Assembly (NCBI GenBank): GCA_017501465.1
Contig: JAFVWY010000018.1
Span: forward strand, 1 to 64,000
Direction of reading: 5' to 3'
Source: Bacilli bacterium
Lineage (GTDB): Bacteria > Bacillota_I > Bacilli_A > ML615J-28 > CAG-313
Length of the DNA stretch: 64,000 nucleotides
Below, in pieces: positions 1-64,000 of the stretch (its first letter is position 1; every line of letters begins with the position of its first letter). The notes beneath the pieces were generated by a model, which was not told the DNA's origin, ran no database searches, and worked only from the letters and a program-made list of their open reading frames with translations. Made by a program: the position numbers and the translations under genes.

Positions 1-3000
1 CTATACTTCGATAGAGATTGTGAAATCCCTACAGCTGATAGAATCGTAGATGTTATTAGAGATGCTGTTGAACTTAATATGTTCGAAGGACGCTTAGACT
101 TATTCGCAGAAGTTGTATTCGACCGTTTAGGTATTGAAGCTGATCTTGAAGGTATTGATTGGGATCGTGAAGTAGAAGTTTTATATGATGTTATTGACAT
201 TGTAATCCCTGCATTACATAACTCTGGTATCGTAAGATTATCAGATGGTAAAGAAGTAGTAAGATTAGCAATCAGCGATATCGTTTCATTTGTAAAAGAT
301 AATCGTACTTATGCAAATCTTGAAAATGCTTATGCAATAGTTGATGTATTAGATACATTAGCTGGTTCAGAAGTTTATATGAGACATATTATTAAACTTT
401 ATAATAGAATCGAAGGTAAACTTCCTGAAGTTATTACTAAACATTTAGATATGGATTTATATCAAGAAAGTGAACTTCGTGCAGATTATCCAAATGTTAT
501 TGCAATCTTAAGAGAAGTTTTAGATTCTGGTATTTATCATTTCGCTGCTGAAAGAAGATCTTATACATTCCCTGAAAGCCATGTTGAAGCTTATGAAAAC
601 ATCATTGCTTTAGGTTGTGATTTATACTTCACAGCACGTTATACAGAAGCTATGATTAATATCGTTGCTGAATACTTAGGAATTGATATTTCTACAATGG
701 CTACTGAAAACATCCATTTATCTTTAGATAAAGAAGAATTAGCTGCTATGGTTGAACCTATGAGATATATTTGGATTAACTCTAATGGATTACATCCAAG
801 TATTAAATTAGGTGCAAATGAAGAGTTCTTCAAACAAGTTAGTGAAATTATGACTCAATTTGGTCAAACTACTCTTCATACAGTTGTTACTCCTTGGATC
901 TATAGAGAATACATGGTTGAATATATTGGTGCATTAGTTGATGCTACTAATATTGAAAAGATTGCTGAACTTGAAAATTATTCTGATGGTCAAGTTCTAG
1001 CATTATATGACGATGCAGTAATCGTATTAAATGAATTAATTGCAATGCATTTATTCGGTACTACAGGCGTTGATTTCACTGATACTACACACTTAACTAA
1101 TATTTATAATATTATGCTTGAGTATGTTGAATTAAGTGATAGAATTAAGAATCAATTAGATATTATTGTTGCTAACAGTTACTTAATGGGCGTTATTTAC
1201 ATCCCTTATGCTGAAGTTACTTCAGATAGAGCTGAATTAAGTGCTATTAAGACTGTTGCATTAAATTCTTTAACAGTTGTTAGAGATTTAATAGGAAATA
1301 TTAGTACAAGTGATCTAACTGTATTAGCAGATGATTCATTCGAAGCTGATGTTATGAATTTATTAGAAAGTGTTAAAGATTCTGTATTATTATCTGAAAC
1401 ATTCATCCCTCTAGTAAATGGATTAGTTGATGCTAGATTAGGTGAAGAATATGCTTCTTACAACGCTATTCCTATGACTACTTATGATGAATTTGTTAAT
1501 GCTGTTCCTACAGTATTTGATATCTTCGATAAAGCCCTTGAATTAGGTGTATTAGAATTAAGCGTTGAATACAAAGATACAGAAGGATTCAGTGAATTAT
1601 TTGAATTAATTGAAACTTGTCCATTCATCGCTGGTCAAGAAACAATTATTACTAAGATCTTCCTACGTCTTACTAAGAAAGTTGATCCTGAATCAATTGA
1701 CTTTAGTCACATTGTTTGGGCAAATGAATATCAATATATTTATGCATTCTTAAGAAAAGCAAATTATCCATTAAATATGGATGGTGTAAATATCTCTTCT
1801 GATATTAACGCTACGTTAGCTGATCCTGTATTTGTTGAAGCTATGGTTGATGCATTAAAAGAATTAGCTGACTCACAAGTTCTTGTTGCATTCTTTGATG
1901 TTTTATATGGATTTGCTGGTGGAAGAGTTTCTGCTGTTTATGAATACTTAGATTACAGTCACTTAGACACATTAGGTTATGATGATTATGCAGCTGCAAT
2001 TAAAGCTGAATATATTAGAGTTTTAGATAGTGCTGTGTTAGCTTCTAACTTAGGTTTAGTTGGATCTGAACAAAAGATTGTTAACGTAGAACAATTAGTT
2101 GAATTATATGATAATGTATTCTTACTAGAAGGTATTAGAAATACAAAACCTGAAGTATTAGACAAATTAGTTCATATGCTTCCAAGCATTGGCGGTGGCG
2201 AAATTGTTGTTCCTGAAAACTTAGATTGGGATCAAGAAATTCAAGCTGTTCGTGCTATCATTGTTGCTCTAGGTTACTTTGCTGATGCAAATGGTAATAT
2301 AGATGTAGATACTATTAATGATATTGCTACTCATTCAACAGATGTTGTTGCATTAGAAGCATTATTTACTGCATTAAATAATTCTGAAATTTATCGCAAT
2401 AGTTTCTATGATTTAGTTCATGATCATATTGCCGAATTATCTGGTGCTGAGTTAGATTTAAACTCATTTATTACAGAATGGTTTGCTGAACAAGAAAATG
2501 GTATGTACGCTATGAATGAATGGGATCAAGAAGTTATTTATCTTGCTAGATTAGTAGCAATTGCTAACTACATGAAGAATAATGGAACTGGTTTCGAATA
2601 CATTAAAGATATGAATTTAGGTATCGTTGATGGTACAAATGCTGCTACAATTTCAACAGAAGATTTCTTAGTTGCTGATTATGGTCTACGACAAATTCTT
2701 CAAATTATGTCTGCTTCTAAGACATTCACTCTAACTGCATTAAATGGCTTATTAGAAAATGTATTAGTTGATAGAAGTGCTGATGGTAGTGGTAAGGGTA
2801 TTATCAAGACAAACAAACAATTACAAGAATTGACTGATGCTCAATGGGCTAATGATATCGATGATTTAATTAACCTTTTAAGTATCGCTCAAGATTTAGG
2901 ATTATTAGAAAGTTCTACTCCAATTGATGAACAATTAACTTCATTATCTGCACTAGAAGTTGCTGCTATCATTAAAGCATTTAACCATACTGATTCTATT

Positions 3001-4137
3001 AGAGAATTATTACCTGATATGGTTGCTGATGCTTTAGATAATGCAAATGCTGGTAATTACAAGTCTGATTGGTTAGATGGACAATGTGGTGTAGATGCAT
3101 CTGGAAATAATAATCCAATGGCTAGTAAAGAAGAATGGGATGTTGAAGCAGAACAAATGAGTAAAATCATTTCTGCTTCTGCAGACTTCAACTTCAATTC
3201 ATTAGATTTATCTTCATTAACAAATGAACAAATCGATGATTTAGGTGTATTACTAGGTTACATTAATACTGCAAAATCATTAAATATTGATTATTTGATT
3301 AATACAATTAATACATTATTACAACAAAAGGGCTATGCTCCTTGTGCTGGAGATGTTGTTGATAGAGATGGCATTGATGGTAATATTAATGAATGGAATA
3401 CAGAAATTCCAAGATTAATGGAAATCATTAAAGCTATTAATGAAGTTGGTTCAATTGATAAAGAACACGTTGAAGATAACTCACATAAATTAGGTGAATT
3501 ACTAGACGTTATGAAAGTTTCATACATCTTTGGTAATGATACAAATGCGGATGGAACTCTAACTGTAACTGATAATTCATTCAACACTTTAATCATTGAT
3601 ATTCTAGATACTTGTGGATTTATCATTAATAGTGGAAATCCTAATGGTTTCATTAAAGAATCTGATGCTCTAAGTGCTGATTGGGCTCATTATAATTGGA
3701 CAAATGAATTAGATATCGTAACATTATTTGAAACTGATAAAGCGGTTCAAGATGATGAAGTAATTAAGAATATTGCTGAATCTGAAATTGTTAGAGATTT
3801 CTATGATATCGCTTCAGTAATTAATGATAAGATTGCTGGTATTAGTATTGTAATTGGTACTACAGGAATTACACTACAACTTAAGGATTATGTAAACGGC
3901 GGAAATGAATTATCTAATGATGATTTAAGAAATCGTGACTGGGCTAATGAAATTGATGATATGAATACTATTATTAATATCTTCAATGCTGGTTATAAAG
4001 ATGGATTCAAGTCTGACTTAGAAGCTTTAATTGCTAGTGGACATACAACTATTGCATGTGAAACTGCAACAAGCATTAAAGCTGATTTACAAGCACGTAC
4101 TTACTTAGGCACTAGTGTTTGGGATATCTTATTATAA
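1..4137 (+). CDS. Giant acidic helical repeat protein, 5' end outside the window
   Basis: The reading frame is open from base 1, so the first internal ATG (79) is not the true start; 1378 codons are visible. The protein is acidic, rich in Ile, Leu, Asp and Asn, and predicted almost wholly helical. A degenerate unit recurs, marked by a Trp in a W-[DNA]-x-E/D-[IV] helix (for example LDWDQEI, NEWDQEV, AQWANDI, RDWANEI). The Trp codons lie at 160, 2227, 2521, 2845, 3136, 3394, 3697 and 3940, spaced 81-108 residues apart in the C-terminal half. Between units are Asp/Asn/Gly-rich loops; the one at 3538-3573 (DTNADGTLTVTD) fits a calcium-binding EF-hand or dockerin-type loop. No membrane segment, LPXTG or C-terminal anchor is visible. 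The N-terminus, with any signal peptide, is missing. I do not recognise a family; a surface or secreted role is inference only. A terminator follows directly. Confidence 0.85.
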   Translation, partial: LYFDRDCEIPTADRIVDVIRDAVELNMFEGRLDLFAEVVFDRLGIEADLEGIDWDREVEVLYDVIDIVIPALHNSGIVRLSDGKEVVRLAISDIVSFVKDNRTYANLENAYAIVDVLDTLAGSEVYMRHIIKLYNRIEGKLPEVITKHLDMDLYQESELRADYPNVIAILREVLDSGIYHFAAERRSYTFPESHVEAYENIIALGCDLYFTARYTEAMINIVAEYLGIDISTMATENIHLSLDKEELAAMVEPMRYIWINSNGLHPSIKLGANEEFFKQVSEIMTQFGQTTLHTVVTPWIYREYMVEYIGALVDATNIEKIAELENYSDGQVLALYDDAVIVLNELIAMHLFGTTGVDFTDTTHLTNIYNIMLEYVELSDRIKNQLDIIVANSYLMGVIYIPYAEVTSDRAELSAIKTVALNSLTVVRDLIGNISTSDLTVLADDSFEADVMNLLESVKDSVLLSETFIPLVNGLVDARLGEEYASYNAIPMTTYDEFVNAVPTVFDIFDKALELGVLELSVEYKDTEGFSELFELIETCPFIAGQETIITKIFLRLTKKVDPESIDFSHIVWANEYQYIYAFLRKANYPLNMDGVNISSDINATLADPVFVEAMVDALKELADSQVLVAFFDVLYGFAGGRVSAVYEYLDYSHLDTLGYDDYAAAIKAEYIRVLDSAVLASNLGLVGSEQKIVNVEQLVELYDNVFLLEGIRNTKPEVLDKLVHMLPSIGGGEIVVPENLDWDQEIQAVRAIIVALGYFADANGNIDVDTINDIATHSTDVVALEALFTALNNSEIYRNSFYDLVHDHIAELSGAELDLNSFITEWFAEQENGMYAMNEWDQEVIYLARLVAIANYMKNNGTGFEYIKDMNLGIVDGTNAATISTEDFLVADYGLRQILQIMSASKTFTLTALNGLLENVLVDRSADGSGKGIIKTNKQLQELTDAQWANDIDDLINLLSIAQDLGLLESSTPIDEQLTSLSALEVAAIIKAFNHTDSIRELLPDMVADALDNANAGNYKSDWLDGQCGVDASGNNNPMASKEEWDVEAEQMSKIISASADFNFNSLDLSSLTNEQIDDLGVLLGYINTAKSLNIDYLINTINTLLQQKGYAPCAGDVVDRDGIDGNINEWNTEIPRLMEIIKAINEVGSIDKEHVEDNSHKLGELLDVMKVSYIFGNDTNADGTLTVTDNSFNTLIIDILDTCGFIINSGNPNGFIKESDALSADWAHYNWTNELDIVTLFETDKAVQDDEVIKNIAESEIVRDFYDIASVINDKIAGISIVIGTTGITLQLKDYVNGGNELSNDDLRNRDWANEIDDMNTIINIFNAGYKDGFKSDLEALIASGHTTIACETATSIKADLQARTYLGTSVWDILL

Positions 4138-4144
4138 TATCAAC

Positions 4145-4179
4145 AAAAAAGGGTTTCGGTTTTACCGAACCCTTTTCTT
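4145..4179 (+). terminator. Rho-independent terminator after the giant repeat gene
   Basis: A GGGTTTCGGT / ACCGAACCC stem (one bulged T) flanked by A and T runs, eight bases after the stop codon. It separates the giant gene from rpmE. Confidence 0.9.
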
Positions 4180-4191
4180 ATATTATATGAC

Positions 4192-4220
4192 TTGACTATT
4201 TTATTAGAATTTGATATAAT
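4192..4220 (+). promoter_or_regulatory. Sigma-A promoter of rpmE
   Basis: TTGACT, a 17-base spacer and TATAAT at 4215-4220, with an extended -10 (TGATATAAT from 4212). It sits upstream of the L31 leader and is one of the closest matches to consensus in the window. Confidence 0.85.
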
Positions 4221-4236
4221 AATAAAGTAAAAATAA

Positions 4237-4261
4237 CCCACTATGGCTACCAGGCTATGGG
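4237..4261 (+). promoter_or_regulatory. Candidate L31 leader (r-protein autoregulatory RNA)
   Basis: Between promoter and start codon the transcript can form a small compact fold: CCCA (4237-4240) pairs with TGGG (4258-4261), enclosing a TGG-CTA-CCA hairpin. L31 mRNA leaders that bind excess L31 are known in several Firmicutes. Assignment here rests on position and foldability, not on a covariance match. Confidence 0.45.
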
Positions 4262-4274
4262 AAAGGAGAAAAGC

Positions 4275-4493
4275 ATGAAAAAAGGAATACATCCAAATTA
4301 TCAAAAGTGTAAAGTTGTTTGCGTATCATGCGGCGCAGAATTTGAATCAGGATCAATTTTATCAGAAATCAGAGTTGATACATGTTCTAAATGTCATCCA
4401 TTCTATACTGGTGAACAAAAATTCGTTCAAACTGCTGGTCGTATTGACAAGTTCAACAAACGTGTTGCACAAGCTCAAAAAAATAATAAGTAG
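4275..4493 (+). CDS. rpmE: 50S ribosomal protein L31 (zinc-binding type)
   Basis: A 72-residue L31 of the 50S subunit. It begins [10 protein letters not shown], the usual L31 N-terminus, and has the CxxC pairs CVSC and CSKC that bind zinc in the C+ form. An upstream in-frame ATG at 4257 exists but would place GGAGA inside the coding region; GGAGA lies five bases before 4275, so 4275 is the start. Monocistronic: it has its own promoter, a candidate leader and a terminator. The lysine-rich tail (AQAQKNNK) is normal for the family. Confidence 0.96.
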
Positions 4494-4494
4494 T

Positions 4495-4530
4495 AAAAAA
4501 CCAACTATTGTTGGTTTTTTCTTTTTTTTA
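4495..4530 (+). terminator. Rho-independent terminator of rpmE
   Basis: AAAAAACCAAC-TATT-GTTGGTTTTTT followed by a long T tract, one base after the stop codon. Confidence 0.95.
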
Positions 4531-4550
4531 TTATATTATTAAATAAAATA

Positions 4551-4559
4551 TGTTATAAT
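4551..4559 (+). promoter_or_regulatory. Extended -10 promoter of the aminopeptidase pair
   Basis: TGTTATAAT is an extended -10 forty bases before the AmpS-like gene. The -35 (TTATAT at 4531) is poor, so it would depend on the TG extension. Confidence 0.5.
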
Positions 4560-4598
4560 ATATATAAGTTTATCTATATAATAAGGAAGGTATCTAAT

Positions 4599-5831
4599 AT
4601 GAATCAAGAATTAAATAAAAAATTTGCTAAACTAATTGTTGAATGTGGTGTTAATTTACAAGAAAATCAAGGCTTAGTAATCAATGCTAATTTAGAATCT
4701 GTAGAACTTGTAAGAGAAATAGTAAAAGCTGCATATGAAAGAAAAACTAGTGATGTTATTATTAATTGGCAAGATCTACATATTACAAAAACTGTTTTAG
4801 AAAATGCTAAAGCTGAACAAATGTATATTACAGATTGGCAATTAGCAAGACAACATTATTTAGTTGATAAAAATTATGCTAGAGTATCTATTTCATCACC
4901 AAATCCTGGATTTATGGCTGGTGTTGATATGAGCGAGTCATTAAAAGCACAAAGACATAATGCCCCTTTAACTAAATTTGCAATGGAACACACAATGAAT
5001 AATATGGTTCAATGGTGTGTTGTCGCTTACCCTAATAAAACATGGGCAAAACAAGTGTTCCCAAATGATGAAGAAGATGTAGCTTTAGAAAAATTATATA
5101 AAGCTATTTTAGATGCATCACATGTTACAGAAACTAATGATCCAGTGGAAGATTGGAATGTGATTAATAGTAATATGACTGCTATTAATGAAAAACTAAA
5201 TGAATTAAATTTTGTTTCTTTACATTTTAAAAATGAATTAGGAACTGATTTACATGTAGGACTTGTTGAAAATCACATTTGGGCAGGCGGTGGAGAATTT
5301 ACATCAGGCGGTGTATATTTTAATCCTAATATCCCAACAGAAGAAAATTTCTGTATGCCACACAATAAGAAAATAAATGGAGTTGTGTATTCTACAAAAC
5401 CTTTAGAATATGATGGGGATTTGATTGAAGATTTCTATATCAAATTTGTTGACGGCAAAGCTGTAGAATTTGATGCTAAAAAAGGTGTTGAGTCATTAAA
5501 GAGATTAATTGAGTTTGATGAAGGATCAAGTTCATTAGGTGAAGTTGCAATAGTTCCTTATTATTCTCCTATTTCTTTATCTAATATCTTATTCTACAAT
5601 ACATTATTTGATGAAAACGCATCATGTCATTTGGCTTTGGGGGCTTCATATATTGGAACGAATTTAAAAGATTATACAAAATATTCAGAAGAAGAACTAA
5701 AAGAGCATGGATGTAATATGTCTCATACTCATGTTGACTTTATGTTTGGTTCAAAAGATATGACTATTGTTGGTACTAAACATGATGGTAGTGAAGTAAT
5801 TATCTTTAAAGATGGTAAATATATTATTTAG
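4599..5831 (+). CDS. M29 family metallo-aminopeptidase (AmpS/PepS type)
   Basis: A 410-residue cytosolic aminopeptidase that removes N-terminal residues from peptides using a two-metal centre. The M29 pattern is visible: the N-terminal domain, GGGEFTSGGVYFNPNIPTEE, the GEVAIVPYYSPIS segment, LFDENASCHLALG and HTHVDFMFG, which supply the Glu, His and Asp metal ligands. Length matches the family (about 400-415). AAGGAAGG lies 10-17 bases before the ATG. The next gene is another aminopeptidase after an 8-base gap, so the two form a peptide-degradation operon. The symbol varies between genomes (ampS, pepS), so none is assigned. No signal peptide. Confidence 0.93.
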   Translation: MNQELNKKFAKLIVECGVNLQENQGLVINANLESVELVREIVKAAYERKTSDVIINWQDLHITKTVLENAKAEQMYITDWQLARQHYLVDKNYARVSISSPNPGFMAGVDMSESLKAQRHNAPLTKFAMEHTMNNMVQWCVVAYPNKTWAKQVFPNDEEDVALEKLYKAILDASHVTETNDPVEDWNVINSNMTAINEKLNELNFVSLHFKNELGTDLHVGLVENHIWAGGGEFTSGGVYFNPNIPTEENFCMPHNKKINGVVYSTKPLEYDGDLIEDFYIKFVDGKAVEFDAKKGVESLKRLIEFDEGSSSLGEVAIVPYYSPISLSNILFYNTLFDENASCHLALGASYIGTNLKDYTKYSEEELKEHGCNMSHTHVDFMFGSKDMTIVGTKHDGSEVIIFKDGKYII

Positions 5832-5839
5832 GTGTTAAT

Positions 5840-7102
5840 ATGAAGGATTTATTAGATTTTTTAAATAAAAGTGCTAATGAGTATTTAGCAGTTAGTAATA
5901 TTGAAGAAATATTACAAAATGCTGGATTTACTAAATTAGAAGCTTCAAAAAAATGGAGTTTGGAAAAAGGTGGCAATTATTACGTAGTTAAAGACCAAAG
6001 TTCTGTTATTGCGTTCAAAATGGGCCTAAAATTCGAAAATAATGGCTTTAATATAGTTGCAAGCCACTTAGACAGTCCTTGTCTTAAAATTAAACAAAAT
6101 GGCATTATTTGTGTTAAAAATAGTACTATGCTAAATACAGAGGTTTATGGAGGTCCAATTTTGGCTTCTTGGTTTGATAGACCTTTAAGTATTGCTGGTA
6201 GAGTAGTTATTAAAGAAGGAAATAAATTAGTTTCTAAAATAGTTAATAAATGTGAAGATATATTAGTAATTCCTTCTGCTGCTATTCATTTAAAAAAAGA
6301 TGTTACTACTAATCCTCAAAAAGATTTATTGCCTTTAGCTTCTTTAACAAAGTATGAAACAGTTAATGATTTATTAGAACAAGTTTTTGGTATAAACAAA
6401 GATTCAATTGTTAGTTTTGATTTAAGCGTTTATAATAGAGATCAAGCAAAATTTGTTGGTGTAAATCAAGAATTATTATTATCACCTCGAATTGATAATT
6501 TAGAATGTGCTTATACTTCTTTGAAAGCTTTTGTAGAAAGTAATAATGAAAATAAAATTAATGTTTATGCTGCATTTAATAATGAAGAAGTTGGATCTAA
6601 TACTAAGCAAGGAGCAGATTCTACATTTTTAAGTGATGTTTTAAGACGACTTGTTAAGGATGATGAAGAACTTAATATGATGCTTGCTAATTCTTTCTTA
6701 GTTTCTGCAGATAATGCGCATGCTGAACATCCTAATTATATGGAATTATCTGATCCTACAAATAGAGTGTCAATGAATAAAGGAATTGTCATTAAACATA
6801 ACGCAAATCAAAGATACACAACTGATGGTATTAGTGGTGCAGTTATGATGATGATTTGTGATAAAGCTAATGTATCATATCAACATTATACAAATAGATC
6901 TGATCAAAGAGGTGGTTCAACGCTTGGGTCTATTTCATCAAGCCATGTAAGTATTGCCTCTGTTGATATTGGTCTTGCTCAACTTGCAATGCATTCTGCC
7001 AATGAAACAGCAGGAAGATTTGACGCTAATAGTATGGTTGAAGCTTTAAAGGCTTTTTATGAGTCAAATATTAAATTTACTGATAATGAAATTGAATTAT
7101 AA
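5840..7102 (+). CDS. M18 family aminopeptidase (ApeB-like)
   Basis: A 420-residue M18 zinc aminopeptidase, a cytosolic enzyme that usually forms tetrahedral dodecamers and prefers acidic or hydrophobic N-terminal residues. Family marks: ASHLDSPCLKIK (first metal His and Asp), NNEEVGSNTKQGA (catalytic Glu pair), VSADNAHAEHPNY and the late His in GSISSSHVSIASVDIG. Length is normal. It follows the M29 aminopeptidase with an 8-base gap and ends in a terminator, so the two are co-transcribed. Substrate preference cannot be read from the sequence. The N-terminal 60 residues are less conserved, as in the family. Confidence 0.93.
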   Translation: MKDLLDFLNKSANEYLAVSNIEEILQNAGFTKLEASKKWSLEKGGNYYVVKDQSSVIAFKMGLKFENNGFNIVASHLDSPCLKIKQNGIICVKNSTMLNTEVYGGPILASWFDRPLSIAGRVVIKEGNKLVSKIVNKCEDILVIPSAAIHLKKDVTTNPQKDLLPLASLTKYETVNDLLEQVFGINKDSIVSFDLSVYNRDQAKFVGVNQELLLSPRIDNLECAYTSLKAFVESNNENKINVYAAFNNEEVGSNTKQGADSTFLSDVLRRLVKDDEELNMMLANSFLVSADNAHAEHPNYMELSDPTNRVSMNKGIVIKHNANQRYTTDGISGAVMMMICDKANVSYQHYTNRSDQRGGSTLGSISSSHVSIASVDIGLAQLAMHSANETAGRFDANSMVEALKAFYESNIKFTDNEIEL

Positions 7103-7134
7103 AGGAGAACTTTATTAGTTCTCTTTTTCTTTTG
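7103..7134 (+). terminator. Rho-independent terminator after the aminopeptidase operon
   Basis: GAGAAC (7105-7110) pairs with GTTCTC (7118-7123) across a short A/T-rich loop, followed by TTTTTCTTTTGTT. Confidence 0.85.
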
Positions 7135-7155
7135 TTAAAATTTTTATTAATTTAT

Positions 7156-7184
7156 TTGTATTTTTATGTATTTTTATGTATAAT
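7156..7184 (+). promoter_or_regulatory. Promoter of the nfeD-slipin operon
   Basis: TTGTAT, a 17-base spacer and TATAAT (7179-7184); an overlapping TATAAT starts at 7184. It precedes a strong GAGGAGGT site and the ATG at 7207. Confidence 0.6.
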
Positions 7185-7206
7185 ATAATCGTGAGGAGGT
7201 ATTCAC

Positions 7207-7584
7207 ATGAATGTAGAATGGTTTTCTAATGATAAAGAGAAGATTGCAACTATATATGAAAATAATATTACTTTTAATACAGTTGCATCCAATTACTTTA
7301 AAGACATATATTCAACTTTAATAGGTTATGATATTGAAAATAATGTATTACTAGTAAAACCTGTATCGAAAGATGATGTAACCACTAGAAATATTCCAAG
7401 TGAGGAATTGCATTCAGTATCTATTAAACCTAGCTATGGCAGAATTAATGGAAAAAATATTATTAAAAAATTGTGTAACTATTTTCCAATTAATTTTTCT
7501 TTAAAGAAAGCATATAGATATATGTGTGAATGGAGTAATGAAGAGAAGTTATTAAAAATATATTTAACAAAGGAGGTTAAATAA
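7207..7584 (+). CDS. Unknown small protein upstream of NfeD
   Basis: 125 residues, no signal peptide or membrane segment, and no domain I recognise. The first half is mixed alpha/beta and the second half basic (FSLKKAYRYMCEW). The start is secure because GAGGAGGT lies just upstream. The stop overlaps the start of the NfeD gene by one base (TAATG), so translation is coupled and the product is expected in fixed ratio with NfeD and the slipin. A role in the same membrane process is inference from the operon. It may be a lineage-specific partner of this pair. Confidence 0.85.
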   Translation: MNVEWFSNDKEKIATIYENNITFNTVASNYFKDIYSTLIGYDIENNVLLVKPVSKDDVTTRNIPSEELHSVSIKPSYGRINGKNIIKKLCNYFPINFSLKKAYRYMCEWSNEEKLLKIYLTKEVK

Positions 7585-8078
7585 TGTTTAGTGCTACTTT
7601 TTTAGAAATGCTTGGATTAACTGAATACCAATTTATTTTAATCCTATGGGGCTTATTGATTATTGTCTCTATAGTTGTTGAGTTAATAACTGATGAATTA
7701 ACAATTATTTGGGGGACTGTCGGAGCTATTTCAGCATTAATTTCTGCTATTTTTAAAGCACCTATTTGGCTTCAATTAATAATATTTGTAGTATTCACAG
7801 TAGGATTTATTTTGGTATTTAAACCAATTATTCAAAAAAATAGAAAAATAGAAACAATTCATACTAATGCTGATAGAGTAATTGGTATGGTTGCTGTTAT
7901 TACAAAAGACTTCAAAAATGACGAAATTGGTAGTGCAATAGTAAATGGTCAAATTTGGCGTGCTGTTAGTACCTCTAATGAGGAATTTGTTGAAGGAGAA
8001 AAAGTTCAAGTTGATGGTTTGACTGGTACAAAAATTATTGTATCAAAAATAAAAAACGAAAATATAATAAAATTATAG
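7584..8078 (+). CDS. NfeD-like membrane protein with OB-fold tail
   Basis: 164 residues: hydrophobic segments from about residues 16 to 75 (two to three helices including ILWGLLIIVSIVVELI), then a soluble OB-fold-like tail (about 95-160) with GMVAVITKDF and the closing VDGLTGTKIIV strand. This is the short NfeD1b type without a protease domain. NfeD proteins partner with SPFH/slipin proteins in membrane microdomains, and here the slipin gene follows 11 bases later. Upstream coupling is by a one-base overlap. AAAGGAGG precedes the start. Confidence 0.9.
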   Translation: MFSATFLEMLGLTEYQFILILWGLLIIVSIVVELITDELTIIWGTVGAISALISAIFKAPIWLQLIIFVVFTVGFILVFKPIIQKNRKIETIHTNADRVIGMVAVITKDFKNDEIGSAIVNGQIWRAVSTSNEEFVEGEKVQVDGLTGTKIIVSKIKNENIIKL

Positions 8079-8089
8079 GAGGGTAAAAA

Positions 8090-9055
8090 ATGTTTTTTAG
8101 CGAAAGTATTCAAACACTTGATTCAGGTACTATTACATTATTAGTAATAGTTGTTGTTATTATTTTAGGTTTAGCTTTAGTGGCTTCTTCATTAAAAATT
8201 GTTCCACAAGCTGAAGCTTATGTTGTAGAAAAGTTAGGTGCATATCACAGAACTTTACATTCTGGTATTCACTGGGTATGGCCTATTTTCTTTAGAGTTG
8301 CTCAAAAAATATCTTTGAAGGAACAAGTTAAAGATTTTGAACCACAAGCAGTTATTACAATGGATAATGTAACAATGCAAATAGACACAGTTGTTTTCTT
8401 TGAAATTACTGATCCAAAACTTTATACATATGGTGTTGAAAAACCAATTTACGCATTAGATAAATTAACTGCTACAACACTACGTAATATTATTGGTTCA
8501 ATCGAATTAGACCAAACATTAACTAGTAGAGATTTAATTAATACTAAAATGACAGAAATTTTAGATGTTGCTACAGATCCATGGGGAATTAAAGTAACTA
8601 GAGTAGAACTTAAGAACATTCTTCCACCTAAAGATATTAGGGAAGCAATGGAAAAACAAATGCGTGCAGAACGTGAAAGACGTGAAGCTATTTTACAAGC
8701 AGAAGGTTTTAAACAAAGTAAAATCTTAGAAGCTGAAGGTATTAAACAAAGTAAAATTTTAGAGGCAGAAGCAAACAAACAAAGTCAAATTTTAGAAGCA
8801 GAAGCTATTAAACAAGCTGAAATCTTAAAAGCTGAAGGTCAAGCTGAATCGATTCTTAAGGTTAAAACTGCTGAAGCAGAAGGTATTAAATTAGTTAAAG
8901 AAGCATCTGCTGATAAAGCTGTTCTTACTTTAAAAGCATATGAAGCTTTAGTTGAAGTTTCTAAAGGCCAAGCTACTAAAATTATTGTGCCATCTGAATT
9001 ACAAGGTATGGCAGGGCTTGTATCTTCTATTAAAGAAGTTGCTGAAAAAGAATAA
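8090..9055 (+). CDS. Slipin / SPFH-domain membrane scaffold (QmcA-like)
   Basis: A 321-residue stomatin/prohibitin-family protein. One N-terminal membrane helix (about 17-37) is followed by the SPFH domain (about 40-200: VPQAEAYVVEKLGAY, then WGIKVTRVELKNI and PPKDIREAMEKQMRAERE). A coiled-coil Glu/Ala-rich stalk follows, in which the phrase Q-S-K-I-L-E-A-E repeats about five times from residue 203 to 255, then the C-terminal hydrophobic segment. These proteins oligomerise into membrane scaffolds and pair with NfeD, encoded just upstream. The GGAGGG ribosome site is good. A terminator follows directly. Confidence 0.94.
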   Translation: MFFSESIQTLDSGTITLLVIVVVIILGLALVASSLKIVPQAEAYVVEKLGAYHRTLHSGIHWVWPIFFRVAQKISLKEQVKDFEPQAVITMDNVTMQIDTVVFFEITDPKLYTYGVEKPIYALDKLTATTLRNIIGSIELDQTLTSRDLINTKMTEILDVATDPWGIKVTRVELKNILPPKDIREAMEKQMRAERERREAILQAEGFKQSKILEAEGIKQSKILEAEANKQSQILEAEAIKQAEILKAEGQAESILKVKTAEAEGIKLVKEASADKAVLTLKAYEALVEVSKGQATKIIVPSELQGMAGLVSSIKEVAEKE

Positions 9056-9060
9056 AATAA

Positions 9061-9090
9061 AAACTACTAACTTTTGTTAGTAGTTTTTTA
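9061..9090 (+). terminator. Terminator between the slipin and the convergent TspO gene
   Basis: ACTACTAAC-TTTT-GTTAGTAGT plus six Ts on the + strand. The left flank is A-rich, so it can also act for the minus-strand gene ending at 9088. Confidence 0.92.
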
Positions 9091-9552
9091 ATTATTTAAA
9101 AATATATAAACACTCAATATTGTTCCGACTAAACTCCATAAAATATTCGGAATAAACAGATATGATGCTTTTTTATCAAATAAAACAACTTCCATATATG
9201 ATAATAATATAGTAATAAAACTAATAATACAACAAACAAAAGACCAGAATAAAAAGTGCAATTTAAACATAAATACCATAAACATAAAGTTTGCAAGATA
9301 ATTTATAATTAAATATATTAGAAGTCTTTTCTTTTCAATAAAAGTTTTTTTGAAATTGTTACACCAATAAAGTGATAGTAAAATATATAATATAGACCAA
9401 ATAATTATAAATACAAAAGGTGGTATATTGATTTTATTTAATGAGTTATAAAATTCTTTGTCAACTGGTATAAATATATACGGTATCATATATATACCAA
9501 GGAAAAATAGAAAAATAAATATTTTTTTAAAATTGATTCTTTTTGTTTTCAT
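9088..9552 (-). CDS. TspO/MBR-family membrane protein
   Basis: 154 residues with five predicted membrane helices, the TspO/translocator-protein layout. The diagnostic stretch is INIPPFVFIIIWSILYILL, equivalent to the family's Pro-Pro-x-x-(V/I)-F...W...LY segment; NILWSLVGTILSVYIF at the C-terminus is the last helix. TspO proteins bind porphyrins and other hydrophobic ligands. The bacterial role is variable and cannot be assigned here. It is isolated on the minus strand, convergent with the slipin gene and sharing its terminator. The pentamer AGGTA precedes the ATG. Conservation is modest, so the family call is likely but not certain. Confidence 0.72.
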   Translation of the reverse strand: MKTKRINFKKIFIFLFFLGIYMIPYIFIPVDKEFYNSLNKINIPPFVFIIIWSILYILLSLYWCNNFKKTFIEKKRLLIYLIINYLANFMFMVFMFKLHFLFWSFVCCIISFITILLSYMEVVLFDKKASYLFIPNILWSLVGTILSVYIFLNN

Positions 9553-9628
9553 AAGTACCTCTATAATAATATACTCAATATATTCACAAAATATTCATCC
9601 AATTTCATACATATTTATAATTTATAGT

Positions 9629-9657
9629 TTGTATTATTTGATATAATATGATATAAT
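9629..9657 (+). promoter_or_regulatory. Promoter of the GHL10 glycosidase gene
   Basis: TTGTAT, a 17-base spacer and TATAAT (9652-9657) with extended TGA. A second TATAAT lies at 9642-9647. Confidence 0.75.
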
Positions 9658-9688
9658 TAATTGAATAAAGAAAAGAAAGGATTATTAA

Positions 9689-12600
9689 ATGAAAGTATTT
9701 AGCAAATTTTTAAAATTAAGTTTTATTATTTTAATGGGTATTGCAATTATATTCATGAATGTAGAACCTAAAAAAGTAGATGCATCTTCTTATACTGAAA
9801 AAGTACAAGAATATCGTGCTGTTTGGGTTTCTCATTTTGTTGGAGACATTCCAAGATTTACTACTGAAGAAAAATATAAATCAGATTTTAATAAAATATT
9901 AGACAATATGGAACAATGGGGCTTTAATGCTATGGTATTCCATGTTAGAACACACAACAATGCTTTATATAAATCTGAATTGAATCCACTTGCTTCATGG
10001 TGGAGTGAAGTTAATTTTGATGAATTTGATCCGCTTGAATGGATGATAGAAGCCTGTCATGCAAGAGGTATTGAATTTCATGCGTGGATGAATCCATATC
10101 GTATTAGTACAAGTGGAAGTTATCCATCATATTCAAATGAAACTAAATATCCAGAAGGCAACCCTGCTAATGATCCAAGTAATTTTATTACAGTAGGTAA
10201 TTCTATTATTTTAGATCCAGGAATTCCAAGTAATAGAGATTTTATTGTAGATACTTGTATGGAATTAGTTGAAAATTATGATGTAGACGCAATTCATTTT
10301 GATGATTACTTCTATATTAGTGGTGCTGATGACACAGCTACACGTGCAAAATATAATACTGAAAATTTATCTCTTGCAAATTTTAGAAGAAAACAAGTTG
10401 ATTTATTTATTGAACAATTACACAATGAATTAGCTTCTTATAATTTAGCTCATGATAAAGCTGTTGAACTTGGTATTTCACCATCAGGTGTTTATAGAAA
10501 TGGTTCTTACGCAGCTGGGACTACACCAACATATGATGTTAATGGAACTTTAACTTATCCAACTGCATCAAATACTGGTGGATTTGCTCATTATGGTGAT
10601 TATTTATATAGTGATACAAAACATTGGATTGATCAAGAATGGATTGATTATATTACTCCACAAACTTACCATTCTATTGATAATCAATATTCTGGTTTTG
10701 CTAAGCTTGCTGAATGGTGGAACTGGGTTGTTGAATACAAGCAAGTAAACTTATCAATGGGTATTGGTATATATATGGCAATAGATAATTCTGGTGGTTG
10801 GGATACTGCTGATGAATTAGAAAATCAATTTAAAACGATCTATGGCAAAGACAATATTGATGGTGTATGTATGTATAAGTATGGATCTTTACTAAATACA
10901 TCAGCAAATATGGTAAGTCATGTAAATACGATAAATACTTATTGGAAACATAATATTCCAAGTGTTGTTAAACCTCAACATACTAATTTACCTGAACCGG
11001 TTGTTTCTAATATTATTGAAAGTGGCACAACTTTAAAATGGGATGCTATTGATAATGTTCGTGGATATATGGTTTGGAAAGTTGATAAAGGTGTTGAAGT
11101 TGATACTACAAATATTAATCACTTATACACATATACTCAAGAAACAGAAATTGAGATTGAAACAGGGTATGATTATTTTGTTTCAAGTGTTAATTTAGCT
11201 AACGAAATATCAACTCCTGCTGGCTCTAGTGCAGTTAGTGATGTTGAAAGAATTATTACACAAATTAATTCAATTAAGTTTCCTGTGTCATTAAGTGATG
11301 AAAAAAATCTTAATAGTATTCTTACAAGATATAATGCTTTAAATAGTGATGAACAAGAACAAATTACAAATTATTCTATTTTACAAGCTGCTTTAAATCA
11401 TTTAGAAACTTTAAAGGAAATCGATGTTATTGCAAATGAATTTGCACTTACTTTGAAGAAAGACGTTTTAGATAATTATTTATTACCACTAACATTTAAA
11501 GATTATGCAGTTAGTTGGGATTATGCTAATACAAATGATGCTAGATTATATAATATTGAGACTGGTGATGTGTTAGTTGAATATTTAGCAACAATTATTG
11601 TACCATTAAAATATACTTTAGTTAAAGATGGGATTAGCTATGTAGGTACTCATAATTTAAATATAGGTTATGTTAAACAATCAGAAGTTGGTTTATTCTA
11701 TCGTAACACACCAAACGCAATGAATCCAAATGAAGATACTTCTGCTAATGTTAGCTTTATTGGTTGGAGTGGACATATATTAAAGTTCACACTAAGTGGT
11801 GTTACATATTTACATTTCCAAGCAATTGGAAACTATCATGAAATCACATCTAATGATATTCCAAGTAATCATTGGACATCATGTGGTAATTTATATAAAA
11901 ATGTCGGTACTACATCAATTACTGCAACTGGTGCTCAATTTGGAGTAAATCCTGCACAAGATTATGGTTATTTTATTGTTGGAACTGATGGTCTTGTAAG
12001 ATTTACTTGTAGCCAAGCAAGCGAGTCTGATAACATTACTTTAAAGGCTGGGGAATATTTGTATAGCGTTAGATATTTAGATGGACAAATTGAAGGTAGT
12101 CCACTAAAACCAGCTAGTACAATTTCAGTTGGCACTAAAGTTGAAATATTTGAACCAGTATGGCAAGATACAACTACAGATCAAACAATTGCTAATGAAA
12201 TTATTGAACAAATTAATAGCATTCAAACACCTATTACTTTAGCTCAAAAAGACTTAATTGAACGTTGTGAAAAGTTATATAATAATGCTTCTAATAGTAT
12301 TAAAGCACTTGTAACTAATTATAATGATTTAGTAACTGCAAGAAATGAATTAAATATTTTAATTGAAGCAAATGCTAGTTTAAATGCCGCAAAAGATGCA
12401 GCTAAGAATACGATTCATAATTATATTATTGACTTATCAGCATATAGTGAAACTAATCAAGCTAGTATTTCATCATTAATTTCATTATTTGAAACTGAAC
12501 TTTCTGCTATCAATAGTGAACTAGAAATCAACGATTTAGTAACTAAATATAAAAAATCATTAGATGATGTTCCTACAATTGTTGAAGAAGAAGCTTTAAT

Positions 12601-13564
12601 TATAGCATCTGCTAGAGCAAAGGCAATTGAAAATTTAAAGAATTATATTAGTGATTTAAGTATTTATAGTAGTGAAAACCAAGTAAAGATTCAAGGTATT
12701 ATTGCAACATATACAGATAAAATTAATAGTGCAAATACTACTGCAAAAGTAAATAGTGAATTAGCCAATGCTAAAACTGAAATTAATAAAGTTCAAACTA
12801 TAGTACAAGAAAGACGTACAGAAGTGATAAATTATTTAAATGAGACTTATGATGCACAATATCTAGAAAGTTATTCAACTATAAATAAAACACATATTAG
12901 ATCTGCTATTTCTACAGCTAAAACAAGCATTAATAAAGCAAAAACTGTTAGCGATATAAATGCTATTCTTGAAAATTTAGAAGCTAATTTAGATAGCATT
13001 AAGACAATTGCAGAAGAAAAAGAAGAGTTAGAAAAAGTTAAAGAATCACTTTTATCTGAACTTGATAATTATGTGAATCTTGAGAATTATTCTAAAGATG
13101 ATCAAGCAACTATGGCATCAATTATTAGACAATATAAGGCTTTAATTAGTGCCTCTACTAAAGTAAATGACGCTTTAGATTTATTAGAAGAAGTTAAAGC
13201 AAAATTAGATGAATTTGTAATTGATCCAGTTCAAATAAAACGCAATGAGGTATTAGAAGAAGCATTAGAATATATGCACAAAAGCGGATTAGAAGAAGGA
13301 AATATTCAATTAACAAATTTACATAATTCATTTGTCAGTGATGTAGCTAAAGCGACTACAGTTGAAGAAATTGATGAGCTTTTATCTACATTTAAAACAG
13401 ATGTTGATGAATTAGTTGCTGAAGTAAATAAGCCAGTAGATCCTGATAATGGTGACAACAAAGATGATGATAAGACAAATGTATCATGCTTAAGTGCTGC
13501 ATATATTAGTTCGTTATTATTATTATTTAGCTTATCAGCGATTATTATTAAAAGAAAACAATAA
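9689..13564 (+). CDS. Large surface glycosidase, GHL10 (YngK-like) catalytic domain
   Basis: 1291 residues. A signal peptide (cut probably after VDA, residue 32) leads into a glycosyl-hydrolase-like family 10 domain (about 41-420): EYRAVWVSHF, HAWMNPYRIS, DAIHFDDYFYISG and YITPQTYHSI are family marks. A fibronectin-III-like part (about 435-520) follows, then a beta-rich module (about 680-830) and helical FIVAR-like modules (about 850-1240), typical spacers of Gram-positive surface enzymes. The tail has Asp/Lys-rich residues, one Cys (NVSCLSAAY), a hydrophobic helix and KRKQ, so it is membrane anchored without LPXTG. GHL10 proteins are thought to act on peptidoglycan or other glycans; the substrate is unknown. 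Single-gene unit with its own promoter and terminator. Confidence 0.9.
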   Translation: MKVFSKFLKLSFIILMGIAIIFMNVEPKKVDASSYTEKVQEYRAVWVSHFVGDIPRFTTEEKYKSDFNKILDNMEQWGFNAMVFHVRTHNNALYKSELNPLASWWSEVNFDEFDPLEWMIEACHARGIEFHAWMNPYRISTSGSYPSYSNETKYPEGNPANDPSNFITVGNSIILDPGIPSNRDFIVDTCMELVENYDVDAIHFDDYFYISGADDTATRAKYNTENLSLANFRRKQVDLFIEQLHNELASYNLAHDKAVELGISPSGVYRNGSYAAGTTPTYDVNGTLTYPTASNTGGFAHYGDYLYSDTKHWIDQEWIDYITPQTYHSIDNQYSGFAKLAEWWNWVVEYKQVNLSMGIGIYMAIDNSGGWDTADELENQFKTIYGKDNIDGVCMYKYGSLLNTSANMVSHVNTINTYWKHNIPSVVKPQHTNLPEPVVSNIIESGTTLKWDAIDNVRGYMVWKVDKGVEVDTTNINHLYTYTQETEIEIETGYDYFVSSVNLANEISTPAGSSAVSDVERIITQINSIKFPVSLSDEKNLNSILTRYNALNSDEQEQITNYSILQAALNHLETLKEIDVIANEFALTLKKDVLDNYLLPLTFKDYAVSWDYANTNDARLYNIETGDVLVEYLATIIVPLKYTLVKDGISYVGTHNLNIGYVKQSEVGLFYRNTPNAMNPNEDTSANVSFIGWSGHILKFTLSGVTYLHFQAIGNYHEITSNDIPSNHWTSCGNLYKNVGTTSITATGAQFGVNPAQDYGYFIVGTDGLVRFTCSQASESDNITLKAGEYLYSVRYLDGQIEGSPLKPASTISVGTKVEIFEPVWQDTTTDQTIANEIIEQINSIQTPITLAQKDLIERCEKLYNNASNSIKALVTNYNDLVTARNELNILIEANASLNAAKDAAKNTIHNYIIDLSAYSETNQASISSLISLFETELSAINSELEINDLVTKYKKSLDDVPTIVEEEALIIASARAKAIENLKNYISDLSIYSSENQVKIQGIIATYTDKINSANTTAKVNSELANAKTEINKVQTIVQERRTEVINYLNETYDAQYLESYSTINKTHIRSAISTAKTSINKAKTVSDINAILENLEANLDSIKTIAEEKEELEKVKESLLSELDNYVNLENYSKDDQATMASIIRQYKALISASTKVNDALDLLEEVKAKLDEFVIDPVQIKRNEVLEEALEYMHKSGLEEGNIQLTNLHNSFVSDVAKATTVEEIDELLSTFKTDVDELVAEVNKPVDPDNGDNKDDDKTNVSCLSAAYISSLLLLFSLSAIIIKRKQ

Positions 13565-13565
13565 T

Positions 13566-13593
13566 AAAAAGCCCTAATCATTAGGGCTTTTTG
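13566..13593 (+). terminator. Rho-independent terminator of the GHL10 gene
   Basis: AAAGCCCTAA-TCA-TTAGGGCTTT with T run; it begins two bases after the stop codon. Confidence 0.95.
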
Positions 13594-13651
13594 CTTTAGG
13601 AAAAAGTAGTGTAGTAAATAAATTATAATTAAAAAAAGATATGAATTTTGC

Positions 13652-13680
13652 TTGAAATAAAATATAAATAGATATATAAT
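13652..13680 (+). promoter_or_regulatory. Promoter of tdk-tadA
   Basis: TTGAAA, a 17-base spacer and TATAAT (13675-13680), 24 bases before the tdk start. Confidence 0.8.
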
Positions 13681-13703
13681 AAATTGAAAAAGAGGTAAGA
13701 ATT

Positions 13704-14297
13704 ATGGAATTACGTGGTAGAGATGGATGGATAGAAATTATTTGTGGTAGTATGTTTGCTGGAAAAACTGAAGAGTTAATTCGAAGAATTACAAGAATTA
13801 AATATGCAAAAAAAGATGTATGGGTTTTTAAACCTGTAATCGATGATAGATACTCATATTATGATGTTGTGTCACACTCACAAAGAAAAGTAAAATCAAT
13901 TCCTGTTAATAGTTCTAGTGAAATTTTGGAAAAATTAAAAGAAGTATCACAACTTCCATATGCGGTTTGTATTGATGAAGTTCAATTTTTTGATCGTGGT
14001 TTAATCGAGGTTGCAGAAGGTCTTGCTAATAAAGGGGTTAGAGTAATTTTGGCGGGACTAGATTTGGATTTTAGAGGTGAACCATTTGGTATAATGCCAG
14101 ATTTAATTGCAAGAGCTGAATACATTACAAAACTTCAAGCGATTTGTCAAGTATGTGGCGACCCTGCTACTCGCACTCAAAGATTAATTGACGGAAAGCC
14201 AGCTAACTATAATGATCCTATTGTTTTAGTTAGTGCTAAAGAAAAATATGAAGCAAGATGCAGACACTGTCATCAAGTTCCAAAAAATGAACAATAA
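13704..14297 (+). CDS. tdk: Thymidine kinase
   Basis: 197 residues; phosphorylates thymidine to dTMP in the salvage pathway. The P-loop is [10 protein letters not shown] (residues 15-24), the Walker-B/lid segment is [10 protein letters not shown], and [12 protein letters not shown] is the family block before the lasso. Two CxxC pairs (CQVC and CRHC) bind the structural zinc. AGAGGTAAG precedes the ATG. Length matches type II thymidine kinases. The end overlaps the tadA start by 11 bases, so the two are translated together. Confidence 0.97.
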
Positions 14298-14742
14298 TAA
14301 ATTTATGAAGGCGGCTTTAAAAGAAGCCCAAAAAGCATTTGACAAAAATGAAGTTCCAGTTGGATGTGTAATTGTTAAAGATAATAAAATTATAGCAAGA
14401 GCCCATAATTTAAGAGAATCTAAAAAAAGTGTACTAGCTCATGCTGAACTTATTGCTATAGAAAAAGCTAATAAAAAACTTAATAGTTGGATTTTGGATG
14501 AGTGTACTATTTATGTAACTTTGGAACCGTGCCCAATGTGTGCAGGTGCGATTTTACAGTCGAGATGTACAAATTTAGTATTTGGTGCCTTCGAGCCTAA
14601 ATTTGGAGCGTGTGGCAGTATAGTTAATCTTTTACAGGATACAAACTTTAATCATCAAGTAAAAATTACTAGTGGAGTATTACAAGAAGAATGTTCAAAT
14701 ATTCTTAAAAAATTTTTTCAAATATTAAGACAAAAACGCTAG
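14287..14742 (+). CDS. tadA: tRNA-specific adenosine deaminase
   Basis: 151 residues; makes inosine at position 34 of tRNA-Arg(ACG). The zinc-deaminase motif is present: [10 protein letters not shown] (His and the catalytic Glu) and [10 protein letters not shown] (the two Cys). The start at 14287 gives [14 protein letters not shown], matching the usual N-terminus and overlapping the tdk stop. An internal ATG at 14305 is the alternative; a longer frame from 14233 would extend far into tdk and is unlikely. The small SRP RNA follows, the tadA-ffs neighbourhood common in Firmicutes, but dnaX does not come next here. Confidence 0.94.
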
Positions 14743-14746
14743 TTAG

Positions 14747-14755
14747 TGATATAAT
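14747..14755 (+). promoter_or_regulatory. Extended -10 of the SRP RNA promoter
   Basis: TGATATAAT eleven bases before the first paired base of the RNA; the -35 region (around TTAAGACA, 14725-14732) is weak. Confidence 0.6.
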
Positions 14756-14765
14756 AAATTTAAGG

Positions 14766-14877
14766 AATCCCATTTTAGGTACCTTCACCCGAGGCTAGGC
14801 AGCGAATCAGGTCAGGTCTTGATCGAAGCAGCCTTAAACTTGCATAGCTTGTGGGCGGGGGTACCTAAGATGGGATT
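14766..14877 (+). ncRNA. ffs: Signal recognition particle RNA, small bacterial type
   Basis: A 112-base RNA whose ends pair over 18 positions (AATCCCATTTTAGGTACC with GGTACCTAAGATGGGATT, one G-U). The apical part carries the Ffh-binding core: CAGGTCAGGTC (14809-14819) and GAAGCAGCC (14825-14833) are equivalent to the 4.5S RNA symmetric and asymmetric loops. It is the short 4.5S-like form with no Alu domain, unlike the long B. subtilis scRNA. It directs nascent membrane proteins with Ffh. The location just after tadA agrees with Firmicutes gene order. Confidence 0.93.
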
Positions 14878-14909
14878 TTTGTGTAAACTAATAAATATGA
14901 GAGGTAAAC

Positions 14910-16094
14910 ATGAATAAAAAGGTTTTAATCATAATTGTATTGTTTTTATTTGTTATATTAGTTGGTTGTGAAGATACAATTCAAGATACAGAATATACAA
15001 TTAAATTTGATAGTAATTCTTCACTTAATTATCAAGATATCGTTATTAAAAATGCATCTACTATTAATCTACCTACACCTGAGAAAAAAGGATATACTTT
15101 TAAAGGTTGGTATCCTAGTGAAGATTTTTTGGCAGGTACAGAAGTAACTAATGAAACAACTATAAGTAAAAATATAACATTACATGCCAAATGGCAACCT
15201 AAAAGAATTAAAGTAACTTATGATTTAAATGGTGGAAATTTAAAAGATGAACAAGAAAATTTCAAGTATATTTATACTGATGAAAATTTAATTTTAGATC
15301 GTGCATATTTAGATAATCATATTTTTGTAGGTTGGTTTATTGGAGATAATCAAATAGATAATAATTATGAATATCTAGAAGATACAACTATAACTGCAAA
15401 ATATATTTCTTTAACTGAGTTAGAGCCTCAATATTCATTAACTTTAAATTTTAATGGTGGAAGTCATTATGACTATTATAATGCTCAATACAAAGGTGGA
15501 TATTGGTATTTACACTCTAACAGTGTTGATTGGTCTTTAATGTGTTTATATAGTAACTTTATTAACGATTTTATGACATTTATTAATGGCAAAGGTCCAT
15601 ATGAAAATTTCTATAAAGCATCAGAAAGTAGACTAATTGGTTACAATGGTTTCTTAGGGGATGAAAAATATTTTAATAAATGGATTTGGTTATTTGAATA
15701 TTTAGTAACTGTTGCTCATGATGAAAACAAACCATATATTCAAAAATTAATTGATGGTGAATATAGTGGAAGCGCAGATACATATGGCATTGATCAAATT
15801 GCAATAAGAACAGAACTTAATGCTTTCTTTATGGCTACTAAAGAAGAAAGAGTTGAAAAAGGTATCACTTTTACTTCTGCTGATTATTCTAAAAGTGAAA
15901 ATTTATATGGATTTATCGAATTATTAAATCCAACAGAATATGTTACTGGACAAGGAATTATATTATTGAGTCCAAAGAAAGACGGATTTACATTTGAAGG
16001 TTGGTATGAAAATGAAGATTTTTCAGGAAATAAAGTAACTGAAATTTTACATAACGACCATAGAGATATTACTCTATATGCGAAATGGAGTTAA
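14910..16094 (+). CDS. Lipoprotein with InlB B-repeats, one split by an insert
   Basis: 394 residues. Signal peptide with lipobox LVGC (lipid-modified Cys at 20). Two InlB B / Listeria-Bacteroides repeats follow (about 27-93 and 94-165, ending HAKWQ and TAKY). A third begins with YSLTLNFNGG near 172 but is interrupted by about 140 residues of Trp/Tyr-rich sequence (GYWYLHSNSVDWSL onward) before its second half resumes at GIILLSPKKDGFTFEGWY and ends LYAKWS. The insert resembles no domain I know. The protein is expected on the outer face of the membrane. It is co-directional with the next lipoprotein gene (11-base gap), probably co-transcribed with it. Function unknown; binding or adhesion is a common inference for B-repeats. 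Confidence 0.9.
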   Translation: MNKKVLIIIVLFLFVILVGCEDTIQDTEYTIKFDSNSSLNYQDIVIKNASTINLPTPEKKGYTFKGWYPSEDFLAGTEVTNETTISKNITLHAKWQPKRIKVTYDLNGGNLKDEQENFKYIYTDENLILDRAYLDNHIFVGWFIGDNQIDNNYEYLEDTTITAKYISLTELEPQYSLTLNFNGGSHYDYYNAQYKGGYWYLHSNSVDWSLMCLYSNFINDFMTFINGKGPYENFYKASESRLIGYNGFLGDEKYFNKWIWLFEYLVTVAHDENKPYIQKLIDGEYSGSADTYGIDQIAIRTELNAFFMATKEERVEKGITFTSADYSKSENLYGFIELLNPTEYVTGQGIILLSPKKDGFTFEGWYENEDFSGNKVTEILHNDHRDITLYAKWS

Positions 16095-16105
16095 GGGAGG
16101 TTTAA

Positions 16106-18577
16106 ATGAAATATATTAATAAAATTGTTAGCTTATTTGCAATATCATTATTTGTACTAGGCATTTCTGCTTGTCAAACAGGAGGCGGTACTGGTAGTGG
16201 TGGTTCTGATACACCAAATGAAGATTATTGTATTAGCTTTAATACTAATGGTGGTAATGAAATTAAAAATGTCAAGAACTTAAATGTTGGTGATGTTGTA
16301 AATCTACCAACACCAGAACGTCCTGGATACATGTTTGCTGGTTGGTATGAATCAGAAGATTTTTCAACTAGTAAACTTTCACAAAGTTATACTTATAATG
16401 GAAAAATTACACTTCATGCTAATTGGTATCCAAAAGGATATACTATTTCATTAGTTTCAAATGAAGTTAGTTTAGCTGTTAAAGAATATTCTTTTAAGTA
16501 TGAACAAGAAATAATAATTCCTGAACCAACTAGTGATTATTACGATTTTATGGGTTGGTATGATCAAGAAGGGAATTTATTTGAAATGACTACAATGCCT
16601 GCTAATGATATCATTTTGACTGCAAAATGGCAAGGTAAAAAAATAACAGTTAATTTTGATTTACAAGGTGGTGTGGCTCCTAGTGGATTTGAAAGTGTAG
16701 TTAATTTAAATTCTGGAGAAACTCTAAACCTATTAAATCCAACAAAAGATGGTAATTTATTTAAAGGTTGGTATGATGAAAAAGGAAATAAATATACTAG
16801 TAGTACTTCAATTTTAACAAGTGTTACTTTATATGCAAAATGGGATGCTTTAACTAATTATGATAGTACTTATTCAATTAATTATGTTTTAAATGATGGA
16901 AAACTTCCAAGTGGAACAAAACACGAATATAATGTTGGTATAGTTACAACACTTCCTATTCCTACAAAAGATGGTTATGAATTTGTTGGTTGGTTTACAA
17001 GTGAAATATTCTATGGTGAAAAAGTAACAAGTATTAGTGAAGTTACAATTGGTGAACTTACATTCTACGCAAAATGGAAAGAGGTTAAATCTCAATATAG
17101 TGTTACTTTTATTGATCATACTAATAAAGCTACTGTTGTAAATGTTAATAGTGGCTCAAAAGTTACAAAACAATCTTTACCAACTCATGGCGGCGCTGAA
17201 CTTACTTGGTATTTAGGCAATACAGAGTTTAATTTTGATACTTTAATTACTGAAGATATTACTTTACAAGCAAACTTTAAAATGTTAGCTGAAAAATTAC
17301 CTTTATTAGTACCTAGCGTTTTCTATGATAGCGTTACTTTAAACAATTCTGTTAGCATTAATACAAATTATGTTAAAACTGTATGGACTTCTTCAGATGT
17401 TAATACATTAACTAATGGTGGTATTACAAATCCTGATAGAGTAGATAAAGTGATTTCTTTAAAATGTAAATTTACATATAATTCAGCAACAATTGAACAA
17501 ACTTTTGAAGTAATTGTTCCTAAAGTTGAATTAAAAGATTTATCTGATGGAAAACCAGTATTTGCGTATGTTTATGCAAGTAGCTATAAAGGATTTACTG
17601 AAACTGCTAAAAATACTTTAGAAGTAGTTAATTTATCATTTGGTCGTGTAACTGATGAATCAACTGTAAGTTTAGAAGATGTACAAAAATATTTATTTAC
17701 TATTAATCAAATTAGAAAGAGTGGCGTTAGAGTAGTTTTATCAATTGGTGGTGCTGATTCATCAAGTTTAACTAAATTTAGTAATACTGCTGCAACTACA
17801 GAAACTAGATTAAAATTTGCTCGTTCTATTTTAGAAATATTAGAAACATATCATTTAGATGGTGTTGATATTGACTGGGAATATCCAGGATACAATACTG
17901 GAAGAGATATTGAAGAAGATAAGCCAAATTATACTTTATTGATGGCGCAAATTTATCAAACATTAAAAGAAGCAAATCCAGATTATTTAGTTACTGCAGC
18001 CTTACCTGGTGGTAGATGGGGTATTGAAAGATATAACGTACGTCAAGTAATTGATTATCTTGATTATTTACATTTAATGACATATGACTTCCATGATTCA
18101 AATTATGCATATCATCATACTGCATTATATGGTTCTTCTAATACATCAAGTAAGTCAAATGTACATGATTCTGTATTGATTTATAATAATGCTGGAGCAC
18201 CTTTATCTAAAATTGTAATTGGTGTTGCATTCTATGGTCGTGTATATATCTTTAATGGAAGTCCTACAACTGAAAATGGTTTAGGATCTGGTAATGTAGG
18301 TTCAAGCGGTGGTCACATGACTTATACTAATATCTACAACTACATGAAAAATAATAAAGGATCATACGTAACTTGTTTTGATTCAACTGCTTGTGCTACT
18401 GCAATTTATATCCCTAGTGAAAATAAATTAATTTCATTTGATAACCCTAATTCAATTAAAGCTAAATGTAATTATGTTTGGGCAAAAGATTTAGGTGGCT
18501 TAATGTATTGGGAAAATGGGGAAGATACAACTGATTTATTACTTCAAGCTATTGAATCAGGAATGAAGAAAGCTTAA
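16106..18577 (+). CDS. Lipoprotein with InlB B-repeats and GH18 chitinase domain
   Basis: 823 residues. Signal peptide with lipobox ISAC (Cys 23) and a Gly-rich linker. Five B-repeats run to about residue 395, several closing with TAKWQ, LYAKWD or FYAKWK. An Ig-like module (about 395-475) comes next, then a glycosyl hydrolase 18 domain (about 480-823). The GH18 active site DGVDIDWE is intact at 585-592, with Glu592 as acid; VVLSIGGADSSS and MTYDFHDSNYAYHH are the other family strands. GH18 enzymes cut chitin or GlcNAc-containing glycans; the real substrate (chitin, host N-glycans, peptidoglycan) cannot be told. GGGAGG precedes the start. A terminator follows. Confidence 0.93.
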   Translation: MKYINKIVSLFAISLFVLGISACQTGGGTGSGGSDTPNEDYCISFNTNGGNEIKNVKNLNVGDVVNLPTPERPGYMFAGWYESEDFSTSKLSQSYTYNGKITLHANWYPKGYTISLVSNEVSLAVKEYSFKYEQEIIIPEPTSDYYDFMGWYDQEGNLFEMTTMPANDIILTAKWQGKKITVNFDLQGGVAPSGFESVVNLNSGETLNLLNPTKDGNLFKGWYDEKGNKYTSSTSILTSVTLYAKWDALTNYDSTYSINYVLNDGKLPSGTKHEYNVGIVTTLPIPTKDGYEFVGWFTSEIFYGEKVTSISEVTIGELTFYAKWKEVKSQYSVTFIDHTNKATVVNVNSGSKVTKQSLPTHGGAELTWYLGNTEFNFDTLITEDITLQANFKMLAEKLPLLVPSVFYDSVTLNNSVSINTNYVKTVWTSSDVNTLTNGGITNPDRVDKVISLKCKFTYNSATIEQTFEVIVPKVELKDLSDGKPVFAYVYASSYKGFTETAKNTLEVVNLSFGRVTDESTVSLEDVQKYLFTINQIRKSGVRVVLSIGGADSSSLTKFSNTAATTETRLKFARSILEILETYHLDGVDIDWEYPGYNTGRDIEEDKPNYTLLMAQIYQTLKEANPDYLVTAALPGGRWGIERYNVRQVIDYLDYLHLMTYDFHDSNYAYHHTALYGSSNTSSKSNVHDSVLIYNNAGAPLSKIVIGVAFYGRVYIFNGSPTTENGLGSGNVGSSGGHMTYTNIYNYMKNNKGSYVTCFDSTACATAIYIPSENKLISFDNPNSIKAKCNYVWAKDLGGLMYWENGEDTTDLLLQAIESGMKKA

Positions 18578-18600
18578 TAGTTAAATTAAGTATTATCTAT

Positions 18601-18639
18601 AAAAAAGAGTTAACTATAATTTAAGTTAACTCTTTTTTT
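18601..18639 (+). terminator. Rho-independent terminator after the GH18 lipoprotein
   Basis: Fifteen-base perfect stem AAAAAAGAGTTAACT / AGTTAACTCTTTTTT with an 8-base loop. Confidence 0.95.
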
Positions 18640-18653
18640 ATACATTACATTAT

Positions 18654-18682
18654 TTGAAGAAATTACTAAATTATGATATACT
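18654..18682 (+). promoter_or_regulatory. Promoter of the RNA-modification operon
   Basis: TTGAAG, a 17-base spacer and TATACT (18677-18682) with extended TGA, 19 bases before the rsuA start. Confidence 0.75.
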
Positions 18683-18701
18683 TAATAAAAAGGTGATGAG
18701 T

Positions 18702-19394
18702 ATGAGATTAGATAAATATTTGGCAGATGTCTTAAAAATATCTAGACAAAATGCTAAAAAATTGATTAAAGATAAAGAAGTACTTGTGAATGATAATATT
18801 GTTTCTAATATTAACATAATTATTGATGAGAAAAAAGACTGTGTTATAGTCAATAATCAAATGCTTCAATATCAAAAATACATCTATTTAATGATGAATA
18901 AACCTAAAGGTTATCTATCTGCAACTTTTGATAATTCTAATCCAACTATTATAGAACTTGTCCCTCAACAATTTAATTTTAAAGATTTATCGATTGTGGG
19001 TAGACTTGATAAAGATACAGCAGGACTAATTCTATTATCAAATGACGGTGCGTTTATTCATAATATTACCTCACCTAAAAAACACATATCCAAAAAATAT
19101 TATGTTGAATATAGTGGTGTTTTACTAAGTGATGCGGTAAGCTATGTAGAAAATGGTATAGAAATAGATGATTATAAAACATTACCTGGTAAATTGGAAT
19201 TAATTGGTTCAAATAAAGCTTATATTACAATTTATGAAGGGAAGTTTCACCAAGTTAAAAAAATGTTTGAAAAACTTAATACAAAAGTAGAATATTTAAA
19301 AAGAGTTCAAATTGGTTCTTTACAATTAGGAGACTTAAAAATAGGTGAAGTGAAAGAATTAACACTAGATGAATTAGAAAAAATAAAGGAATAG
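18702..19394 (+). CDS. rsuA: 16S rRNA pseudouridine synthase, RsuA/RluB family
   Basis: 230 residues. N-terminal S4 RNA-binding domain (MRLDKYLADVLKISRQNA...) and a pseudouridine synthase domain with the catalytic Asp in GRLDKDTAGLILLSNDG. RsuA makes pseudouridine 516 in 16S rRNA; RluB/E/F paralogues modify 23S rRNA, and the family is hard to split by eye. Start 18702 is chosen because AGGTG (18691-18695) sits six bases upstream and MRLDKYLA is the normal N-terminus; the open frame runs on upstream through the promoter. First of four tightly packed genes (gap of 2 bases to the next). Confidence 0.92.
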   Translation: MRLDKYLADVLKISRQNAKKLIKDKEVLVNDNIVSNINIIIDEKKDCVIVNNQMLQYQKYIYLMMNKPKGYLSATFDNSNPTIIELVPQQFNFKDLSIVGRLDKDTAGLILLSNDGAFIHNITSPKKHISKKYYVEYSGVLLSDAVSYVENGIEIDDYKTLPGKLELIGSNKAYITIYEGKFHQVKKMFEKLNTKVEYLKRVQIGSLQLGDLKIGEVKELTLDELEKIKE

Positions 19395-19396
19395 TT

Positions 19397-20227
19397 ATGA
19401 ATAAAGAAATTCAAAGAGCATTAATAACAAAGTTTAGAAAAACAATTTATTCAAAAGTTATGAATGCATGTGAAGTGTACAATTTAATACAACCAAATGA
19501 CAAAATAGCTGTTTGTATATCGGGAGGCAAGGATTCGATGTTATTAGCTGTTTGTCTGCAAGAGCTAAAGGAACATGGAAGTATTCCTTTTGATTTAATT
19601 TTTATTTCAATGAATCCTGGATATAATCAAGAAAATCTGGACCAAATAAAAGTTAATGCATCAACATTAGGTATTGATATCGAGTTTTTTGATGCTCCTA
19701 TTTTTCAATATACTAAAACATTAAAAGAAAATCCTTGTTATTTGTGTGCTAGAATGCGTCGAGGGTATTTATACAATTATGCTAAAAAAAGAGGCTGTAA
19801 TAAGATTGCATTAGGTCATCATGCTGATGATGTTATTGAAACTACTTTATTAGGTTTGTTGTACAGTAATGAAATTACTTTTATGAGACCCAAACTTAGA
19901 AGTAAGAACTATGAAGGTATTGAACTAATTAGACCATTATATGAGGTAAAAGAAGAATCTATTATTCATTGGAAAAAGTATCACGAACTTGATTTTATTG
20001 CCTGTGCATGTCCTCTTCAAGAAGATTATCAAAAAGACTCTAGTTCTAAAAGAAATGAAATTAAACAAATTATCCAAGATTTAAAAAAATATAATAAAGA
20101 AGTTGATGAATGTTTATTTAGAAGTATTCATAATTTGAATCTTGGAACAATAGTAGGTTGCAGAAAAAATGATACAAAATATGACTTTAATTATATATAT
20201 GAACATGAGGTAGAAGACGATGAATAG
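19397..20227 (+). CDS. PP-loop tRNA thiolation enzyme, TtcA-like
   Basis: 276 residues, an adenine-nucleotide alpha-hydrolase with the PP-loop SGGKDS. CYLCARMRRG carries the CxxC that in TtcA holds an iron-sulfur cluster with a third Cys; ALGHHADDVIETTLLGLLY is the conserved middle block, and ACACPLQ supplies later cysteines. TtcA puts 2-thio on cytidine 32 of tRNA; Firmicutes homologues are less studied, so the target position is inference. It overlaps the tcdA start by 8 bases. Neighbours on both sides also modify RNA. Confidence 0.87.
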   Translation: MNKEIQRALITKFRKTIYSKVMNACEVYNLIQPNDKIAVCISGGKDSMLLAVCLQELKEHGSIPFDLIFISMNPGYNQENLDQIKVNASTLGIDIEFFDAPIFQYTKTLKENPCYLCARMRRGYLYNYAKKRGCNKIALGHHADDVIETTLLGLLYSNEITFMRPKLRSKNYEGIELIRPLYEVKEESIIHWKKYHELDFIACACPLQEDYQKDSSSKRNEIKQIIQDLKKYNKEVDECLFRSIHNLNLGTIVGCRKNDTKYDFNYIYEHEVEDDE

Positions 20228-20912
20228 TAGAACTATACTTATGTTGAAAGAAGAAACTTTAAAACTTTATCAAGATAAAAGAATCGCTATCTTTGGCGTT
20301 GGCGGAGTTGGTGGTTACGTTTTAGAATCCTTAGTTAGAAGTGGATTTTTAAATATTGATATTTATGATTTTGATAAAGTAGATATTTCCAATTTAAATC
20401 GACAAATAATATCTACAGTTAATAATATTGGAGAAATAAAGGTTGATACAGCAAAACAAAGAGCACTATCTATTAATCCTGATGTTTTAATTAATGCATA
20501 TAATATGTACGTTGATGAAGAAACCATCAAACAAATTGATTTTAGTAAATATGATTTTGTTGTAGATGCCATAGATACGGTTAATTCAAAAATTTTATTA
20601 ATTAAAAGTTGTCAAGAAGTTAAAACACCAATTATTTCATCAATGGGAACTGGAAATAAATTAGATCCAACTAAACTCTTGATTACGGATATTTCTAAAA
20701 CTTCAATTTGTCCTTTAGCAAAAATTGTTAGAAAAAAATGTAGAGAATTAAATATTAAACATTTACTAGTTTTAACATCAACTGAAGAACCAATTAAGAC
20801 TCATACAAGAAATCCAGGTTCAATGATTTTTGTTCCTGCTAGTGCTGGTCTATTGATAGCCTCTCATATCTTAAGATATTTTATTGGAGAAAGCTATGAG
20901 AAAGATTGCTAA
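20220..20912 (+). CDS. tcdA: tRNA threonylcarbamoyladenosine dehydratase
   Basis: 230 residues, ThiF/MoeB/E1-like fold. The nucleotide loop is GVGGVGGYV, followed by the DFDKVDISNLNRQI segment and the DAIDTVNSKILLI block. TcdA cyclises t6A to ct6A at A37 in tRNA, using ATP. The genes that make t6A itself (tsaE, tsaB, tsaD) are at 39-42 kb of this window. The start overlaps the upstream gene; GAGGT lies five bases before. The 3' end overlaps dusB by 17 bases. Other ThiF-family activators are possible but the length and C-terminal block favour TcdA. Confidence 0.9.
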   Translation: MNSRTILMLKEETLKLYQDKRIAIFGVGGVGGYVLESLVRSGFLNIDIYDFDKVDISNLNRQIISTVNNIGEIKVDTAKQRALSINPDVLINAYNMYVDEETIKQIDFSKYDFVVDAIDTVNSKILLIKSCQEVKTPIISSMGTGNKLDPTKLLITDISKTSICPLAKIVRKKCRELNIKHLLVLTSTEEPIKTHTRNPGSMIFVPASAGLLIASHILRYFIGESYEKDC

Positions 20913-21867
20913 TATAAAACTGAAGAATCCTTTAATATTAGCTCCTCTTGCGGGAATTACTAATATGGCATTTAGAACAATTTGTGTTGAACATGGTGCA
21001 GCTATGGTTTATGCAGAAATGGTAAGTGATAAGGGTTTACTTTACAATAATGAAAAAACACATAGTATGTTACAAACTTCTAAGATGGAACATCCAATTG
21101 CAATGCAGTTGTTCGGCTCTAGTAAAGAAACTCTTACAGAAGCTGCCAAAATTGTGGAAAAAGATTGTGATTGTGATACGATTGATATTAATATGGGATG
21201 TCCTGTTAATAAAGTTGTTAAATCAGGAAGTGGTAGTGCTTTATTAAAAGAACCAAATAAAATCTATGAGATTATCAAAAGTTTAAAAGAAAATATTAAT
21301 AAACCAATCACAATTAAGATAAGAGCAGGATGGGATCATGATTCGATAAACTGTGATGAGGTAGCACGTCTTGCAGAAGTTGCAGGGGTAGATGCTATCG
21401 CAATACACACAAGAACTAAGTCAATGCTATATAGAGGAAATGCTGATATAGAATATGTGAAAAAAGTTCGCGCTGCAACTAATTGTTTTCTAATTGGTAA
21501 CGGAGATATTAAAACAACAGAAGATGTTAAAGCATATCTTGAAGCGGGTTGTGATGCAGTTATGATTGGAAGAGCAGCACTTGGTAATCCATGGATTTTT
21601 GAGAAAATTAATAAGGAATTGAATGGTGAAGTTTTTATTGAACCTACACCAAAAGAAGTAATTGAAACAGTTTTATTACACGCCAAAAGATTAATTGAAT
21701 TAACAAATGAAAGAATAGCAATTGTTGAAATGAGAACTCACGCTGTTTGGTATTTTAAAAGATTACCTAATTCTAAACAACATCGCCTTAAGTTAATCAA
21801 TATTTCTACATATCAAGAATTATTTGATATATGTATGGATTATTTAAATTCTAATCATTTTAATTAA
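20896..21867 (+). CDS. dusB: tRNA-dihydrouridine synthase
   Basis: 323 residues, FMN-dependent TIM-barrel enzyme that reduces uridines in tRNA. Visible marks: the N-terminus NPLILAPLAGITNMAFR, INMGCPVNKVVKSGSGSALL (catalytic Cys), IKIRAGWD and GCDAVMIGRAALGNPW. The open frame reaches back to a TTG at 20884; the ATG at 20896 is chosen since GGAGA (20886-20890) is five bases upstream and MRKIANIKLKNP matches the family start. Last gene of the RNA-modification operon, ending in a terminator shared with hflX. Confidence 0.95.
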   Translation: MRKIANIKLKNPLILAPLAGITNMAFRTICVEHGAAMVYAEMVSDKGLLYNNEKTHSMLQTSKMEHPIAMQLFGSSKETLTEAAKIVEKDCDCDTIDINMGCPVNKVVKSGSGSALLKEPNKIYEIIKSLKENINKPITIKIRAGWDHDSINCDEVARLAEVAGVDAIAIHTRTKSMLYRGNADIEYVKKVRAATNCFLIGNGDIKTTEDVKAYLEAGCDAVMIGRAALGNPWIFEKINKELNGEVFIEPTPKEVIETVLLHAKRLIELTNERIAIVEMRTHAVWYFKRLPNSKQHRLKLINISTYQELFDICMDYLNSNHFN

Positions 21868-21903
21868 AAAAACTAACTCATTAAAGAGTTAGTTTTTATT
21901 TTT
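21866..21903. terminator. Bidirectional terminator between dusB and hflX
   Basis: AACTAACTC / GAGTTAGTT stem with A run on the left and T run on the right, so it can serve both convergent genes. Confidence 0.92.
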
Positions 21904-23224
21904 CTATCATGTATTCTTTTAACATATTATGAATCTGTTTTGATACTTTTGCTTTAATCAGTGTACCTTCATTTAAATATTCTGTACTAATAACCTCACT
22001 TGTTTCTTGAATTAAAGAAATATAATTTCCCTTATCAAAAGGAATTAAAAAAGTATCTAAATAAATTTCATCAAATAATGTTTCGTCAATTTTAGAAACC
22101 AATTCACGTAAACCCTCTTTTAATTTTGCACTAATTTGAATAGAGTTAGGATAGTTATTAATAGTGATATAATTTTTAACTAAATCGCATTTATTTAAAA
22201 CCATTAACGTTGGAATTTCGTAAGCACCTAAACTGTTTAAAACTTCATTAGTTGTGCTGATTTGTAAATCTCTAAACGGACTATTAGCATCCACAATATG
22301 AATAATTAAATCAGCTTCTAATATCTCTTCTAAAGTTGACTTGAAAGATTCAACTAAATGGTGAGGTAGTTTCGAAACGAAACCTACAGTATCAGTGATT
22401 AGGAATTGATGATTATTAGGAAGTTTAATTTTTCTTGTTTGGGTTTCTAGTGTTGCAAAAAGCATATCCTTGACAAAGACTTCTTTATCATCATTTTCAT
22501 GACCATATAATTTAATTAATGAATTAATAGTAGAAGATTTACCGGCATTAGTGTATCCCACAAATGCTACAGTTTTTACTCCATTAGCATTACGCATTTT
22601 TCTAGAAGTTGCTCTAGAAAACTTAATATTTTCTAATTCTTCTTTTGCTTTTGAAATTTTCATTTCAATATGTCTTCTATCTAATTCTAACTTGGTTTCA
22701 CCAAGACCACGTCGAGCACCTGCTCCACCACCACCGCCTCCGGTAGTTCTTGACATATAACTTCTTGTTCCAATTAGTCTTGGTAACATATATTTTAACT
22801 TAGCAACTTCAACTTGTAAAGATGCTTCTTTAGTAGTTGCTCTTTTTTCAAAAATTTCTAAAATTAACATTGTTCGATCAATAATCTCATATTCATTATT
22901 TAAAGCATCATTGATGTTTTTAATTTGAGATGGTGTTAATTCATCGTTAAAAATTATTTTATTAACATTCAAAGCATCAACTATATTTTTAATTTCTTCT
23001 AGTTTTCCACTACCAACATATGTCTGTGAGATTGGTTTATTTAAATTTTGAGTAATAGTTTCAATCACTTCAAAATTACAGGCTTCACATAAACTCTTAA
23101 GTTCAGTTAATTGATAGTAAAACATTTCATCATCATTAGTGTTGACAGCAACAATAACAACTTGTTCAGTTTCAATGAAAGACATATCTTTTTGAACATT
23201 AGATATATATGCGTTTGGATTCAT
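21896..23224 (-). CDS. hflX: Ribosome-splitting GTPase HflX
   Basis: 442 residues. The N-terminal HflX domain (about 20-125) is followed by a Gly-rich linker (TTGGGGGGAGARRGLGE) that touches the ribosomal centre, a coiled coil, and the GTPase domain with GYTNAGKSS (P-loop), DTVGFVSKLPHHLV (G3) and NKCD (G4). HflX rescues stalled ribosomes and splits 70S particles after heat stress. It is one of few minus-strand genes here. GAGGTG precedes the ATG, and the upstream region has its own minus-strand promoter divergent from the ClpC-like gene. Length is as expected. Confidence 0.96.
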   Translation of the reverse strand: MNPNAYISNVQKDMSFIETEQVVIVAVNTNDDEMFYYQLTELKSLCEACNFEVIETITQNLNKPISQTYVGSGKLEEIKNIVDALNVNKIIFNDELTPSQIKNINDALNNEYEIIDRTMLILEIFEKRATTKEASLQVEVAKLKYMLPRLIGTRSYMSRTTGGGGGGAGARRGLGETKLELDRRHIEMKISKAKEELENIKFSRATSRKMRNANGVKTVAFVGYTNAGKSSTINSLIKLYGHENDDKEVFVKDMLFATLETQTRKIKLPNNHQFLITDTVGFVSKLPHHLVESFKSTLEEILEADLIIHIVDANSPFRDLQISTTNEVLNSLGAYEIPTLMVLNKCDLVKNYITINNYPNSIQISAKLKEGLRELVSKIDETLFDEIYLDTFLIPFDKGNYISLIQETSEVISTEYLNEGTLIKAKVSKQIHNMLKEYMIEK

Positions 23225-23247
23225 ATTAACACCTCACTTCTATATAT

Positions 23248-23276
23248 AGTATACCATAGTTTATTAATAAATACAA
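23248..23276 (-). promoter_or_regulatory. Promoter of hflX
   Basis: Read on the minus strand: TTGTAT (23276-23271), a 17-base spacer and TATACT (23253-23248), 24 bases before the hflX start. Confidence 0.7.
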
Positions 23277-23344
23277 ATAAATTTTTTCTAAATTATATTT
23301 TTATCTTAACTATCATATAGTGTATTGTTGAAGGAGGCGTATTA

Positions 23345-25072
23345 ATGTTAGAAAATTATAGCCCTCAAGCTGTAAAATTAATTGAATTTGCTGAAAGTTT
23401 AGCAGAAAGTGATAATAAAAAAATCATCGGTACTGAACATTTACTTTTAGCTATGTTTGAAACTGAAGATACAATTTGTCATTTTTTATTAACAGAAGAA
23501 CAAATAACAAAAGAAGAGCTATTAGAAGAAATGGATTTAATTTATAATGAGTCTTATCAATTAGAACATTCAAAATTTACTCAAAAGTTTAATGATATTG
23601 TATCTAAAGCTAAAGACACTTTAAAATTATTTAAAACAAAATATATATATGATGAACACTTATTTTATACACTATTAAATGATAATGAAAGTAACGCAAC
23701 AAAAATAATAATCAATTTAGGGTTAAGTCCAATAGAACTAATTGAAGATATTTTTGATATTTTTAATATTAAGAAAGAAGAAAAAAATGAGTTTGACTTT
23801 TTGACAAATTTAACTACTTTAGATGTGGTTCATCCTTATATTGAAAGAAATAATCAACTTGAAAAATTGAATATAATATTAAATAAAAAACAAAAAAACA
23901 ATCCTATGTTGATTGGTAATGCAGGAGTTGGTAAAACTGCATTAATCGAAGGTTACGCTAAAAAGTATCCAGATGTTTCTATATATAGATTTGAACTAGG
24001 ATCTGTTGTTGCAGGAACAAAATACCGTGGAGAACTAGAAGAAAAAATCGTAAAGGCGATTAACTATATTAAAGAACAAAATGCGATACTATTCATTGAC
24101 GAAATTCATAATATTGTTGGTGCAGGATCAAACGAAGGGACTATGGATATATCAAATATATTAAAACCATATATATCTAGATCAGATTTCCATTGTATAG
24201 GTGCGACTACTCTTGATGAATATTATCGATATATTGACAAAGACAAAGCACTAGTTAGAAGATTTCATAATATTTTTATAGATGAACCAAGAATTGAAGA
24301 GGTTATTGATATGTTAGAAAAAATCAAAGGGGTCTATGAATCATATCATAACATTAAATATGACTCAAATCTAATTGAATATGTCGTAGAAAAATGTGAT
24401 AAATTTATTGTAAATAGAACATTTCCAGACAAGGCAATAGATGTTTTAGATGAACTCGGTTCTATTGTAAAAATCAATAACACAGCTGATGATTATTTTG
24501 AAATAGTAGATGAGATAATAAGAGATTTCAGTGGAATTAAGTTCGAAAAAAATATTGATACTATCAGTTTAAATTATGAACAAATAAAACCGTATTATGA
24601 AAAGTATTTAAAAATAAAAGAGCCTAAAAGTTTAATTTGTTCTATATCACAAAAAGAACTAGTTATTGATTTGTTAATCAATGATTTAGAAAACATATCT
24701 TCTTTTAAAAAAGAAAATTATTTAGAAATAGATTTAGAAACATATATAGATTCTACTAGTTTAAATCTGTTAATCGGATCTAATAAAGGATATGTAGGAT
24801 ATGAAAGTGGTGGAATTTTATCAGAACATTTGATCAAATTTCCATTTAGTTTAGTGTATTTTAAAAATCTAGACAAAGCTCATTTAGTCATTTCTAACTT
24901 TATTAATAAACTATTAAAAACCCCATACTTTATCGATAGTAAAGGTAGAAAGATAAGTTTAACAAACACGATAATTGTCGTAGAAAAGAATAAAAATAGT
25001 AATAACATTGTAGGTTTGTTTAGTGAAAAAGCGAAAGATAATAAAAATAATTTGTTTGATTTAGTAATTTAA
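23345..25072 (+). CDS. ClpC-like AAA+ protein with degenerate second ATPase domain
   Basis: 575 residues, against about 810 for ClpC. The N-domain repeats (about 1-145; KIIGTEHLLLAMFE) and the D1 ATPase are intact: Walker A GNAGVGKT (191-198), Walker B LFIDEIHN (Asp252, Glu253) and an Arg finger in ALVRRF. The middle domain is missing. The second ATPase is reduced to remnants: the segment with Walker A is deleted, the sensor-like stretch LLIGSNKGYVGYESGG (near 476) remains, and Walker B reads VYFKNLDKAH instead of the usual Asp-Glu-x-x-Lys-Ala-His form. No ClpP-binding loop or D2 C-terminal subdomain is left. It ends cleanly, so it looks evolved, not just frameshifted. GAAGGAGGCG gives a strong start. 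It may be an adaptor, an inhibitor or a D1-only remodelling factor. Confidence 0.88.
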   Translation: MLENYSPQAVKLIEFAESLAESDNKKIIGTEHLLLAMFETEDTICHFLLTEEQITKEELLEEMDLIYNESYQLEHSKFTQKFNDIVSKAKDTLKLFKTKYIYDEHLFYTLLNDNESNATKIIINLGLSPIELIEDIFDIFNIKKEEKNEFDFLTNLTTLDVVHPYIERNNQLEKLNIILNKKQKNNPMLIGNAGVGKTALIEGYAKKYPDVSIYRFELGSVVAGTKYRGELEEKIVKAINYIKEQNAILFIDEIHNIVGAGSNEGTMDISNILKPYISRSDFHCIGATTLDEYYRYIDKDKALVRRFHNIFIDEPRIEEVIDMLEKIKGVYESYHNIKYDSNLIEYVVEKCDKFIVNRTFPDKAIDVLDELGSIVKINNTADDYFEIVDEIIRDFSGIKFEKNIDTISLNYEQIKPYYEKYLKIKEPKSLICSISQKELVIDLLINDLENISSFKKENYLEIDLETYIDSTSLNLLIGSNKGYVGYESGGILSEHLIKFPFSLVYFKNLDKAHLVISNFINKLLKTPYFIDSKGRKISLTNTIIVVEKNKNSNNIVGLFSEKAKDNKNNLFDLVI

Positions 25073-25116
25073 TAAATTCCTTTCTTACCTTTTTTCTTTT
25101 ATAAATAATTAATTCG

Positions 25117-25125
25117 TGATATAAT
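25117..25125 (+). promoter_or_regulatory. Extended -10 promoter of the helicase-like operon
   Basis: TGATATAAT, 24 bases before the ATG at 25149. The -35 (TTTTAT, 25097-25102) is weak. Confidence 0.55.
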
Positions 25126-25148
25126 AAGAAATAAGATTGGTGAAAATT

Positions 25149-28100
25149 ATGAAGTCATATAGAAAAACAAATTTCCGTATTCAACAACGTAATCAACATT
25201 TAAAAAACATCTTAGAGGAAAACTATTATATCGAACTTGGTGCGATTGATGTTAATATTCTTGAAGATTTATTACTTGGCCATGTTGTTTCATTAGATGA
25301 TATTGTCTATGAAGAAATTACCAATGAAGGTATTGGACAAGTACTTGATGGATCAAGCAATGAATTAAAATATCAATTAACATTTTTAGAAAGTTTAAGA
25401 TACAAAAGTACTTCCAATAAGATTTTTTTGACGTACGGAGTACTTCATTATAAATTGCCTAATGATACACATTACTCATACGCTCCGATTGTGTTAATCC
25501 CAGTAGAAATTGATTATCATGAAAATAAAATAGTAGTTTCTAGTGAACCAATCGTTAATACTTTGTTAAAAAATGAAATTCAAGCTTCTCTTGGAATTTC
25601 TGTAGATCCATTAACTAGTAATGCATCTTTATTTGATATTCATGAATATTGTATTAATTTTGCAAATAAGACTAAATTTGAACATGCTGTAGGTAATTAT
25701 TTAACAGTACTCTCAATTGAGTATTTAGAAAACAAATTAAATACTCAAGATTTATCTACACAACGTTCTATTTATGAAAAAAGTGCTTTCAATGTACAAC
25801 AAGAATACTTTGGTCAAATCAAAGCTGTTCAAGTAACTAATATTAATCAAAAGTGGGCATTATTAAAGATTGCCAATGGAGAATCTTTTGTAGTAGACGG
25901 AAGACTTGGTACTGGTAAAACTTATACTATTGTAAATGCTATTTGTGATGCGATTTTGAAAAACAAAAAAGTTTTATATGTTTCCCATGATTTTAATAAT
26001 ATTAATCATATTTATAAAGAACTTAATTCATTCCAAGCATCATCTTATGTTCATTCTTTATCAAAAAATACTTTATTTGATAAAATCGAAGAAGAAGAAT
26101 TGCCAGTCATAAGAGAAGAAAAGATTGGTACTGAAACTTTATACCCGATTGCAGAGTATGAACAAGCCTTAGAAGCAAGTATTCATGGTTGTAGATATAA
26201 TAAAATTATTACTACTTTGGCAGAATTAAAAAATACAATTCCTGATATTGTAAAAATGCCAATTGATGTAAATTTAAGAAATCATGAAATTGAGCATGTT
26301 TATAATGATTTAAAAGAAATAGAAGAGATTTTGGAAACAATTGAACCTTTAGATATTAATGTTTGGAGTAATATTGAACAATATTATTCTAAACAACACG
26401 CAAAAGAAATTATTACTGCAACTAATAATTATGCTTCTACAATAAAATTATTTAACAATAAGATTAAACAATATTGTAAGAAGTATCAAATAGAATTACC
26501 AGAAAGTTTTATTGGGGCACAAAGATTATTATCATATATTTCTACGTTTACTAAAATTGCTCCTCCAAAGTGTTGGGTTGAAAAATACGATTCGAAAAAA
26601 ATTAATGAACTTTTAAATACAATTGCTAGTTTCCAAAAGAATAATATTGATATTAAAGAAACGTTAAAGACTAAAGTAATTGATTCATACCAAACAAATG
26701 ATACTGCTCAAATTCTTAAATCAATTTGTCATACTCATTTAACACTTGAAAATGTTCAAGAAATTACTTCTATCATTAATGAAACTGAAAAGATTCAAGA
26801 AATCGTTAATATCATTAAACAACAACAAGAACTAATGTCTAAGTCACTTCAAAGTTTAAAGAGATTATTAGATGTTGAAAACATTAGTCATTATGAATTA
26901 GGTTATTTAAAGAAATTAAACAATTTATTAACTTCATCTAAAATTTCTCTTTCTTGGCCTCAATTCTACATGAAAAACAAAATAGGCATAAAAGATTATT
27001 TATATCAAATGAAAGAAATAGTTAGCCATTATCTTGAATTAAAAGATAAGTTACTAACTTTTGCTCAAAAAGAGGAATATCTTCAGTATGATTATATTAA
27101 AGATGTTTTATCCGATCGAAATTATTTAAAAGTAATTCCTACTTTCTTTGATAAAAAGCTTTTGAAAAAACATAAAACTAGTTTAGATATTGTTAATCAT
27201 GAATATATTAACCTATTTGAAGTTGGTCAACGAATTGAAACCGAATGTAAGAAAAATAACATAATGGGTAAGTTTAATGTTGATGTTTTTTCGGTTAATT
27301 TCTTAAATTGGATAAATTTCATTTTAAATTTAACTGATGATGAAACACGTATTTTTAGACAACAATTAAATCATGATTATAAGATTTTTGATGATAGAGG
27401 TGAGTTTTTAAAAGTATATAGTGAATATTCTAATTCTGAAAAACTTTTAAACGAACAATATGATTACATTAAGAAATATGGTATTACTATTGAAGGTAAT
27501 ACAATTATTGATCGTAATTATAATTCTTTAGATTGGTTAATATATCTAAGAAAAATAATTCATGTTAATCATAAGTTACAAACATTATATAAAAATACTA
27601 TTCCTTCATTTGAAGATATGATGTTAGTAATCGATACTGATAAAGAATATGTTAGTCTTGTTAAAAAACTAGATTACCATTCTAAAGAAATGGTTGAATA
27701 TCTTGGTGAAACATACCTTGGTTTAGATACAGATTGTATGTACTTAAGTATTATTGAAAAGAATTATGGTTTATTCTTAAAACACTTAAAATATCCTAGT
27801 GTGATTAAGTATCTATATACTGATGATCGAATTAAAGAACTAATTGAAGAGTTTAAAGAATTAGATAAACTTGCTGAACAAAGACTTGTAGAACACAACT
27901 TGTTTAGTCGTTACTTCATTGGTGGACAATATAGTTTACTTGAATGTAGTTTAGATGATTCCTTAAGAGGTATTTATAAATACGTTGATCGTATTAAAGA
28001 ATTAGACTCAATATTTATTATTTTTGATTATTTACATCGCTTTGAAAAGTTAGGATTAAAACAACTTTGTGATGGTATTCTTAAATCAGAATATTCTAAA

Positions 28101-29450
28101 GGAATGAGCGATATTTATATATATTCAACATATTTGAATTATCAAAACGATTTGATTAATAAGTATCCTATTTTGTTAGAAAATAGTTCGATTCCTGTAT
28201 GGCTTGAAAACTTCAATTATTATGAACGAAACTACTGTCAAATTAATATTAGACAATTAGAAAGAAATAAGATTCATTTAGATCGTCGTATTATTAATCA
28301 CACCAATAATATTAAATTTAACGAATATAACAAGATTGTAGATTTCTTATTACCATATAAGAGTGTATTTTTAGCAGATGTAGATATTCTTAATGGTGAT
28401 CTAGATATATCTAAATTTGATTTAGTATTAGTTGATGATGCTCATTTATCATCAAGCTTTAAATATCATAAAGTATTTGATGGTAAACAGGTGGTATTAT
28501 TTGGTGATTCATCAACCACTATCGCATCTACTACTAATTTATTTAAACAAATTCCTAGTAAATATATCTTTAAACTAGTAAAAGGGTATATTAAAGATAA
28601 TAGTAAATATGGAAATATCGCAAATACACAAAATCAATACATTTTAGATTTCACTAAAGCAGAATATTTTAATGTTTATAATAATATGGATGCTATGGTT
28701 CAAAGCATAGTATCAAAATATTACCAAGATGTTTCAAAGAATATTGATATTGTATTATATTCTAATAACTATAAATTCGTTTTCTTTAAGGCATTAGTTA
28801 AAAAGCTAAAAGAGTTATATAGTGATAATGATATTTTAGAAATTTTAAATACTAATATTAGAATTGTTGTTGCGCCTAAAGAAAAAGCAAGAATTTGTGA
28901 TGAAGTATATTTCTTATTTGATGACTTTAAAGATACAGAAACTAGATTAATTAAGTTTATTATTAGTAACTATTCTACCGGATGTCAAAAGGTTCATATT
29001 TTTTCAACTAAAGAATATTCTGGTAAATCTGGAGCTTTACAACAATACAAAGAAGCTGTTCAATTTGATATCGACGATGGAAGAGAAATGCCTAATTTAA
29101 CTAAAGTTATTTATGATGAACTTAAAAGTAGAGGCATTGATGTAGAAAAAGGTATTGGTAGAATTGATCTTGTTATCAAGGGAAAAATTGATAAGTATAA
29201 AAATATTACGCCTAATGTGGGTATTATCATTGAAGGAATGGATACAAAAACTCCATACTCTTTGATTGAAGATTATCAATATTACTATAATATTTATTCA
29301 GAAAATAACTGGAAAATATATATATTCTATGTAGATGATATTATTAATCACCTACAACAAAAATTAGATATCATTTCACAATTTTTATCTAATCAAAACA
29401 CTACTTCAATGCATCAATTAAAGATTGATGAATTTATCAAACAGGAGTAA
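25149..29450 (+). CDS. Divergent DUF4011-type SF1 helicase/nuclease-like protein
   Basis: 1433 residues. The N-terminal region resembles the DUF4011 lead-in of large SF1 helicases (FLTYGVLHYKLPNDTHYSYAP, VLIPVEIDY). Walker A is GRLGTGKT (251-258). A long helical, coiled-coil-rich stretch separates it from a Walker-B-like VDDAH (1096-1099) and a motif-III-like VVLFGDSS. Beyond that, the usual SF1 motifs (Gln-Gly-Asp-Glu, TRA) cannot be read with confidence. The C-terminus (about 1330-1425) looks like the Vsr/MTES_1575 nuclease fold: GRIDLVIK then GIIIEGMD, but the catalytic set is incomplete. The first ATG (25149) has GGTGA upstream. The ankyrin gene begins two bases after the stop. Function unknown; DNA/RNA remodelling is inference. 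Confidence 0.8.
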   Translation: MKSYRKTNFRIQQRNQHLKNILEENYYIELGAIDVNILEDLLLGHVVSLDDIVYEEITNEGIGQVLDGSSNELKYQLTFLESLRYKSTSNKIFLTYGVLHYKLPNDTHYSYAPIVLIPVEIDYHENKIVVSSEPIVNTLLKNEIQASLGISVDPLTSNASLFDIHEYCINFANKTKFEHAVGNYLTVLSIEYLENKLNTQDLSTQRSIYEKSAFNVQQEYFGQIKAVQVTNINQKWALLKIANGESFVVDGRLGTGKTYTIVNAICDAILKNKKVLYVSHDFNNINHIYKELNSFQASSYVHSLSKNTLFDKIEEEELPVIREEKIGTETLYPIAEYEQALEASIHGCRYNKIITTLAELKNTIPDIVKMPIDVNLRNHEIEHVYNDLKEIEEILETIEPLDINVWSNIEQYYSKQHAKEIITATNNYASTIKLFNNKIKQYCKKYQIELPESFIGAQRLLSYISTFTKIAPPKCWVEKYDSKKINELLNTIASFQKNNIDIKETLKTKVIDSYQTNDTAQILKSICHTHLTLENVQEITSIINETEKIQEIVNIIKQQQELMSKSLQSLKRLLDVENISHYELGYLKKLNNLLTSSKISLSWPQFYMKNKIGIKDYLYQMKEIVSHYLELKDKLLTFAQKEEYLQYDYIKDVLSDRNYLKVIPTFFDKKLLKKHKTSLDIVNHEYINLFEVGQRIETECKKNNIMGKFNVDVFSVNFLNWINFILNLTDDETRIFRQQLNHDYKIFDDRGEFLKVYSEYSNSEKLLNEQYDYIKKYGITIEGNTIIDRNYNSLDWLIYLRKIIHVNHKLQTLYKNTIPSFEDMMLVIDTDKEYVSLVKKLDYHSKEMVEYLGETYLGLDTDCMYLSIIEKNYGLFLKHLKYPSVIKYLYTDDRIKELIEEFKELDKLAEQRLVEHNLFSRYFIGGQYSLLECSLDDSLRGIYKYVDRIKELDSIFIIFDYLHRFEKLGLKQLCDGILKSEYSKGMSDIYIYSTYLNYQNDLINKYPILLENSSIPVWLENFNYYERNYCQINIRQLERNKIHLDRRIINHTNNIKFNEYNKIVDFLLPYKSVFLADVDILNGDLDISKFDLVLVDDAHLSSSFKYHKVFDGKQVVLFGDSSTTIASTTNLFKQIPSKYIFKLVKGYIKDNSKYGNIANTQNQYILDFTKAEYFNVYNNMDAMVQSIVSKYYQDVSKNIDIVLYSNNYKFVFFKALVKKLKELYSDNDILEILNTNIRIVVAPKEKARICDEVYFLFDDFKDTETRLIKFIISNYSTGCQKVHIFSTKEYSGKSGALQQYKEAVQFDIDDGREMPNLTKVIYDELKSRGIDVEKGIGRIDLVIKGKIDKYKNITPNVGIIIEGMDTKTPYSLIEDYQYYYNIYSENNWKIYIFYVDDIINHLQQKLDIISQFLSNQNTTSMHQLKIDEFIKQE

Positions 29451-29452
29451 TT

Positions 29453-29965
29453 ATGAAAACTAAAGCTCAATATTTTTCAGAAATTACGAATGCTCTTAAA
29501 GATAAACAATGTCATATCTTTAAAATAAAAAAATTATTAATTGAACTAAAATCAATATATGATATTAACAGTAAACGTTATAGAGGAAGAACTTTACTGC
29601 ATTATGCTGTTAAATATCAAAATATAAAAGCAATTAAATTATTAATTAAATGTGGTGTAAATCCTGAAATCTGTGATGATGATTATAATACACCTCTTCA
29701 TTTAGCAGTGGTTGTAGGAGATTCATCTATAATTTTAGAATTAATAAAATATCATGTTAATATTAATTCGACTGGAGAATTTGATCAAACACCTCTTCAT
29801 TTAGCAATAACAACGAATAATTATAATATCGTAAAAATATTATTAGAACACGGTGCTGATCAAGAATTAGTAGATGAAAGAAATTTAAAACCAATTGATT
29901 ATGCTATTGATGAAAAAAATGATAAAATCATTGAATTACTAACTAATTGTAAAGGAGGAAATTAG
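29453..29965 (+). CDS. Ankyrin repeat protein
   Basis: 170 residues, cytosolic. Three to four ankyrin repeats occupy about 42-165: GRTLLHYAVKYQNIKAIKLL, then YNTPLHLAVVVGDSSIILEL, then DQTPLHLAITTNNYNIVKIL and a last half-repeat (NLKPIDYAIDEKNDKIIELL). The first 40 residues are helical and basic. Ankyrin stacks bind proteins, so it likely bridges partners. It sits two bases after the helicase-like gene and three bases before cdaA, with CAGGAG before its start, so it is co-translated with both. Which of these it binds is not shown. Confidence 0.93.
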   Translation: MKTKAQYFSEITNALKDKQCHIFKIKKLLIELKSIYDINSKRYRGRTLLHYAVKYQNIKAIKLLIKCGVNPEICDDDYNTPLHLAVVVGDSSIILELIKYHVNINSTGEFDQTPLHLAITTNNYNIVKILLEHGADQELVDERNLKPIDYAIDEKNDKIIELLTNCKGGN

Positions 29966-29968
29966 AGT

Positions 29969-30790
29969 ATGAAATATTTAAATAATATATATAGTTTACA
30001 AACTTTAAATAATCTATTTGATAAAGTAAAAGATTATTTCACTGCTCAAGGCCTTTTAAAATTTATTTTAGAAACACTATTTGTCTTAGCAATTCTAGTT
30101 TTCTTATTATATTTCTTATATAAGTATACTCATAAGAAATGGTTAACTATTAGTATAATCTTCTTTGTAGCTTTTTATATAGTTATTATTTTATTAGACT
30201 TTAAGTTTTTAAGAAGAATATATGGATATGTATTATTGCTTTATGCTTTTGTATGGGCAATGTATTTTATTCCTAATATTCGAAATGTTTTTGAAGGTTT
30301 AACTAAACCTAAAAACGTTAAAAACTTTGTTAATAATGAAGAACAACAAGAAATATTAATAGAAAATTTAATGAGAGCTGTTACTCATTTATCAGAAAGA
30401 CAAATTGGAGCGATAATTACTATTGAAAGAGAAGACTCTTTAAATACTTACATTGGTAAAGGTACTACTCTTAATTCTGAAGTAACAAGTGAATTATTAG
30501 AAACAATTTTCTTACCTGGTACTCCTCTTCATGATGGTGCTGTTATTATTCGTGAAGACCGTATTATGAGTGCAGGTTCATTTTACCCAACTAGTGAAAC
30601 TACAAAAATTTCAAAGAATTTAGGATCAAGACACAGAGCTGCCCTTGGTATTAGTGAAGTATCAGACGCATTTACAATCGTTGTATCTGAAGAAACAGGT
30701 AATGTTTCTATTACAACAGAAGGTTCTTTAACTTTAGTAACACTTGAGGGTTTAAGATCTTTCTTAAAAGAAAATATAATTATTAAATAG
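29969..30790 (+). CDS. cdaA: Membrane diadenylate cyclase (c-di-AMP synthase)
   Basis: 273 residues. Three membrane helices (about 32-108) precede a DisA_N/DAC domain (about 120-270). The catalytic DGA (189-191, in PLHDGAVII) and the RHR motif (221-223) are intact, as is IGAIITIER. CdaA makes c-di-AMP, which controls potassium and osmolyte uptake and cell-wall turgor in Firmicutes. The usual neighbours cdaR and glmM are absent; an ankyrin gene precedes and a PAS membrane protein follows. AAAGGAGG gives a strong start site. Confidence 0.95.
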   Translation: MKYLNNIYSLQTLNNLFDKVKDYFTAQGLLKFILETLFVLAILVFLLYFLYKYTHKKWLTISIIFFVAFYIVIILLDFKFLRRIYGYVLLLYAFVWAMYFIPNIRNVFEGLTKPKNVKNFVNNEEQQEILIENLMRAVTHLSERQIGAIITIEREDSLNTYIGKGTTLNSEVTSELLETIFLPGTPLHDGAVIIREDRIMSAGSFYPTSETTKISKNLGSRHRAALGISEVSDAFTIVVSEETGNVSITTEGSLTLVTLEGLRSFLKENIIIK

Positions 30791-30798
30791 GTGATACT

Positions 30799-31980
30799 AT
30801 GTTAAATGTTGTATTAAAAGATATACCATTTATTGCTTTTATAGTAGCCTTGATAATTACATTTATTGTCGTTATTTTTAAAACAATCAATTTTAGAAGA
30901 TTTTGTTTTATGGAATATATTGCTCTTGCAACATTGATTATTGTATTTGTTAGTTTAAAATATATATTAAATGATATGTTTGTAAGAGACATTATAGTTC
31001 TTGCAATCAGTTTGCCAATTCTAGTGTATTCAATTTATGATTTATTCTTACGCGAAGGTATAAGACAAGCTTACAATGTTAGAACCAATGCATTAATTAA
31101 GAATGCTCCATTTGATTATTATTATGCAACAGATGATCAAGATTTTATTACTGATTTTTCTGAAACATTTATGTCTTTAACTGGCTTAGAAGCTTATGAA
31201 ATTTATAATACATTAGGTTTCCAAACATTAATGTCTAAGTTATTTATTACTCACATTAATGGTGAAGAAATAAATAATGCTAATGCAGTTAGATTAAATT
31301 ATGATTACATGTCAACTAAAGATGTTAATAAATCACAATATTTTGAAATCACAATTAAAGAAAACGAAGAAGAGTTTGATATTTTAGGTATTGTTGAACC
31401 TGTTTATTATAAAAATAAATTTATTGGCAAAAATGTATATTTATCTAAAAATAATAAACATAACTTAAGCAAACTTCAAGATGGACTTACTGATGCATTA
31501 AAAGTAATCCAAGATGATCGAGCTCAATTATATGTCATGATGTCGATGGCTGATCATGTTATTATGTATTATGATTACAATACTTCTACATATGTAATGA
31601 CTGAGGTGATGGCAAAAAAATTATCCTTACAACATCGTGAATTAAATATTGAAGAATATATTAGTTTAATTCATCCTGCAGATATTCAACATTATCAAGA
31701 ACAAGGGACAGTTATTAGTGCTCAAGAGGTTACAAGAATTAGATATCGTATTAGACTAAATAAAAAATACTATGATGTTGTTGAGGATGCAATTTATTTG
31801 AATCGTGATGGAAAACTAATTTCTATTATTAGACTTGCTGATTATCAAGACAATTTAGAAGTTTTCACAAAAATGGAAACACAAGAAGAAACAAAACCAA
31901 CTATTAAAGAATCAAAAGTAGACTATAAAGAAAAACTTGAAGATACATTTAAAGTTTTAGAAAAGTTATTAGGTGAATAA
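30799..31980 (+). CDS. PAS-domain membrane protein, possible CdaA partner
   Basis: 393 residues. Three N-terminal membrane helices (about 8-28, 36-57, 64-85) are followed by a PAS-like region (about 95-225; FITDFSETFMSLTGLEAYEIY and EFDILGIVEPVYYKNKFIGK) and a second one (about 240-355; DYNTSTYVMTEVMAKKL, then EEYISLIHPADIQHYQEQG). The tail is charged and helical. There is no kinase, GGDEF or DNA-binding output, so it is a sensor or scaffold without its own effector. It sits 8 bases after cdaA, where CdaR is usual, so control of CdaA is a reasonable inference. It overlaps ispDF by one base. Confidence 0.82.
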   Translation: MLNVVLKDIPFIAFIVALIITFIVVIFKTINFRRFCFMEYIALATLIIVFVSLKYILNDMFVRDIIVLAISLPILVYSIYDLFLREGIRQAYNVRTNALIKNAPFDYYYATDDQDFITDFSETFMSLTGLEAYEIYNTLGFQTLMSKLFITHINGEEINNANAVRLNYDYMSTKDVNKSQYFEITIKENEEEFDILGIVEPVYYKNKFIGKNVYLSKNNKHNLSKLQDGLTDALKVIQDDRAQLYVMMSMADHVIMYYDYNTSTYVMTEVMAKKLSLQHRELNIEEYISLIHPADIQHYQEQGTVISAQEVTRIRYRIRLNKKYYDVVEDAIYLNRDGKLISIIRLADYQDNLEVFTKMETQEETKPTIKESKVDYKEKLEDTFKVLEKLLGE

Positions 31981-33086
31981 TGAGTACTATAACTGCAGTA
32001 ATTTTACTAGCCGGTGTTGGTAGTAGAATGAATAATCAAATTAATAAAGTTTACCTAAATCTAGATAATAAAAAAGTAATTAATCATTCTTTGGATAAAT
32101 TTATTAAAATTAAACAAATCGAAGAAATTATCTTAGTATATAATCCAAATGATATTGAATTATTGAAACAAGTATTAGTTGATTATGAAGAATATAATAT
32201 TAAACTTGTCGAAGGTGGAAAAACGAGAAACAATAGTGTATGTAATGCATTAAATAACGTTTCATCGGATTATGTTTTAATCCATGATGGAGCAAGACCT
32301 TACACTAAACTAGAAGATATTTATTCCTTGATTGATGCTTTGAATGATTTTGATGCGGTGAGCTTATATCATGATTGTGTTGATGCTATAAAATATAAAG
32401 GTAAAAGCTTAAATAAAAATGATTTAATAGCAGTAACTACACCACAAGGTTTTAATAGGAATGCTTATACATATATATTAAATAATCAAAATTGTTTGGC
32501 TTTTGATGAATTAGAAATACTAGAAAATTCTGAGTATAAAATAGGTTATATAAAAGAAACAAGTGATAATAAAAAAATAACTTATTCTAACGATTTATTA
32601 CAATTAGAATATAAAATAGGTTATTCAATGGATTTCCATCCTTTTGTTGCTAAAGATTATTTAATATTGGGTGGGGTTAAGATTCCATCTAAAGTTGGCT
32701 TAAAAGGCCATTCGGATGCAGATTCTGTATATCATGCCCTAACTGAAGCAATTTTAGGCAGTCTTCATCTTGGTGATATGGGGTATAACTATCCTGATAA
32801 TGATCCTAAATATAAAGATTATGATTCATCATTATTTTTAAAAGATGCAAAAACTAAGCTTGAAAGCAATGGTTATGCAATAGCGAATATTGATATTATG
32901 ATTTATTTAGAATCGCCAAAACTAAAAAATTATAAGTTTATCATGGAAGAAAATATTGCACAAATATTAGAAATTGATTCTTCTAAAGTATCGGTAAAAG
33001 CTACTACCTTTGAAAAAAAAGGTGTTATAGGTTCTAATGAAGGTGTTGCTGCTGAAGCATTTGTTCTTATCAAAAAACAAAACTAA
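31980..33086 (+). CDS. ispDF: Bifunctional IspD/IspF, MEP isoprenoid pathway
   Basis: 368 residues, two enzymes in one chain. IspD (about 1-213; cytidylyltransferase) has LLAGVGSRMNNQINKVYL, HDGARPY and TPQGF. IspF (about 214-368; MEcPP synthase) has YSMDFHPF with metal ligands Asp218 and His220, GHSDADSVYHALTEAILG with His252, and ATTFEKKGVIGSNEGVAAEA. Both active sites look complete. The linked reactions turn MEP into CDP-ME and CDP-MEP into MEcPP, with IspE between. The fusion is well known in proteobacteria and less usual in Firmicutes. One-base overlap with the PAS gene; a terminator ends the operon. Confidence 0.95.
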   Translation: MSTITAVILLAGVGSRMNNQINKVYLNLDNKKVINHSLDKFIKIKQIEEIILVYNPNDIELLKQVLVDYEEYNIKLVEGGKTRNNSVCNALNNVSSDYVLIHDGARPYTKLEDIYSLIDALNDFDAVSLYHDCVDAIKYKGKSLNKNDLIAVTTPQGFNRNAYTYILNNQNCLAFDELEILENSEYKIGYIKETSDNKKITYSNDLLQLEYKIGYSMDFHPFVAKDYLILGGVKIPSKVGLKGHSDADSVYHALTEAILGSLHLGDMGYNYPDNDPKYKDYDSSLFLKDAKTKLESNGYAIANIDIMIYLESPKLKNYKFIMEENIAQILEIDSSKVSVKATTFEKKGVIGSNEGVAAEAFVLIKKQN

Positions 33087-33117
33087 GAGTAAATATTATT
33101 TATTTACTCTTTTTATT
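33085..33117 (+). terminator. Rho-independent terminator after ispDF
   Basis: AGAGTAAATA / TATTTACTCT stem with a 5-base loop and T run. Confidence 0.92.
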
Positions 33118-33137
33118 TTTTAAAAAAATAAAATTGT

Positions 33138-33166
33138 TTGATTTAAAAAAATAGAAGTGGTATAAT
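33138..33166 (+). promoter_or_regulatory. Promoter of the malate operon
   Basis: TTGATT, a 17-base spacer and TATAAT (33161-33166), 42 bases before the dehydrogenase start; the -10 has a TGG extension. Confidence 0.75.
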
Positions 33167-33207
33167 AATATAGTAAGAATAAATAAATAAAAAGAAAGGT
33201 GTGTATT

Positions 33208-34326
33208 ATGGCTTATATTAATTATTCTCGTGAATTATTAGATAAATTCTGTATGGAGGCTTTCCAAAAATTTGGCTTTACTGAAGCAGAAGCTAGAATT
33301 ATCTCAGATGTATTATTAATGTCTGATGACTTTGGTATTGAATCACACGGAATGCAAAGATTAGTACGTTATCATAAAGGAATTGAAAGTGGTTTAATCC
33401 ATGTTGATGCTAAACCAGAAGTAGTATTTGAAACACCAATTAGTGCTGTTATTGATGGTCACTCTGGAATGGGTCAAATTATTGGTCATCAAGCAATGGA
33501 AATGGCTATTGAAAAAGCTAAAAAAACTGGTGTTGGTATTGTTACTGTACGTAACTCTAATCACTATGGTATTGCAGGTTATTATGCAAGAATGGCAATG
33601 GATCAAGGTTTAATTGGTTTTTCTTGTACTAACTCAGAAGCTATCATGGTTCCAACATTTGGTAAAAAAGCAATGTTAGGTTCAAACCCAATTGCTGTAT
33701 CAGCTCCTGCTGATCCTTATCCATTCTTCTTTGATGCATCTACTACTGTAGTAACTCGTGGTAAACTTGAAATTTATAATAAGAAATCTGCTCCAATCCC
33801 AACAGGTTGGGCCGTAAATAAAACTGGGGCTTCTTCAAATGATGCAAGCGAAGTTTTAGGAAATATTAAAGCTCATGAAGGTGGAGGTATTGTTCCACTT
33901 GGTGGCGACACAGAACAATTAGGTGGTCACAAAGGTTACGGATATGGTATGCTTTGTGAATTATTCTCATCTATCCTTTCTCAAGGTGTAACTTCTGCCC
34001 ATACAATGCAAAATGGATTCTCTGGAATTTGTCATGGTTTCATGGCTATCAATCCTGCATATTTTGGTGAACCAGAAGCAATTAAAGAACATTTCAATAC
34101 TTATTTAAATGAATTACGTAATAGTCCTAAAGCTGAAGGACAACCAAGAATTTATACACATGGTGAAAAAGAAATGGAAGCTATTGTTAAAGTTCAAAAA
34201 GAAGGTATTCCAGTTAATGAAAATACTGTAAAAGAAATGATTGAAATGGCTGAATACTTAGGTATGGATACTAAAGCATACTTTGGTGATTTCAAATCAA
34301 CAAGTGATGTTAAGAGTTTCTACTAA
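33208..34326 (+). CDS. Ldh-family NAD(P)-dependent dehydrogenase (malate/L-lactate type)
   Basis: 372 residues of the YlbC/AllD/ComC fold, unrelated to classical malate dehydrogenase. The catalytic His lies in FGIESHGMQRL; the second conserved His block is VRNSNHYGIAGYYA, and GSNPIAVSAP plus GGHKGYGYGMLCELFS are further family segments. Members oxidise 2-hydroxyacids such as malate, sulfolactate, lactate or ureidoglycolate; the neighbouring malic enzyme favours malate here (inference). The frame is open upstream to a GTG (33199), but GAAAGGTG ends 7 bases before the ATG at 33208, which is chosen. Codon use is richer in C-ending codons than in the neighbours upstream, suggesting high expression. 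Confidence 0.92.
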   Translation: MAYINYSRELLDKFCMEAFQKFGFTEAEARIISDVLLMSDDFGIESHGMQRLVRYHKGIESGLIHVDAKPEVVFETPISAVIDGHSGMGQIIGHQAMEMAIEKAKKTGVGIVTVRNSNHYGIAGYYARMAMDQGLIGFSCTNSEAIMVPTFGKKAMLGSNPIAVSAPADPYPFFFDASTTVVTRGKLEIYNKKSAPIPTGWAVNKTGASSNDASEVLGNIKAHEGGGIVPLGGDTEQLGGHKGYGYGMLCELFSSILSQGVTSAHTMQNGFSGICHGFMAINPAYFGEPEAIKEHFNTYLNELRNSPKAEGQPRIYTHGEKEMEAIVKVQKEGIPVNENTVKEMIEMAEYLGMDTKAYFGDFKSTSDVKSFY

Positions 34327-34345
34327 AAAATAGGAGATTAAAAAA

Positions 34346-35527
34346 ATGGCTGAAAAAACTGTATATGAAAAAAGTTTAGAGTTACATGAAGAACATTGTG
34401 GTAAAGTAAAAGTTGTTTCTAAAGTAACTGTTGAAAATCGTGAACAATTATCAATGGCATATTCTCCAGGAGTTGCAGAACCTTGTAGAAGAATTCATGC
34501 AAATCAAAATGATGTATATAAATACACTGCAAAAGGGAATTTAGTAGCTGTTGTGTCTGATGGTACTGCTGTTTTAGGTTTAGGTGATATCGGTCCTCAC
34601 GCTGCAATGCCTGTTATGGAAGGTAAAGCAATTTTATTTAAAGAATTTGCTGACGTTGATGCTTTCCCAATTTGTTTAGATACAAAAGACGTAGACGAAA
34701 TTATTGAAACTGTTAAAAGAATTGCCCCTACATTCGGTGGTATTAACTTAGAAGATATTTCTGCTCCTCGTTGTTTTGAAATTGAAAGAAGATTAAAAGA
34801 AGAATTAGATATTCCTGTATTCCACGATGACCAACATGGTACTGCAATTGTTGTATGCGCTGGTTTAATTAATGCTTTAAAAGTTGTTGGTAAAAAATGG
34901 GAAGATGTTAGAATCGTAATTAATGGTGCTGGTTCTGCTGGTATTTCAATTTGTAAATTAATTTTACAATTTGGTGCTGGTGATGTAGTATTGGTAGATA
35001 GACAAGGAGCTTTATGTCCAGGTGAAGAATGGATGAATCCTGCTCAAGCAGCTATGGCCGAAATTACAAATAAAAATAAACAAAGAGGTCCATTAAAAGA
35101 AATTATTAAAGATAAGGATATCTTTATTGGTGTATCTGCACCTAATCTTGTTACAGCAGAAATGGTTACAACAATGGCTGAAAAACCAATTATTTTTGCA
35201 ATGGCTAACCCTACACCAGAAATTATGCCTGATGTTGCAAAAGAAGGTGGAGCTGCAGTAGTTGCAACTGGTAGATCAGATTTCCCTAACCAAGTTAATA
35301 ACGTTTTAGTATTCCCTGGTATCTTTAGAGGTGCTTTAGATGTTAGAGCAACTGATATCACTGAAGAAATGAAACTTGCAGCTAGTAGAGCAATTGCTTC
35401 ATTAGTAACTGATGAAGAATTAAATCCTGAATACATTATTCCATCTCCATTCGACAAACGCGTATGTAAAGTTGTTGCTGAAGAAGTTGGAAAAGTAGCT
35501 AGAAAACAAGGTATAGCTCGTATATAA
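34346..35527 (+). CDS. NAD(P)-dependent malic enzyme (short prokaryotic type)
   Basis: 393 residues; oxidatively decarboxylates L-malate to pyruvate. Marks: SMAYSPGVAEPC (catalytic Tyr), AILFKEFADVDAFPICLDT (catalytic Lys), NLEDISAPRCFEIE and FHDDQHGTAIVV (metal-binding acids), and the Rossmann loop GAGSAG. This is the compact malic enzyme of Gram-positives (MaeB N-terminal part / MleA-like), without a phosphotransacetylase domain. It lies 19 bases after the Ldh-family gene and is followed by a hairpin before larA. It would supply pyruvate and NAD(P)H from malate. Confidence 0.95.
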   Translation: MAEKTVYEKSLELHEEHCGKVKVVSKVTVENREQLSMAYSPGVAEPCRRIHANQNDVYKYTAKGNLVAVVSDGTAVLGLGDIGPHAAMPVMEGKAILFKEFADVDAFPICLDTKDVDEIIETVKRIAPTFGGINLEDISAPRCFEIERRLKEELDIPVFHDDQHGTAIVVCAGLINALKVVGKKWEDVRIVINGAGSAGISICKLILQFGAGDVVLVDRQGALCPGEEWMNPAQAAMAEITNKNKQRGPLKEIIKDKDIFIGVSAPNLVTAEMVTTMAEKPIIFAMANPTPEIMPDVAKEGGAAVVATGRSDFPNQVNNVLVFPGIFRGALDVRATDITEEMKLAASRAIASLVTDEELNPEYIIPSPFDKRVCKVVAEEVGKVARKQGIARI

Positions 35528-35529
35528 AA

Positions 35530-35562
35530 ATAAATGTGCAATCCCTTGATTGCACATTTTTG
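35530..35562 (+). terminator. Terminator/attenuator between malic enzyme and larA
   Basis: AAATGTGCAATC-CCTT-GATTGCACATTT, then Ts. It lies inside a same-strand gene run, so it either ends the two-gene transcript or lowers larA expression by partial read-through. No clear promoter fits between the hairpin and larA. Confidence 0.88.
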
Positions 35563-35578
35563 ATGAAAGGAAATAAGT

Positions 35579-36853
35579 ATGGCACATTTTAAATTACCTT
35601 ACTATAAAGGACATGTAGATTTTCATCTAGAAGATGAATTAGTTAATGCTGTTTTAGTTTCTAAGGTTGAAGAATATAAACCAGACAAAGATGAATCTGA
35701 ATTAGTAAAAGATGCCTTAAATAATCCAATTGGTTCACTTCCATTATGTGAACTTGCTAAGGATAAGAAGCATGTAGTAATTATTTCTAGTGATCACACA
35801 AGACCAGTTCCAAGTCATATTACCATGCCGATTCTTTTAAATGAAATTAGAAAATATAATAAAGATGTTAAGATTTCAATTCTTGTTGCAACTGGTATGC
35901 ATAGAGCATCTACACATGAAGAATTAGTAAATAAATATGGACAAAAAATTGTTGACGAAGAAACAATTGTAATGCATGATGCTTATGTGGATTCTGATAT
36001 GACATTTAAAGGTATTTTACCGTCAGGTGGCGAACTATGGATCAACAAACTTGTTGATGAAGCGGATTTATTAATAAGTGAAGGATTCATTGAACCTCAT
36101 TTTTTTGCTGGTTTTTCAGGAGGCAGAAAATCAATACTACCTGGTATTGCTTCTAAGAAAACAGTATTATGGAACCATAACGCAAGATTTATCGCAAATA
36201 AAAACTCTAGAGCAGGTAACTTAGAAGATAATCCAATTCATAAGGATATGTTATTTGCTGCTCAAACTGCAAACCTTGCATTTATTTTAAATGTAGTTAT
36301 TAATAGTGAAAAGAAAATAATTAAAGCTTTTGCTGGTAACTTAGAAAAAGCTCATAGTGAAGGATGTAAACTAGTCAAGGAAATTGCAATGGTTGATCCT
36401 GTTTATTCTGATATTGTTATTACTACTAATGGTGGTTATCCACTTGATCAAAATATATATCAAACAGTTAAAGGTATGACTGCAGGAGAAGCTTGTGTAA
36501 ATCCTGGTGGCGTAATTATTATTTTATCTTCTTGCGCTGATGGAACAGGTGGAGAATTTTTCTATAAATTATTAGCTGATGAAGAAAATGAACATATTGC
36601 ATATCAAAAGTTGAATGATGTTGCCCCAGAAAATACTGAATTTGATCAATGGGAAGCACAAATATTAGCAAGAATTTTATGTAAGGCTAATGTAATTATT
36701 GTATCAGATAAATGTGATCCTAAGATAATTACTGACATGCATATAAAACATGCATATACATTAGATGAGGCTTTAGAAAAGGCTAGAAGTATTGTTGGTA
36801 ATAAAAAGATTACTATTATACCAGATGGAATAAGTGTAATATTCTCTAAATGA
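35579..36853 (+). CDS. larA: LarA-family nickel-pincer 2-hydroxyacid racemase
   Basis: 424 residues, the same length as L. plantarum lactate racemase LarA. The active-site positions known for that enzyme fall at identical numbers here: Asp72 and Arg75 (DHTRP), His108 (GMHRA), His174 (EPHFF), the cofactor-linked Lys184 (GGRKS), His200, Gln295 and Lys298 (QTVKGM), and Trp358. It should therefore carry the Ni-pincer nucleotide. LarB, LarC and LarE, which make the cofactor, are not in the window. LarA relatives racemise lactate, malate and other 2-hydroxyacids; downstream of malic enzyme, malate is a good candidate. GAAAGGAAA precedes the ATG. Ends in TGA. Confidence 0.94.
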   Translation: MAHFKLPYYKGHVDFHLEDELVNAVLVSKVEEYKPDKDESELVKDALNNPIGSLPLCELAKDKKHVVIISSDHTRPVPSHITMPILLNEIRKYNKDVKISILVATGMHRASTHEELVNKYGQKIVDEETIVMHDAYVDSDMTFKGILPSGGELWINKLVDEADLLISEGFIEPHFFAGFSGGRKSILPGIASKKTVLWNHNARFIANKNSRAGNLEDNPIHKDMLFAAQTANLAFILNVVINSEKKIIKAFAGNLEKAHSEGCKLVKEIAMVDPVYSDIVITTNGGYPLDQNIYQTVKGMTAGEACVNPGGVIIILSSCADGTGGEFFYKLLADEENEHIAYQKLNDVAPENTEFDQWEAQILARILCKANVIIVSDKCDPKIITDMHIKHAYTLDEALEKARSIVGNKKITIIPDGISVIFSK

Positions 36854-36858
36854 TAAAG

Positions 36859-36905
36859 TAGACATTATGGTAGTGTAGAACTATTGTAATGTCTTTTTTT
36901 TATTT
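36859..36905 (+). terminator. Rho-independent terminator after larA
   Basis: GACATTA (36861-36867) pairs with TAATGTC (36887-36893); an inner TAGT/ACTA pair extends the hairpin. Eight or more Ts follow. Confidence 0.85.
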
Positions 36906-36933
36906 TTTTATAATATAATGAAATGGTGATAGT

Positions 36934-37581
36934 ATGTTAAAGAAAAAATTTATAGTTTTTCTTTTATTGTTAATTTTGTTATCTTTAGGAATTGTGAAAT
37001 TAATTGATAATTATTATAGTGAAACAACCAGAAACTATATATATAATGAATCACAAATTGTTGTATATAATACTTTAAATAGTATTGTAAGTGAAGCAAT
37101 TTCGCCTTACTTAAATGAAGAATTATTATATGTAAATACAGTAAATAATTTAGTTAGCAATGTAATTATTAACACTAATCAAAATAATAAAATCTTAAAA
37201 GCTGTTCATAATAAGTTAAATACTTTATTTAACACCAATTTAAACAATTCATTCAAAAGCTTAAAAATTCCAATAGGTTCTTTAATTAGTAAAAATATAT
37301 TTGCTGGAAAAGGATTTATTATAGATATTCCTATTAAGCCGATTGGATCGTATTCTGTTGATTTAAAAACAAAATCTAAAGCACAAGGAATAAATACTAG
37401 TTTATTAGAGGTAATTTTAAACATTAGTTTTTCAATTCAAACAATTATACCTCTAAATATAAATACTAATACTGTATCTTGTGAATTTATATTATCTTCT
37501 GTTTTAGTTCAAGGAGAAGTTCCAAATTATTATTATGCTTCTAATTCCAATGAAAGCTTTCCATACATACCTAATAATTAA
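36934..37581 (+). CDS. yunB: Sporulation protein YunB
   Basis: 215 residues. One N-terminal membrane helix (about 5-24) and an outside domain. The YunB family blocks are present: LKIPIGSLISKNIFAGKGF, the IDIPIKPIGSYSVDLK strand, KAQGINTSLLEV and VQGEVPNYYY near the C-terminus. In Bacillus this protein is made in the mother cell and needed for efficient spore formation. It stands alone between a terminator and the nfu promoter. The start is preceded by GGTGATAGT. I could not define a sigma-E promoter. Confidence 0.88.
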   Translation: MLKKKFIVFLLLLILLSLGIVKLIDNYYSETTRNYIYNESQIVVYNTLNSIVSEAISPYLNEELLYVNTVNNLVSNVIINTNQNNKILKAVHNKLNTLFNTNLNNSFKSLKIPIGSLISKNIFAGKGFIIDIPIKPIGSYSVDLKTKSKAQGINTSLLEVILNISFSIQTIIPLNINTNTVSCEFILSSVLVQGEVPNYYYASNSNESFPYIPNN

Positions 37582-37597
37582 TAGTGTATCAAATTAA

Positions 37598-37626
37598 TAG
37601 AAAAAACAAGCATTGTGTGATATAAT
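37598..37626 (+). promoter_or_regulatory. Promoter of the nfu operon
   Basis: TAGAAA, a 17-base spacer and TATAAT (37621-37626) with extended TGA. Confidence 0.7.
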
Positions 37627-37649
37627 ACATAAGAAGAAGGTATGATATT

Positions 37650-37880
37650 ATGAATAATGAAGCTGCAATTAAATTAACAATTAATAAAGTACGTCCATTT
37701 TTACAAGCTGATGGAGGGGACGTTGAATTTGTAAAATTTGAAGAAGGGATTGTTTACGTAAAATTATATGGTGCATGCGTAGGCTGCAGTAGTGCTGATA
37801 TTACATTAAAAGAAGGAATTGAAGCATTATTACTTGAAGAAGTGCCAGGAGTGATTGCCGTAGAACAAGTGTTTGACTAA
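37650..37880 (+). CDS. Nfu-type iron-sulfur cluster carrier (NifU C-terminal domain)
   Basis: 76 residues, a stand-alone NifU C-terminal domain. VRPFLQADGGDVEFV and the cluster-binding CVGCSS (CxxC) are diagnostic, as is the closing VPGVIAVEQV. These carriers pass assembled Fe-S clusters to client enzymes; the TtcA-like protein in this window could be one client (inference). The next gene starts one base after the stop. AGAAGGT precedes the ATG. Confidence 0.94.
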   Translation: MNNEAAIKLTINKVRPFLQADGGDVEFVKFEEGIVYVKLYGACVGCSSADITLKEGIEALLLEEVPGVIAVEQVFD

Positions 37881-37881
37881 T

Positions 37882-38217
37882 ATGAAAATTGGAGATATAG
37901 TTTACGGAAAAGTTACCAATATTTTAGGTTATGGTGCGTTCGTAGTTGTTGAAGATTATGATGGTTTAGTTCATATTTCGGAATTTTCAGATCGATTTGT
38001 TAGAGATATCAAAGACTATGTTGAAATTGGCGATGAAATTAAACTTAAGATTATTGAAATTGATGATGAAAATAAAAGACTAAAATTAAGTTACAAACAA
38101 ATTCATAAATCTCGCGGTGTAAGATGTACTGTTCCTACATATGAAATTGGTTTTGATACTATTAAAGAGAATTTACCAATCTGGATTGAAGAGGCTAAAA
38201 GTAATGAAAATAATTAA
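37882..38217 (+). CDS. S1-domain RNA-binding protein (YugI/CvfD-like)
   Basis: 111 residues. An S1 domain covers 1-72 (MKIGDIVYGKVTNILGYGAF, then DGLVHISEFSDRFVRDI and the KLKIIEIDDENKRLKLSYKQ strand). The tail is unrelated to other S1 proteins. This is the general-stress-protein-13 type, which binds ribosomes or mRNA. The open frame reaches back to a TTG at 37873; the ATG at 37882 is chosen since it gives the canonical domain start and follows the Nfu stop by one base (coupled translation). It overlaps the next gene by 14 bases. Confidence 0.87.
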   Translation: MKIGDIVYGKVTNILGYGAFVVVEDYDGLVHISEFSDRFVRDIKDYVEIGDEIKLKIIEIDDENKRLKLSYKQIHKSRGVRCTVPTYEIGFDTIKENLPIWIEEAKSNENN

Positions 38218-38743
38218 AACCATTTTATTAATATTCTTTTTTACTTTATTAGCATCTTGTAAAGGTGATACATTTATGGAACAATATCCACAATTAACTG
38301 ACAAAGAACATATATATGAAGTAGTTGATATAAATAGAGTTTTTGATATTATTGATAATCAGGAAAGTTGTATTTTAGTAATGGGTTTTCAAGAATGCCC
38401 TTGGTGTCAAGCTTTAGTTCCTTACTTAAATGAAGTAGGAAAAGCAGAAGGATTAGAACGAATTTATTATTTAGACATTAAAGAGATGAGAGATAATGAA
38501 GCCTCAGATCAACACGCTGCATATTTAGATTTGAAAGAATACTTTATTGATTGTGTAGATCAAGAAAAGGATAGAATTAATGCTCCTACAACTCTTGCAA
38601 TTAAAAATGGAGAATTAGTAGGATTTCATCTAGATACTGTAACTACTCACATGATGGAAGGAACAATTTTACCTCCATTAAATGAAAATCAAATAAATGA
38701 ATTAAAAGATATTCTTACTACATTAATAAAGAAAATTAAATAA
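38204..38743 (+). CDS. Thioredoxin-like lipoprotein
   Basis: 179 residues. Lipoprotein signal with lipobox LASC (Cys 18), then a thioredoxin-fold domain with the redox motif CPWC in GFQECPWCQALVPYL, and the cis-Pro region NAPTTLAIKNGE. It resembles bacteriocin-transport accessory and TlpA-like proteins that handle disulfides outside the membrane. The longer frame from 38141 lies within the S1 gene; the ATG at 38204 starts the signal peptide and has GAGG upstream. Oxidant or reductant role is not decidable. No partner such as CcdA is nearby. Confidence 0.85.
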   Translation: MKIIKTILLIFFFTLLASCKGDTFMEQYPQLTDKEHIYEVVDINRVFDIIDNQESCILVMGFQECPWCQALVPYLNEVGKAEGLERIYYLDIKEMRDNEASDQHAAYLDLKEYFIDCVDQEKDRINAPTTLAIKNGELVGFHLDTVTTHMMEGTILPPLNENQINELKDILTTLIKKIK

Positions 38744-38790
38744 AGGAATTAAATTAAAGCGTTAAAAATAAAATACACTAGGTGATTTAT

Positions 38791-39432
38791 TTGAAATTAA
38801 TCAAAAAGAGTGTATATTTATTTTTAGCGTTTATTACTTTATCTATTCTTTTTGTACATAGTGTTTTTGGAGAAATGATCGAACCAGTTATCTATATTGA
38901 CCCGGGTCATGGTGGCTTTGATGGAGGATGTGTAGGTAGTAATAGTATTGAAAAAGATATAGTTTTAAGTGTTTCATTTAAATTAAAAAAGTATTTAGAA
39001 TCTGTTGGTTATAAAGTTAAATTAACAAGAACTAAAGATATAGCTTTAGCCGAAACTAAAACTTTAGATATGAAAAAAAGAGTATCACTAATTAATAATA
39101 GTAATACCTTATTATATATATCGATACATGCTAATTTTTACCCAAGTCCAAAAGTGTCTGGGGCACAGGTGTTTTTTAAAAATAATGATGAAAATAAACT
39201 ATTATCTAAAAACATTCAAGATTATTTAAATTTAACTAGTATAGGAAAAAATCGAAAAGAAAAAGTAATAACCGATAAATATCTAACCGATCATATTAAA
39301 CATAATGGATGTTTAGTAGAGATAGGTTTTTTGAGTAATAAAGAAGAAGAAACTAAGCTATTAGATGAGTTATATCAAAATAATATTGCATATAGTATAT
39401 ATTTAGGTATTTTATCATATTTGGAATTATAA
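38791..39432 (+). CDS. cwlD: N-acetylmuramoyl-L-alanine amidase, CwlD-like
   Basis: 213 residues. Signal/anchor helix (about 7-27) and an Amidase_3 domain. Zinc and catalytic residues are visible: His in DPGHGGFDGG, Glu in SIEKDIVLS, His in SIHANFYP and the catalytic Glu in LVEIGFLSN. CwlD removes stem peptides from muramic acid so that delta-lactam forms in spore cortex; its shortness fits CwlD better than vegetative amidases. The TTG start at 38791 is chosen since AGGTGA is five bases upstream; a GTG at 38782 would overlap that site. The symbol is likely, not proved. Confidence 0.82.
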   Translation: MKLIKKSVYLFLAFITLSILFVHSVFGEMIEPVIYIDPGHGGFDGGCVGSNSIEKDIVLSVSFKLKKYLESVGYKVKLTRTKDIALAETKTLDMKKRVSLINNSNTLLYISIHANFYPSPKVSGAQVFFKNNDENKLLSKNIQDYLNLTSIGKNRKEKVITDKYLTDHIKHNGCLVEIGFLSNKEEETKLLDELYQNNIAYSIYLGILSYLEL

Positions 39433-39442
39433 GAGGCGATTT

Positions 39443-39898
39443 ATGGAAACCTTAAAAATAAATATTAAAACAGAAGAAGAAATGATTAAATTAGGTAGTG
39501 CTATTGGTAGTTTGTCATATCCTAACATGATTATAACAATGAATGGTGACTTAGGAGCTGGTAAAACTACTATGACTAAAGGTATTGGTAAAAGTTTAGG
39601 TATTAAAAGAGTAATTAATAGTCCTACTTTTACTATTATGAAAGTTTATGAAGGCAACTTAAATTTATATCATTTAGATGTTTACAGAATTGAAAATGAA
39701 AATACAGATTTTGAATTAGAAGAGTATTTCTATTTAGGTGGCGTGAGTGTGATTGAATGGGCAGATAATATTAAGTCTTTAATTCCACATGATGCCATTC
39801 GCTTAACTTTTGATATATTAACTGATTCATCAAGAGAGGTATCAATCGAGGCTAATTCAGAGTTTATTAATGATTTGAAAAATAAATTAGGTGAATAA
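39443..39898 (+). CDS. tsaE: t6A synthesis ATPase TsaE
   Basis: 151 residues. P-loop GDLGAGKTTMTKGIGKSLG, then VINSPTFTIMKVYEG and LYHLDVYRIE, all typical of TsaE (YjeE/YdiB). TsaE is the ATPase that resets the TsaB-TsaD complex making N6-threonylcarbamoyladenosine at A37 of ANN-decoding tRNAs. The ribosome site is AGAGGCG, and the stop lies just before the tsaB start. It heads tsaE-tsaB-rimI-tsaD, the standard Firmicutes order. Confidence 0.96.
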   Translation: METLKINIKTEEEMIKLGSAIGSLSYPNMIITMNGDLGAGKTTMTKGIGKSLGIKRVINSPTFTIMKVYEGNLNLYHLDVYRIENENTDFELEEYFYLGGVSVIEWADNIKSLIPHDAIRLTFDILTDSSREVSIEANSEFINDLKNKLGE

Positions 39899-39899
39899 T

Positions 39900-40475
39900 A
39901 TGAAACAATTATTTTTAGATACATCAAATCAATATTTATACTTAGCTGTTTTAGAAAATAATCATGTTCTTTTTGAACATAAACAAGTTGGTAATAATAA
40001 CCATAGTGAAACTTTAATTTCCGTTATTGAAGAATGTTTTAGTAAAAATAATATTACAGTTGATGACATTTGTGAAATCTTTGTTGGTCGTGGACCTGGT
40101 TCATATACTGGAGTTAGAGTTGCATGTACTGTTGCTAAAGTCTTAGCGTATTCTAAAAATATAAAACTAAGAAGTTTTTCTTCACTGGATTTATTATTAA
40201 CTACAGCGCTAAAACCAGGTTTAATTGTTTGTAAAATGGATACAAGACGTGGGTTTAGTTATGCAAAAGTATTTAATGTTTCTGACACTATTCAAGAAGT
40301 TTCAAAAGAAGAATATGTTGAAACTATTCTTTTAGAAGAAAAATATAGTGATGCATTTGTTATTACAAATGAATCTTCAAATTATAATCCGTTATTAATT
40401 CTAAAATATAAATTATATCAAGAAGTTGAAGATGTTCATTCATTTGTGCCAACATACTTAAGAAGCGGTGTTTAA
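39900..40475 (+). CDS. tsaB: t6A synthesis protein TsaB
   Basis: 191 residues, an inactive ASKHA-fold relative of TsaD. It starts MKQLFLDTSNQYLYLAVL and has the VGRGPGSYTGVRVACTVAK block and KMDTRRGFSYAKVF. It dimerises with TsaD and supports t6A formation. The frame is open to a GTG at 39891; ATG 39900 is chosen with AGGTG seven bases upstream. It ends directly against rimI (zero gap). Somewhat short of the 230 or so residues of most homologues, with a reduced C-terminal lobe. Confidence 0.94.
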   Translation: MKQLFLDTSNQYLYLAVLENNHVLFEHKQVGNNNHSETLISVIEECFSKNNITVDDICEIFVGRGPGSYTGVRVACTVAKVLAYSKNIKLRSFSSLDLLLTTALKPGLIVCKMDTRRGFSYAKVFNVSDTIQEVSKEEYVETILLEEKYSDAFVITNESSNYNPLLILKYKLYQEVEDVHSFVPTYLRSGV

Positions 40476-40910
40476 ATGATTAAACTTGATGTTTTAAAAA
40501 AAGAACATATTCCATATGTTTGTTATATTGAAGAAAAACATTTAGAAGAAACTCTTGGCTATGAAATGTTATGTTCTGAGCTTCATAACAAGTATGCTCA
40601 TTTTTATGTAGCATTGGATGATGAAAAAGTTGTTGGCTACATAGGAGCTTGGATTATTGAAGGAACCACAGATATTATTAATTTTGTTGTTGATGAAATG
40701 TATCAACATCAAGGCATCGGTCAATTATTAATGAAAAAAATTATTGATCAATCTATTGAACTAAATAGTAAAGAAATTTTATTAGAAGTAAGAGAAAAAA
40801 ATATTCAAGCAATTAATTTTTATTCACTTCAAGGATTTAAACAAATTACTATTAGAAAAGAATATTACAAAAATAAAGATAATGCTTTAATCCTTAGAAA
40901 GGAGTTATAA
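40476..40910 (+). CDS. rimI: GNAT N-acetyltransferase, RimI
   Basis: 144 residues. The acetyl-CoA loop is VDEMYQHQGIGQLLMKKII, and the C-terminal ILLEVREKNIQAINFYSLQGF is the usual GNAT strand-helix. RimI acetylates ribosomal protein S18 in E. coli; in Firmicutes t6A operons it has this position but its target is less sure. It overlaps tsaD by one base (TAATG). Confidence 0.92.
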   Translation: MIKLDVLKKEHIPYVCYIEEKHLEETLGYEMLCSELHNKYAHFYVALDDEKVVGYIGAWIIEGTTDIINFVVDEMYQHQGIGQLLMKKIIDQSIELNSKEILLEVREKNIQAINFYSLQGFKQITIRKEYYKNKDNALILRKEL

Positions 40911-41863
40911 TGAAAATTTTAGCAATCGAATCTAGTTGTGATGAGACAAGCATTGCAATTGTCGAAAATGGAAAGAAAGTTTTAAGTAACGTAACTTATA
41001 CACAAATAGATATTCATAAAATGTATGGTGGTGTTGTACCAGAGGTTGCCTCTCGTCATCATATTGAAAAAATAACTTACGTTTTAGATAGTGCTTTGAA
41101 AGAAGCTAATCTTCAAATGGAAGATATTGATAGAATTGCTGTTACATCAACGCCTGGTTTAGTTGGTTCTTTAATGGTTGGCATTAACTGTGCTAAAACT
41201 TTAGCTTTTGCTTTTAACAAACCAATTACTTTTGTTAATCATATTCATGGACATATATATGCTAATTATTTAACTAGTGAATTTAAATTTCCTTTAATTG
41301 CATTAGTTGTATCTGGTGGACATACTGAATTAGTCTTAATGAAAGATCATTTTGATTTTGAGATTTTAGGTGAAACTTTGGATGATGCTGTTGGCGAAGC
41401 TTATGATAAGATTGCACGTGTAGTAAATGTAGGTTATCCTGGTGGTCCAATTATTGATAAAATGGCAACAAATGGTTCTGCTGTTTATAAATTGCCACAT
41501 ATAAAACTTGCTAAAGATTCATATGATTTTAGTTTTTCTGGATTAAAATCAGCAGTGATTAATTTACATAATAAAGCTGTTGCAAAAAATGAAGAACTAA
41601 ATGCAAATGATTTAGCTGCATCATTTCAAGATGCTGTAGTGGATGTTTTATGTTCTAAAACAAAAATGGCAGTTGAAAACTTTCAAGCTAAACAAATTAT
41701 TGTAGCTGGTGGTGTGGCTGCTAATAAAGGTTTAAGAAAAGCTTTATCTGAAATGGTTAGTAGTATGGAAGATGTAATTTTAACTTTCCCACCATTTGAA
41801 TACTGTACTGATAATGCAGCAATGATTGGTGTAGCTGCATATTTTCAAGAATTAAAAAAATAA
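40910..41863 (+). CDS. tsaD: t6A synthesis catalytic subunit TsaD
   Basis: 317 residues (family about 335). ILAIESSCDETSIAIVENG opens the ASKHA fold; the metal-binding His pair is in FVNHIHGHIYANYL, and VSGGHTELVLM plus VAGGVAANKGLRK are further family motifs. TsaD transfers the threonylcarbamoyl group onto A37. AAAGGAG gives the start. The tsaC/sua5 gene that makes the precursor is not in the window. Ends in a terminator. Confidence 0.97.
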   Translation: MKILAIESSCDETSIAIVENGKKVLSNVTYTQIDIHKMYGGVVPEVASRHHIEKITYVLDSALKEANLQMEDIDRIAVTSTPGLVGSLMVGINCAKTLAFAFNKPITFVNHIHGHIYANYLTSEFKFPLIALVVSGGHTELVLMKDHFDFEILGETLDDAVGEAYDKIARVVNVGYPGGPIIDKMATNGSAVYKLPHIKLAKDSYDFSFSGLKSAVINLHNKAVAKNEELNANDLAASFQDAVVDVLCSKTKMAVENFQAKQIIVAGGVAANKGLRKALSEMVSSMEDVILTFPPFEYCTDNAAMIGVAAYFQELKK

Positions 41864-41890
41864 AACTCCTTTATCAAGGAGTTTTTTATT
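41861..41890 (+). terminator. Rho-independent terminator after tsaD
   Basis: AAAACTCCTT-TATC-AAGGAGTTTT with further Ts, overlapping the stop codon. Confidence 0.95.
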
Positions 41891-41901
41891 ATTAACATTA
41901 T

Positions 41902-41930
41902 TTGATGAGTTAAATTATTTATGATATACT
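41902..41930 (+). promoter_or_regulatory. Promoter of the PfkB kinase gene
   Basis: TTGATG, a 17-base spacer and TATACT (41925-41930), with extended TGA. Confidence 0.75.
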
Positions 41931-41951
41931 ATATATATTAGAGGTGCTACT

Positions 41952-42803
41952 ATGAAAAAAATATTAGTAATAGGATTAGTTGGTGAATCGGTATTTTTAA
42001 AATGTGATCATTTTCATCAGCCTAATGAAACTATATCATGTGAAAAAATGTATACTGAAATTGGTGGAAAAGGATTTAATCAAGCATTAACTATTAACAC
42101 TTTGGGTGGTGATGTAGAATTTATTTCTTCAATTGGCAATGATTATTATGGTCAAATATGTGTAGATGAAACAAAGAAATTAGGATTAAAACATATATAT
42201 TTTAAAACTGAATCAAATACATCGTTTGCTACTATTTTAACGGATAAAAGCGGCGATAATCAAGTCAGTGTTTATAGGGGTAGTACAGTTAATAAAGAAC
42301 ACTTAAACTATATATATCAATGTATTGATAATACTGATTTGATTTTACTACAATTCGAGATGGATTTAGATGTTATAAAGGAAATTATTAGATATTCAAA
42401 AACTAAACAAAAATATGTAATATTAAATCCAGCTCCAGCTGTATGTATGTTTGAAGAAGTACTAATGTGTGATTTGATTATTCCAAATGAAAATGAAGTT
42501 GAAGTTTTATTTGGTAAAGAATATGTTGAAAAGATTCAAAATTCTAGTTTAAATGTTGTTGTTACTTTAGGAAGTAAAGGATCAATGATAATTAATAAAA
42601 AAGAAGTAATTAATATTCCTTGTGAAAAAGTTAATGTTATTGATACAACTGGTGCAGGAGATGTATTTTGTGGTAGCCTTACATATATGTTAAGTAAAGA
42701 TAAAGATCTTCACGAATCAGTTGTATATGCTAGTAAAATGGCTAGTGAAAGTGTAAAATATCATTGTGTTATACCTAGTATTTTACATCTTAAAAAACTC
42801 TAA
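41952..42803 (+). CDS. PfkB/ribokinase-family sugar kinase
   Basis: 283 residues, cytosolic. PfkB signature 1 is near GGKGFNQALTINTLGGDV (about 38-55) and signature 2 is DTTGAGDVFCGSL, with the catalytic Asp. NPAPAVCMFEEVL and PNENEVEVLFG are ribokinase-like, so ribose or a similar sugar is the best guess. Slightly shorter than most ribokinases. The next gene has its own strong promoter, so this one may be a separate unit. AGAGGTG precedes the ATG. No transporter is beside it that would show the substrate. Confidence 0.9.
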   Translation: MKKILVIGLVGESVFLKCDHFHQPNETISCEKMYTEIGGKGFNQALTINTLGGDVEFISSIGNDYYGQICVDETKKLGLKHIYFKTESNTSFATILTDKSGDNQVSVYRGSTVNKEHLNYIYQCIDNTDLILLQFEMDLDVIKEIIRYSKTKQKYVILNPAPAVCMFEEVLMCDLIIPNENEVEVLFGKEYVEKIQNSSLNVVVTLGSKGSMIINKKEVINIPCEKVNVIDTTGAGDVFCGSLTYMLSKDKDLHESVVYASKMASESVKYHCVIPSILHLKKL

Positions 42804-42815
42804 AAATATATTTAC

Positions 42816-42844
42816 TTGAAATGAAAGTATATTTGTGGTATAAT
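42816..42844 (+). promoter_or_regulatory. Strong promoter of the GKRP-like gene
   Basis: TTGAAA, a 17-base spacer and TATAAT (42839-42844) with a TGG extension. Confidence 0.85.
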
Positions 42845-42890
42845 AAATCGATTTAAAAATGGACATAGTCCAATCAAAAGGAGAAGAAAA

Positions 42891-44723
42891 ATGATTTACA
42901 AGACAATCACTAATTATCTAGAAGCTTCAAAAGACTTCTTAGAAAATGAAAAACAATTCCATTTAGGTGTTATTCCAACAGAACAATCAAACCCTAAAAC
43001 TAGAAATTTAAGTGCAACTATTGCTAAAGATACTCAAGCTGGTGTTAAAACTATTTTATCAGCTGATGAAGATATCGCTAAAGTTGCTTTAGGACAATTT
43101 AAAACTCCTGAATTTGAAGCATTCGTTTCTGATATCAAACGTTGTATGGATGAAAGAAGAAAAGTTGTTTTCTCAAGTGTAGGTGCTAGTGGACGTATGG
43201 CTATCCAAATGGATGGTGCATGGAGAACTTTCTGGCAAGGCTTAGTTAATAAAATTCCTGCACATCGTTTTGAATTTTTAGAAATGGCAGAAGTAGTAAG
43301 CAGTTTTACTACAGGTGGTGATAGAGCTTTAGTTCGTTCAGTTGAAAACTTTGAAGACTATATGACTTTTGGTGCAAAACAAGTTGATGAAGCTGAAATG
43401 ACTCCTGGTGATGTATTAGTAGCATTATCTGAATGTGGTCTTTCTGCAAGTATTAATGGTTCTGCAGTTAGAGGTTACGAATTAGGTATTAAAACTTATT
43501 ATTTATTCTGTAATCCAGAAGAAATCTTAAGAAATCATTTGGATAGAGCACGTGCTGTTTTTGAATGCATCGATGAATATCAAGCTAATAAAGCTAAAGG
43601 TATCGACAATGGTAAATATATCGTTAAGATTCCTCTATTCGTTGGTAATATGGCTGTTTCTGGTTCTACAAGAATGCAAGTAACTACAGTTGAATTATTA
43701 GCTGCTGGTGCTGCATTAGAAGTTGCTGCAAACCGTTGGTTAGTAGAAAACTTAACTAAAGAAGAATTAGAAGTTATCGGTGGCGAAATGATTTCTTTAG
43801 AAGAATACGCTGCTGCATTTGAATCTTTAAATAAACAATTATCAAGTGGCGAAGCTTTAGCTGGTCTTGCAAAAGCTGTTGAATATGAAGTTGAAACTTA
43901 TAATGAAAAAGGTTTAATCACTTATATTACTCATGATTATCTTTTAGATATTATGACTGATACAACTGAACGTCAACCTACATTTACTCTTCCTCCATTC
44001 AAAAAATATGCTGAAGTAACTGATAATTTATCTTGGGCTTATATTAAAGATCCTCTATATCCTAGTTATGTTGCATGGCAACATGTATTCCGTCGTCCTA
44101 TCAAAGGTTTAGAATGGACAGTTGAAGATTATAAAGAAATGAAAGCTAGCCAAGACATTATTAATAATCCTCCTCTAGTATCAGGATTAGAAGTATTAGA
44201 TTATAATATTGGTTATGAAGATGATCCATCAAGATATTCTAGAAAAGTTTCTAATTTAGTTTTAATCGATGTTAATGGTTCTGCAACTCCAGAAGTTGTT
44301 GCTTGGTATAAGAAAGAATTAAGCAAGTATTCAGGCGGTGTTGTTATTAGATTTGGTCAAATTCCAGCTGAAAAGATTTCTGAAAATGAAATTAGAATTC
44401 CAATTGAATTACCAAGAACATGCACTGATATCTTATATCACTTATTAGTTAAAGTTGCATTTAACTGTTTAAGTACTGGTACAATGGCTAAGATGGGTCG
44501 TGTATTTGGTAACTGGATGGTACAAGTTTTACCAACTAATAAAAAATTAATTGATAGATCTACAAGAATTATTGCATCTCTTGCTCAAATTCCATATGAA
44601 CAAGCTAACCAAGAATTCTTCAAATCTTACTATAATAGAAAACCAGAAGATGAATATAAAGAATCTTATGTTGTTGAAACATTAAAACGTTTAGGATTTG
44701 ATCCAAATAAAGATATTGAATAA
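42891..44723 (+). CDS. GKRP/MurQ-like protein with two SIS domains
   Basis: 610 residues, far longer than MurQ (about 300). The first SIS domain (about 45-290) has FSSVGASGRMAIQMDGAW, equivalent to the MurQ sugar-phosphate loop, then VLVALSECGLSASINGSAV, SGSTRMQVTTVELLAAGAAL and a helical lid after it. A second, weaker SIS-like half (about 410-560; YSRKVSNLVLIDVNGSATPE, LPRTCTDILYHLLVKVAF) follows. The two-SIS layout is that of glucokinase regulatory protein. It probably binds or isomerises a phosphorylated sugar; which one is unknown. The codons are richer in C-ending forms, indicating strong expression. GGAGAAG precedes the start; a YwaF-type gene follows after 29 bases. Confidence 0.85.
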   Translation: MIYKTITNYLEASKDFLENEKQFHLGVIPTEQSNPKTRNLSATIAKDTQAGVKTILSADEDIAKVALGQFKTPEFEAFVSDIKRCMDERRKVVFSSVGASGRMAIQMDGAWRTFWQGLVNKIPAHRFEFLEMAEVVSSFTTGGDRALVRSVENFEDYMTFGAKQVDEAEMTPGDVLVALSECGLSASINGSAVRGYELGIKTYYLFCNPEEILRNHLDRARAVFECIDEYQANKAKGIDNGKYIVKIPLFVGNMAVSGSTRMQVTTVELLAAGAALEVAANRWLVENLTKEELEVIGGEMISLEEYAAAFESLNKQLSSGEALAGLAKAVEYEVETYNEKGLITYITHDYLLDIMTDTTERQPTFTLPPFKKYAEVTDNLSWAYIKDPLYPSYVAWQHVFRRPIKGLEWTVEDYKEMKASQDIINNPPLVSGLEVLDYNIGYEDDPSRYSRKVSNLVLIDVNGSATPEVVAWYKKELSKYSGGVVIRFGQIPAEKISENEIRIPIELPRTCTDILYHLLVKVAFNCLSTGTMAKMGRVFGNWMVQVLPTNKKLIDRSTRIIASLAQIPYEQANQEFFKSYYNRKPEDEYKESYVVETLKRLGFDPNKDIE

Positions 44724-44752
44724 TCATCTAGGTTAAAAACTAGGAGTATTTT

Positions 44753-45514
44753 ATGAAAGAGTTTTTTGAATATTTCTTTGGTAAAGGTGATACAATAGAG
44801 TTTCATCATTTCTCAAGTGCACATTGGTTACCAATTTTGATTGCACTTTGGGTAATTGAAATGATTTATAGAAACAGACATAAAATTGCAGAATTAAAAT
44901 GGGAAAAGACATTAAGAATGGGTATGGCATTCGCTTTAATTATTTGTGAAATGTCATATTATTGGCGTCTTGCTAATATGGCCTCATTAGGAGGTAATGC
45001 ACATGAACATTTACCAATCACTATTTGTGGATGGGCAATTATTTTCTGTAGTTTTATGTTATTAACAAAGAATCAAACATTATTTGATATTTCATATTTT
45101 TGGGTGTTCTCTGGAACAATTTTCGCATTACTATCTCCTGTAGTAATTGCCTATACTGGTCCAACTAGATTTAGATATTATCAATTCTGGGGCGAACATT
45201 TATTTGGTTATTTTGCAATTTTCTATATGATTTTTGTTCATAAGATGAGACCAAATTTCAAATCAATGATTAAATCATATGTTGGACTTGCAATTATGAC
45301 AGTTATCGCAACTTATGTTAATAATTTATTAGGTTCACCTGCAAACTATTTATTTATGGCTGAACCAGAACCAACTGCTTCTATATTAGATTATTTACCA
45401 AAAAATTACTTTTTAAGAATGTTATTAATGGGTGGAGTTATGACAATACTTTATCTACTTGCATACTTACCATGGTTCTTAAAAGATAGAAAAGCTAAAA
45501 AAACAATTAATTAA
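44753..45514 (+). CDS. YwaF/TIGR02206-type integral membrane protein
   Basis: 253 residues with six to seven membrane helices. The family pattern is present: FHHFSSAHWLPILIALW near the N-terminus, MSYYWRLANM, an ICGWAIIFCSFMLL helix, and YFAIFYMIFVHKMRP. The function of this family is unknown. It lies after the GKRP-like gene in the same transcript (CTAGGAGT is the ribosome site) and before a strong terminator. A shared role in sugar handling is only inference from the operon. Confidence 0.85.
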   Translation: MKEFFEYFFGKGDTIEFHHFSSAHWLPILIALWVIEMIYRNRHKIAELKWEKTLRMGMAFALIICEMSYYWRLANMASLGGNAHEHLPITICGWAIIFCSFMLLTKNQTLFDISYFWVFSGTIFALLSPVVIAYTGPTRFRYYQFWGEHLFGYFAIFYMIFVHKMRPNFKSMIKSYVGLAIMTVIATYVNNLLGSPANYLFMAEPEPTASILDYLPKNYFLRMLLMGGVMTILYLLAYLPWFLKDRKAKKTIN

Positions 45515-45518
45515 ATAA

Positions 45519-45557
45519 TTAAAGATACATAAATTATTTTATGTATCTTTTTTTTAC
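45519..45557 (+). terminator. Rho-independent terminator after the YwaF-type gene
   Basis: Thirteen-base stem AAAGATACATAAA / TTTATGTATCTTT followed by a long T run. Confidence 0.95.
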
Positions 45558-45610
45558 ATATATTTATAATTTTAGAAAATATTATAGAAATATAAAAAAA
45601 GATTATATTC

Positions 45611-45639
45611 TTGATAAAATTGGTAAGGTATGATATAAT
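45611..45639 (+). promoter_or_regulatory. Strong promoter of the GroEL-like operon
   Basis: TTGATA, a 17-base spacer and TATAAT (45634-45639) with extended TGA. Confidence 0.85.
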
Positions 45640-45661
45640 AATTTAATAAAGGGGGAGAAAA

Positions 45662-45706
45662 ATGTTGTGGGATATTTTAATGAAAGATGGTATACATCTT
45701 GAATAA
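45662..45706 (+). CDS. Possible 14-residue leader peptide overlapping the GroEL-like gene
   Basis: The only strong ribosome site here (GGGGGAG, 45651-45657) sits before ATG 45662, which opens a 14-codon frame (MLWDILMKDGIHLE) ending in TAA at 45706. This overlaps the first 20 bases of the GroEL-like gene in another frame. The GroEL-like ATG (45687) has no good site of its own, so ribosomes ending the leader would restart there. An upstream-ORF coupling device is inference; expression of the peptide is unproven. Confidence 0.5.
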   Translation: MLWDILMKDGIHLE

Positions 45707-47135
45707 TCAAATAAATGTATTGAAAACTATTATTTCAGGAGTAGAGTTAGTTTATAACACCATTTTATATACATTTGGTCCAGGTGGAAAAAACGTATTA
45801 ATTAAAAGACCAAATAAGATTATTATTGCAGATGATGGAGTAAGTGTTGTAAATAATATAGTAACAAATGATGCTAATTTAAATATTGGGGTAGAACTTT
45901 GTAAGAGTATTTCTAACTCTATTAATAACTTATGTGGTGATGGAACTACTACTTCTATTCTTTTATTTTATTATTTTTTAAGAAATTCTTTTGAATTAAT
46001 TAATAATGGTGTGGATTCTAATGTATTAATTACAGAGTTAAAAGATTATCTTAAAAAAATGTTAACTTTAATCGAACAAGAAAAAGTAGATATTACAGTT
46101 GATTCTTTAGAAGAAATACTTTTATCTACTACAAATAATATAGAAATTATTGAAAATGTAAAAAAGGCATATCAACTAGTAGATACTAGTGGATATATTT
46201 TATTAAAAAGAAGTAATTCTATAGATTTTATTAAACATTATAAAGGGTATAACATATATATAAATAATACATTTGAAACAAAAGAATTAAATGATATAAA
46301 AGTGATAATAGTAAATGATGTAATTTCTAGCCACTTTATAATGTCTAATTTAAATGATGATAGATACCTTATTATTTGTCTAGGAATTAATAGTAGTATT
46401 CTTAATTATTATAAAGATTCTAATATAACTATTGTTTCTATTAAAGAATCTACTTTTGATAAAGAAACAATTTTTCAGGATTTAGAAACGCTATTAAATA
46501 TTTCTTATAGTAATAAAACTATTAATATTAGTAAAAATATTGATATTTTAATTGAAAATGATGTATTGATTCTAAAAGATTTAACTTCTCAAAAATTAAT
46601 TGATAAGTTAGCAAAACAAATGGATCAAACGCTTAGCTTATCAAAACTTTCAAAACTAAAAGAAAGATATGCAAAAATCACTAAAGGCTATGTTGTTATA
46701 TATGTATCTGGAACAACGGAAGAAGAATTAGAAAATAAAGTTCTAATATATGAAGATGCTGTAAAAGCTGGATATAATGCACTAAAATTTGGTGTGTGTT
46801 GTGGTGGAGGATATATATATTATTTACTTAGTAAAAAAGTTGATGGCACTTATTTTTATGTTATTAAAGAAAGCTTGCGATCTTTAATTATGACGCTAAT
46901 AAGAAATAGTGTTAGTACAGCTGAAAACATATATCAAAAATTATCTTTAGATACTTGGGTAGACTTAAGAACACTAGAAGTAATGAATATTAGTAAGATC
47001 TCTATCAAGGATTCTATATATACAATAAAAGAAATTTTAAAAACAGTTATAAATAATGTGTGTTTGTTATTAAACACTAAAATGATAATATTTAATGAAA
47101 ATATAAATAAACAAACTATTGATGATTTATTATAG
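45687..47135 (+). CDS. Divergent GroEL/Cpn60-like protein
   Basis: 482 residues (GroEL about 545), very divergent. Recognisable: TFGPGGKNV (29-37), ADDGVSV, CGDGTTTS with Asp85, YEDAVKAGYNALKFGV with Asp357 (the catalytic Asp398 of GroEL) and GGG at 373-375. Changed: the Lys51 position is Asp49, and the ATP-site Asp495 position seems to be Asn434 (VMNISKI). The apical domain (about 170-320) is poorly conserved, with little left of the substrate groove. From the ATG to the Gly-Pro of TFGP is 32 residues, exactly as in GroEL, supporting this start. No groES is beside it. It could be a paralogue with a new client or the only chaperonin of the genome. Confidence 0.85.
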   Translation: MVYILNNQINVLKTIISGVELVYNTILYTFGPGGKNVLIKRPNKIIIADDGVSVVNNIVTNDANLNIGVELCKSISNSINNLCGDGTTTSILLFYYFLRNSFELINNGVDSNVLITELKDYLKKMLTLIEQEKVDITVDSLEEILLSTTNNIEIIENVKKAYQLVDTSGYILLKRSNSIDFIKHYKGYNIYINNTFETKELNDIKVIIVNDVISSHFIMSNLNDDRYLIICLGINSSILNYYKDSNITIVSIKESTFDKETIFQDLETLLNISYSNKTINISKNIDILIENDVLILKDLTSQKLIDKLAKQMDQTLSLSKLSKLKERYAKITKGYVVIYVSGTTEEELENKVLIYEDAVKAGYNALKFGVCCGGGYIYYLLSKKVDGTYFYVIKESLRSLIMTLIRNSVSTAENIYQKLSLDTWVDLRTLEVMNISKISIKDSIYTIKEILKTVINNVCLLLNTKMIIFNENINKQTIDDLL

Positions 47136-47145
47136 GAGGTAACAT

Positions 47146-48669
47146 ATGAGCCATGATGAATTAACTAGTATGATAAAAGAACAATCCAAAGAAATAGAAA
47201 AAATTAAAAGTCAACAAAATAACGTTGACTTAAAAGAATTCTATTTAAATAAATATCAGGAAATGTATGAAGAGATTGTTAAAAATCGTATTGAAGAAAT
47301 AGATAATGAATTAAAAGAAATGGATAACGAAATTGTTAAACTTACTGATTCAGTATCTAGAATTGAAGAAGATATTCATACTAATGAATTAACTAAACAA
47401 AAAATTGAAATAGTTGAACAAAAGATTTATGAATGTTACGCACAAATGGAAGAAGAACGCTTTAAAAGTGAAACGGTTTGTGATAAATTACAAAGAGATA
47501 CAATTGTACTTTGTAATCAACATCATATGCATGTAGAGTCTTGGTTTACAACTTTAAATAATTATTATAATGGTTTAATCACAAATGGCGAATTATTAGA
47601 TCAAATTAGTCAATTAACTAATTTAATGAATAATGAATGTTACGAATTATCTTTAAAAATTAAGAATAATGAAATCGAAAACAGAAGATTAGAAAAAATT
47701 TTAGATGATAAGATTTTCGAGATTAGAAAACAACTAGATAGCCTAATTAAAGAAAAAGAAAGATATGAACAATATCTTTATGAAGTGTCTACAGAACAAA
47801 AGATGGCTTTAAAAAATGACTTACAAATCAGACTAGAACATAAAGTTACTTATTTACAAGAAATAAAGGCTTCTTTTATTGAAATGAGTTCTAAACAATT
47901 GAAAGAATTTACTGATTTATATAATAAAAATTATTTAATCAGTAAACCATCAATTGAACAAGTTCAAGAATATGATCAGTTATTTAGTAAGTTTAAGTCA
48001 CGTTTAATTACTATTGATACTAAATCTAATTTAGATTATCAAAGAAAGAAAAGATTATCTTTTTTACAACAAGAAAAGGCTCGCCTTGATGAAATTAAAT
48101 CTAAAAAAGATGGAATCGATGAAAAGGTTAAAAGATTTAAAGAAGCAAGTGTTGTTATAAAACAAACGATTGAAGAACTTGATTTACATGTAGAAAATAT
48201 TAAAAAAGAGTTAACTCAATATCAGAATAAGAATTTTATTCTATATAACGATTATTATTTAAAAGATATTAAAGAATGTAAAAAAGCAATAGAACATCAA
48301 CAACAATTAATTACATCTTTAAAAGAAGAAAGAACTTATAGATTGTTTGATCCAGAAGTTGAAAAGATTAAAGAATTAGATAATGAAATTCATGTAGAAG
48401 AATTAAATTTAAATGATCTTATCAAAAGACTAGATAATGTTGAAGAAAACTATGCTGCATTCTTAAAAGAAAATGATAATAATCAAATAAAAGTACTATT
48501 AGAAGAAGGCCAGTATTTTGAAGAAAAAATTCCTCAATTAAAAATTATGCATGAAAAATTAAATTTAAAGATTGATACTTTTGAAAATGAATCTTTATCT
48601 TTATCAAAAGAACTTGTTGATTATCAAGATATAGTAATGCAGATAGAGGAATTAAAATATGAAGATTAG
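47146..48669 (+). CDS. Long coiled-coil protein of unknown function
   Basis: 507 residues, almost all charged heptad-type helix (Glu, Lys, Leu, Ile). Strong coiled-coil stretches run from about 1 to 100, 165 to 250 and 290 to 505; breaks occur around 120-150 (CNQHHMHVESWFTTLNNYYN) and 260-275. No signal, membrane helix or ATPase motif, so it is not a complete SMC. AGGAGGT precedes the ATG 10 bases after the GroEL-like stop, and the gene overlaps the B3/4 gene by 11 bases. A scaffold role with these two neighbours is inference. Confidence 0.88.
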   Translation: MSHDELTSMIKEQSKEIEKIKSQQNNVDLKEFYLNKYQEMYEEIVKNRIEEIDNELKEMDNEIVKLTDSVSRIEEDIHTNELTKQKIEIVEQKIYECYAQMEEERFKSETVCDKLQRDTIVLCNQHHMHVESWFTTLNNYYNGLITNGELLDQISQLTNLMNNECYELSLKIKNNEIENRRLEKILDDKIFEIRKQLDSLIKEKERYEQYLYEVSTEQKMALKNDLQIRLEHKVTYLQEIKASFIEMSSKQLKEFTDLYNKNYLISKPSIEQVQEYDQLFSKFKSRLITIDTKSNLDYQRKKRLSFLQQEKARLDEIKSKKDGIDEKVKRFKEASVVIKQTIEELDLHVENIKKELTQYQNKNFILYNDYYLKDIKECKKAIEHQQQLITSLKEERTYRLFDPEVEKIKELDNEIHVEELNLNDLIKRLDNVEENYAAFLKENDNNQIKVLLEEGQYFEEKIPQLKIMHEKLNLKIDTFENESLSLSKELVDYQDIVMQIEELKYED

Positions 48670-49315
48670 TATTAATAAAGAATTAAAAGAAAAATTACCT
48701 AATTTTTCTGTTATTGCATATACAATGGATGTTGATAACTTAAAAACAGATATTGTTGAAAATATGCTTACTTCTTTGAAGGTTGATTTTTCTATTGACG
48801 ATGTTACTACTAATTATTTCATAAAGCAAACAAGAGATGCCTATAAAATTCTAAAAAAAGATCCAAGTCACACAAGATGTGCAACAGAAGCATTAGTTAG
48901 AAGGGTTATAAAACATAATAATAATGAATCTGGCCCGATTTATTCTTTGGGTGATATTATTGATCTTGGTAACATTTTATCAGTTAAAACATTAAGAAGT
49001 GTTTGTGTTGTCGACTTAGAAAAAATTGTCAAAGATATTGAAATCAGAGTTGGTAGAGAAAATGAGGTCGTTAATGCTATAAACAGAAGCGCTATTAATG
49101 CGTGTAATTTAATTGTTTATTGTGATGATTTGGGTATCTTTGGTTCACCAACTAGCGACACACTAAGAACTAGCGTCACTAATAACACGAAATCCATTCT
49201 TGTGATGATTATGTGTTTTGGTGTAGAAAACACAAAAGAAAATGAAGAATTATTAAAAGAATTATATATTAATTATGCTAACGCAAAAAATTTAAATAAA
49301 ATACTTGTAGAGTGA
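48659..49315 (+). CDS. Solo B3/B4 domain protein (PheRS-beta-like editing domain)
   Basis: 218 residues, one B3/B4 fold without the synthetase. Family blocks: [53 protein letters not shown] and a late [12 protein letters not shown] stretch. In PheRS the B3/B4 domain hydrolyses Tyr-tRNA(Phe); solo members bind amino acids or tRNA and their targets are mostly unknown. The next gene is glnS, 11 bases on, so an editing or tRNA role is possible. The start overlaps the coiled-coil gene. Stop is TGA. Confidence 0.85.
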
Positions 49316-49326
49316 GGGAATTTATC

Positions 49327-50970
49327 ATGATTAATGAAACATCAAACTTTATTAAAACTATTATGAAAAATGAACTAGAATCAGGAGTAGTAGACCACAT
49401 ACTTACTCGTTTTCCGCCTGAACCTAATGCATATTTACATATTGGTCATGCAAGAGCAATTGTAACAAATTTTGAATTAGCTAAATATTTTGGTGGACAA
49501 ACAAATCTACGTTTTGATGATACTAATCCAGTAAAAGAAGACGCAGAATATGTAGAAGCAATTCAAAAAGATTTAGAGTGGTTAGGATATGTTCCTAGAA
49601 TTGTTGTTTATGGTTCAAGTTATTTTGAAGAAACTTATGAAAAAGCTATTCTTTTAATCAAAAAAGGTTTAGCGTTTGTTTGTGATTTATCACAAGAAGA
49701 AATTAGTCAATATCGTGGTGATGATAAAACACCAGGTAAAAATTCACCATATAGAAATAGAACAATTGAAGAAAACTTAAAACTTTTTAAGGAAATGCGT
49801 GATGGATTATATCCAAATGGATCAAAAACTTTACGTGCAAAAATTGATATGGCATCTCCTAATATTAATATGAGAGATCCAGTGTTATATCGTATCATTC
49901 ACATTAATCATCATCAAACTGGTGATAAATGGTGCATCTATCCGATGTATGACTTTGCGCATCCATTACAAGATTCATTTGAAGGGATTACCCATTCATT
50001 ATGTAGTTTAGAATATGAAGATCACAGACCTTTATATGATTGGGTTGTTAACAATTGTGAAGTTGCTCATAAACCAAGACAAATTGAATTTGGTCGTTTA
50101 GGTATTACTAATATGATTATGAGTAAAAGATATTTAAAACAATTAGTTGATGAAAATTTAGTTGTTGGATATGATGATCCAAGAATGCCTACATTAGTAG
50201 GTCTTAGAAGAAGAGGATTTACTCCTAATGCGATAAAAGAATTTATTCTTTCTACTGGTTTATCTAAAATTAATTCAACTGTTGATTATGAAATGTTAGA
50301 ACATTTTGTAAGAGAAGATTTAAAATTAAAAACAACAAGACCTATGGCTATTTTAAAACCATTAAAAGTTGTTATTACTAACTATCCAGAAAATCAAGTA
50401 GAAGAATTAGAAGCTATTAATAATGCTGAATGTCTTGAACTTGGTTCTAGAAAGATCACTTTCTCAAGAAATATATATATTGACCAAGATGATTTCTTGC
50501 CTGAAAAGCCTAATAAACATTGGAAGAGATTTTCAGTTGGATTAGAAGTAAGATTAATGCATGCTTACTTTATTAAATGTAATGAAATAATTTATAATGA
50601 AGATGGCTCTATTAAAGAATTACATTGTACATATGATCCGGCTACTAAGAGTGGTACAGGATTTAATGAAAGAAAACCAAATGGGACAATTCAATATGTA
50701 GATGCTGCAACTTGCATTCCAGCTCAATTCAATATCTTTGAACCATTAATGTTAGATGCAAAAGTATCTAGTGAAAACTTTAAAGAAAGAATGAATCCTA
50801 ACTCATGGACTAAATTAAATGGTTTTGTGGAAGGTAGTCTAAAAGATACTAAACCACTAGATCATTATCAATTTGTCAGATGTGGTTACTATGTAACTGA
50901 TAAAGAATCATCTAAAGATTTATTAATCTTTAACCAAACAGTTAGTTTAAAATCATCATTTGGTAAATAG
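49327..50970 (+). CDS. glnS: Glutaminyl-tRNA synthetase
   Basis: 547 residues, class I synthetase. HIGH signature in [15 protein letters not shown], then [16 protein letters not shown] and the KMSKS equivalent IMSKRYLKQ. The anticodon-binding beta-barrels fill the C-terminal third. It charges tRNA(Gln) directly, so at least this route does not need the GatCAB amidotransferase. The GTG at 49312 is an alternative start; ATG 49327 is chosen because GAGGGAA lies just upstream. GlnRS is patchy in Firmicutes. Followed two bases later by pcrA. Confidence 0.96.
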
Positions 50971-50972
50971 AC

Positions 50973-53045
50973 ATGAGTATTTTAGAAAACTTAAACGAAC
51001 AACAAATTGCTGCCGTAAAACAAGTTGAAGGTCCAGTCATTGTATTTGCGGGAGCAGGAACAGGAAAAACAAAAACTTTAACATCAAGAATCGCTTATAT
51101 GATAAGCGAAAAAAATATTAATCCCAAAAATATTTTAGCAATTACTTTCAATAAAAAAGCTACTAATGAAATGAGGGAAAGAATTAGTAATCTTTGTGGT
51201 GAAGAAGCTAAATATGTAACTATTTCAACAATCCATTCATTTTGCGCAAGAATTTTAAGACAAACTATCACAAAGTTAGGGTATGAGAAAAACTTTGAAA
51301 TAATTGATGATGATGATGCTAATAAACTTATTAATGAATTATATAAAGAATTAGACTTATCTAGAAAATATTTCTCACCCAAAGCTGCTTATAATATTAT
51401 TAGTGCATATAAAAATGGTATTGGTGAATTAAATGGTGTTCCAAAACAAATATATGATCATTATCAAAAATCATTAAAAGAAAATAATCAAGTTGATTTT
51501 GATGACTTATTAGTATTAACTGAAGAAATTTTTACTAGTTTTCCAGATGTTTTAGAACATTTCCAAAATAAATATCAATATATATTAGTAGATGAATTCC
51601 AAGATACTAATATTATTCAATATAGTATTATTAAACTATTAGCTTTAAAACATCAAAATATTTTTGTTGTTGGTGATGATGATCAAAGCATCTATTCATT
51701 TAGAGGAGCTAATGTTGGTAATATGTATCAATTCTCTAAAGATTTTGATGCTAAATTATTTAAGCTTACACAAAATTATCGTTCAACTAATGCGATATTA
51801 AAAGGTTCTAATAATTTAATTTCACATAATTTAAAAAGAGAAAAGAAGGAACTTTATAGTGAAAATCCTGGAAGCTTACAAGATATAGTTATTCATGATG
51901 CATATTACTATGAAGATGAACCTAGATTTATTGTTGATGAAATTAAAAAGTTAGTGAGAAATGGCTACGACTATAAAGATATTGCAATATTATATAGAAC
52001 TAATGTTATATCAAGAAATATCGAGCTTGCATTAATTGAAAATGGTATACCATATGTTATTTATGGTGGATTTGCTTTCTTAAAAAGAAAAGAAATCAAG
52101 GATGTAATTAGTTATTTGAAATTTATAATGGATTCAGAAAATATTTTCCATTTCAAAAGAATAATTAATTTACCAGCCCGTGGTATCGGTGATAAGACTA
52201 TTGAAAAATTGTTAGAGGGTAAAGAAGCTAAAGGGCTTACTTTATTTGAAGCAATTGATGAGTTACATAGTAGTAGTGCTTCTAGTAAAACAGAAGCTTT
52301 AGTAAATTTTAAGAATTTAATTATTTCATTAAAAGAAGACTTTGATACAATGCAGTTACCAGATTTTTATGAACATATGTTAAATGTTACTGGTTATTTG
52401 GATTACATTAAAGAACAAGCTTTAGAAGATGAAGAAACTCATCGAATTGACAATATTCAAGAATTTAAATCTATTCTTGTTCAATTAGAAACAAGACCTG
52501 ATTTACAAGATTTAACATCTAAAGAAAAATTACTTGTTGGTTTTGATGATGTAATTTTAGATGAAACACTAGGTACTAAACAAGACGTTAATGGTGTTGT
52601 ATTGTCAACTGTTCATTCTGTTAAAGGATTAGAATTTAAAGTTGTATTTGTTACAGCATTAGAAGAAGGTATTTTTCCATCTTTAAAAAATGATTCTGAG
52701 ATTGAAGAAGAAAGAAGAATCGCATATGTTGCATTTACAAGAGCCAAAGAAAAAGTATATATGACTTGCGTTTCTAGAAGATTAATATATGGTAGAGTTG
52801 TTTTAAATCAAAAGTCTCGCTTTATCACAGAATACATTGCTTCTCAAGATTGGAAAGAGCATTTAGAAGAGAAAAAAGAAGCAGCAGATAATACACCAAT
52901 TAAAACTGGTGATAAAGTAGTTCACTTTAATTTTGGTGAAGGAATTGTTGTTTCGGAAAATAATGCGATTATACAAGTATTATTTGATAAAGACCATTCA
53001 TTAAGAAAAATACTTAGAAATCACCCATCACTTAGAAAGAAATAA
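50973..53045 (+). CDS. pcrA: ATP-dependent DNA helicase PcrA/UvrD
   Basis: 690 residues, SF1A helicase. Motifs: GAGTGKT (I), VDEFQDTN (II), GDDDQSIYSFRGA (III), TVHSVKGLEF (V) and VAFTRAKE (VI), all intact. The C-terminal Tudor-like tail (VVHFNFGEGIVVSENNAII) binds RNA polymerase in PcrA. It acts in nucleotide excision repair and clears replication conflicts. The pcrA-ligA pair is the common Firmicutes order. It has no strong ribosome site of its own and is two bases after glnS, so coupled translation is likely. Confidence 0.97.
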   Translation: MSILENLNEQQIAAVKQVEGPVIVFAGAGTGKTKTLTSRIAYMISEKNINPKNILAITFNKKATNEMRERISNLCGEEAKYVTISTIHSFCARILRQTITKLGYEKNFEIIDDDDANKLINELYKELDLSRKYFSPKAAYNIISAYKNGIGELNGVPKQIYDHYQKSLKENNQVDFDDLLVLTEEIFTSFPDVLEHFQNKYQYILVDEFQDTNIIQYSIIKLLALKHQNIFVVGDDDQSIYSFRGANVGNMYQFSKDFDAKLFKLTQNYRSTNAILKGSNNLISHNLKREKKELYSENPGSLQDIVIHDAYYYEDEPRFIVDEIKKLVRNGYDYKDIAILYRTNVISRNIELALIENGIPYVIYGGFAFLKRKEIKDVISYLKFIMDSENIFHFKRIINLPARGIGDKTIEKLLEGKEAKGLTLFEAIDELHSSSASSKTEALVNFKNLIISLKEDFDTMQLPDFYEHMLNVTGYLDYIKEQALEDEETHRIDNIQEFKSILVQLETRPDLQDLTSKEKLLVGFDDVILDETLGTKQDVNGVVLSTVHSVKGLEFKVVFVTALEEGIFPSLKNDSEIEEERRIAYVAFTRAKEKVYMTCVSRRLIYGRVVLNQKSRFITEYIASQDWKEHLEEKKEAADNTPIKTGDKVVHFNFGEGIVVSENNAIIQVLFDKDHSLRKILRNHPSLRKK

Positions 53046-53048
53046 TAG

Positions 53049-55078
<2,030 letters not shown>

Positions 55079-55124
55079 ACTTTTATTTAGTGTTAAAAAA
55101 AGTTATTAATTTATATATATTTAC

Positions 55125-55153
55125 TTGCGTTTTTTATATAAATATAGTATAAT
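55125..55153 (+). promoter_or_regulatory. Promoter of the pot operon
   Basis: TTGCGT, a 17-base spacer and TATAAT (55148-55153). Half-sites for a likely repressor lie just downstream. Confidence 0.7.
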
Positions 55154-55160
55154 AAAATAA

Positions 55161-55187
55161 GTTTAGTAAAATTAAACTTTTAGTTTA
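55161..55187 (+). promoter_or_regulatory. Candidate operator: three GTTTA half-sites
   Basis: GTTTA (55161-55165), its complement TAAAC (55173-55177) and GTTTA again (55183-55187) lie in the transcribed leader between the -10 and the ribosome site. An XRE-cupin regulator is encoded right after, so autoregulation is a fair guess. Short A/T-rich repeats can also arise by chance. Confidence 0.4.
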
Positions 55188-55201
55188 TTAAGGAGGACTT
55201 T

Positions 55202-55735
55202 ATGAGTATTGGAAACAAGATCAAAGAGTTGAGGAATAAAGTCAGTTTAACGCAAACTGAACTAGCAGAAAGATGTGATTTAACCAAAGGATATATCTCT
55301 CAAATCGAAAATGATTTAACAAGTCCTTCAATCACTACTTTAACGGATATTTTGACTGCTCTTGGTACTACATTATCTGATTTCTTTAATGATGATAGTG
55401 ACCAACAAATCATTTTTAAAAAAGATGATTATTTTCAAAAAGTTCGTGATAGTGAATCAATTACGTGGTTAGTGCCAAATAGTCAAAAAAATGAAATGGA
55501 ACCCATTTTATTTACTTTAAATGTTGGTTCTCAAACAGAAATTGATATGCCTCATGAAGGTCAAGAGTTTGGATATGTTTTAAAAGGGAAAATCACGGTG
55601 GTATATGGTAAGAAAAAATATATTTGTAAAGAAGGAGAAACTTTCTATTTTACGACCGATAAAGAACATTATTTAATAAATAATGGCACTAAAGTTGCTA
55701 GTATCATTTGGGTAACAAGCCCGCCTAATTTTTAG
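55202..55735 (+). CDS. XRE-family regulator with C-terminal cupin domain
   Basis: 177 residues. Helix-turn-helix at about 6-60 (KIKELRNKVSLTQTELAERC, YISQIENDLTSPSI), linker, then a cupin fold at about 105-175 (MPHEGQEFGYVLKGKITVVY). This is the PuuR-like layout of regulators that sense small amines or acids. Polyamine transport genes follow 17 bases later, so it most likely controls potABCD by sensing polyamine. AAGGAGGA gives a strong start. Confidence 0.92.
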   Translation: MSIGNKIKELRNKVSLTQTELAERCDLTKGYISQIENDLTSPSITTLTDILTALGTTLSDFFNDDSDQQIIFKKDDYFQKVRDSESITWLVPNSQKNEMEPILFTLNVGSQTEIDMPHEGQEFGYVLKGKITVVYGKKKYICKEGETFYFTTDKEHYLINNGTKVASIIWVTSPPNF

Positions 55736-55752
55736 TAAAGGAATAAACTAAT

Positions 55753-57270
55753 ATGAAAAATAGTAATAAAATAATTGAATTAAAAAATATATGTAAAGAA
55801 TACGATGGAGTCTTAGCAGTAGATAACTTTAATCTATATGTAAAAAAAGGTGAATTCGTAACATTTTTAGGCCCATCTGGATGTGGGAAAACAACAACAC
55901 TTAGAATGATTGCTGGGTTTGAAATGCCAACATCTGGCGTTATATTATTAAATGGTGAAGATATTTCTAAACTTCCTCCATATGAAAGACCTGTTAATAC
56001 TGTTTTCCAAAGATACGCTTTATTTACTCATATGGACGTTTACGATAATATTGCGTTTGGTTTAAAACTAAAAAAGATTAAATATACATACGTTGATAAA
56101 AAGGGTGTTACAAAAGAAAAATATCGTAAATATACTAATGAAGAAATTGATGAAAAAGTTCGTAAAGCTTTAAAGATAGTAGACCTTGAAGAATTTGAAT
56201 ATCGTGATGTTGCGACATTATCAGGTGGTCAACAACAAAGAATTGCTATTGCAAGAGCCATTGTTAATGAACCGCAAATCTTACTTTTAGATGAACCGCT
56301 TGGAGCATTAGATTTAAAGATGCGAAAAGAAATGCAAGAAGAATTAAAAGCAATGCATAAAAAATTAGGTATTACTTTCATCTATGTCACTCATGACCAA
56401 GAAGAAGCATTAACAATGAGTGATACAATTGTAGTTATGAAAGATGGTATGATTCAACAAATTGGTACTCCAGAAGATATCTATAATGAACCTAAAAATG
56501 CCTTTGTTGCTGACTTTATTGGCGAAAGCAATATATATTCTGCAACAATGGTTGGTGATAAAATGGTTAGATTTATTAACCATAATTTTGTATGTGTTGA
56601 TGAATTTGAACTACATGAAAAAGTAGATGTTGTAATTAGACCAGAAGATATCATTTTAGGTAATGAAAATGAAGGAATGGTTAATGGTAAATTAATTTCT
56701 AAAACATTTAAAGGTGTTCATTATGAATATGTTATGATGGTTGGAAGAAATGAAGTTGTTATTCAAACAACTGATAATTTTGAAATCAATAAGATTGCTT
56801 CAATTTCTATAGACCCATTTAACATTCATATTATGAAAAAAGAATTTACTGTTAACAAATATAGTGATGCATGGATTGATAAAAATAATAATGTTGTTAT
56901 TAGTGAAGAACCATTTGAATGTGATATTACTCAATTAGTCCCAGGTAGTCATGTAGATGAGGAAGGTTATGTCGTTGATCAACATGGTATCAAATATGAC
57001 TTCACTGATGCAGATGTCATCGCAGAAATTAGCTTAAAAGATATCGAAGTAATTGATAATGAAGAAGATGGCATTGTTAGCGGAGAAATTGTCTCTATTA
57101 TTTATAAAGGTGACCACTATCAAATTATTGTTAGAACGGAAGAAGATGAAGACTTTGTTATTGATACTGAATATACTTGGAATGAATTTGATAAAGTAAG
57201 TGTAAAAGTTGATCCGAAAAAGATTAAATTAACACTTAAAGCAGAGGTCAAAGAATATGTCAAAGATTAA
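55753..57270 (+). CDS. potA: Spermidine/putrescine ABC transporter ATPase, extended
   Basis: 505 residues against about 360 usual. The ATPase part is intact: Walker [11 protein letters not shown], signature [14 protein letters not shown], Walker [12 protein letters not shown] and the H-loop His in VTHDQEEAL. There is an insertion of about 25 residues after the Q-loop ([20 protein letters not shown]). The C-terminal part (about 240-505) holds two TOBE-like units; the second repeats the pattern of the first ([20 protein letters not shown] against [20 protein letters not shown]), so it looks duplicated. Powers polyamine import with PotB, PotC and PotD. It overlaps potB by 14 bases. Confidence 0.95.
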
Positions 57271-58069
57271 GTTTCAAAGAAAGTTTTTAGCAATTCCTTA
57301 TGGAATATTTTTGGTATTATTTGTTATAATACCTATGGTATTAATCGTTGTTTATGCTTTTTCTAATACAGATCCAGTTACTAATAAAACAACATTTTCT
57401 TTTGACAACTTAACTACATTTTTTTCTAATAGCTATAATTTGCATACATTTTTGATAAGTCTTGCTATTGGGCTTGGAAATACTTTAATATGCCTAATAA
57501 TTGGATATCCAATTGCATATATACTAGCAAAAAAAGAATATAAATTTAATTATATTATTGTATTATTATTTATAATGCCAATGTGGATTAATTTTGTATT
57601 AAGAACTGCAGCTACACGTGATTTATTGTTTGCTATGGGATTAAGTGGTGGTGAACATCCATATATATCAACAATGATAGGTATGGTGTATAACTATCTT
57701 CCTTTTACTATCTTACCATTATATACTACAATGCTTAAAATGGATAAGAGTTTAATCGAAGCATCAATGGATTTGGGGGCTAATAAAGTTCAAACATTTA
57801 CAAAAACTATAATTCCTATGACGTTACCAGGTATTATATCTGCATCATCAATGGTGTTTATGCCAACAATGTCTAGTTATGTTATAAGTGACGTTATGGG
57901 TGAAAGACAAATATCTTTAATAGGTAATATCATCCAACTTTACTTTGATCAAGGATTATGGAATTTAGGTAGTTTTGTTGCATTAATCTTACTTGTAATT
58001 ATATTGGGATTTATGATTGCAACAAGAAATATGGAAAAAGAAGATAATGTTCGAGGTGGATTATGGTAA
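57257..58069 (+). CDS. potB: Spermidine/putrescine ABC transporter permease PotB
   Basis: 270 residues, six membrane helices. The cytoplasmic EAA loop that meets PotA reads [20 protein letters not shown]. It opens with the usual [19 protein letters not shown] helix and has [17 protein letters not shown]. It overlaps PotA upstream by 14 bases and PotC downstream by 7 bases, so the whole set is one translational unit. Confidence 0.96.
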
Positions 58070-58887
58070 AGAAAATATTTGCTAAAGGATTCATCTATTT
58101 AATGTTATTATTAATGTATGCACCAATTATATTATTAATAATTTTTAGTTTTGTTGAATTTGATCATATTGATTTTAGACAATTAGTAAGTGGAGAAAAT
58201 ATTAATTTTAATTTATATAAAGAATTATTTACAGGAGAAGATGGTGAAACTGTAGTTCAAGCATTTAAGAACACTTTATTAGTAGCAGTTGTTAGTGCGA
58301 TGGTATCAACAATTTTAGGTACATTTGCTGCGATCGGGATGTATTATAGTGGTAAAAAAATGCGTAAAGCTTATGAAATCGGTGGACAAATTCCTATTCT
58401 AAATCCTGAAATCATTACAGCTTTATCACTTACAATTTTATTTGTATTTGTGGGAATTCAATTTAATTTTATTACGTTATTAATCGGTCATGTGGTTTTG
58501 ACTATTCCTTTTGTAGTTTTAAGTATATTACCAAAACTTAAACAAATGGATAATAACATATATGAAGCCGCTCTTGATTTAGGAGCGAAACCGAGCAAAG
58601 CCTTAACTAAAATTATTATTCCACAAATAATGCCGGGTATTTTATCTGGATTTATCCTTGCAGTTACATTATCTTTAGATGATTATATTATTACAGCATT
58701 TACAAGAAATAATTCTTTCGTTACTCTTTCTACTTATGTATATGGTGTTACTAGTAAAAGAGGAGCAATTCCACCAACTTTAAGAGCATTAACTACTATT
58801 ATAGTTGTGGTAACTTTAATTGTTTTATTAATTATTAATTTTACAAGTGGAAAAAAACCAATGAAGAAAAGAGGTACTAGAGTATGA
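58063..58887 (+). CDS. potC: Spermidine/putrescine ABC transporter permease PotC
   Basis: 274 residues, six membrane helices, with the EAA loop YEAALDLGAKPSKALTKIII. The SLDDYIITAFTRN segment is typical of PotC, and the basic tail KKPMKKRGTRV lies in the cytosol. It overlaps potB and potD by 7 and 4 bases. Confidence 0.96.
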   Translation: MVKKIFAKGFIYLMLLLMYAPIILLIIFSFVEFDHIDFRQLVSGENINFNLYKELFTGEDGETVVQAFKNTLLVAVVSAMVSTILGTFAAIGMYYSGKKMRKAYEIGGQIPILNPEIITALSLTILFVFVGIQFNFITLLIGHVVLTIPFVVLSILPKLKQMDNNIYEAALDLGAKPSKALTKIIIPQIMPGILSGFILAVTLSLDDYIITAFTRNNSFVTLSTYVYGVTSKRGAIPPTLRALTTIIVVVTLIVLLIINFTSGKKPMKKRGTRV

Positions 58888-60446
58888 GAAAATATCTATT
58901 AGTACTTTTGAGCTTATTTTTAGTTTCAACTTTATCAAGTTGTAGTAAAGAAAGTGTTAGAACAATTAAAATATATAACTGTGTAGATTATATTGATGAA
59001 GCTGTTTTGGATCAATTTGTTGAATATTATTATGAAACTTATGGTGAAGTTATTGATTATGTTTATGATACATATGAAACAAATGAATCGATGTATAATA
59101 CAATCAGAACTGGCAAAACAGATTATGATTTATGTTGTCCAAGTGATTACATGATTCAAAAAATGATTAGAGAAGATCGTTTGGAAAAATTTGATTTTGA
59201 AAACTACAATTTAGATAATTATTTTAAAAATTGTTCACCATATTTACTTAAATTATTTGAACAAAATGGTTGGACTGAATATGCGGCATGTTATATGTGG
59301 GGTACGCTTGGAGTAATTTACAATCCTAGTGTTTTGTCGGAAGTAAGTAATACTACAGATTATGAACTAACATCATGGAATGATTTTAAAAAACCGGAGT
59401 TTAAAGGTTTAGCATCAATTAAAGACTCTGTTAGAGATTCATATTGTGTTGCACAAATTTTAATTAATCAAGATGAATTAAGCAAAGTAGATAACACTAA
59501 AAAAGAATATAATACTTTAATTCAAGATGTAATAAATCGTGTAAGTGATGAAGATATTTTAAAAGCATCTAATGAATTAAGAAGTTTAAAAGAAAATATT
59601 TATGGATTAGAAGTTGACTCTGGTAAGGGTGATATTGTTACGGGTAAAATCGCCATGAATCTTGCTTGGAGTGGTGATGCGGTATATTCTATTGATTTAG
59701 CAGAAGATGAAGATATTGAACTAAGATATACAGTACCAACTGAAGGTGGTAACGTGTGGTTCGATGGTTGGGTTATGCCTAAAGGTGCCGATAAACAACT
59801 AGCTCAAGAGTTTATTAATTATTTATCAAACCCTGAAATTGCAGCCCAAAATATGGAAGAGATTGGATATACTTCAAGTATTGCAGGGGAAGCTATATAT
59901 AACCTAATTGATGAATGGTATGGCAGAAGCTCTAACGAATTATATGTTGAAGAATTAGTTGATGCTATTAATACTTTAAAAGAAGAAATTAAAGAAAAAG
60001 AATTAAGTGGCGATTATAAAACAAAACAAAAAGAAAAGGACTTAGATGAACTATTATCTTTAGAAGAAGAGTTGACGGAAGCTAAATTGTATTTAGAAGA
60101 AGCAACTTATTCTATGATGGATTTAACATATTTCTTTGAAGGTACTTTAAGTAGTGAATATATATCTAGTGATGGTGCAATTTATGTAGAAATTGATGAT
60201 TCTTATATTGGACGTCAATTTACTACTCAATATCCAGATATTTTAACACTAAATAGATGTGGAGTAATGCAGGACTTTAATGAACAAAATGAAGCTGTAC
60301 TTCAAATGTGGATTAACGTTAAAGCAAATAAAGCCTCTTTATCATTAATCATATTTTTGATTTCTTTTGTGGTGATCGTACTTTTATGGGTTTTATACTC
60401 AAAACGTTCATATTTCGCAAGAATTCGCCGTTTAAATAAGAAATAG
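58884..60446 (+). CDS. potD: Polyamine-binding lipoprotein PotD with extra helical insert and C-terminal membrane helix
   Basis: 520 residues against about 350. Lipobox LSSC (Cys 20) and then the PotD binding fold (IKIYNCVDYIDEAVLDQF; YDLCCPSDYMIQKM; MWGTLGVIYNP; FDGWVMPKGADKQLAQEFIN). A charged coiled-coil insert (about 352-408, between IDEWYGRSS and YSMMDLTYFFEG) is unusual. The C-terminus has a hydrophobic helix (SLSLIIFLISFVVIVLLWVL, about 487-506) and a basic tail. It may therefore be held in the membrane at both ends, like a substrate-binding domain fixed next to the permease. Last gene of the operon. Confidence 0.92.
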   Translation: MRKYLLVLLSLFLVSTLSSCSKESVRTIKIYNCVDYIDEAVLDQFVEYYYETYGEVIDYVYDTYETNESMYNTIRTGKTDYDLCCPSDYMIQKMIREDRLEKFDFENYNLDNYFKNCSPYLLKLFEQNGWTEYAACYMWGTLGVIYNPSVLSEVSNTTDYELTSWNDFKKPEFKGLASIKDSVRDSYCVAQILINQDELSKVDNTKKEYNTLIQDVINRVSDEDILKASNELRSLKENIYGLEVDSGKGDIVTGKIAMNLAWSGDAVYSIDLAEDEDIELRYTVPTEGGNVWFDGWVMPKGADKQLAQEFINYLSNPEIAAQNMEEIGYTSSIAGEAIYNLIDEWYGRSSNELYVEELVDAINTLKEEIKEKELSGDYKTKQKEKDLDELLSLEEELTEAKLYLEEATYSMMDLTYFFEGTLSSEYISSDGAIYVEIDDSYIGRQFTTQYPDILTLNRCGVMQDFNEQNEAVLQMWINVKANKASLSLIIFLISFVVIVLLWVLYSKRSYFARIRRLNKK

Positions 60447-60456
60447 AAAGCAATAA

Positions 60457-60487
60457 TAAAAAAATGGATGAAATCATCCATTTTTAA
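60457..60487. terminator. Terminator hairpin between potD and the coat gene
   Basis: AAAAATGGATGA / TCATCCATTTTT, A-rich left and T-rich right, so usable from both strands. It is the T-tract-bearing one for the minus-strand coat gene. Confidence 0.88.
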
Positions 60488-60497
60488 AAGTAAGGTA

Positions 60498-60530
60498 TTG
60501 AGTAATCCAAAATGGATTACTCTTTTTATT
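60498..60530 (+). terminator. Second terminator of the pot operon
   Basis: GAGTAATCC-AAAAT-GGATTACTC then TTTTTATT on the + strand. It lies beyond the bidirectional hairpin, making a tandem terminator for the pot operon. Confidence 0.85.
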
Positions 60531-60946
60531 TAGGCATTAACTTGATTACATAAAGTACAATTAATAGAATCGAAACATTGAATTGCACAAATACAACTAA
60601 TCTTCATAGTTATAGTATTAAGTGTACAAGTATATACATCGTCAATCACCGTAATTAGTCTTAAAACAACTGTTTCATCATTTAGAATATTTTCTACTCT
60701 AAATACATTAACAGCCTCAGCTTCAGCTAAAGGAGTTGTATTTACAGTTAATAAACCATTACAAGTATATACTGCAATTGGTTTAGTATTAAATGCAGGA
60801 GCGAAAATACATGTATTACAACTACCTGCTTGATCTAATCCAACTGCTTCTTTTTGCATCTTATCGATTCTTTTTAATAATCCTAAAATTGTACCATTAA
60901 AATTATTTGTATTATTATTAGTAGTTTGATTTACTAAACAAGCCAT
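60530..60946 (-). CDS. Spore coat protein, CotY/CotZ type
   Basis: 138 residues, cysteine-rich (nine Cys). The C-terminal part holds the CotY/CotZ block VFRVENILNDETVVLRLI followed by the paired-Cys end CICAIQCFDSINCTLC, equivalent to the FCAIQCL tail of CotZ. These proteins cross-link the outer coat or exosporium. The N-terminus is Asn-rich (NNNTNNFNG). GAGGTG precedes the ATG. A sporulation-type -10 (CATACTATA) lies upstream. Either CotY or CotZ; not separable by eye. Confidence 0.88.
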   Translation of the reverse strand: MACLVNQTTNNNTNNFNGTILGLLKRIDKMQKEAVGLDQAGSCNTCIFAPAFNTKPIAVYTCNGLLTVNTTPLAEAEAVNVFRVENILNDETVVLRLITVIDDVYTCTLNTITMKISCICAIQCFDSINCTLCNQVNA

Positions 60947-60967
60947 TGTTGCACCTCACTTTCACTT

Positions 60968-60976
60968 TATAGTATG
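60968..60976 (-). promoter_or_regulatory. Candidate sporulation (sigma-K/E type) -10 of the coat gene
   Basis: On the minus strand CATACTATA fits the sigma-K -10 form CATA-NNN-TA and is close to the sigma-E form. No convincing -35 is visible, so this rests on the -10 and the gene's role. Confidence 0.4.
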
Positions 60977-61003
60977 AAAGGTGATTAAAAAAACATAAGT
61001 ATA

Positions 61004-61771
61004 TTAGCCTAGTAATAATAAAATAAATCCTAAAAGAATTGTATAAATAGAAAATGTCAGTAAACTCTTTTTGCTGATAATGTTATAAAAAAATCGTATA
61101 CTAAAATAAGTTGTAATAAAAGTAACTACAAAACTAATTAAATAGTATACTAATAAACCTTTATCAATGATTATAATACTTGGAACAGATAAAACAAAAC
61201 TACCAACACTTACGACTAGATACATTAAAAAGGAAAAATCTAAAATAGTTCTAATATTTATTTTTGACAAAATGCCACCAGTTAGAATAGTACCCATTCT
61301 ACTAATCCCAGGTACTAATGCAACAGATTGTGCAAAGCCAAGCTTTAAACTAGTAATATTGTTGATAGATGTAATATTACATTTATCATATAGTTTAAAA
61401 GATATATATAACATAATCGAAGTTACTATTAAAGTTATACCAATAAAAAATAAGTTTACAGATATTTTCGCTATATAATTTTTAAATATTAATCCGATAA
61501 TAATAGTAGGAATCGATGCAATAATAATTTTAATTATTAAAGAATAGTTTTTAATGGTTAACTTTAAGTTCATTCTTTTGGTAAATATAAAAAGAAAGAT
61601 TGCTAACATTGAAGCAAAATTTAAAAATATTTCTAAGGTTAAATCATTACTTTTAATTTTTAATACTTTGGAAACAATTATCATATGAGCACTACTGCTT
61701 ATTGGTAATGGTTCAGTAAAACCTTGAATTAAACTGATTAATATATATTTAAGTAAAGTTTTTAAAGACAT
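61004..61771 (-). CDS. uppP: Undecaprenyl-diphosphatase UppP/BacA
   Basis: 255 residues, about seven to eight membrane helices. The catalytic regions are conserved: LIQGFTEPLPISSSAHMII near the N-terminus and VALVPGISRMGTILTGG in the middle. In most homologues the latter reads PGISRSG; Met replaces Ser here. It dephosphorylates undecaprenyl diphosphate to recycle the wall lipid carrier. The frame is open to 61843, but a GTGGTGA site directly before the ATG at 61771 and the usual N-terminal helix select 61771. Minus strand, downstream of nothing, divergent from the EIIB-like gene. Confidence 0.9.
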   Translation of the reverse strand: MSLKTLLKYILISLIQGFTEPLPISSSAHMIIVSKVLKIKSNDLTLEIFLNFASMLAIFLFIFTKRMNLKLTIKNYSLIIKIIIASIPTIIIGLIFKNYIAKISVNLFFIGITLIVTSIMLYISFKLYDKCNITSINNITSLKLGFAQSVALVPGISRMGTILTGGILSKINIRTILDFSFLMYLVVSVGSFVLSVPSIIIIDKGLLVYYLISFVVTFITTYFSIRFFYNIISKKSLLTFSIYTILLGFILLLLG

Positions 61772-61826
61772 TAAAATCACCACTAAATAAATATGCGGTA
61801 TATATATATTTCTTGACTTAAACAAT

Positions 61827-61855
61827 TTGACAAAAGCTGCCAATTAGATTATAAT
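61827..61855 (+). promoter_or_regulatory. Consensus sigma-A promoter of the EIIB-like/pepV operon
   Basis: TTGACA, 17-base spacer, TATAAT: a perfect match to the consensus, 41 bases before the start. Confidence 0.92.
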
Positions 61856-61896
61856 AAGATGATATTAATAATAAAAAAACATTGGAGGACATATAT

Positions 61897-62265
61897 ATGT
61901 TTTTATCAAATAAAATAGATTTACCAGTTCTAATTACATTAATAATTATCGGAATGTTTATCCTAGCACTTCTTGGTGTTGGCATTTTAAAACTAATTCA
62001 AATTATTAGAAAACAAATAAAAAGAAATAAAAGAGCTTCAAATAAAAAAGTAGATAGTTCTGCATCTGTTGAAATCTTTGGAGGTCTTGATAATATTATT
62101 GAAACTCAAAGACAACTAAACAGAATTTTAGTTAAAGTAGTTAATAAAAAATTAGTTAATTTTGAAGTTTTAAAAGAAATGAATGTAGGTACACAAATTA
62201 CAGGAAATATTATTAAATGTTCATCAAGTGAACTTGCAGATAGTTTAGAAAATATTAAGAAGTAG
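61897..62265 (+). CDS. Membrane-anchored EIIB-like protein without the phospho-cysteine
   Basis: 122 residues. One membrane helix (about 9-32), a basic stretch (RKQIKRNKRASNKK) and a small domain (about 52-122) that fits the PTS EIIB glucose-type fold (SVEIFGGLDNIIETQRQLNR, then NFEVLKEMNVGTQITGNIIK). In real EIIB the phosphorylated Cys lies after ENI in a Cys-Ala-Thr-Arg motif; here that place reads ETQRQL, so no phosphotransfer is expected. The only Cys (KCSSSE) is elsewhere. The frame starts upstream at a TTG; ATG 61897 follows GGAGG and is chosen. Co-transcribed with pepV; role unknown. Confidence 0.72.
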   Translation: MFLSNKIDLPVLITLIIIGMFILALLGVGILKLIQIIRKQIKRNKRASNKKVDSSASVEIFGGLDNIIETQRQLNRILVKVVNKKLVNFEVLKEMNVGTQITGNIIKCSSSELADSLENIKK

Positions 62266-62273
62266 GTAGTATT

Positions 62274-63629
62274 ATGAATTTTTTAGAACTTGCGAATAAA
62301 TATAGGGATGAAGCTATTGATTTATTAACAAAACTTGTAAAAATTGATAGTGTGTTAGATCCTTCTACATCAACAAAAGGTGCACCATTTGGTAAAGGAA
62401 TTAATGAAGCTTTAGAATTCTTTTTAAGTGTAGCTAAAAAAGATGGGTTTGAAATTTTAAATGATGAGGGTTATGCAGGAAGAATTACATATGCTGGAAG
62501 TACTAATGAAAGCATCGCAGTACTTGGTCATTTAGATGTAGTGCCTACTAATGAAGGATGGACATATCCACCATTTTCAGCAACAATTAAAGATAATGTG
62601 ATGTTTGGTAGAGGTACAATGGATGATAAAGGCCCAGTAGTAGCATCATATATCGCATTAAAAATTTTAAAAGAACAAGGTATTAAATTAAGTAAAAATG
62701 TTGAATTGATTTTAGGTACTGATGAAGAAACAGGTTGGCGTGGTTTAGAACACTATCAAAAAAATTATAAGCTACCGGAAATTGGTTTTTCACCTGATGC
62801 CGAATTCCCATTAATTAATGGTGAAAAAGGGATTATGAGAATGATTTTTAAAGGTTTGCCAACTAGTGAATTTACATTAAAAGGTGGATCTATCTTTAAT
62901 GCTGTTATTGGTAAAGCGAAGGCTACTACCAAAATTAATTTAATTGATGAATTTGAACAATACTTAGAACAAAATGGTTTAAGTGGTGATGTTGATTTTA
63001 TTAATGATGAGTATATATATACCGTTAATGGAAAAACAGCACATGCCATGTGTCCACAAGAAGGCATTAATGCAGGAACTCATTTAGCAGTATTTTTAAA
63101 TCAATTCTTTAATCATCCAACATTAAAGTTTATCACTAATTGTGTTCACGAAGATTATAATATGTGTAAACTTGGAATGAAAACAACTCATAAAGTAATG
63201 GGTATTATTACTAATAACGTTGGTATTATAGATTTTAATAATTCAGAAACAAAGTTTACTTTTGATATTAGATATCCAATTGGTTTTGATTTTGATTTCT
63301 TTAAAGCTCCTTTAACTAGTATTTTAAATATATATGATATTAGCTTTGAAGTAGTAGAACAAAAAGAACCACATTATGTAGACATTGAAAGTAATTTAGT
63401 TAAGACTTTATATAACTCGTATGTAAAATACACAAGCGATACAACTAATAAGCCAATGTGTATTGGTGGTGGAACATATGCTAGAGCATTAAAACAAGGT
63501 GTTGCTTTTGGTATGGAAGAAGTTGGCAAACCTAGTGTTGCTCATATGGTAGACGAATGTATTGATTTAGATAAATTTATTCAAGCTATCGCAATTTATT
63601 GTGATGCAATTTATGAATTAGGTAAATAA
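62274..63629 (+). CDS. pepV: Dipeptidase PepV (M20 family)
   Basis: 451 residues, zinc dipeptidase. Metal and catalytic residues lie in LGHLDVVPTNEGW, GRGTMDDKGP and the catalytic Glu pair GTDEETGWRG; later CIGGGTYARAL and the final His in SVAHMVDE. The lid domain (about 185-350) is typical of the PepV/Xaa-His group. It cleaves dipeptides taken up or released by the aminopeptidases. Eight bases after the EIIB-like gene. The trmB start is one base beyond the stop. Confidence 0.94.
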   Translation: MNFLELANKYRDEAIDLLTKLVKIDSVLDPSTSTKGAPFGKGINEALEFFLSVAKKDGFEILNDEGYAGRITYAGSTNESIAVLGHLDVVPTNEGWTYPPFSATIKDNVMFGRGTMDDKGPVVASYIALKILKEQGIKLSKNVELILGTDEETGWRGLEHYQKNYKLPEIGFSPDAEFPLINGEKGIMRMIFKGLPTSEFTLKGGSIFNAVIGKAKATTKINLIDEFEQYLEQNGLSGDVDFINDEYIYTVNGKTAHAMCPQEGINAGTHLAVFLNQFFNHPTLKFITNCVHEDYNMCKLGMKTTHKVMGIITNNVGIIDFNNSETKFTFDIRYPIGFDFDFFKAPLTSILNIYDISFEVVEQKEPHYVDIESNLVKTLYNSYVKYTSDTTNKPMCIGGGTYARALKQGVAFGMEEVGKPSVAHMVDECIDLDKFIQAIAIYCDAIYELGK

Positions 63630-63630
63630 T

Positions 63631-64000
63631 ATGCGTAGAAGAAATGTACGTAATGCACATGAAAGAATTTTAAAATATGATAATATTATTCTACATCCTA
63701 AAGAATTACTAGATGTAGATAAACTGTTTACAAAAAAACAACCAATTCACTTAGAAATTGGAATGGGTAAGGGTAAATTTATTATTGAACATGCAAAAAG
63801 AAATCCACATATTAATTATATAGGTTTTGAAAAATACGAAAGTGTTATCCTACAAGCTTTAGTTAAATTAGAAGATATTGATTTACCCAATTTAGTTTTA
63901 GTTTGTGCTGATGCAACAAACTTGAATGAATTATTTGAACAAAACAGTATTGATAAGATCTATTTAAATTTTAGTGATCCATGGCCAAAAGTACGTCATG
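63631..64000 (+). CDS. trmB: tRNA (guanine-N7)-methyltransferase, 3' end outside the window
   Basis: The first 123 codons are present and the frame is open at the window edge. MRRRNVRNAHERI is the usual start of Firmicutes TrmB. The S-adenosylmethionine loop is LEIGMGKGKFI and the catalytic NFSDPWPK stands near the edge. It makes m7G46 in tRNA variable loops. It starts one base after pepV in the same transcript. Confidence 0.95.
   Translation, partial: MRRRNVRNAHERILKYDNIILHPKELLDVDKLFTKKQPIHLEIGMGKGKFIIEHAKRNPHINYIGFEKYESVILQALVKLEDIDLPNLVLVCADATNLNELFEQNSIDKIYLNFSDPWPKVRH

Follow-up and report, generated by a model that had tools for sequence, protein, structure and literature searches.

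Alignments and a structural model indicate that what sets apart the Cpn60 encoded in the window, as we call the whole stretch of DNA that was analyzed (64,000 nucleotides of contig JAFVWY010000018.1), is a dismantled apical surface, the one that would bind GroES and client proteins, in a protein whose ATPase site has been kept. We consider it probable that the gene is a vertically inherited Group I Cpn60 of its family, residing at the ancestral locus, which would now work independently of GroES as an ATP-driven holder or remodeller of few clients.

The Window Gene Is a Highly Diverged Group I Cpn60

The gene is real and encodes a Group I Cpn60 that has diverged strongly. Its ORF, at 45687-47135 (+), forms an unbroken frame of 482 aa, the sole Pfam match of which is Cpn60_TCP1 (E=1.1e-20, 74.3 bits against a curated cut-off of 34.3), and solved GroEL/Hsp60 chains match it with E values down to 6.6e-23, Group II models and chains giving far lower sequence scores. 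The NCBIfam GroEL equivalog and subfamily models score 129 bits at best and do not reach their cut-offs of 352 or more, which, with the apical change and the loss of groES described below, agrees with the original prediction of a highly divergent, specialised Cpn60. Compared with E. coli GroEL, the protein is ~19% identical and has no GGM tail; its length falls about 40-66 aa short of that of its relatives and of E. coli GroEL, consistent with the 60 residues that had been claimed. The start codon is probably the TTG rather than the upstream ATG, because the matching TTG start of the sister species G001 aligns gap-free with the starts of relatives (MNNNILYDEQ vs. MSNQILFSKQ). Across the whole genome (1.56 Mb, 96.6% complete), a family search found no second Cpn60, and an ordinary groEL or groES was not found elsewhere in it either. 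Within the family the homologues are not broken, each of the 15 genomes having one that is free of internal stops. Coordinates of the features discussed here are given in Table 1.

Table 1. Features of the groEL locus in the window (positions of the whole stretch; residue numbers follow E. coli GroEL unless stated)
Feature	Position	Strand	Basis or remark
Sigma-A-type promoter TTGATA-17-TATAAT, counterpart of the family's groES promoter	45611..45639	+	Comparison with relatives
Strong Shine-Dalgarno of the leader ORF, AGGGGGAG	45650..45657	+	Corresponding site in G001 reads AAGGGGGGAA
14-codon leader ORF (MLWDILMKDGIHLE, then stop) in the groES slot	45662..45706	+	Stop overlaps the groEL start (TTGAATAA)
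groEL (cpn60)	45699..47135	+	478 codons if read from TTG, the probable start; longer ORF from ATG 45687
Codon matching Lys51; encodes Asp, where most of the class has Asn	45831..45833	+	Alignment
GDGTTT phosphate loop (86-91)	45936..45953	+	Alignments
Deletion point of the apical segment around RGYLSPYF (197-204)	46248..46253	+	Alignments
Apical helix H remnant, 3 residues in the model	46341..46349	+	AlphaFold model
Apical helix I remnant, 6 residues in the model	46392..46409	+	AlphaFold model
Catalytic Asp398 equivalent	46755..46757	+	Alignments
GGG (414-416)	46803..46811	+	Alignment
Asp495 equivalent, D442 of the window protein (...ISIKDS...)	47010..47012	+	Invariant column, 19-sequence alignment
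Coiled-coil protein, adjoins groEL in most of the family	47146..48669	+	With B3/4, glnS and pcrA marks the ancestral locus

In a maximum-likelihood tree of Group I sequences, without Group II rows (C20 mixture), the two GroELs of the window's genus, g1, nest among those of their own family with support of 100/100, their stem measuring 6.5 changes per site. Moreover, family members share the gene order groEL-B3/4-glnS-pcrA, most of them with the coiled-coil gene directly after groEL. Synteny and tree placement together thus identify the gene as the family's own GroEL and not an import. Acquisition from a phage or from another lineage with GroES-free chaperonins would be in keeping with a quick tree, containing other long branches, that pulls the gene toward other diverged GroELs, but the syntenic locus and the careful tree speak against such an origin and the viral search returned only matches of 23-24% identity, so that this reading is barely credible. 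The grouping in that first tree with the GroELs of family f11, of G030 and with the second copy of G020 (see below) was rejected as probable long-branch attraction. When genome and viral collections were searched for proteins closer to the window Cpn60, nothing of use came up. As to the neighboring genes, a TMEM164/TP0381-family membrane acyltransferase gene immediately precedes groEL in both g1 genomes (44753-45514, +, in the window; 57% identical between them) and is not found at this place in the other family members. A large protein with a SIS domain, related to the glucokinase regulatory protein (42891-44723, +), is encoded next to a pfkB-type sugar kinase (41952-42803).

The ATP Site Is the Surviving Part

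To check individual residues, we aligned the window Cpn60 with E. coli GroEL and 35 relatives. Thr30, Gly32, Pro33, Asp52, Asp87-Thr91, Asp398, GGG 414-416 and Asp495 are all kept. The GDGTTT loop, the catalytic Asp and GGG are thus where they had been predicted to be, whereas the accompanying claim of changed ATP-site residues, based on the apparent lack of the Lys51 and Asp495 equivalents, did not hold, since every key catalytic residue is in place. The Asp495 equivalent, the absence of which would have spoken for a lost ATPase, is present. Lys51 is indeed replaced, but because nearly every GroEL of the class has Asn at this position, the replacement is uninformative and no sign of a damaged ATP site. 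Identity to E. coli amounts to 15/21 at ATP-site positions against 92/548 overall (hypergeometric p ~2e-8), and to 1/12 at the apical positions that bind GroES and clients. What is unusual about the protein thus does not lie in its ATP site, and it is predicted still to hydrolyze ATP and to oligomerize.

The Apical GroES- and Client-Binding Surface Appears Dismantled

In E. coli GroEL, segment 197-204 sits under the binding groove. Helices H and I with segment 199-203 form the surface for unfolded clients, and the mobile loop of GroES binds between the two helices (PMC1885994). The original prediction that most apical features are lost is borne out by the alignment, in which segment 197-204 is gone from both g1 genomes (G000, the window genome, and G001) and kept in the 13 other family members. 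We modelled the window Cpn60 as a monomer with AlphaFold2 (pLDDT 85, pTM 0.77). In this model helices H and I are reduced to short remnants, compared with 14 and 12 residues in a family-f11 GroEL modelled as a control with the same pipeline, so that the client/GroES groove of the GroEL-GroES system (199-204 with helices H and I) appears not to be there. The whole chain nevertheless matches GroEL/Hsp60 in Foldseek, the best matches being GroES-bound conformations (TM 0.76-0.80). Inter-ring residues, as seen in the alignment (monomers were modelled), vary across the whole family.

A 14-Codon ORF Occupies the groES Slot

Pfam Cpn10 has no match in the genome (1.56 Mb, 96.6% complete). Because the GroES proteins of the family are short and partly below Pfam detection, we built a lineage-specific profile from 11 of them. 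This profile recovers the groES genes missed by Pfam in the controls G004, G007, G010 and G012, and finds nothing in G000, in G001 (a genome only 70% complete) or in G006; a groES was found neither elsewhere in the window genome nor just upstream of groEL. The GroES proteins of family f1 measure only ~78-84 aa (e.g., L025:3059-3310, -), and their short mobile loop reads IYM, IIM or similar instead of IVL.

In relatives, the promoter is followed by groES and then by groEL. A promoter similar to that of the window is present in most GroES-bearing relatives, where TATAAT precedes the groES ATG by 23-27 nt (38 nt in G004); in the window TATAAT stands 22 nt before the ATG of the 14-codon leader ORF. 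In G001 the leader also has 14 codons, encoding a different peptide (MVFIQLKEMGIIFE, then stop), with the same overlap with the groEL start, and in the GroES-bearing genus g3 the groEL ATG and the stop of groES overlap in the register seen in the window. Considered as a possible GroES fragment, the leader bears no convincing resemblance to GroES in its residues, and the claim that it occupies the groES slot is one of position, promoter and overlap alone. This arrangement suggests that the leader ORF probably acts as a translational coupler, feeding ribosomes into groEL. A 14-codon ORF (MEKNEKISQRLISH, then stop), of the same length as the g1 leader, lies behind the promoter in G006 as well (L066:5000-5200). 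CIRCE/HrcA heat-shock control was rejected, as no CIRCE-like site rises above shuffled background at the groE loci of family f1 or in three f2 genomes; CIRCE is present at groESL in class outgroups.

These results bear on the possibility that a GroES too diverged to be detected, or encoded in the unassembled part of the genome (3.4% incomplete), still caps the chaperonin. The shortness of the family's GroES, below Pfam detection in several genomes, would favor it, but the family profile finds those very cases and nothing in G000, G001 and G006, the groES slot holds the 14-codon ORF, and the groove to which the mobile loop would bind appears deleted, which makes a hidden GroES very unlikely.

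Intermediate Stages and Parallel Cases Among Relatives

G006 has lost groES and kept the apical binding residues, and thus apparently represents an intermediate between loss of the lid and loss of the groove. In a tree of three linked genes, G006 pairs with G005 (0.97), which has groES, and g1 is placed near G004, which has it too. Because the two are found beside different groES-bearers, groES was probably lost twice, in g1 and in G006, as judged from these sequences. In the GroEL tree G006 and g1 join, as long branches, and a single loss for both would retain a small probability.

In family f11, of the same class, 13 of 58 sampled genomes have a Cpn60 match, and one of these matches (in G437) is a stop-containing remnant. 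In the 11 genomes inspected in detail, groEL comes without a convincing groES; in two f11 genomes the GroES profile scores only marginally (E 0.02 and 0.22), within ORFs of ~300 aa. The groove residues are replaced in this family: Glu238 by Asn in 11/11, Leu234 mostly by Ser, Gly or a polar residue, and Val264 mostly by Ser (polar or small). Most catalytic residues stay, Gly415 being variable. By its sequences, f11 thus appears as a separate, parallel case of a groEL without groES. Its groEL usually lies behind radical-SAM-like (SPL-like, named from motifs) and DUF4130 genes, in a repeated operon (L171-L185). Across the class, 210 of 394 sampled genomes have no Cpn60 match. The f11 pattern and these class-wide absences therefore place the window gene on a route that elsewhere in the class ends in loss of the chaperonin.

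We put forward, tentatively and with more doubt than confidence, a broader reading, according to which genus g1 and f11 would represent at least two origins, in gut Bacilli, of a class of cellular chaperonins, in which the sole Cpn60 is a lid-less ATP-driven machine with a groove altered or removed after the loss of groES, the groES slot of g1 having become a short translational leader. Other diverged GroELs were also seen. G030 (family f2) encodes a 517-aa GroEL (L065:5806-7359, -) in which segment 197-204 is largely replaced, no GroES was found for it, and it is a possible further GroES-less case. G020, of the same order, has a normal groESL and, elsewhere, a second groEL-like gene of 403 aa between tsaD and a CvpA-like gene (L068:2599-3810, +), with a phosphate loop reading GDGSKQ and Asp398 changed to Asn, which by these changes is probably a dead or repurposed ATPase. 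A diverged GroEL with a GroES-like gene is found in G017 (L064:5350-6900, +), in an apparent prophage region.

groEL Evolves Fast but Under Constraint

The sample of genus g1 consists of two species with draft genomes, G000 (96.6% complete) and G001 (70% complete). Between them groEL is 39% identical, compared with 57-91% for eleven neighboring genes, and its dN/dS is ~0.7 (dS ~0.8), compared with ~0.05-0.08 for groEL pairs of similar dS in two sister genera. In a neutral simulation of such an AT-rich gene, more than 20 stops arose on average on the shortest branch tried, whereas none is observed. Since both frames are full length against this expectation, groEL evolution is fast but constrained.

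The main rival to a working holder or remodeller is late decay, in which the gene would have retained little or no function after groES loss and its ORF would simply not yet be broken. The high dN/dS is what decay could produce, and the class genomes that lack a Cpn60 match, including most of f11, as well as the G437 remnant, show where such a process could lead. However, two species separated by this much synonymous divergence both keep a full-length frame that neutral change would have interrupted many times, the residues kept are selectively those of the ATP site, and promoter, Shine-Dalgarno and start overlap are maintained in both g1 species. We thus consider late decay unlikely, while taking it seriously.

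Loss of the client/GroES surface with retention of the ATPase site would also fit a protein repurposed for a job other than folding (as a scaffold, an adhesin or a regulatory ATPase), one using the ring and not the client groove, and GroEL is widely reported to moonlight (PMC13245659). Given that we found neither a new domain in the protein nor a new downstream operon partner of groEL, its downstream neighbors being the family's usual genes, we regard such repurposing as distinctly unlikely.

Discussion

The reading that we favor, an inherited Cpn60 turned GroES-independent holder or remodeller, could have arisen in four steps. First, groES would have shortened and diverged across the whole family. 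It would then have been lost in genus g1, leaving behind the promoter, the ribosome-binding site and the 14-codon ORF overlapping the groEL start. The apical domain, freed from GroES, would in turn have shed segment 197-204 together with the greater part of helices H and I, while the equatorial and intermediate ATPase was retained. By analogy with what has been proposed for phage EL, the product may be an oligomer that uses ATP to bind a few clients and let them go again, with no encapsulation, and general folding would fall to DnaK and trigger factor, both of which are present in the genome. The disappearance of the client groove counts against this reading.

In sequence and tree placement, the window Cpn60 shares with the E. 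coli GroEL-GroES system the three-domain Cpn60 fold, GDGTTT, Asp52, Asp398, GGG and Asp495, and differs from it by having no GroES, by the deletion of 197-204 and by its reduced helices H and I. Group II and III chaperonins work without GroES and carry a built-in lid protrusion. The window protein has, in the alignment, apical deletions and no lid insertion, and does not belong with them. The phage EL chaperonin is an ATPase that prevents aggregation with neither GroES nor encapsulation (PMC7185714), and those of phages OBP and AR9 need no co-chaperonin (PMC9598537). With these the window protein, known here from its sequence, would share a Group-I-like ATPase working without co-chaperonin, but they are phage-borne and of another lineage, whereas the window gene is the only chaperonin gene of its cell and descends in place from a GroES user. 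Chlamydial GroEL2 and GroEL3 (NF038370, NF038369) are fast-evolving paralogues that differ in the GroES-binding and ATP regions (PMC1892554), comparable in their rate of evolution and changed GroES-binding region; unlike the window genome, which has no second copy, Chlamydiae keep a normal GroEL1-GroES as well. Mollicutes offer reduced-genome relatives, in the wider group, that are losing GroE (PMC13245659, PMC5810989). There, GroEL and GroES are described as present or absent together (PMC5810989), and groEL pseudogenes are known, e.g., in 'Ca. Phytoplasma pruni' (PMC13245659), whereas the window GroEL outlives GroES as an intact gene.

In the literature searched (open-licence papers), we found no report of cells that have a single, intact GroEL and lack GroES. 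A 2017 survey of 4,861 genomes stated that species with a single groEL always have groES upstream (PMC5406781), and a sole GroEL outlasting GroES contrasts with this statement as well as with the pairwise keeping or loss of the two genes (PMC5810989). With the relatives, the stages can be seen next to each other, from a full GroEL paired with a short GroES, through a lone GroEL that still has its groove and one that has lost it, to no chaperonin at all, which makes testable both the function of a bacterial chaperonin without encapsulation and the way in which cells shed GroE. The window gene may thus show how the sole chaperonin of a cell can run lid-less.
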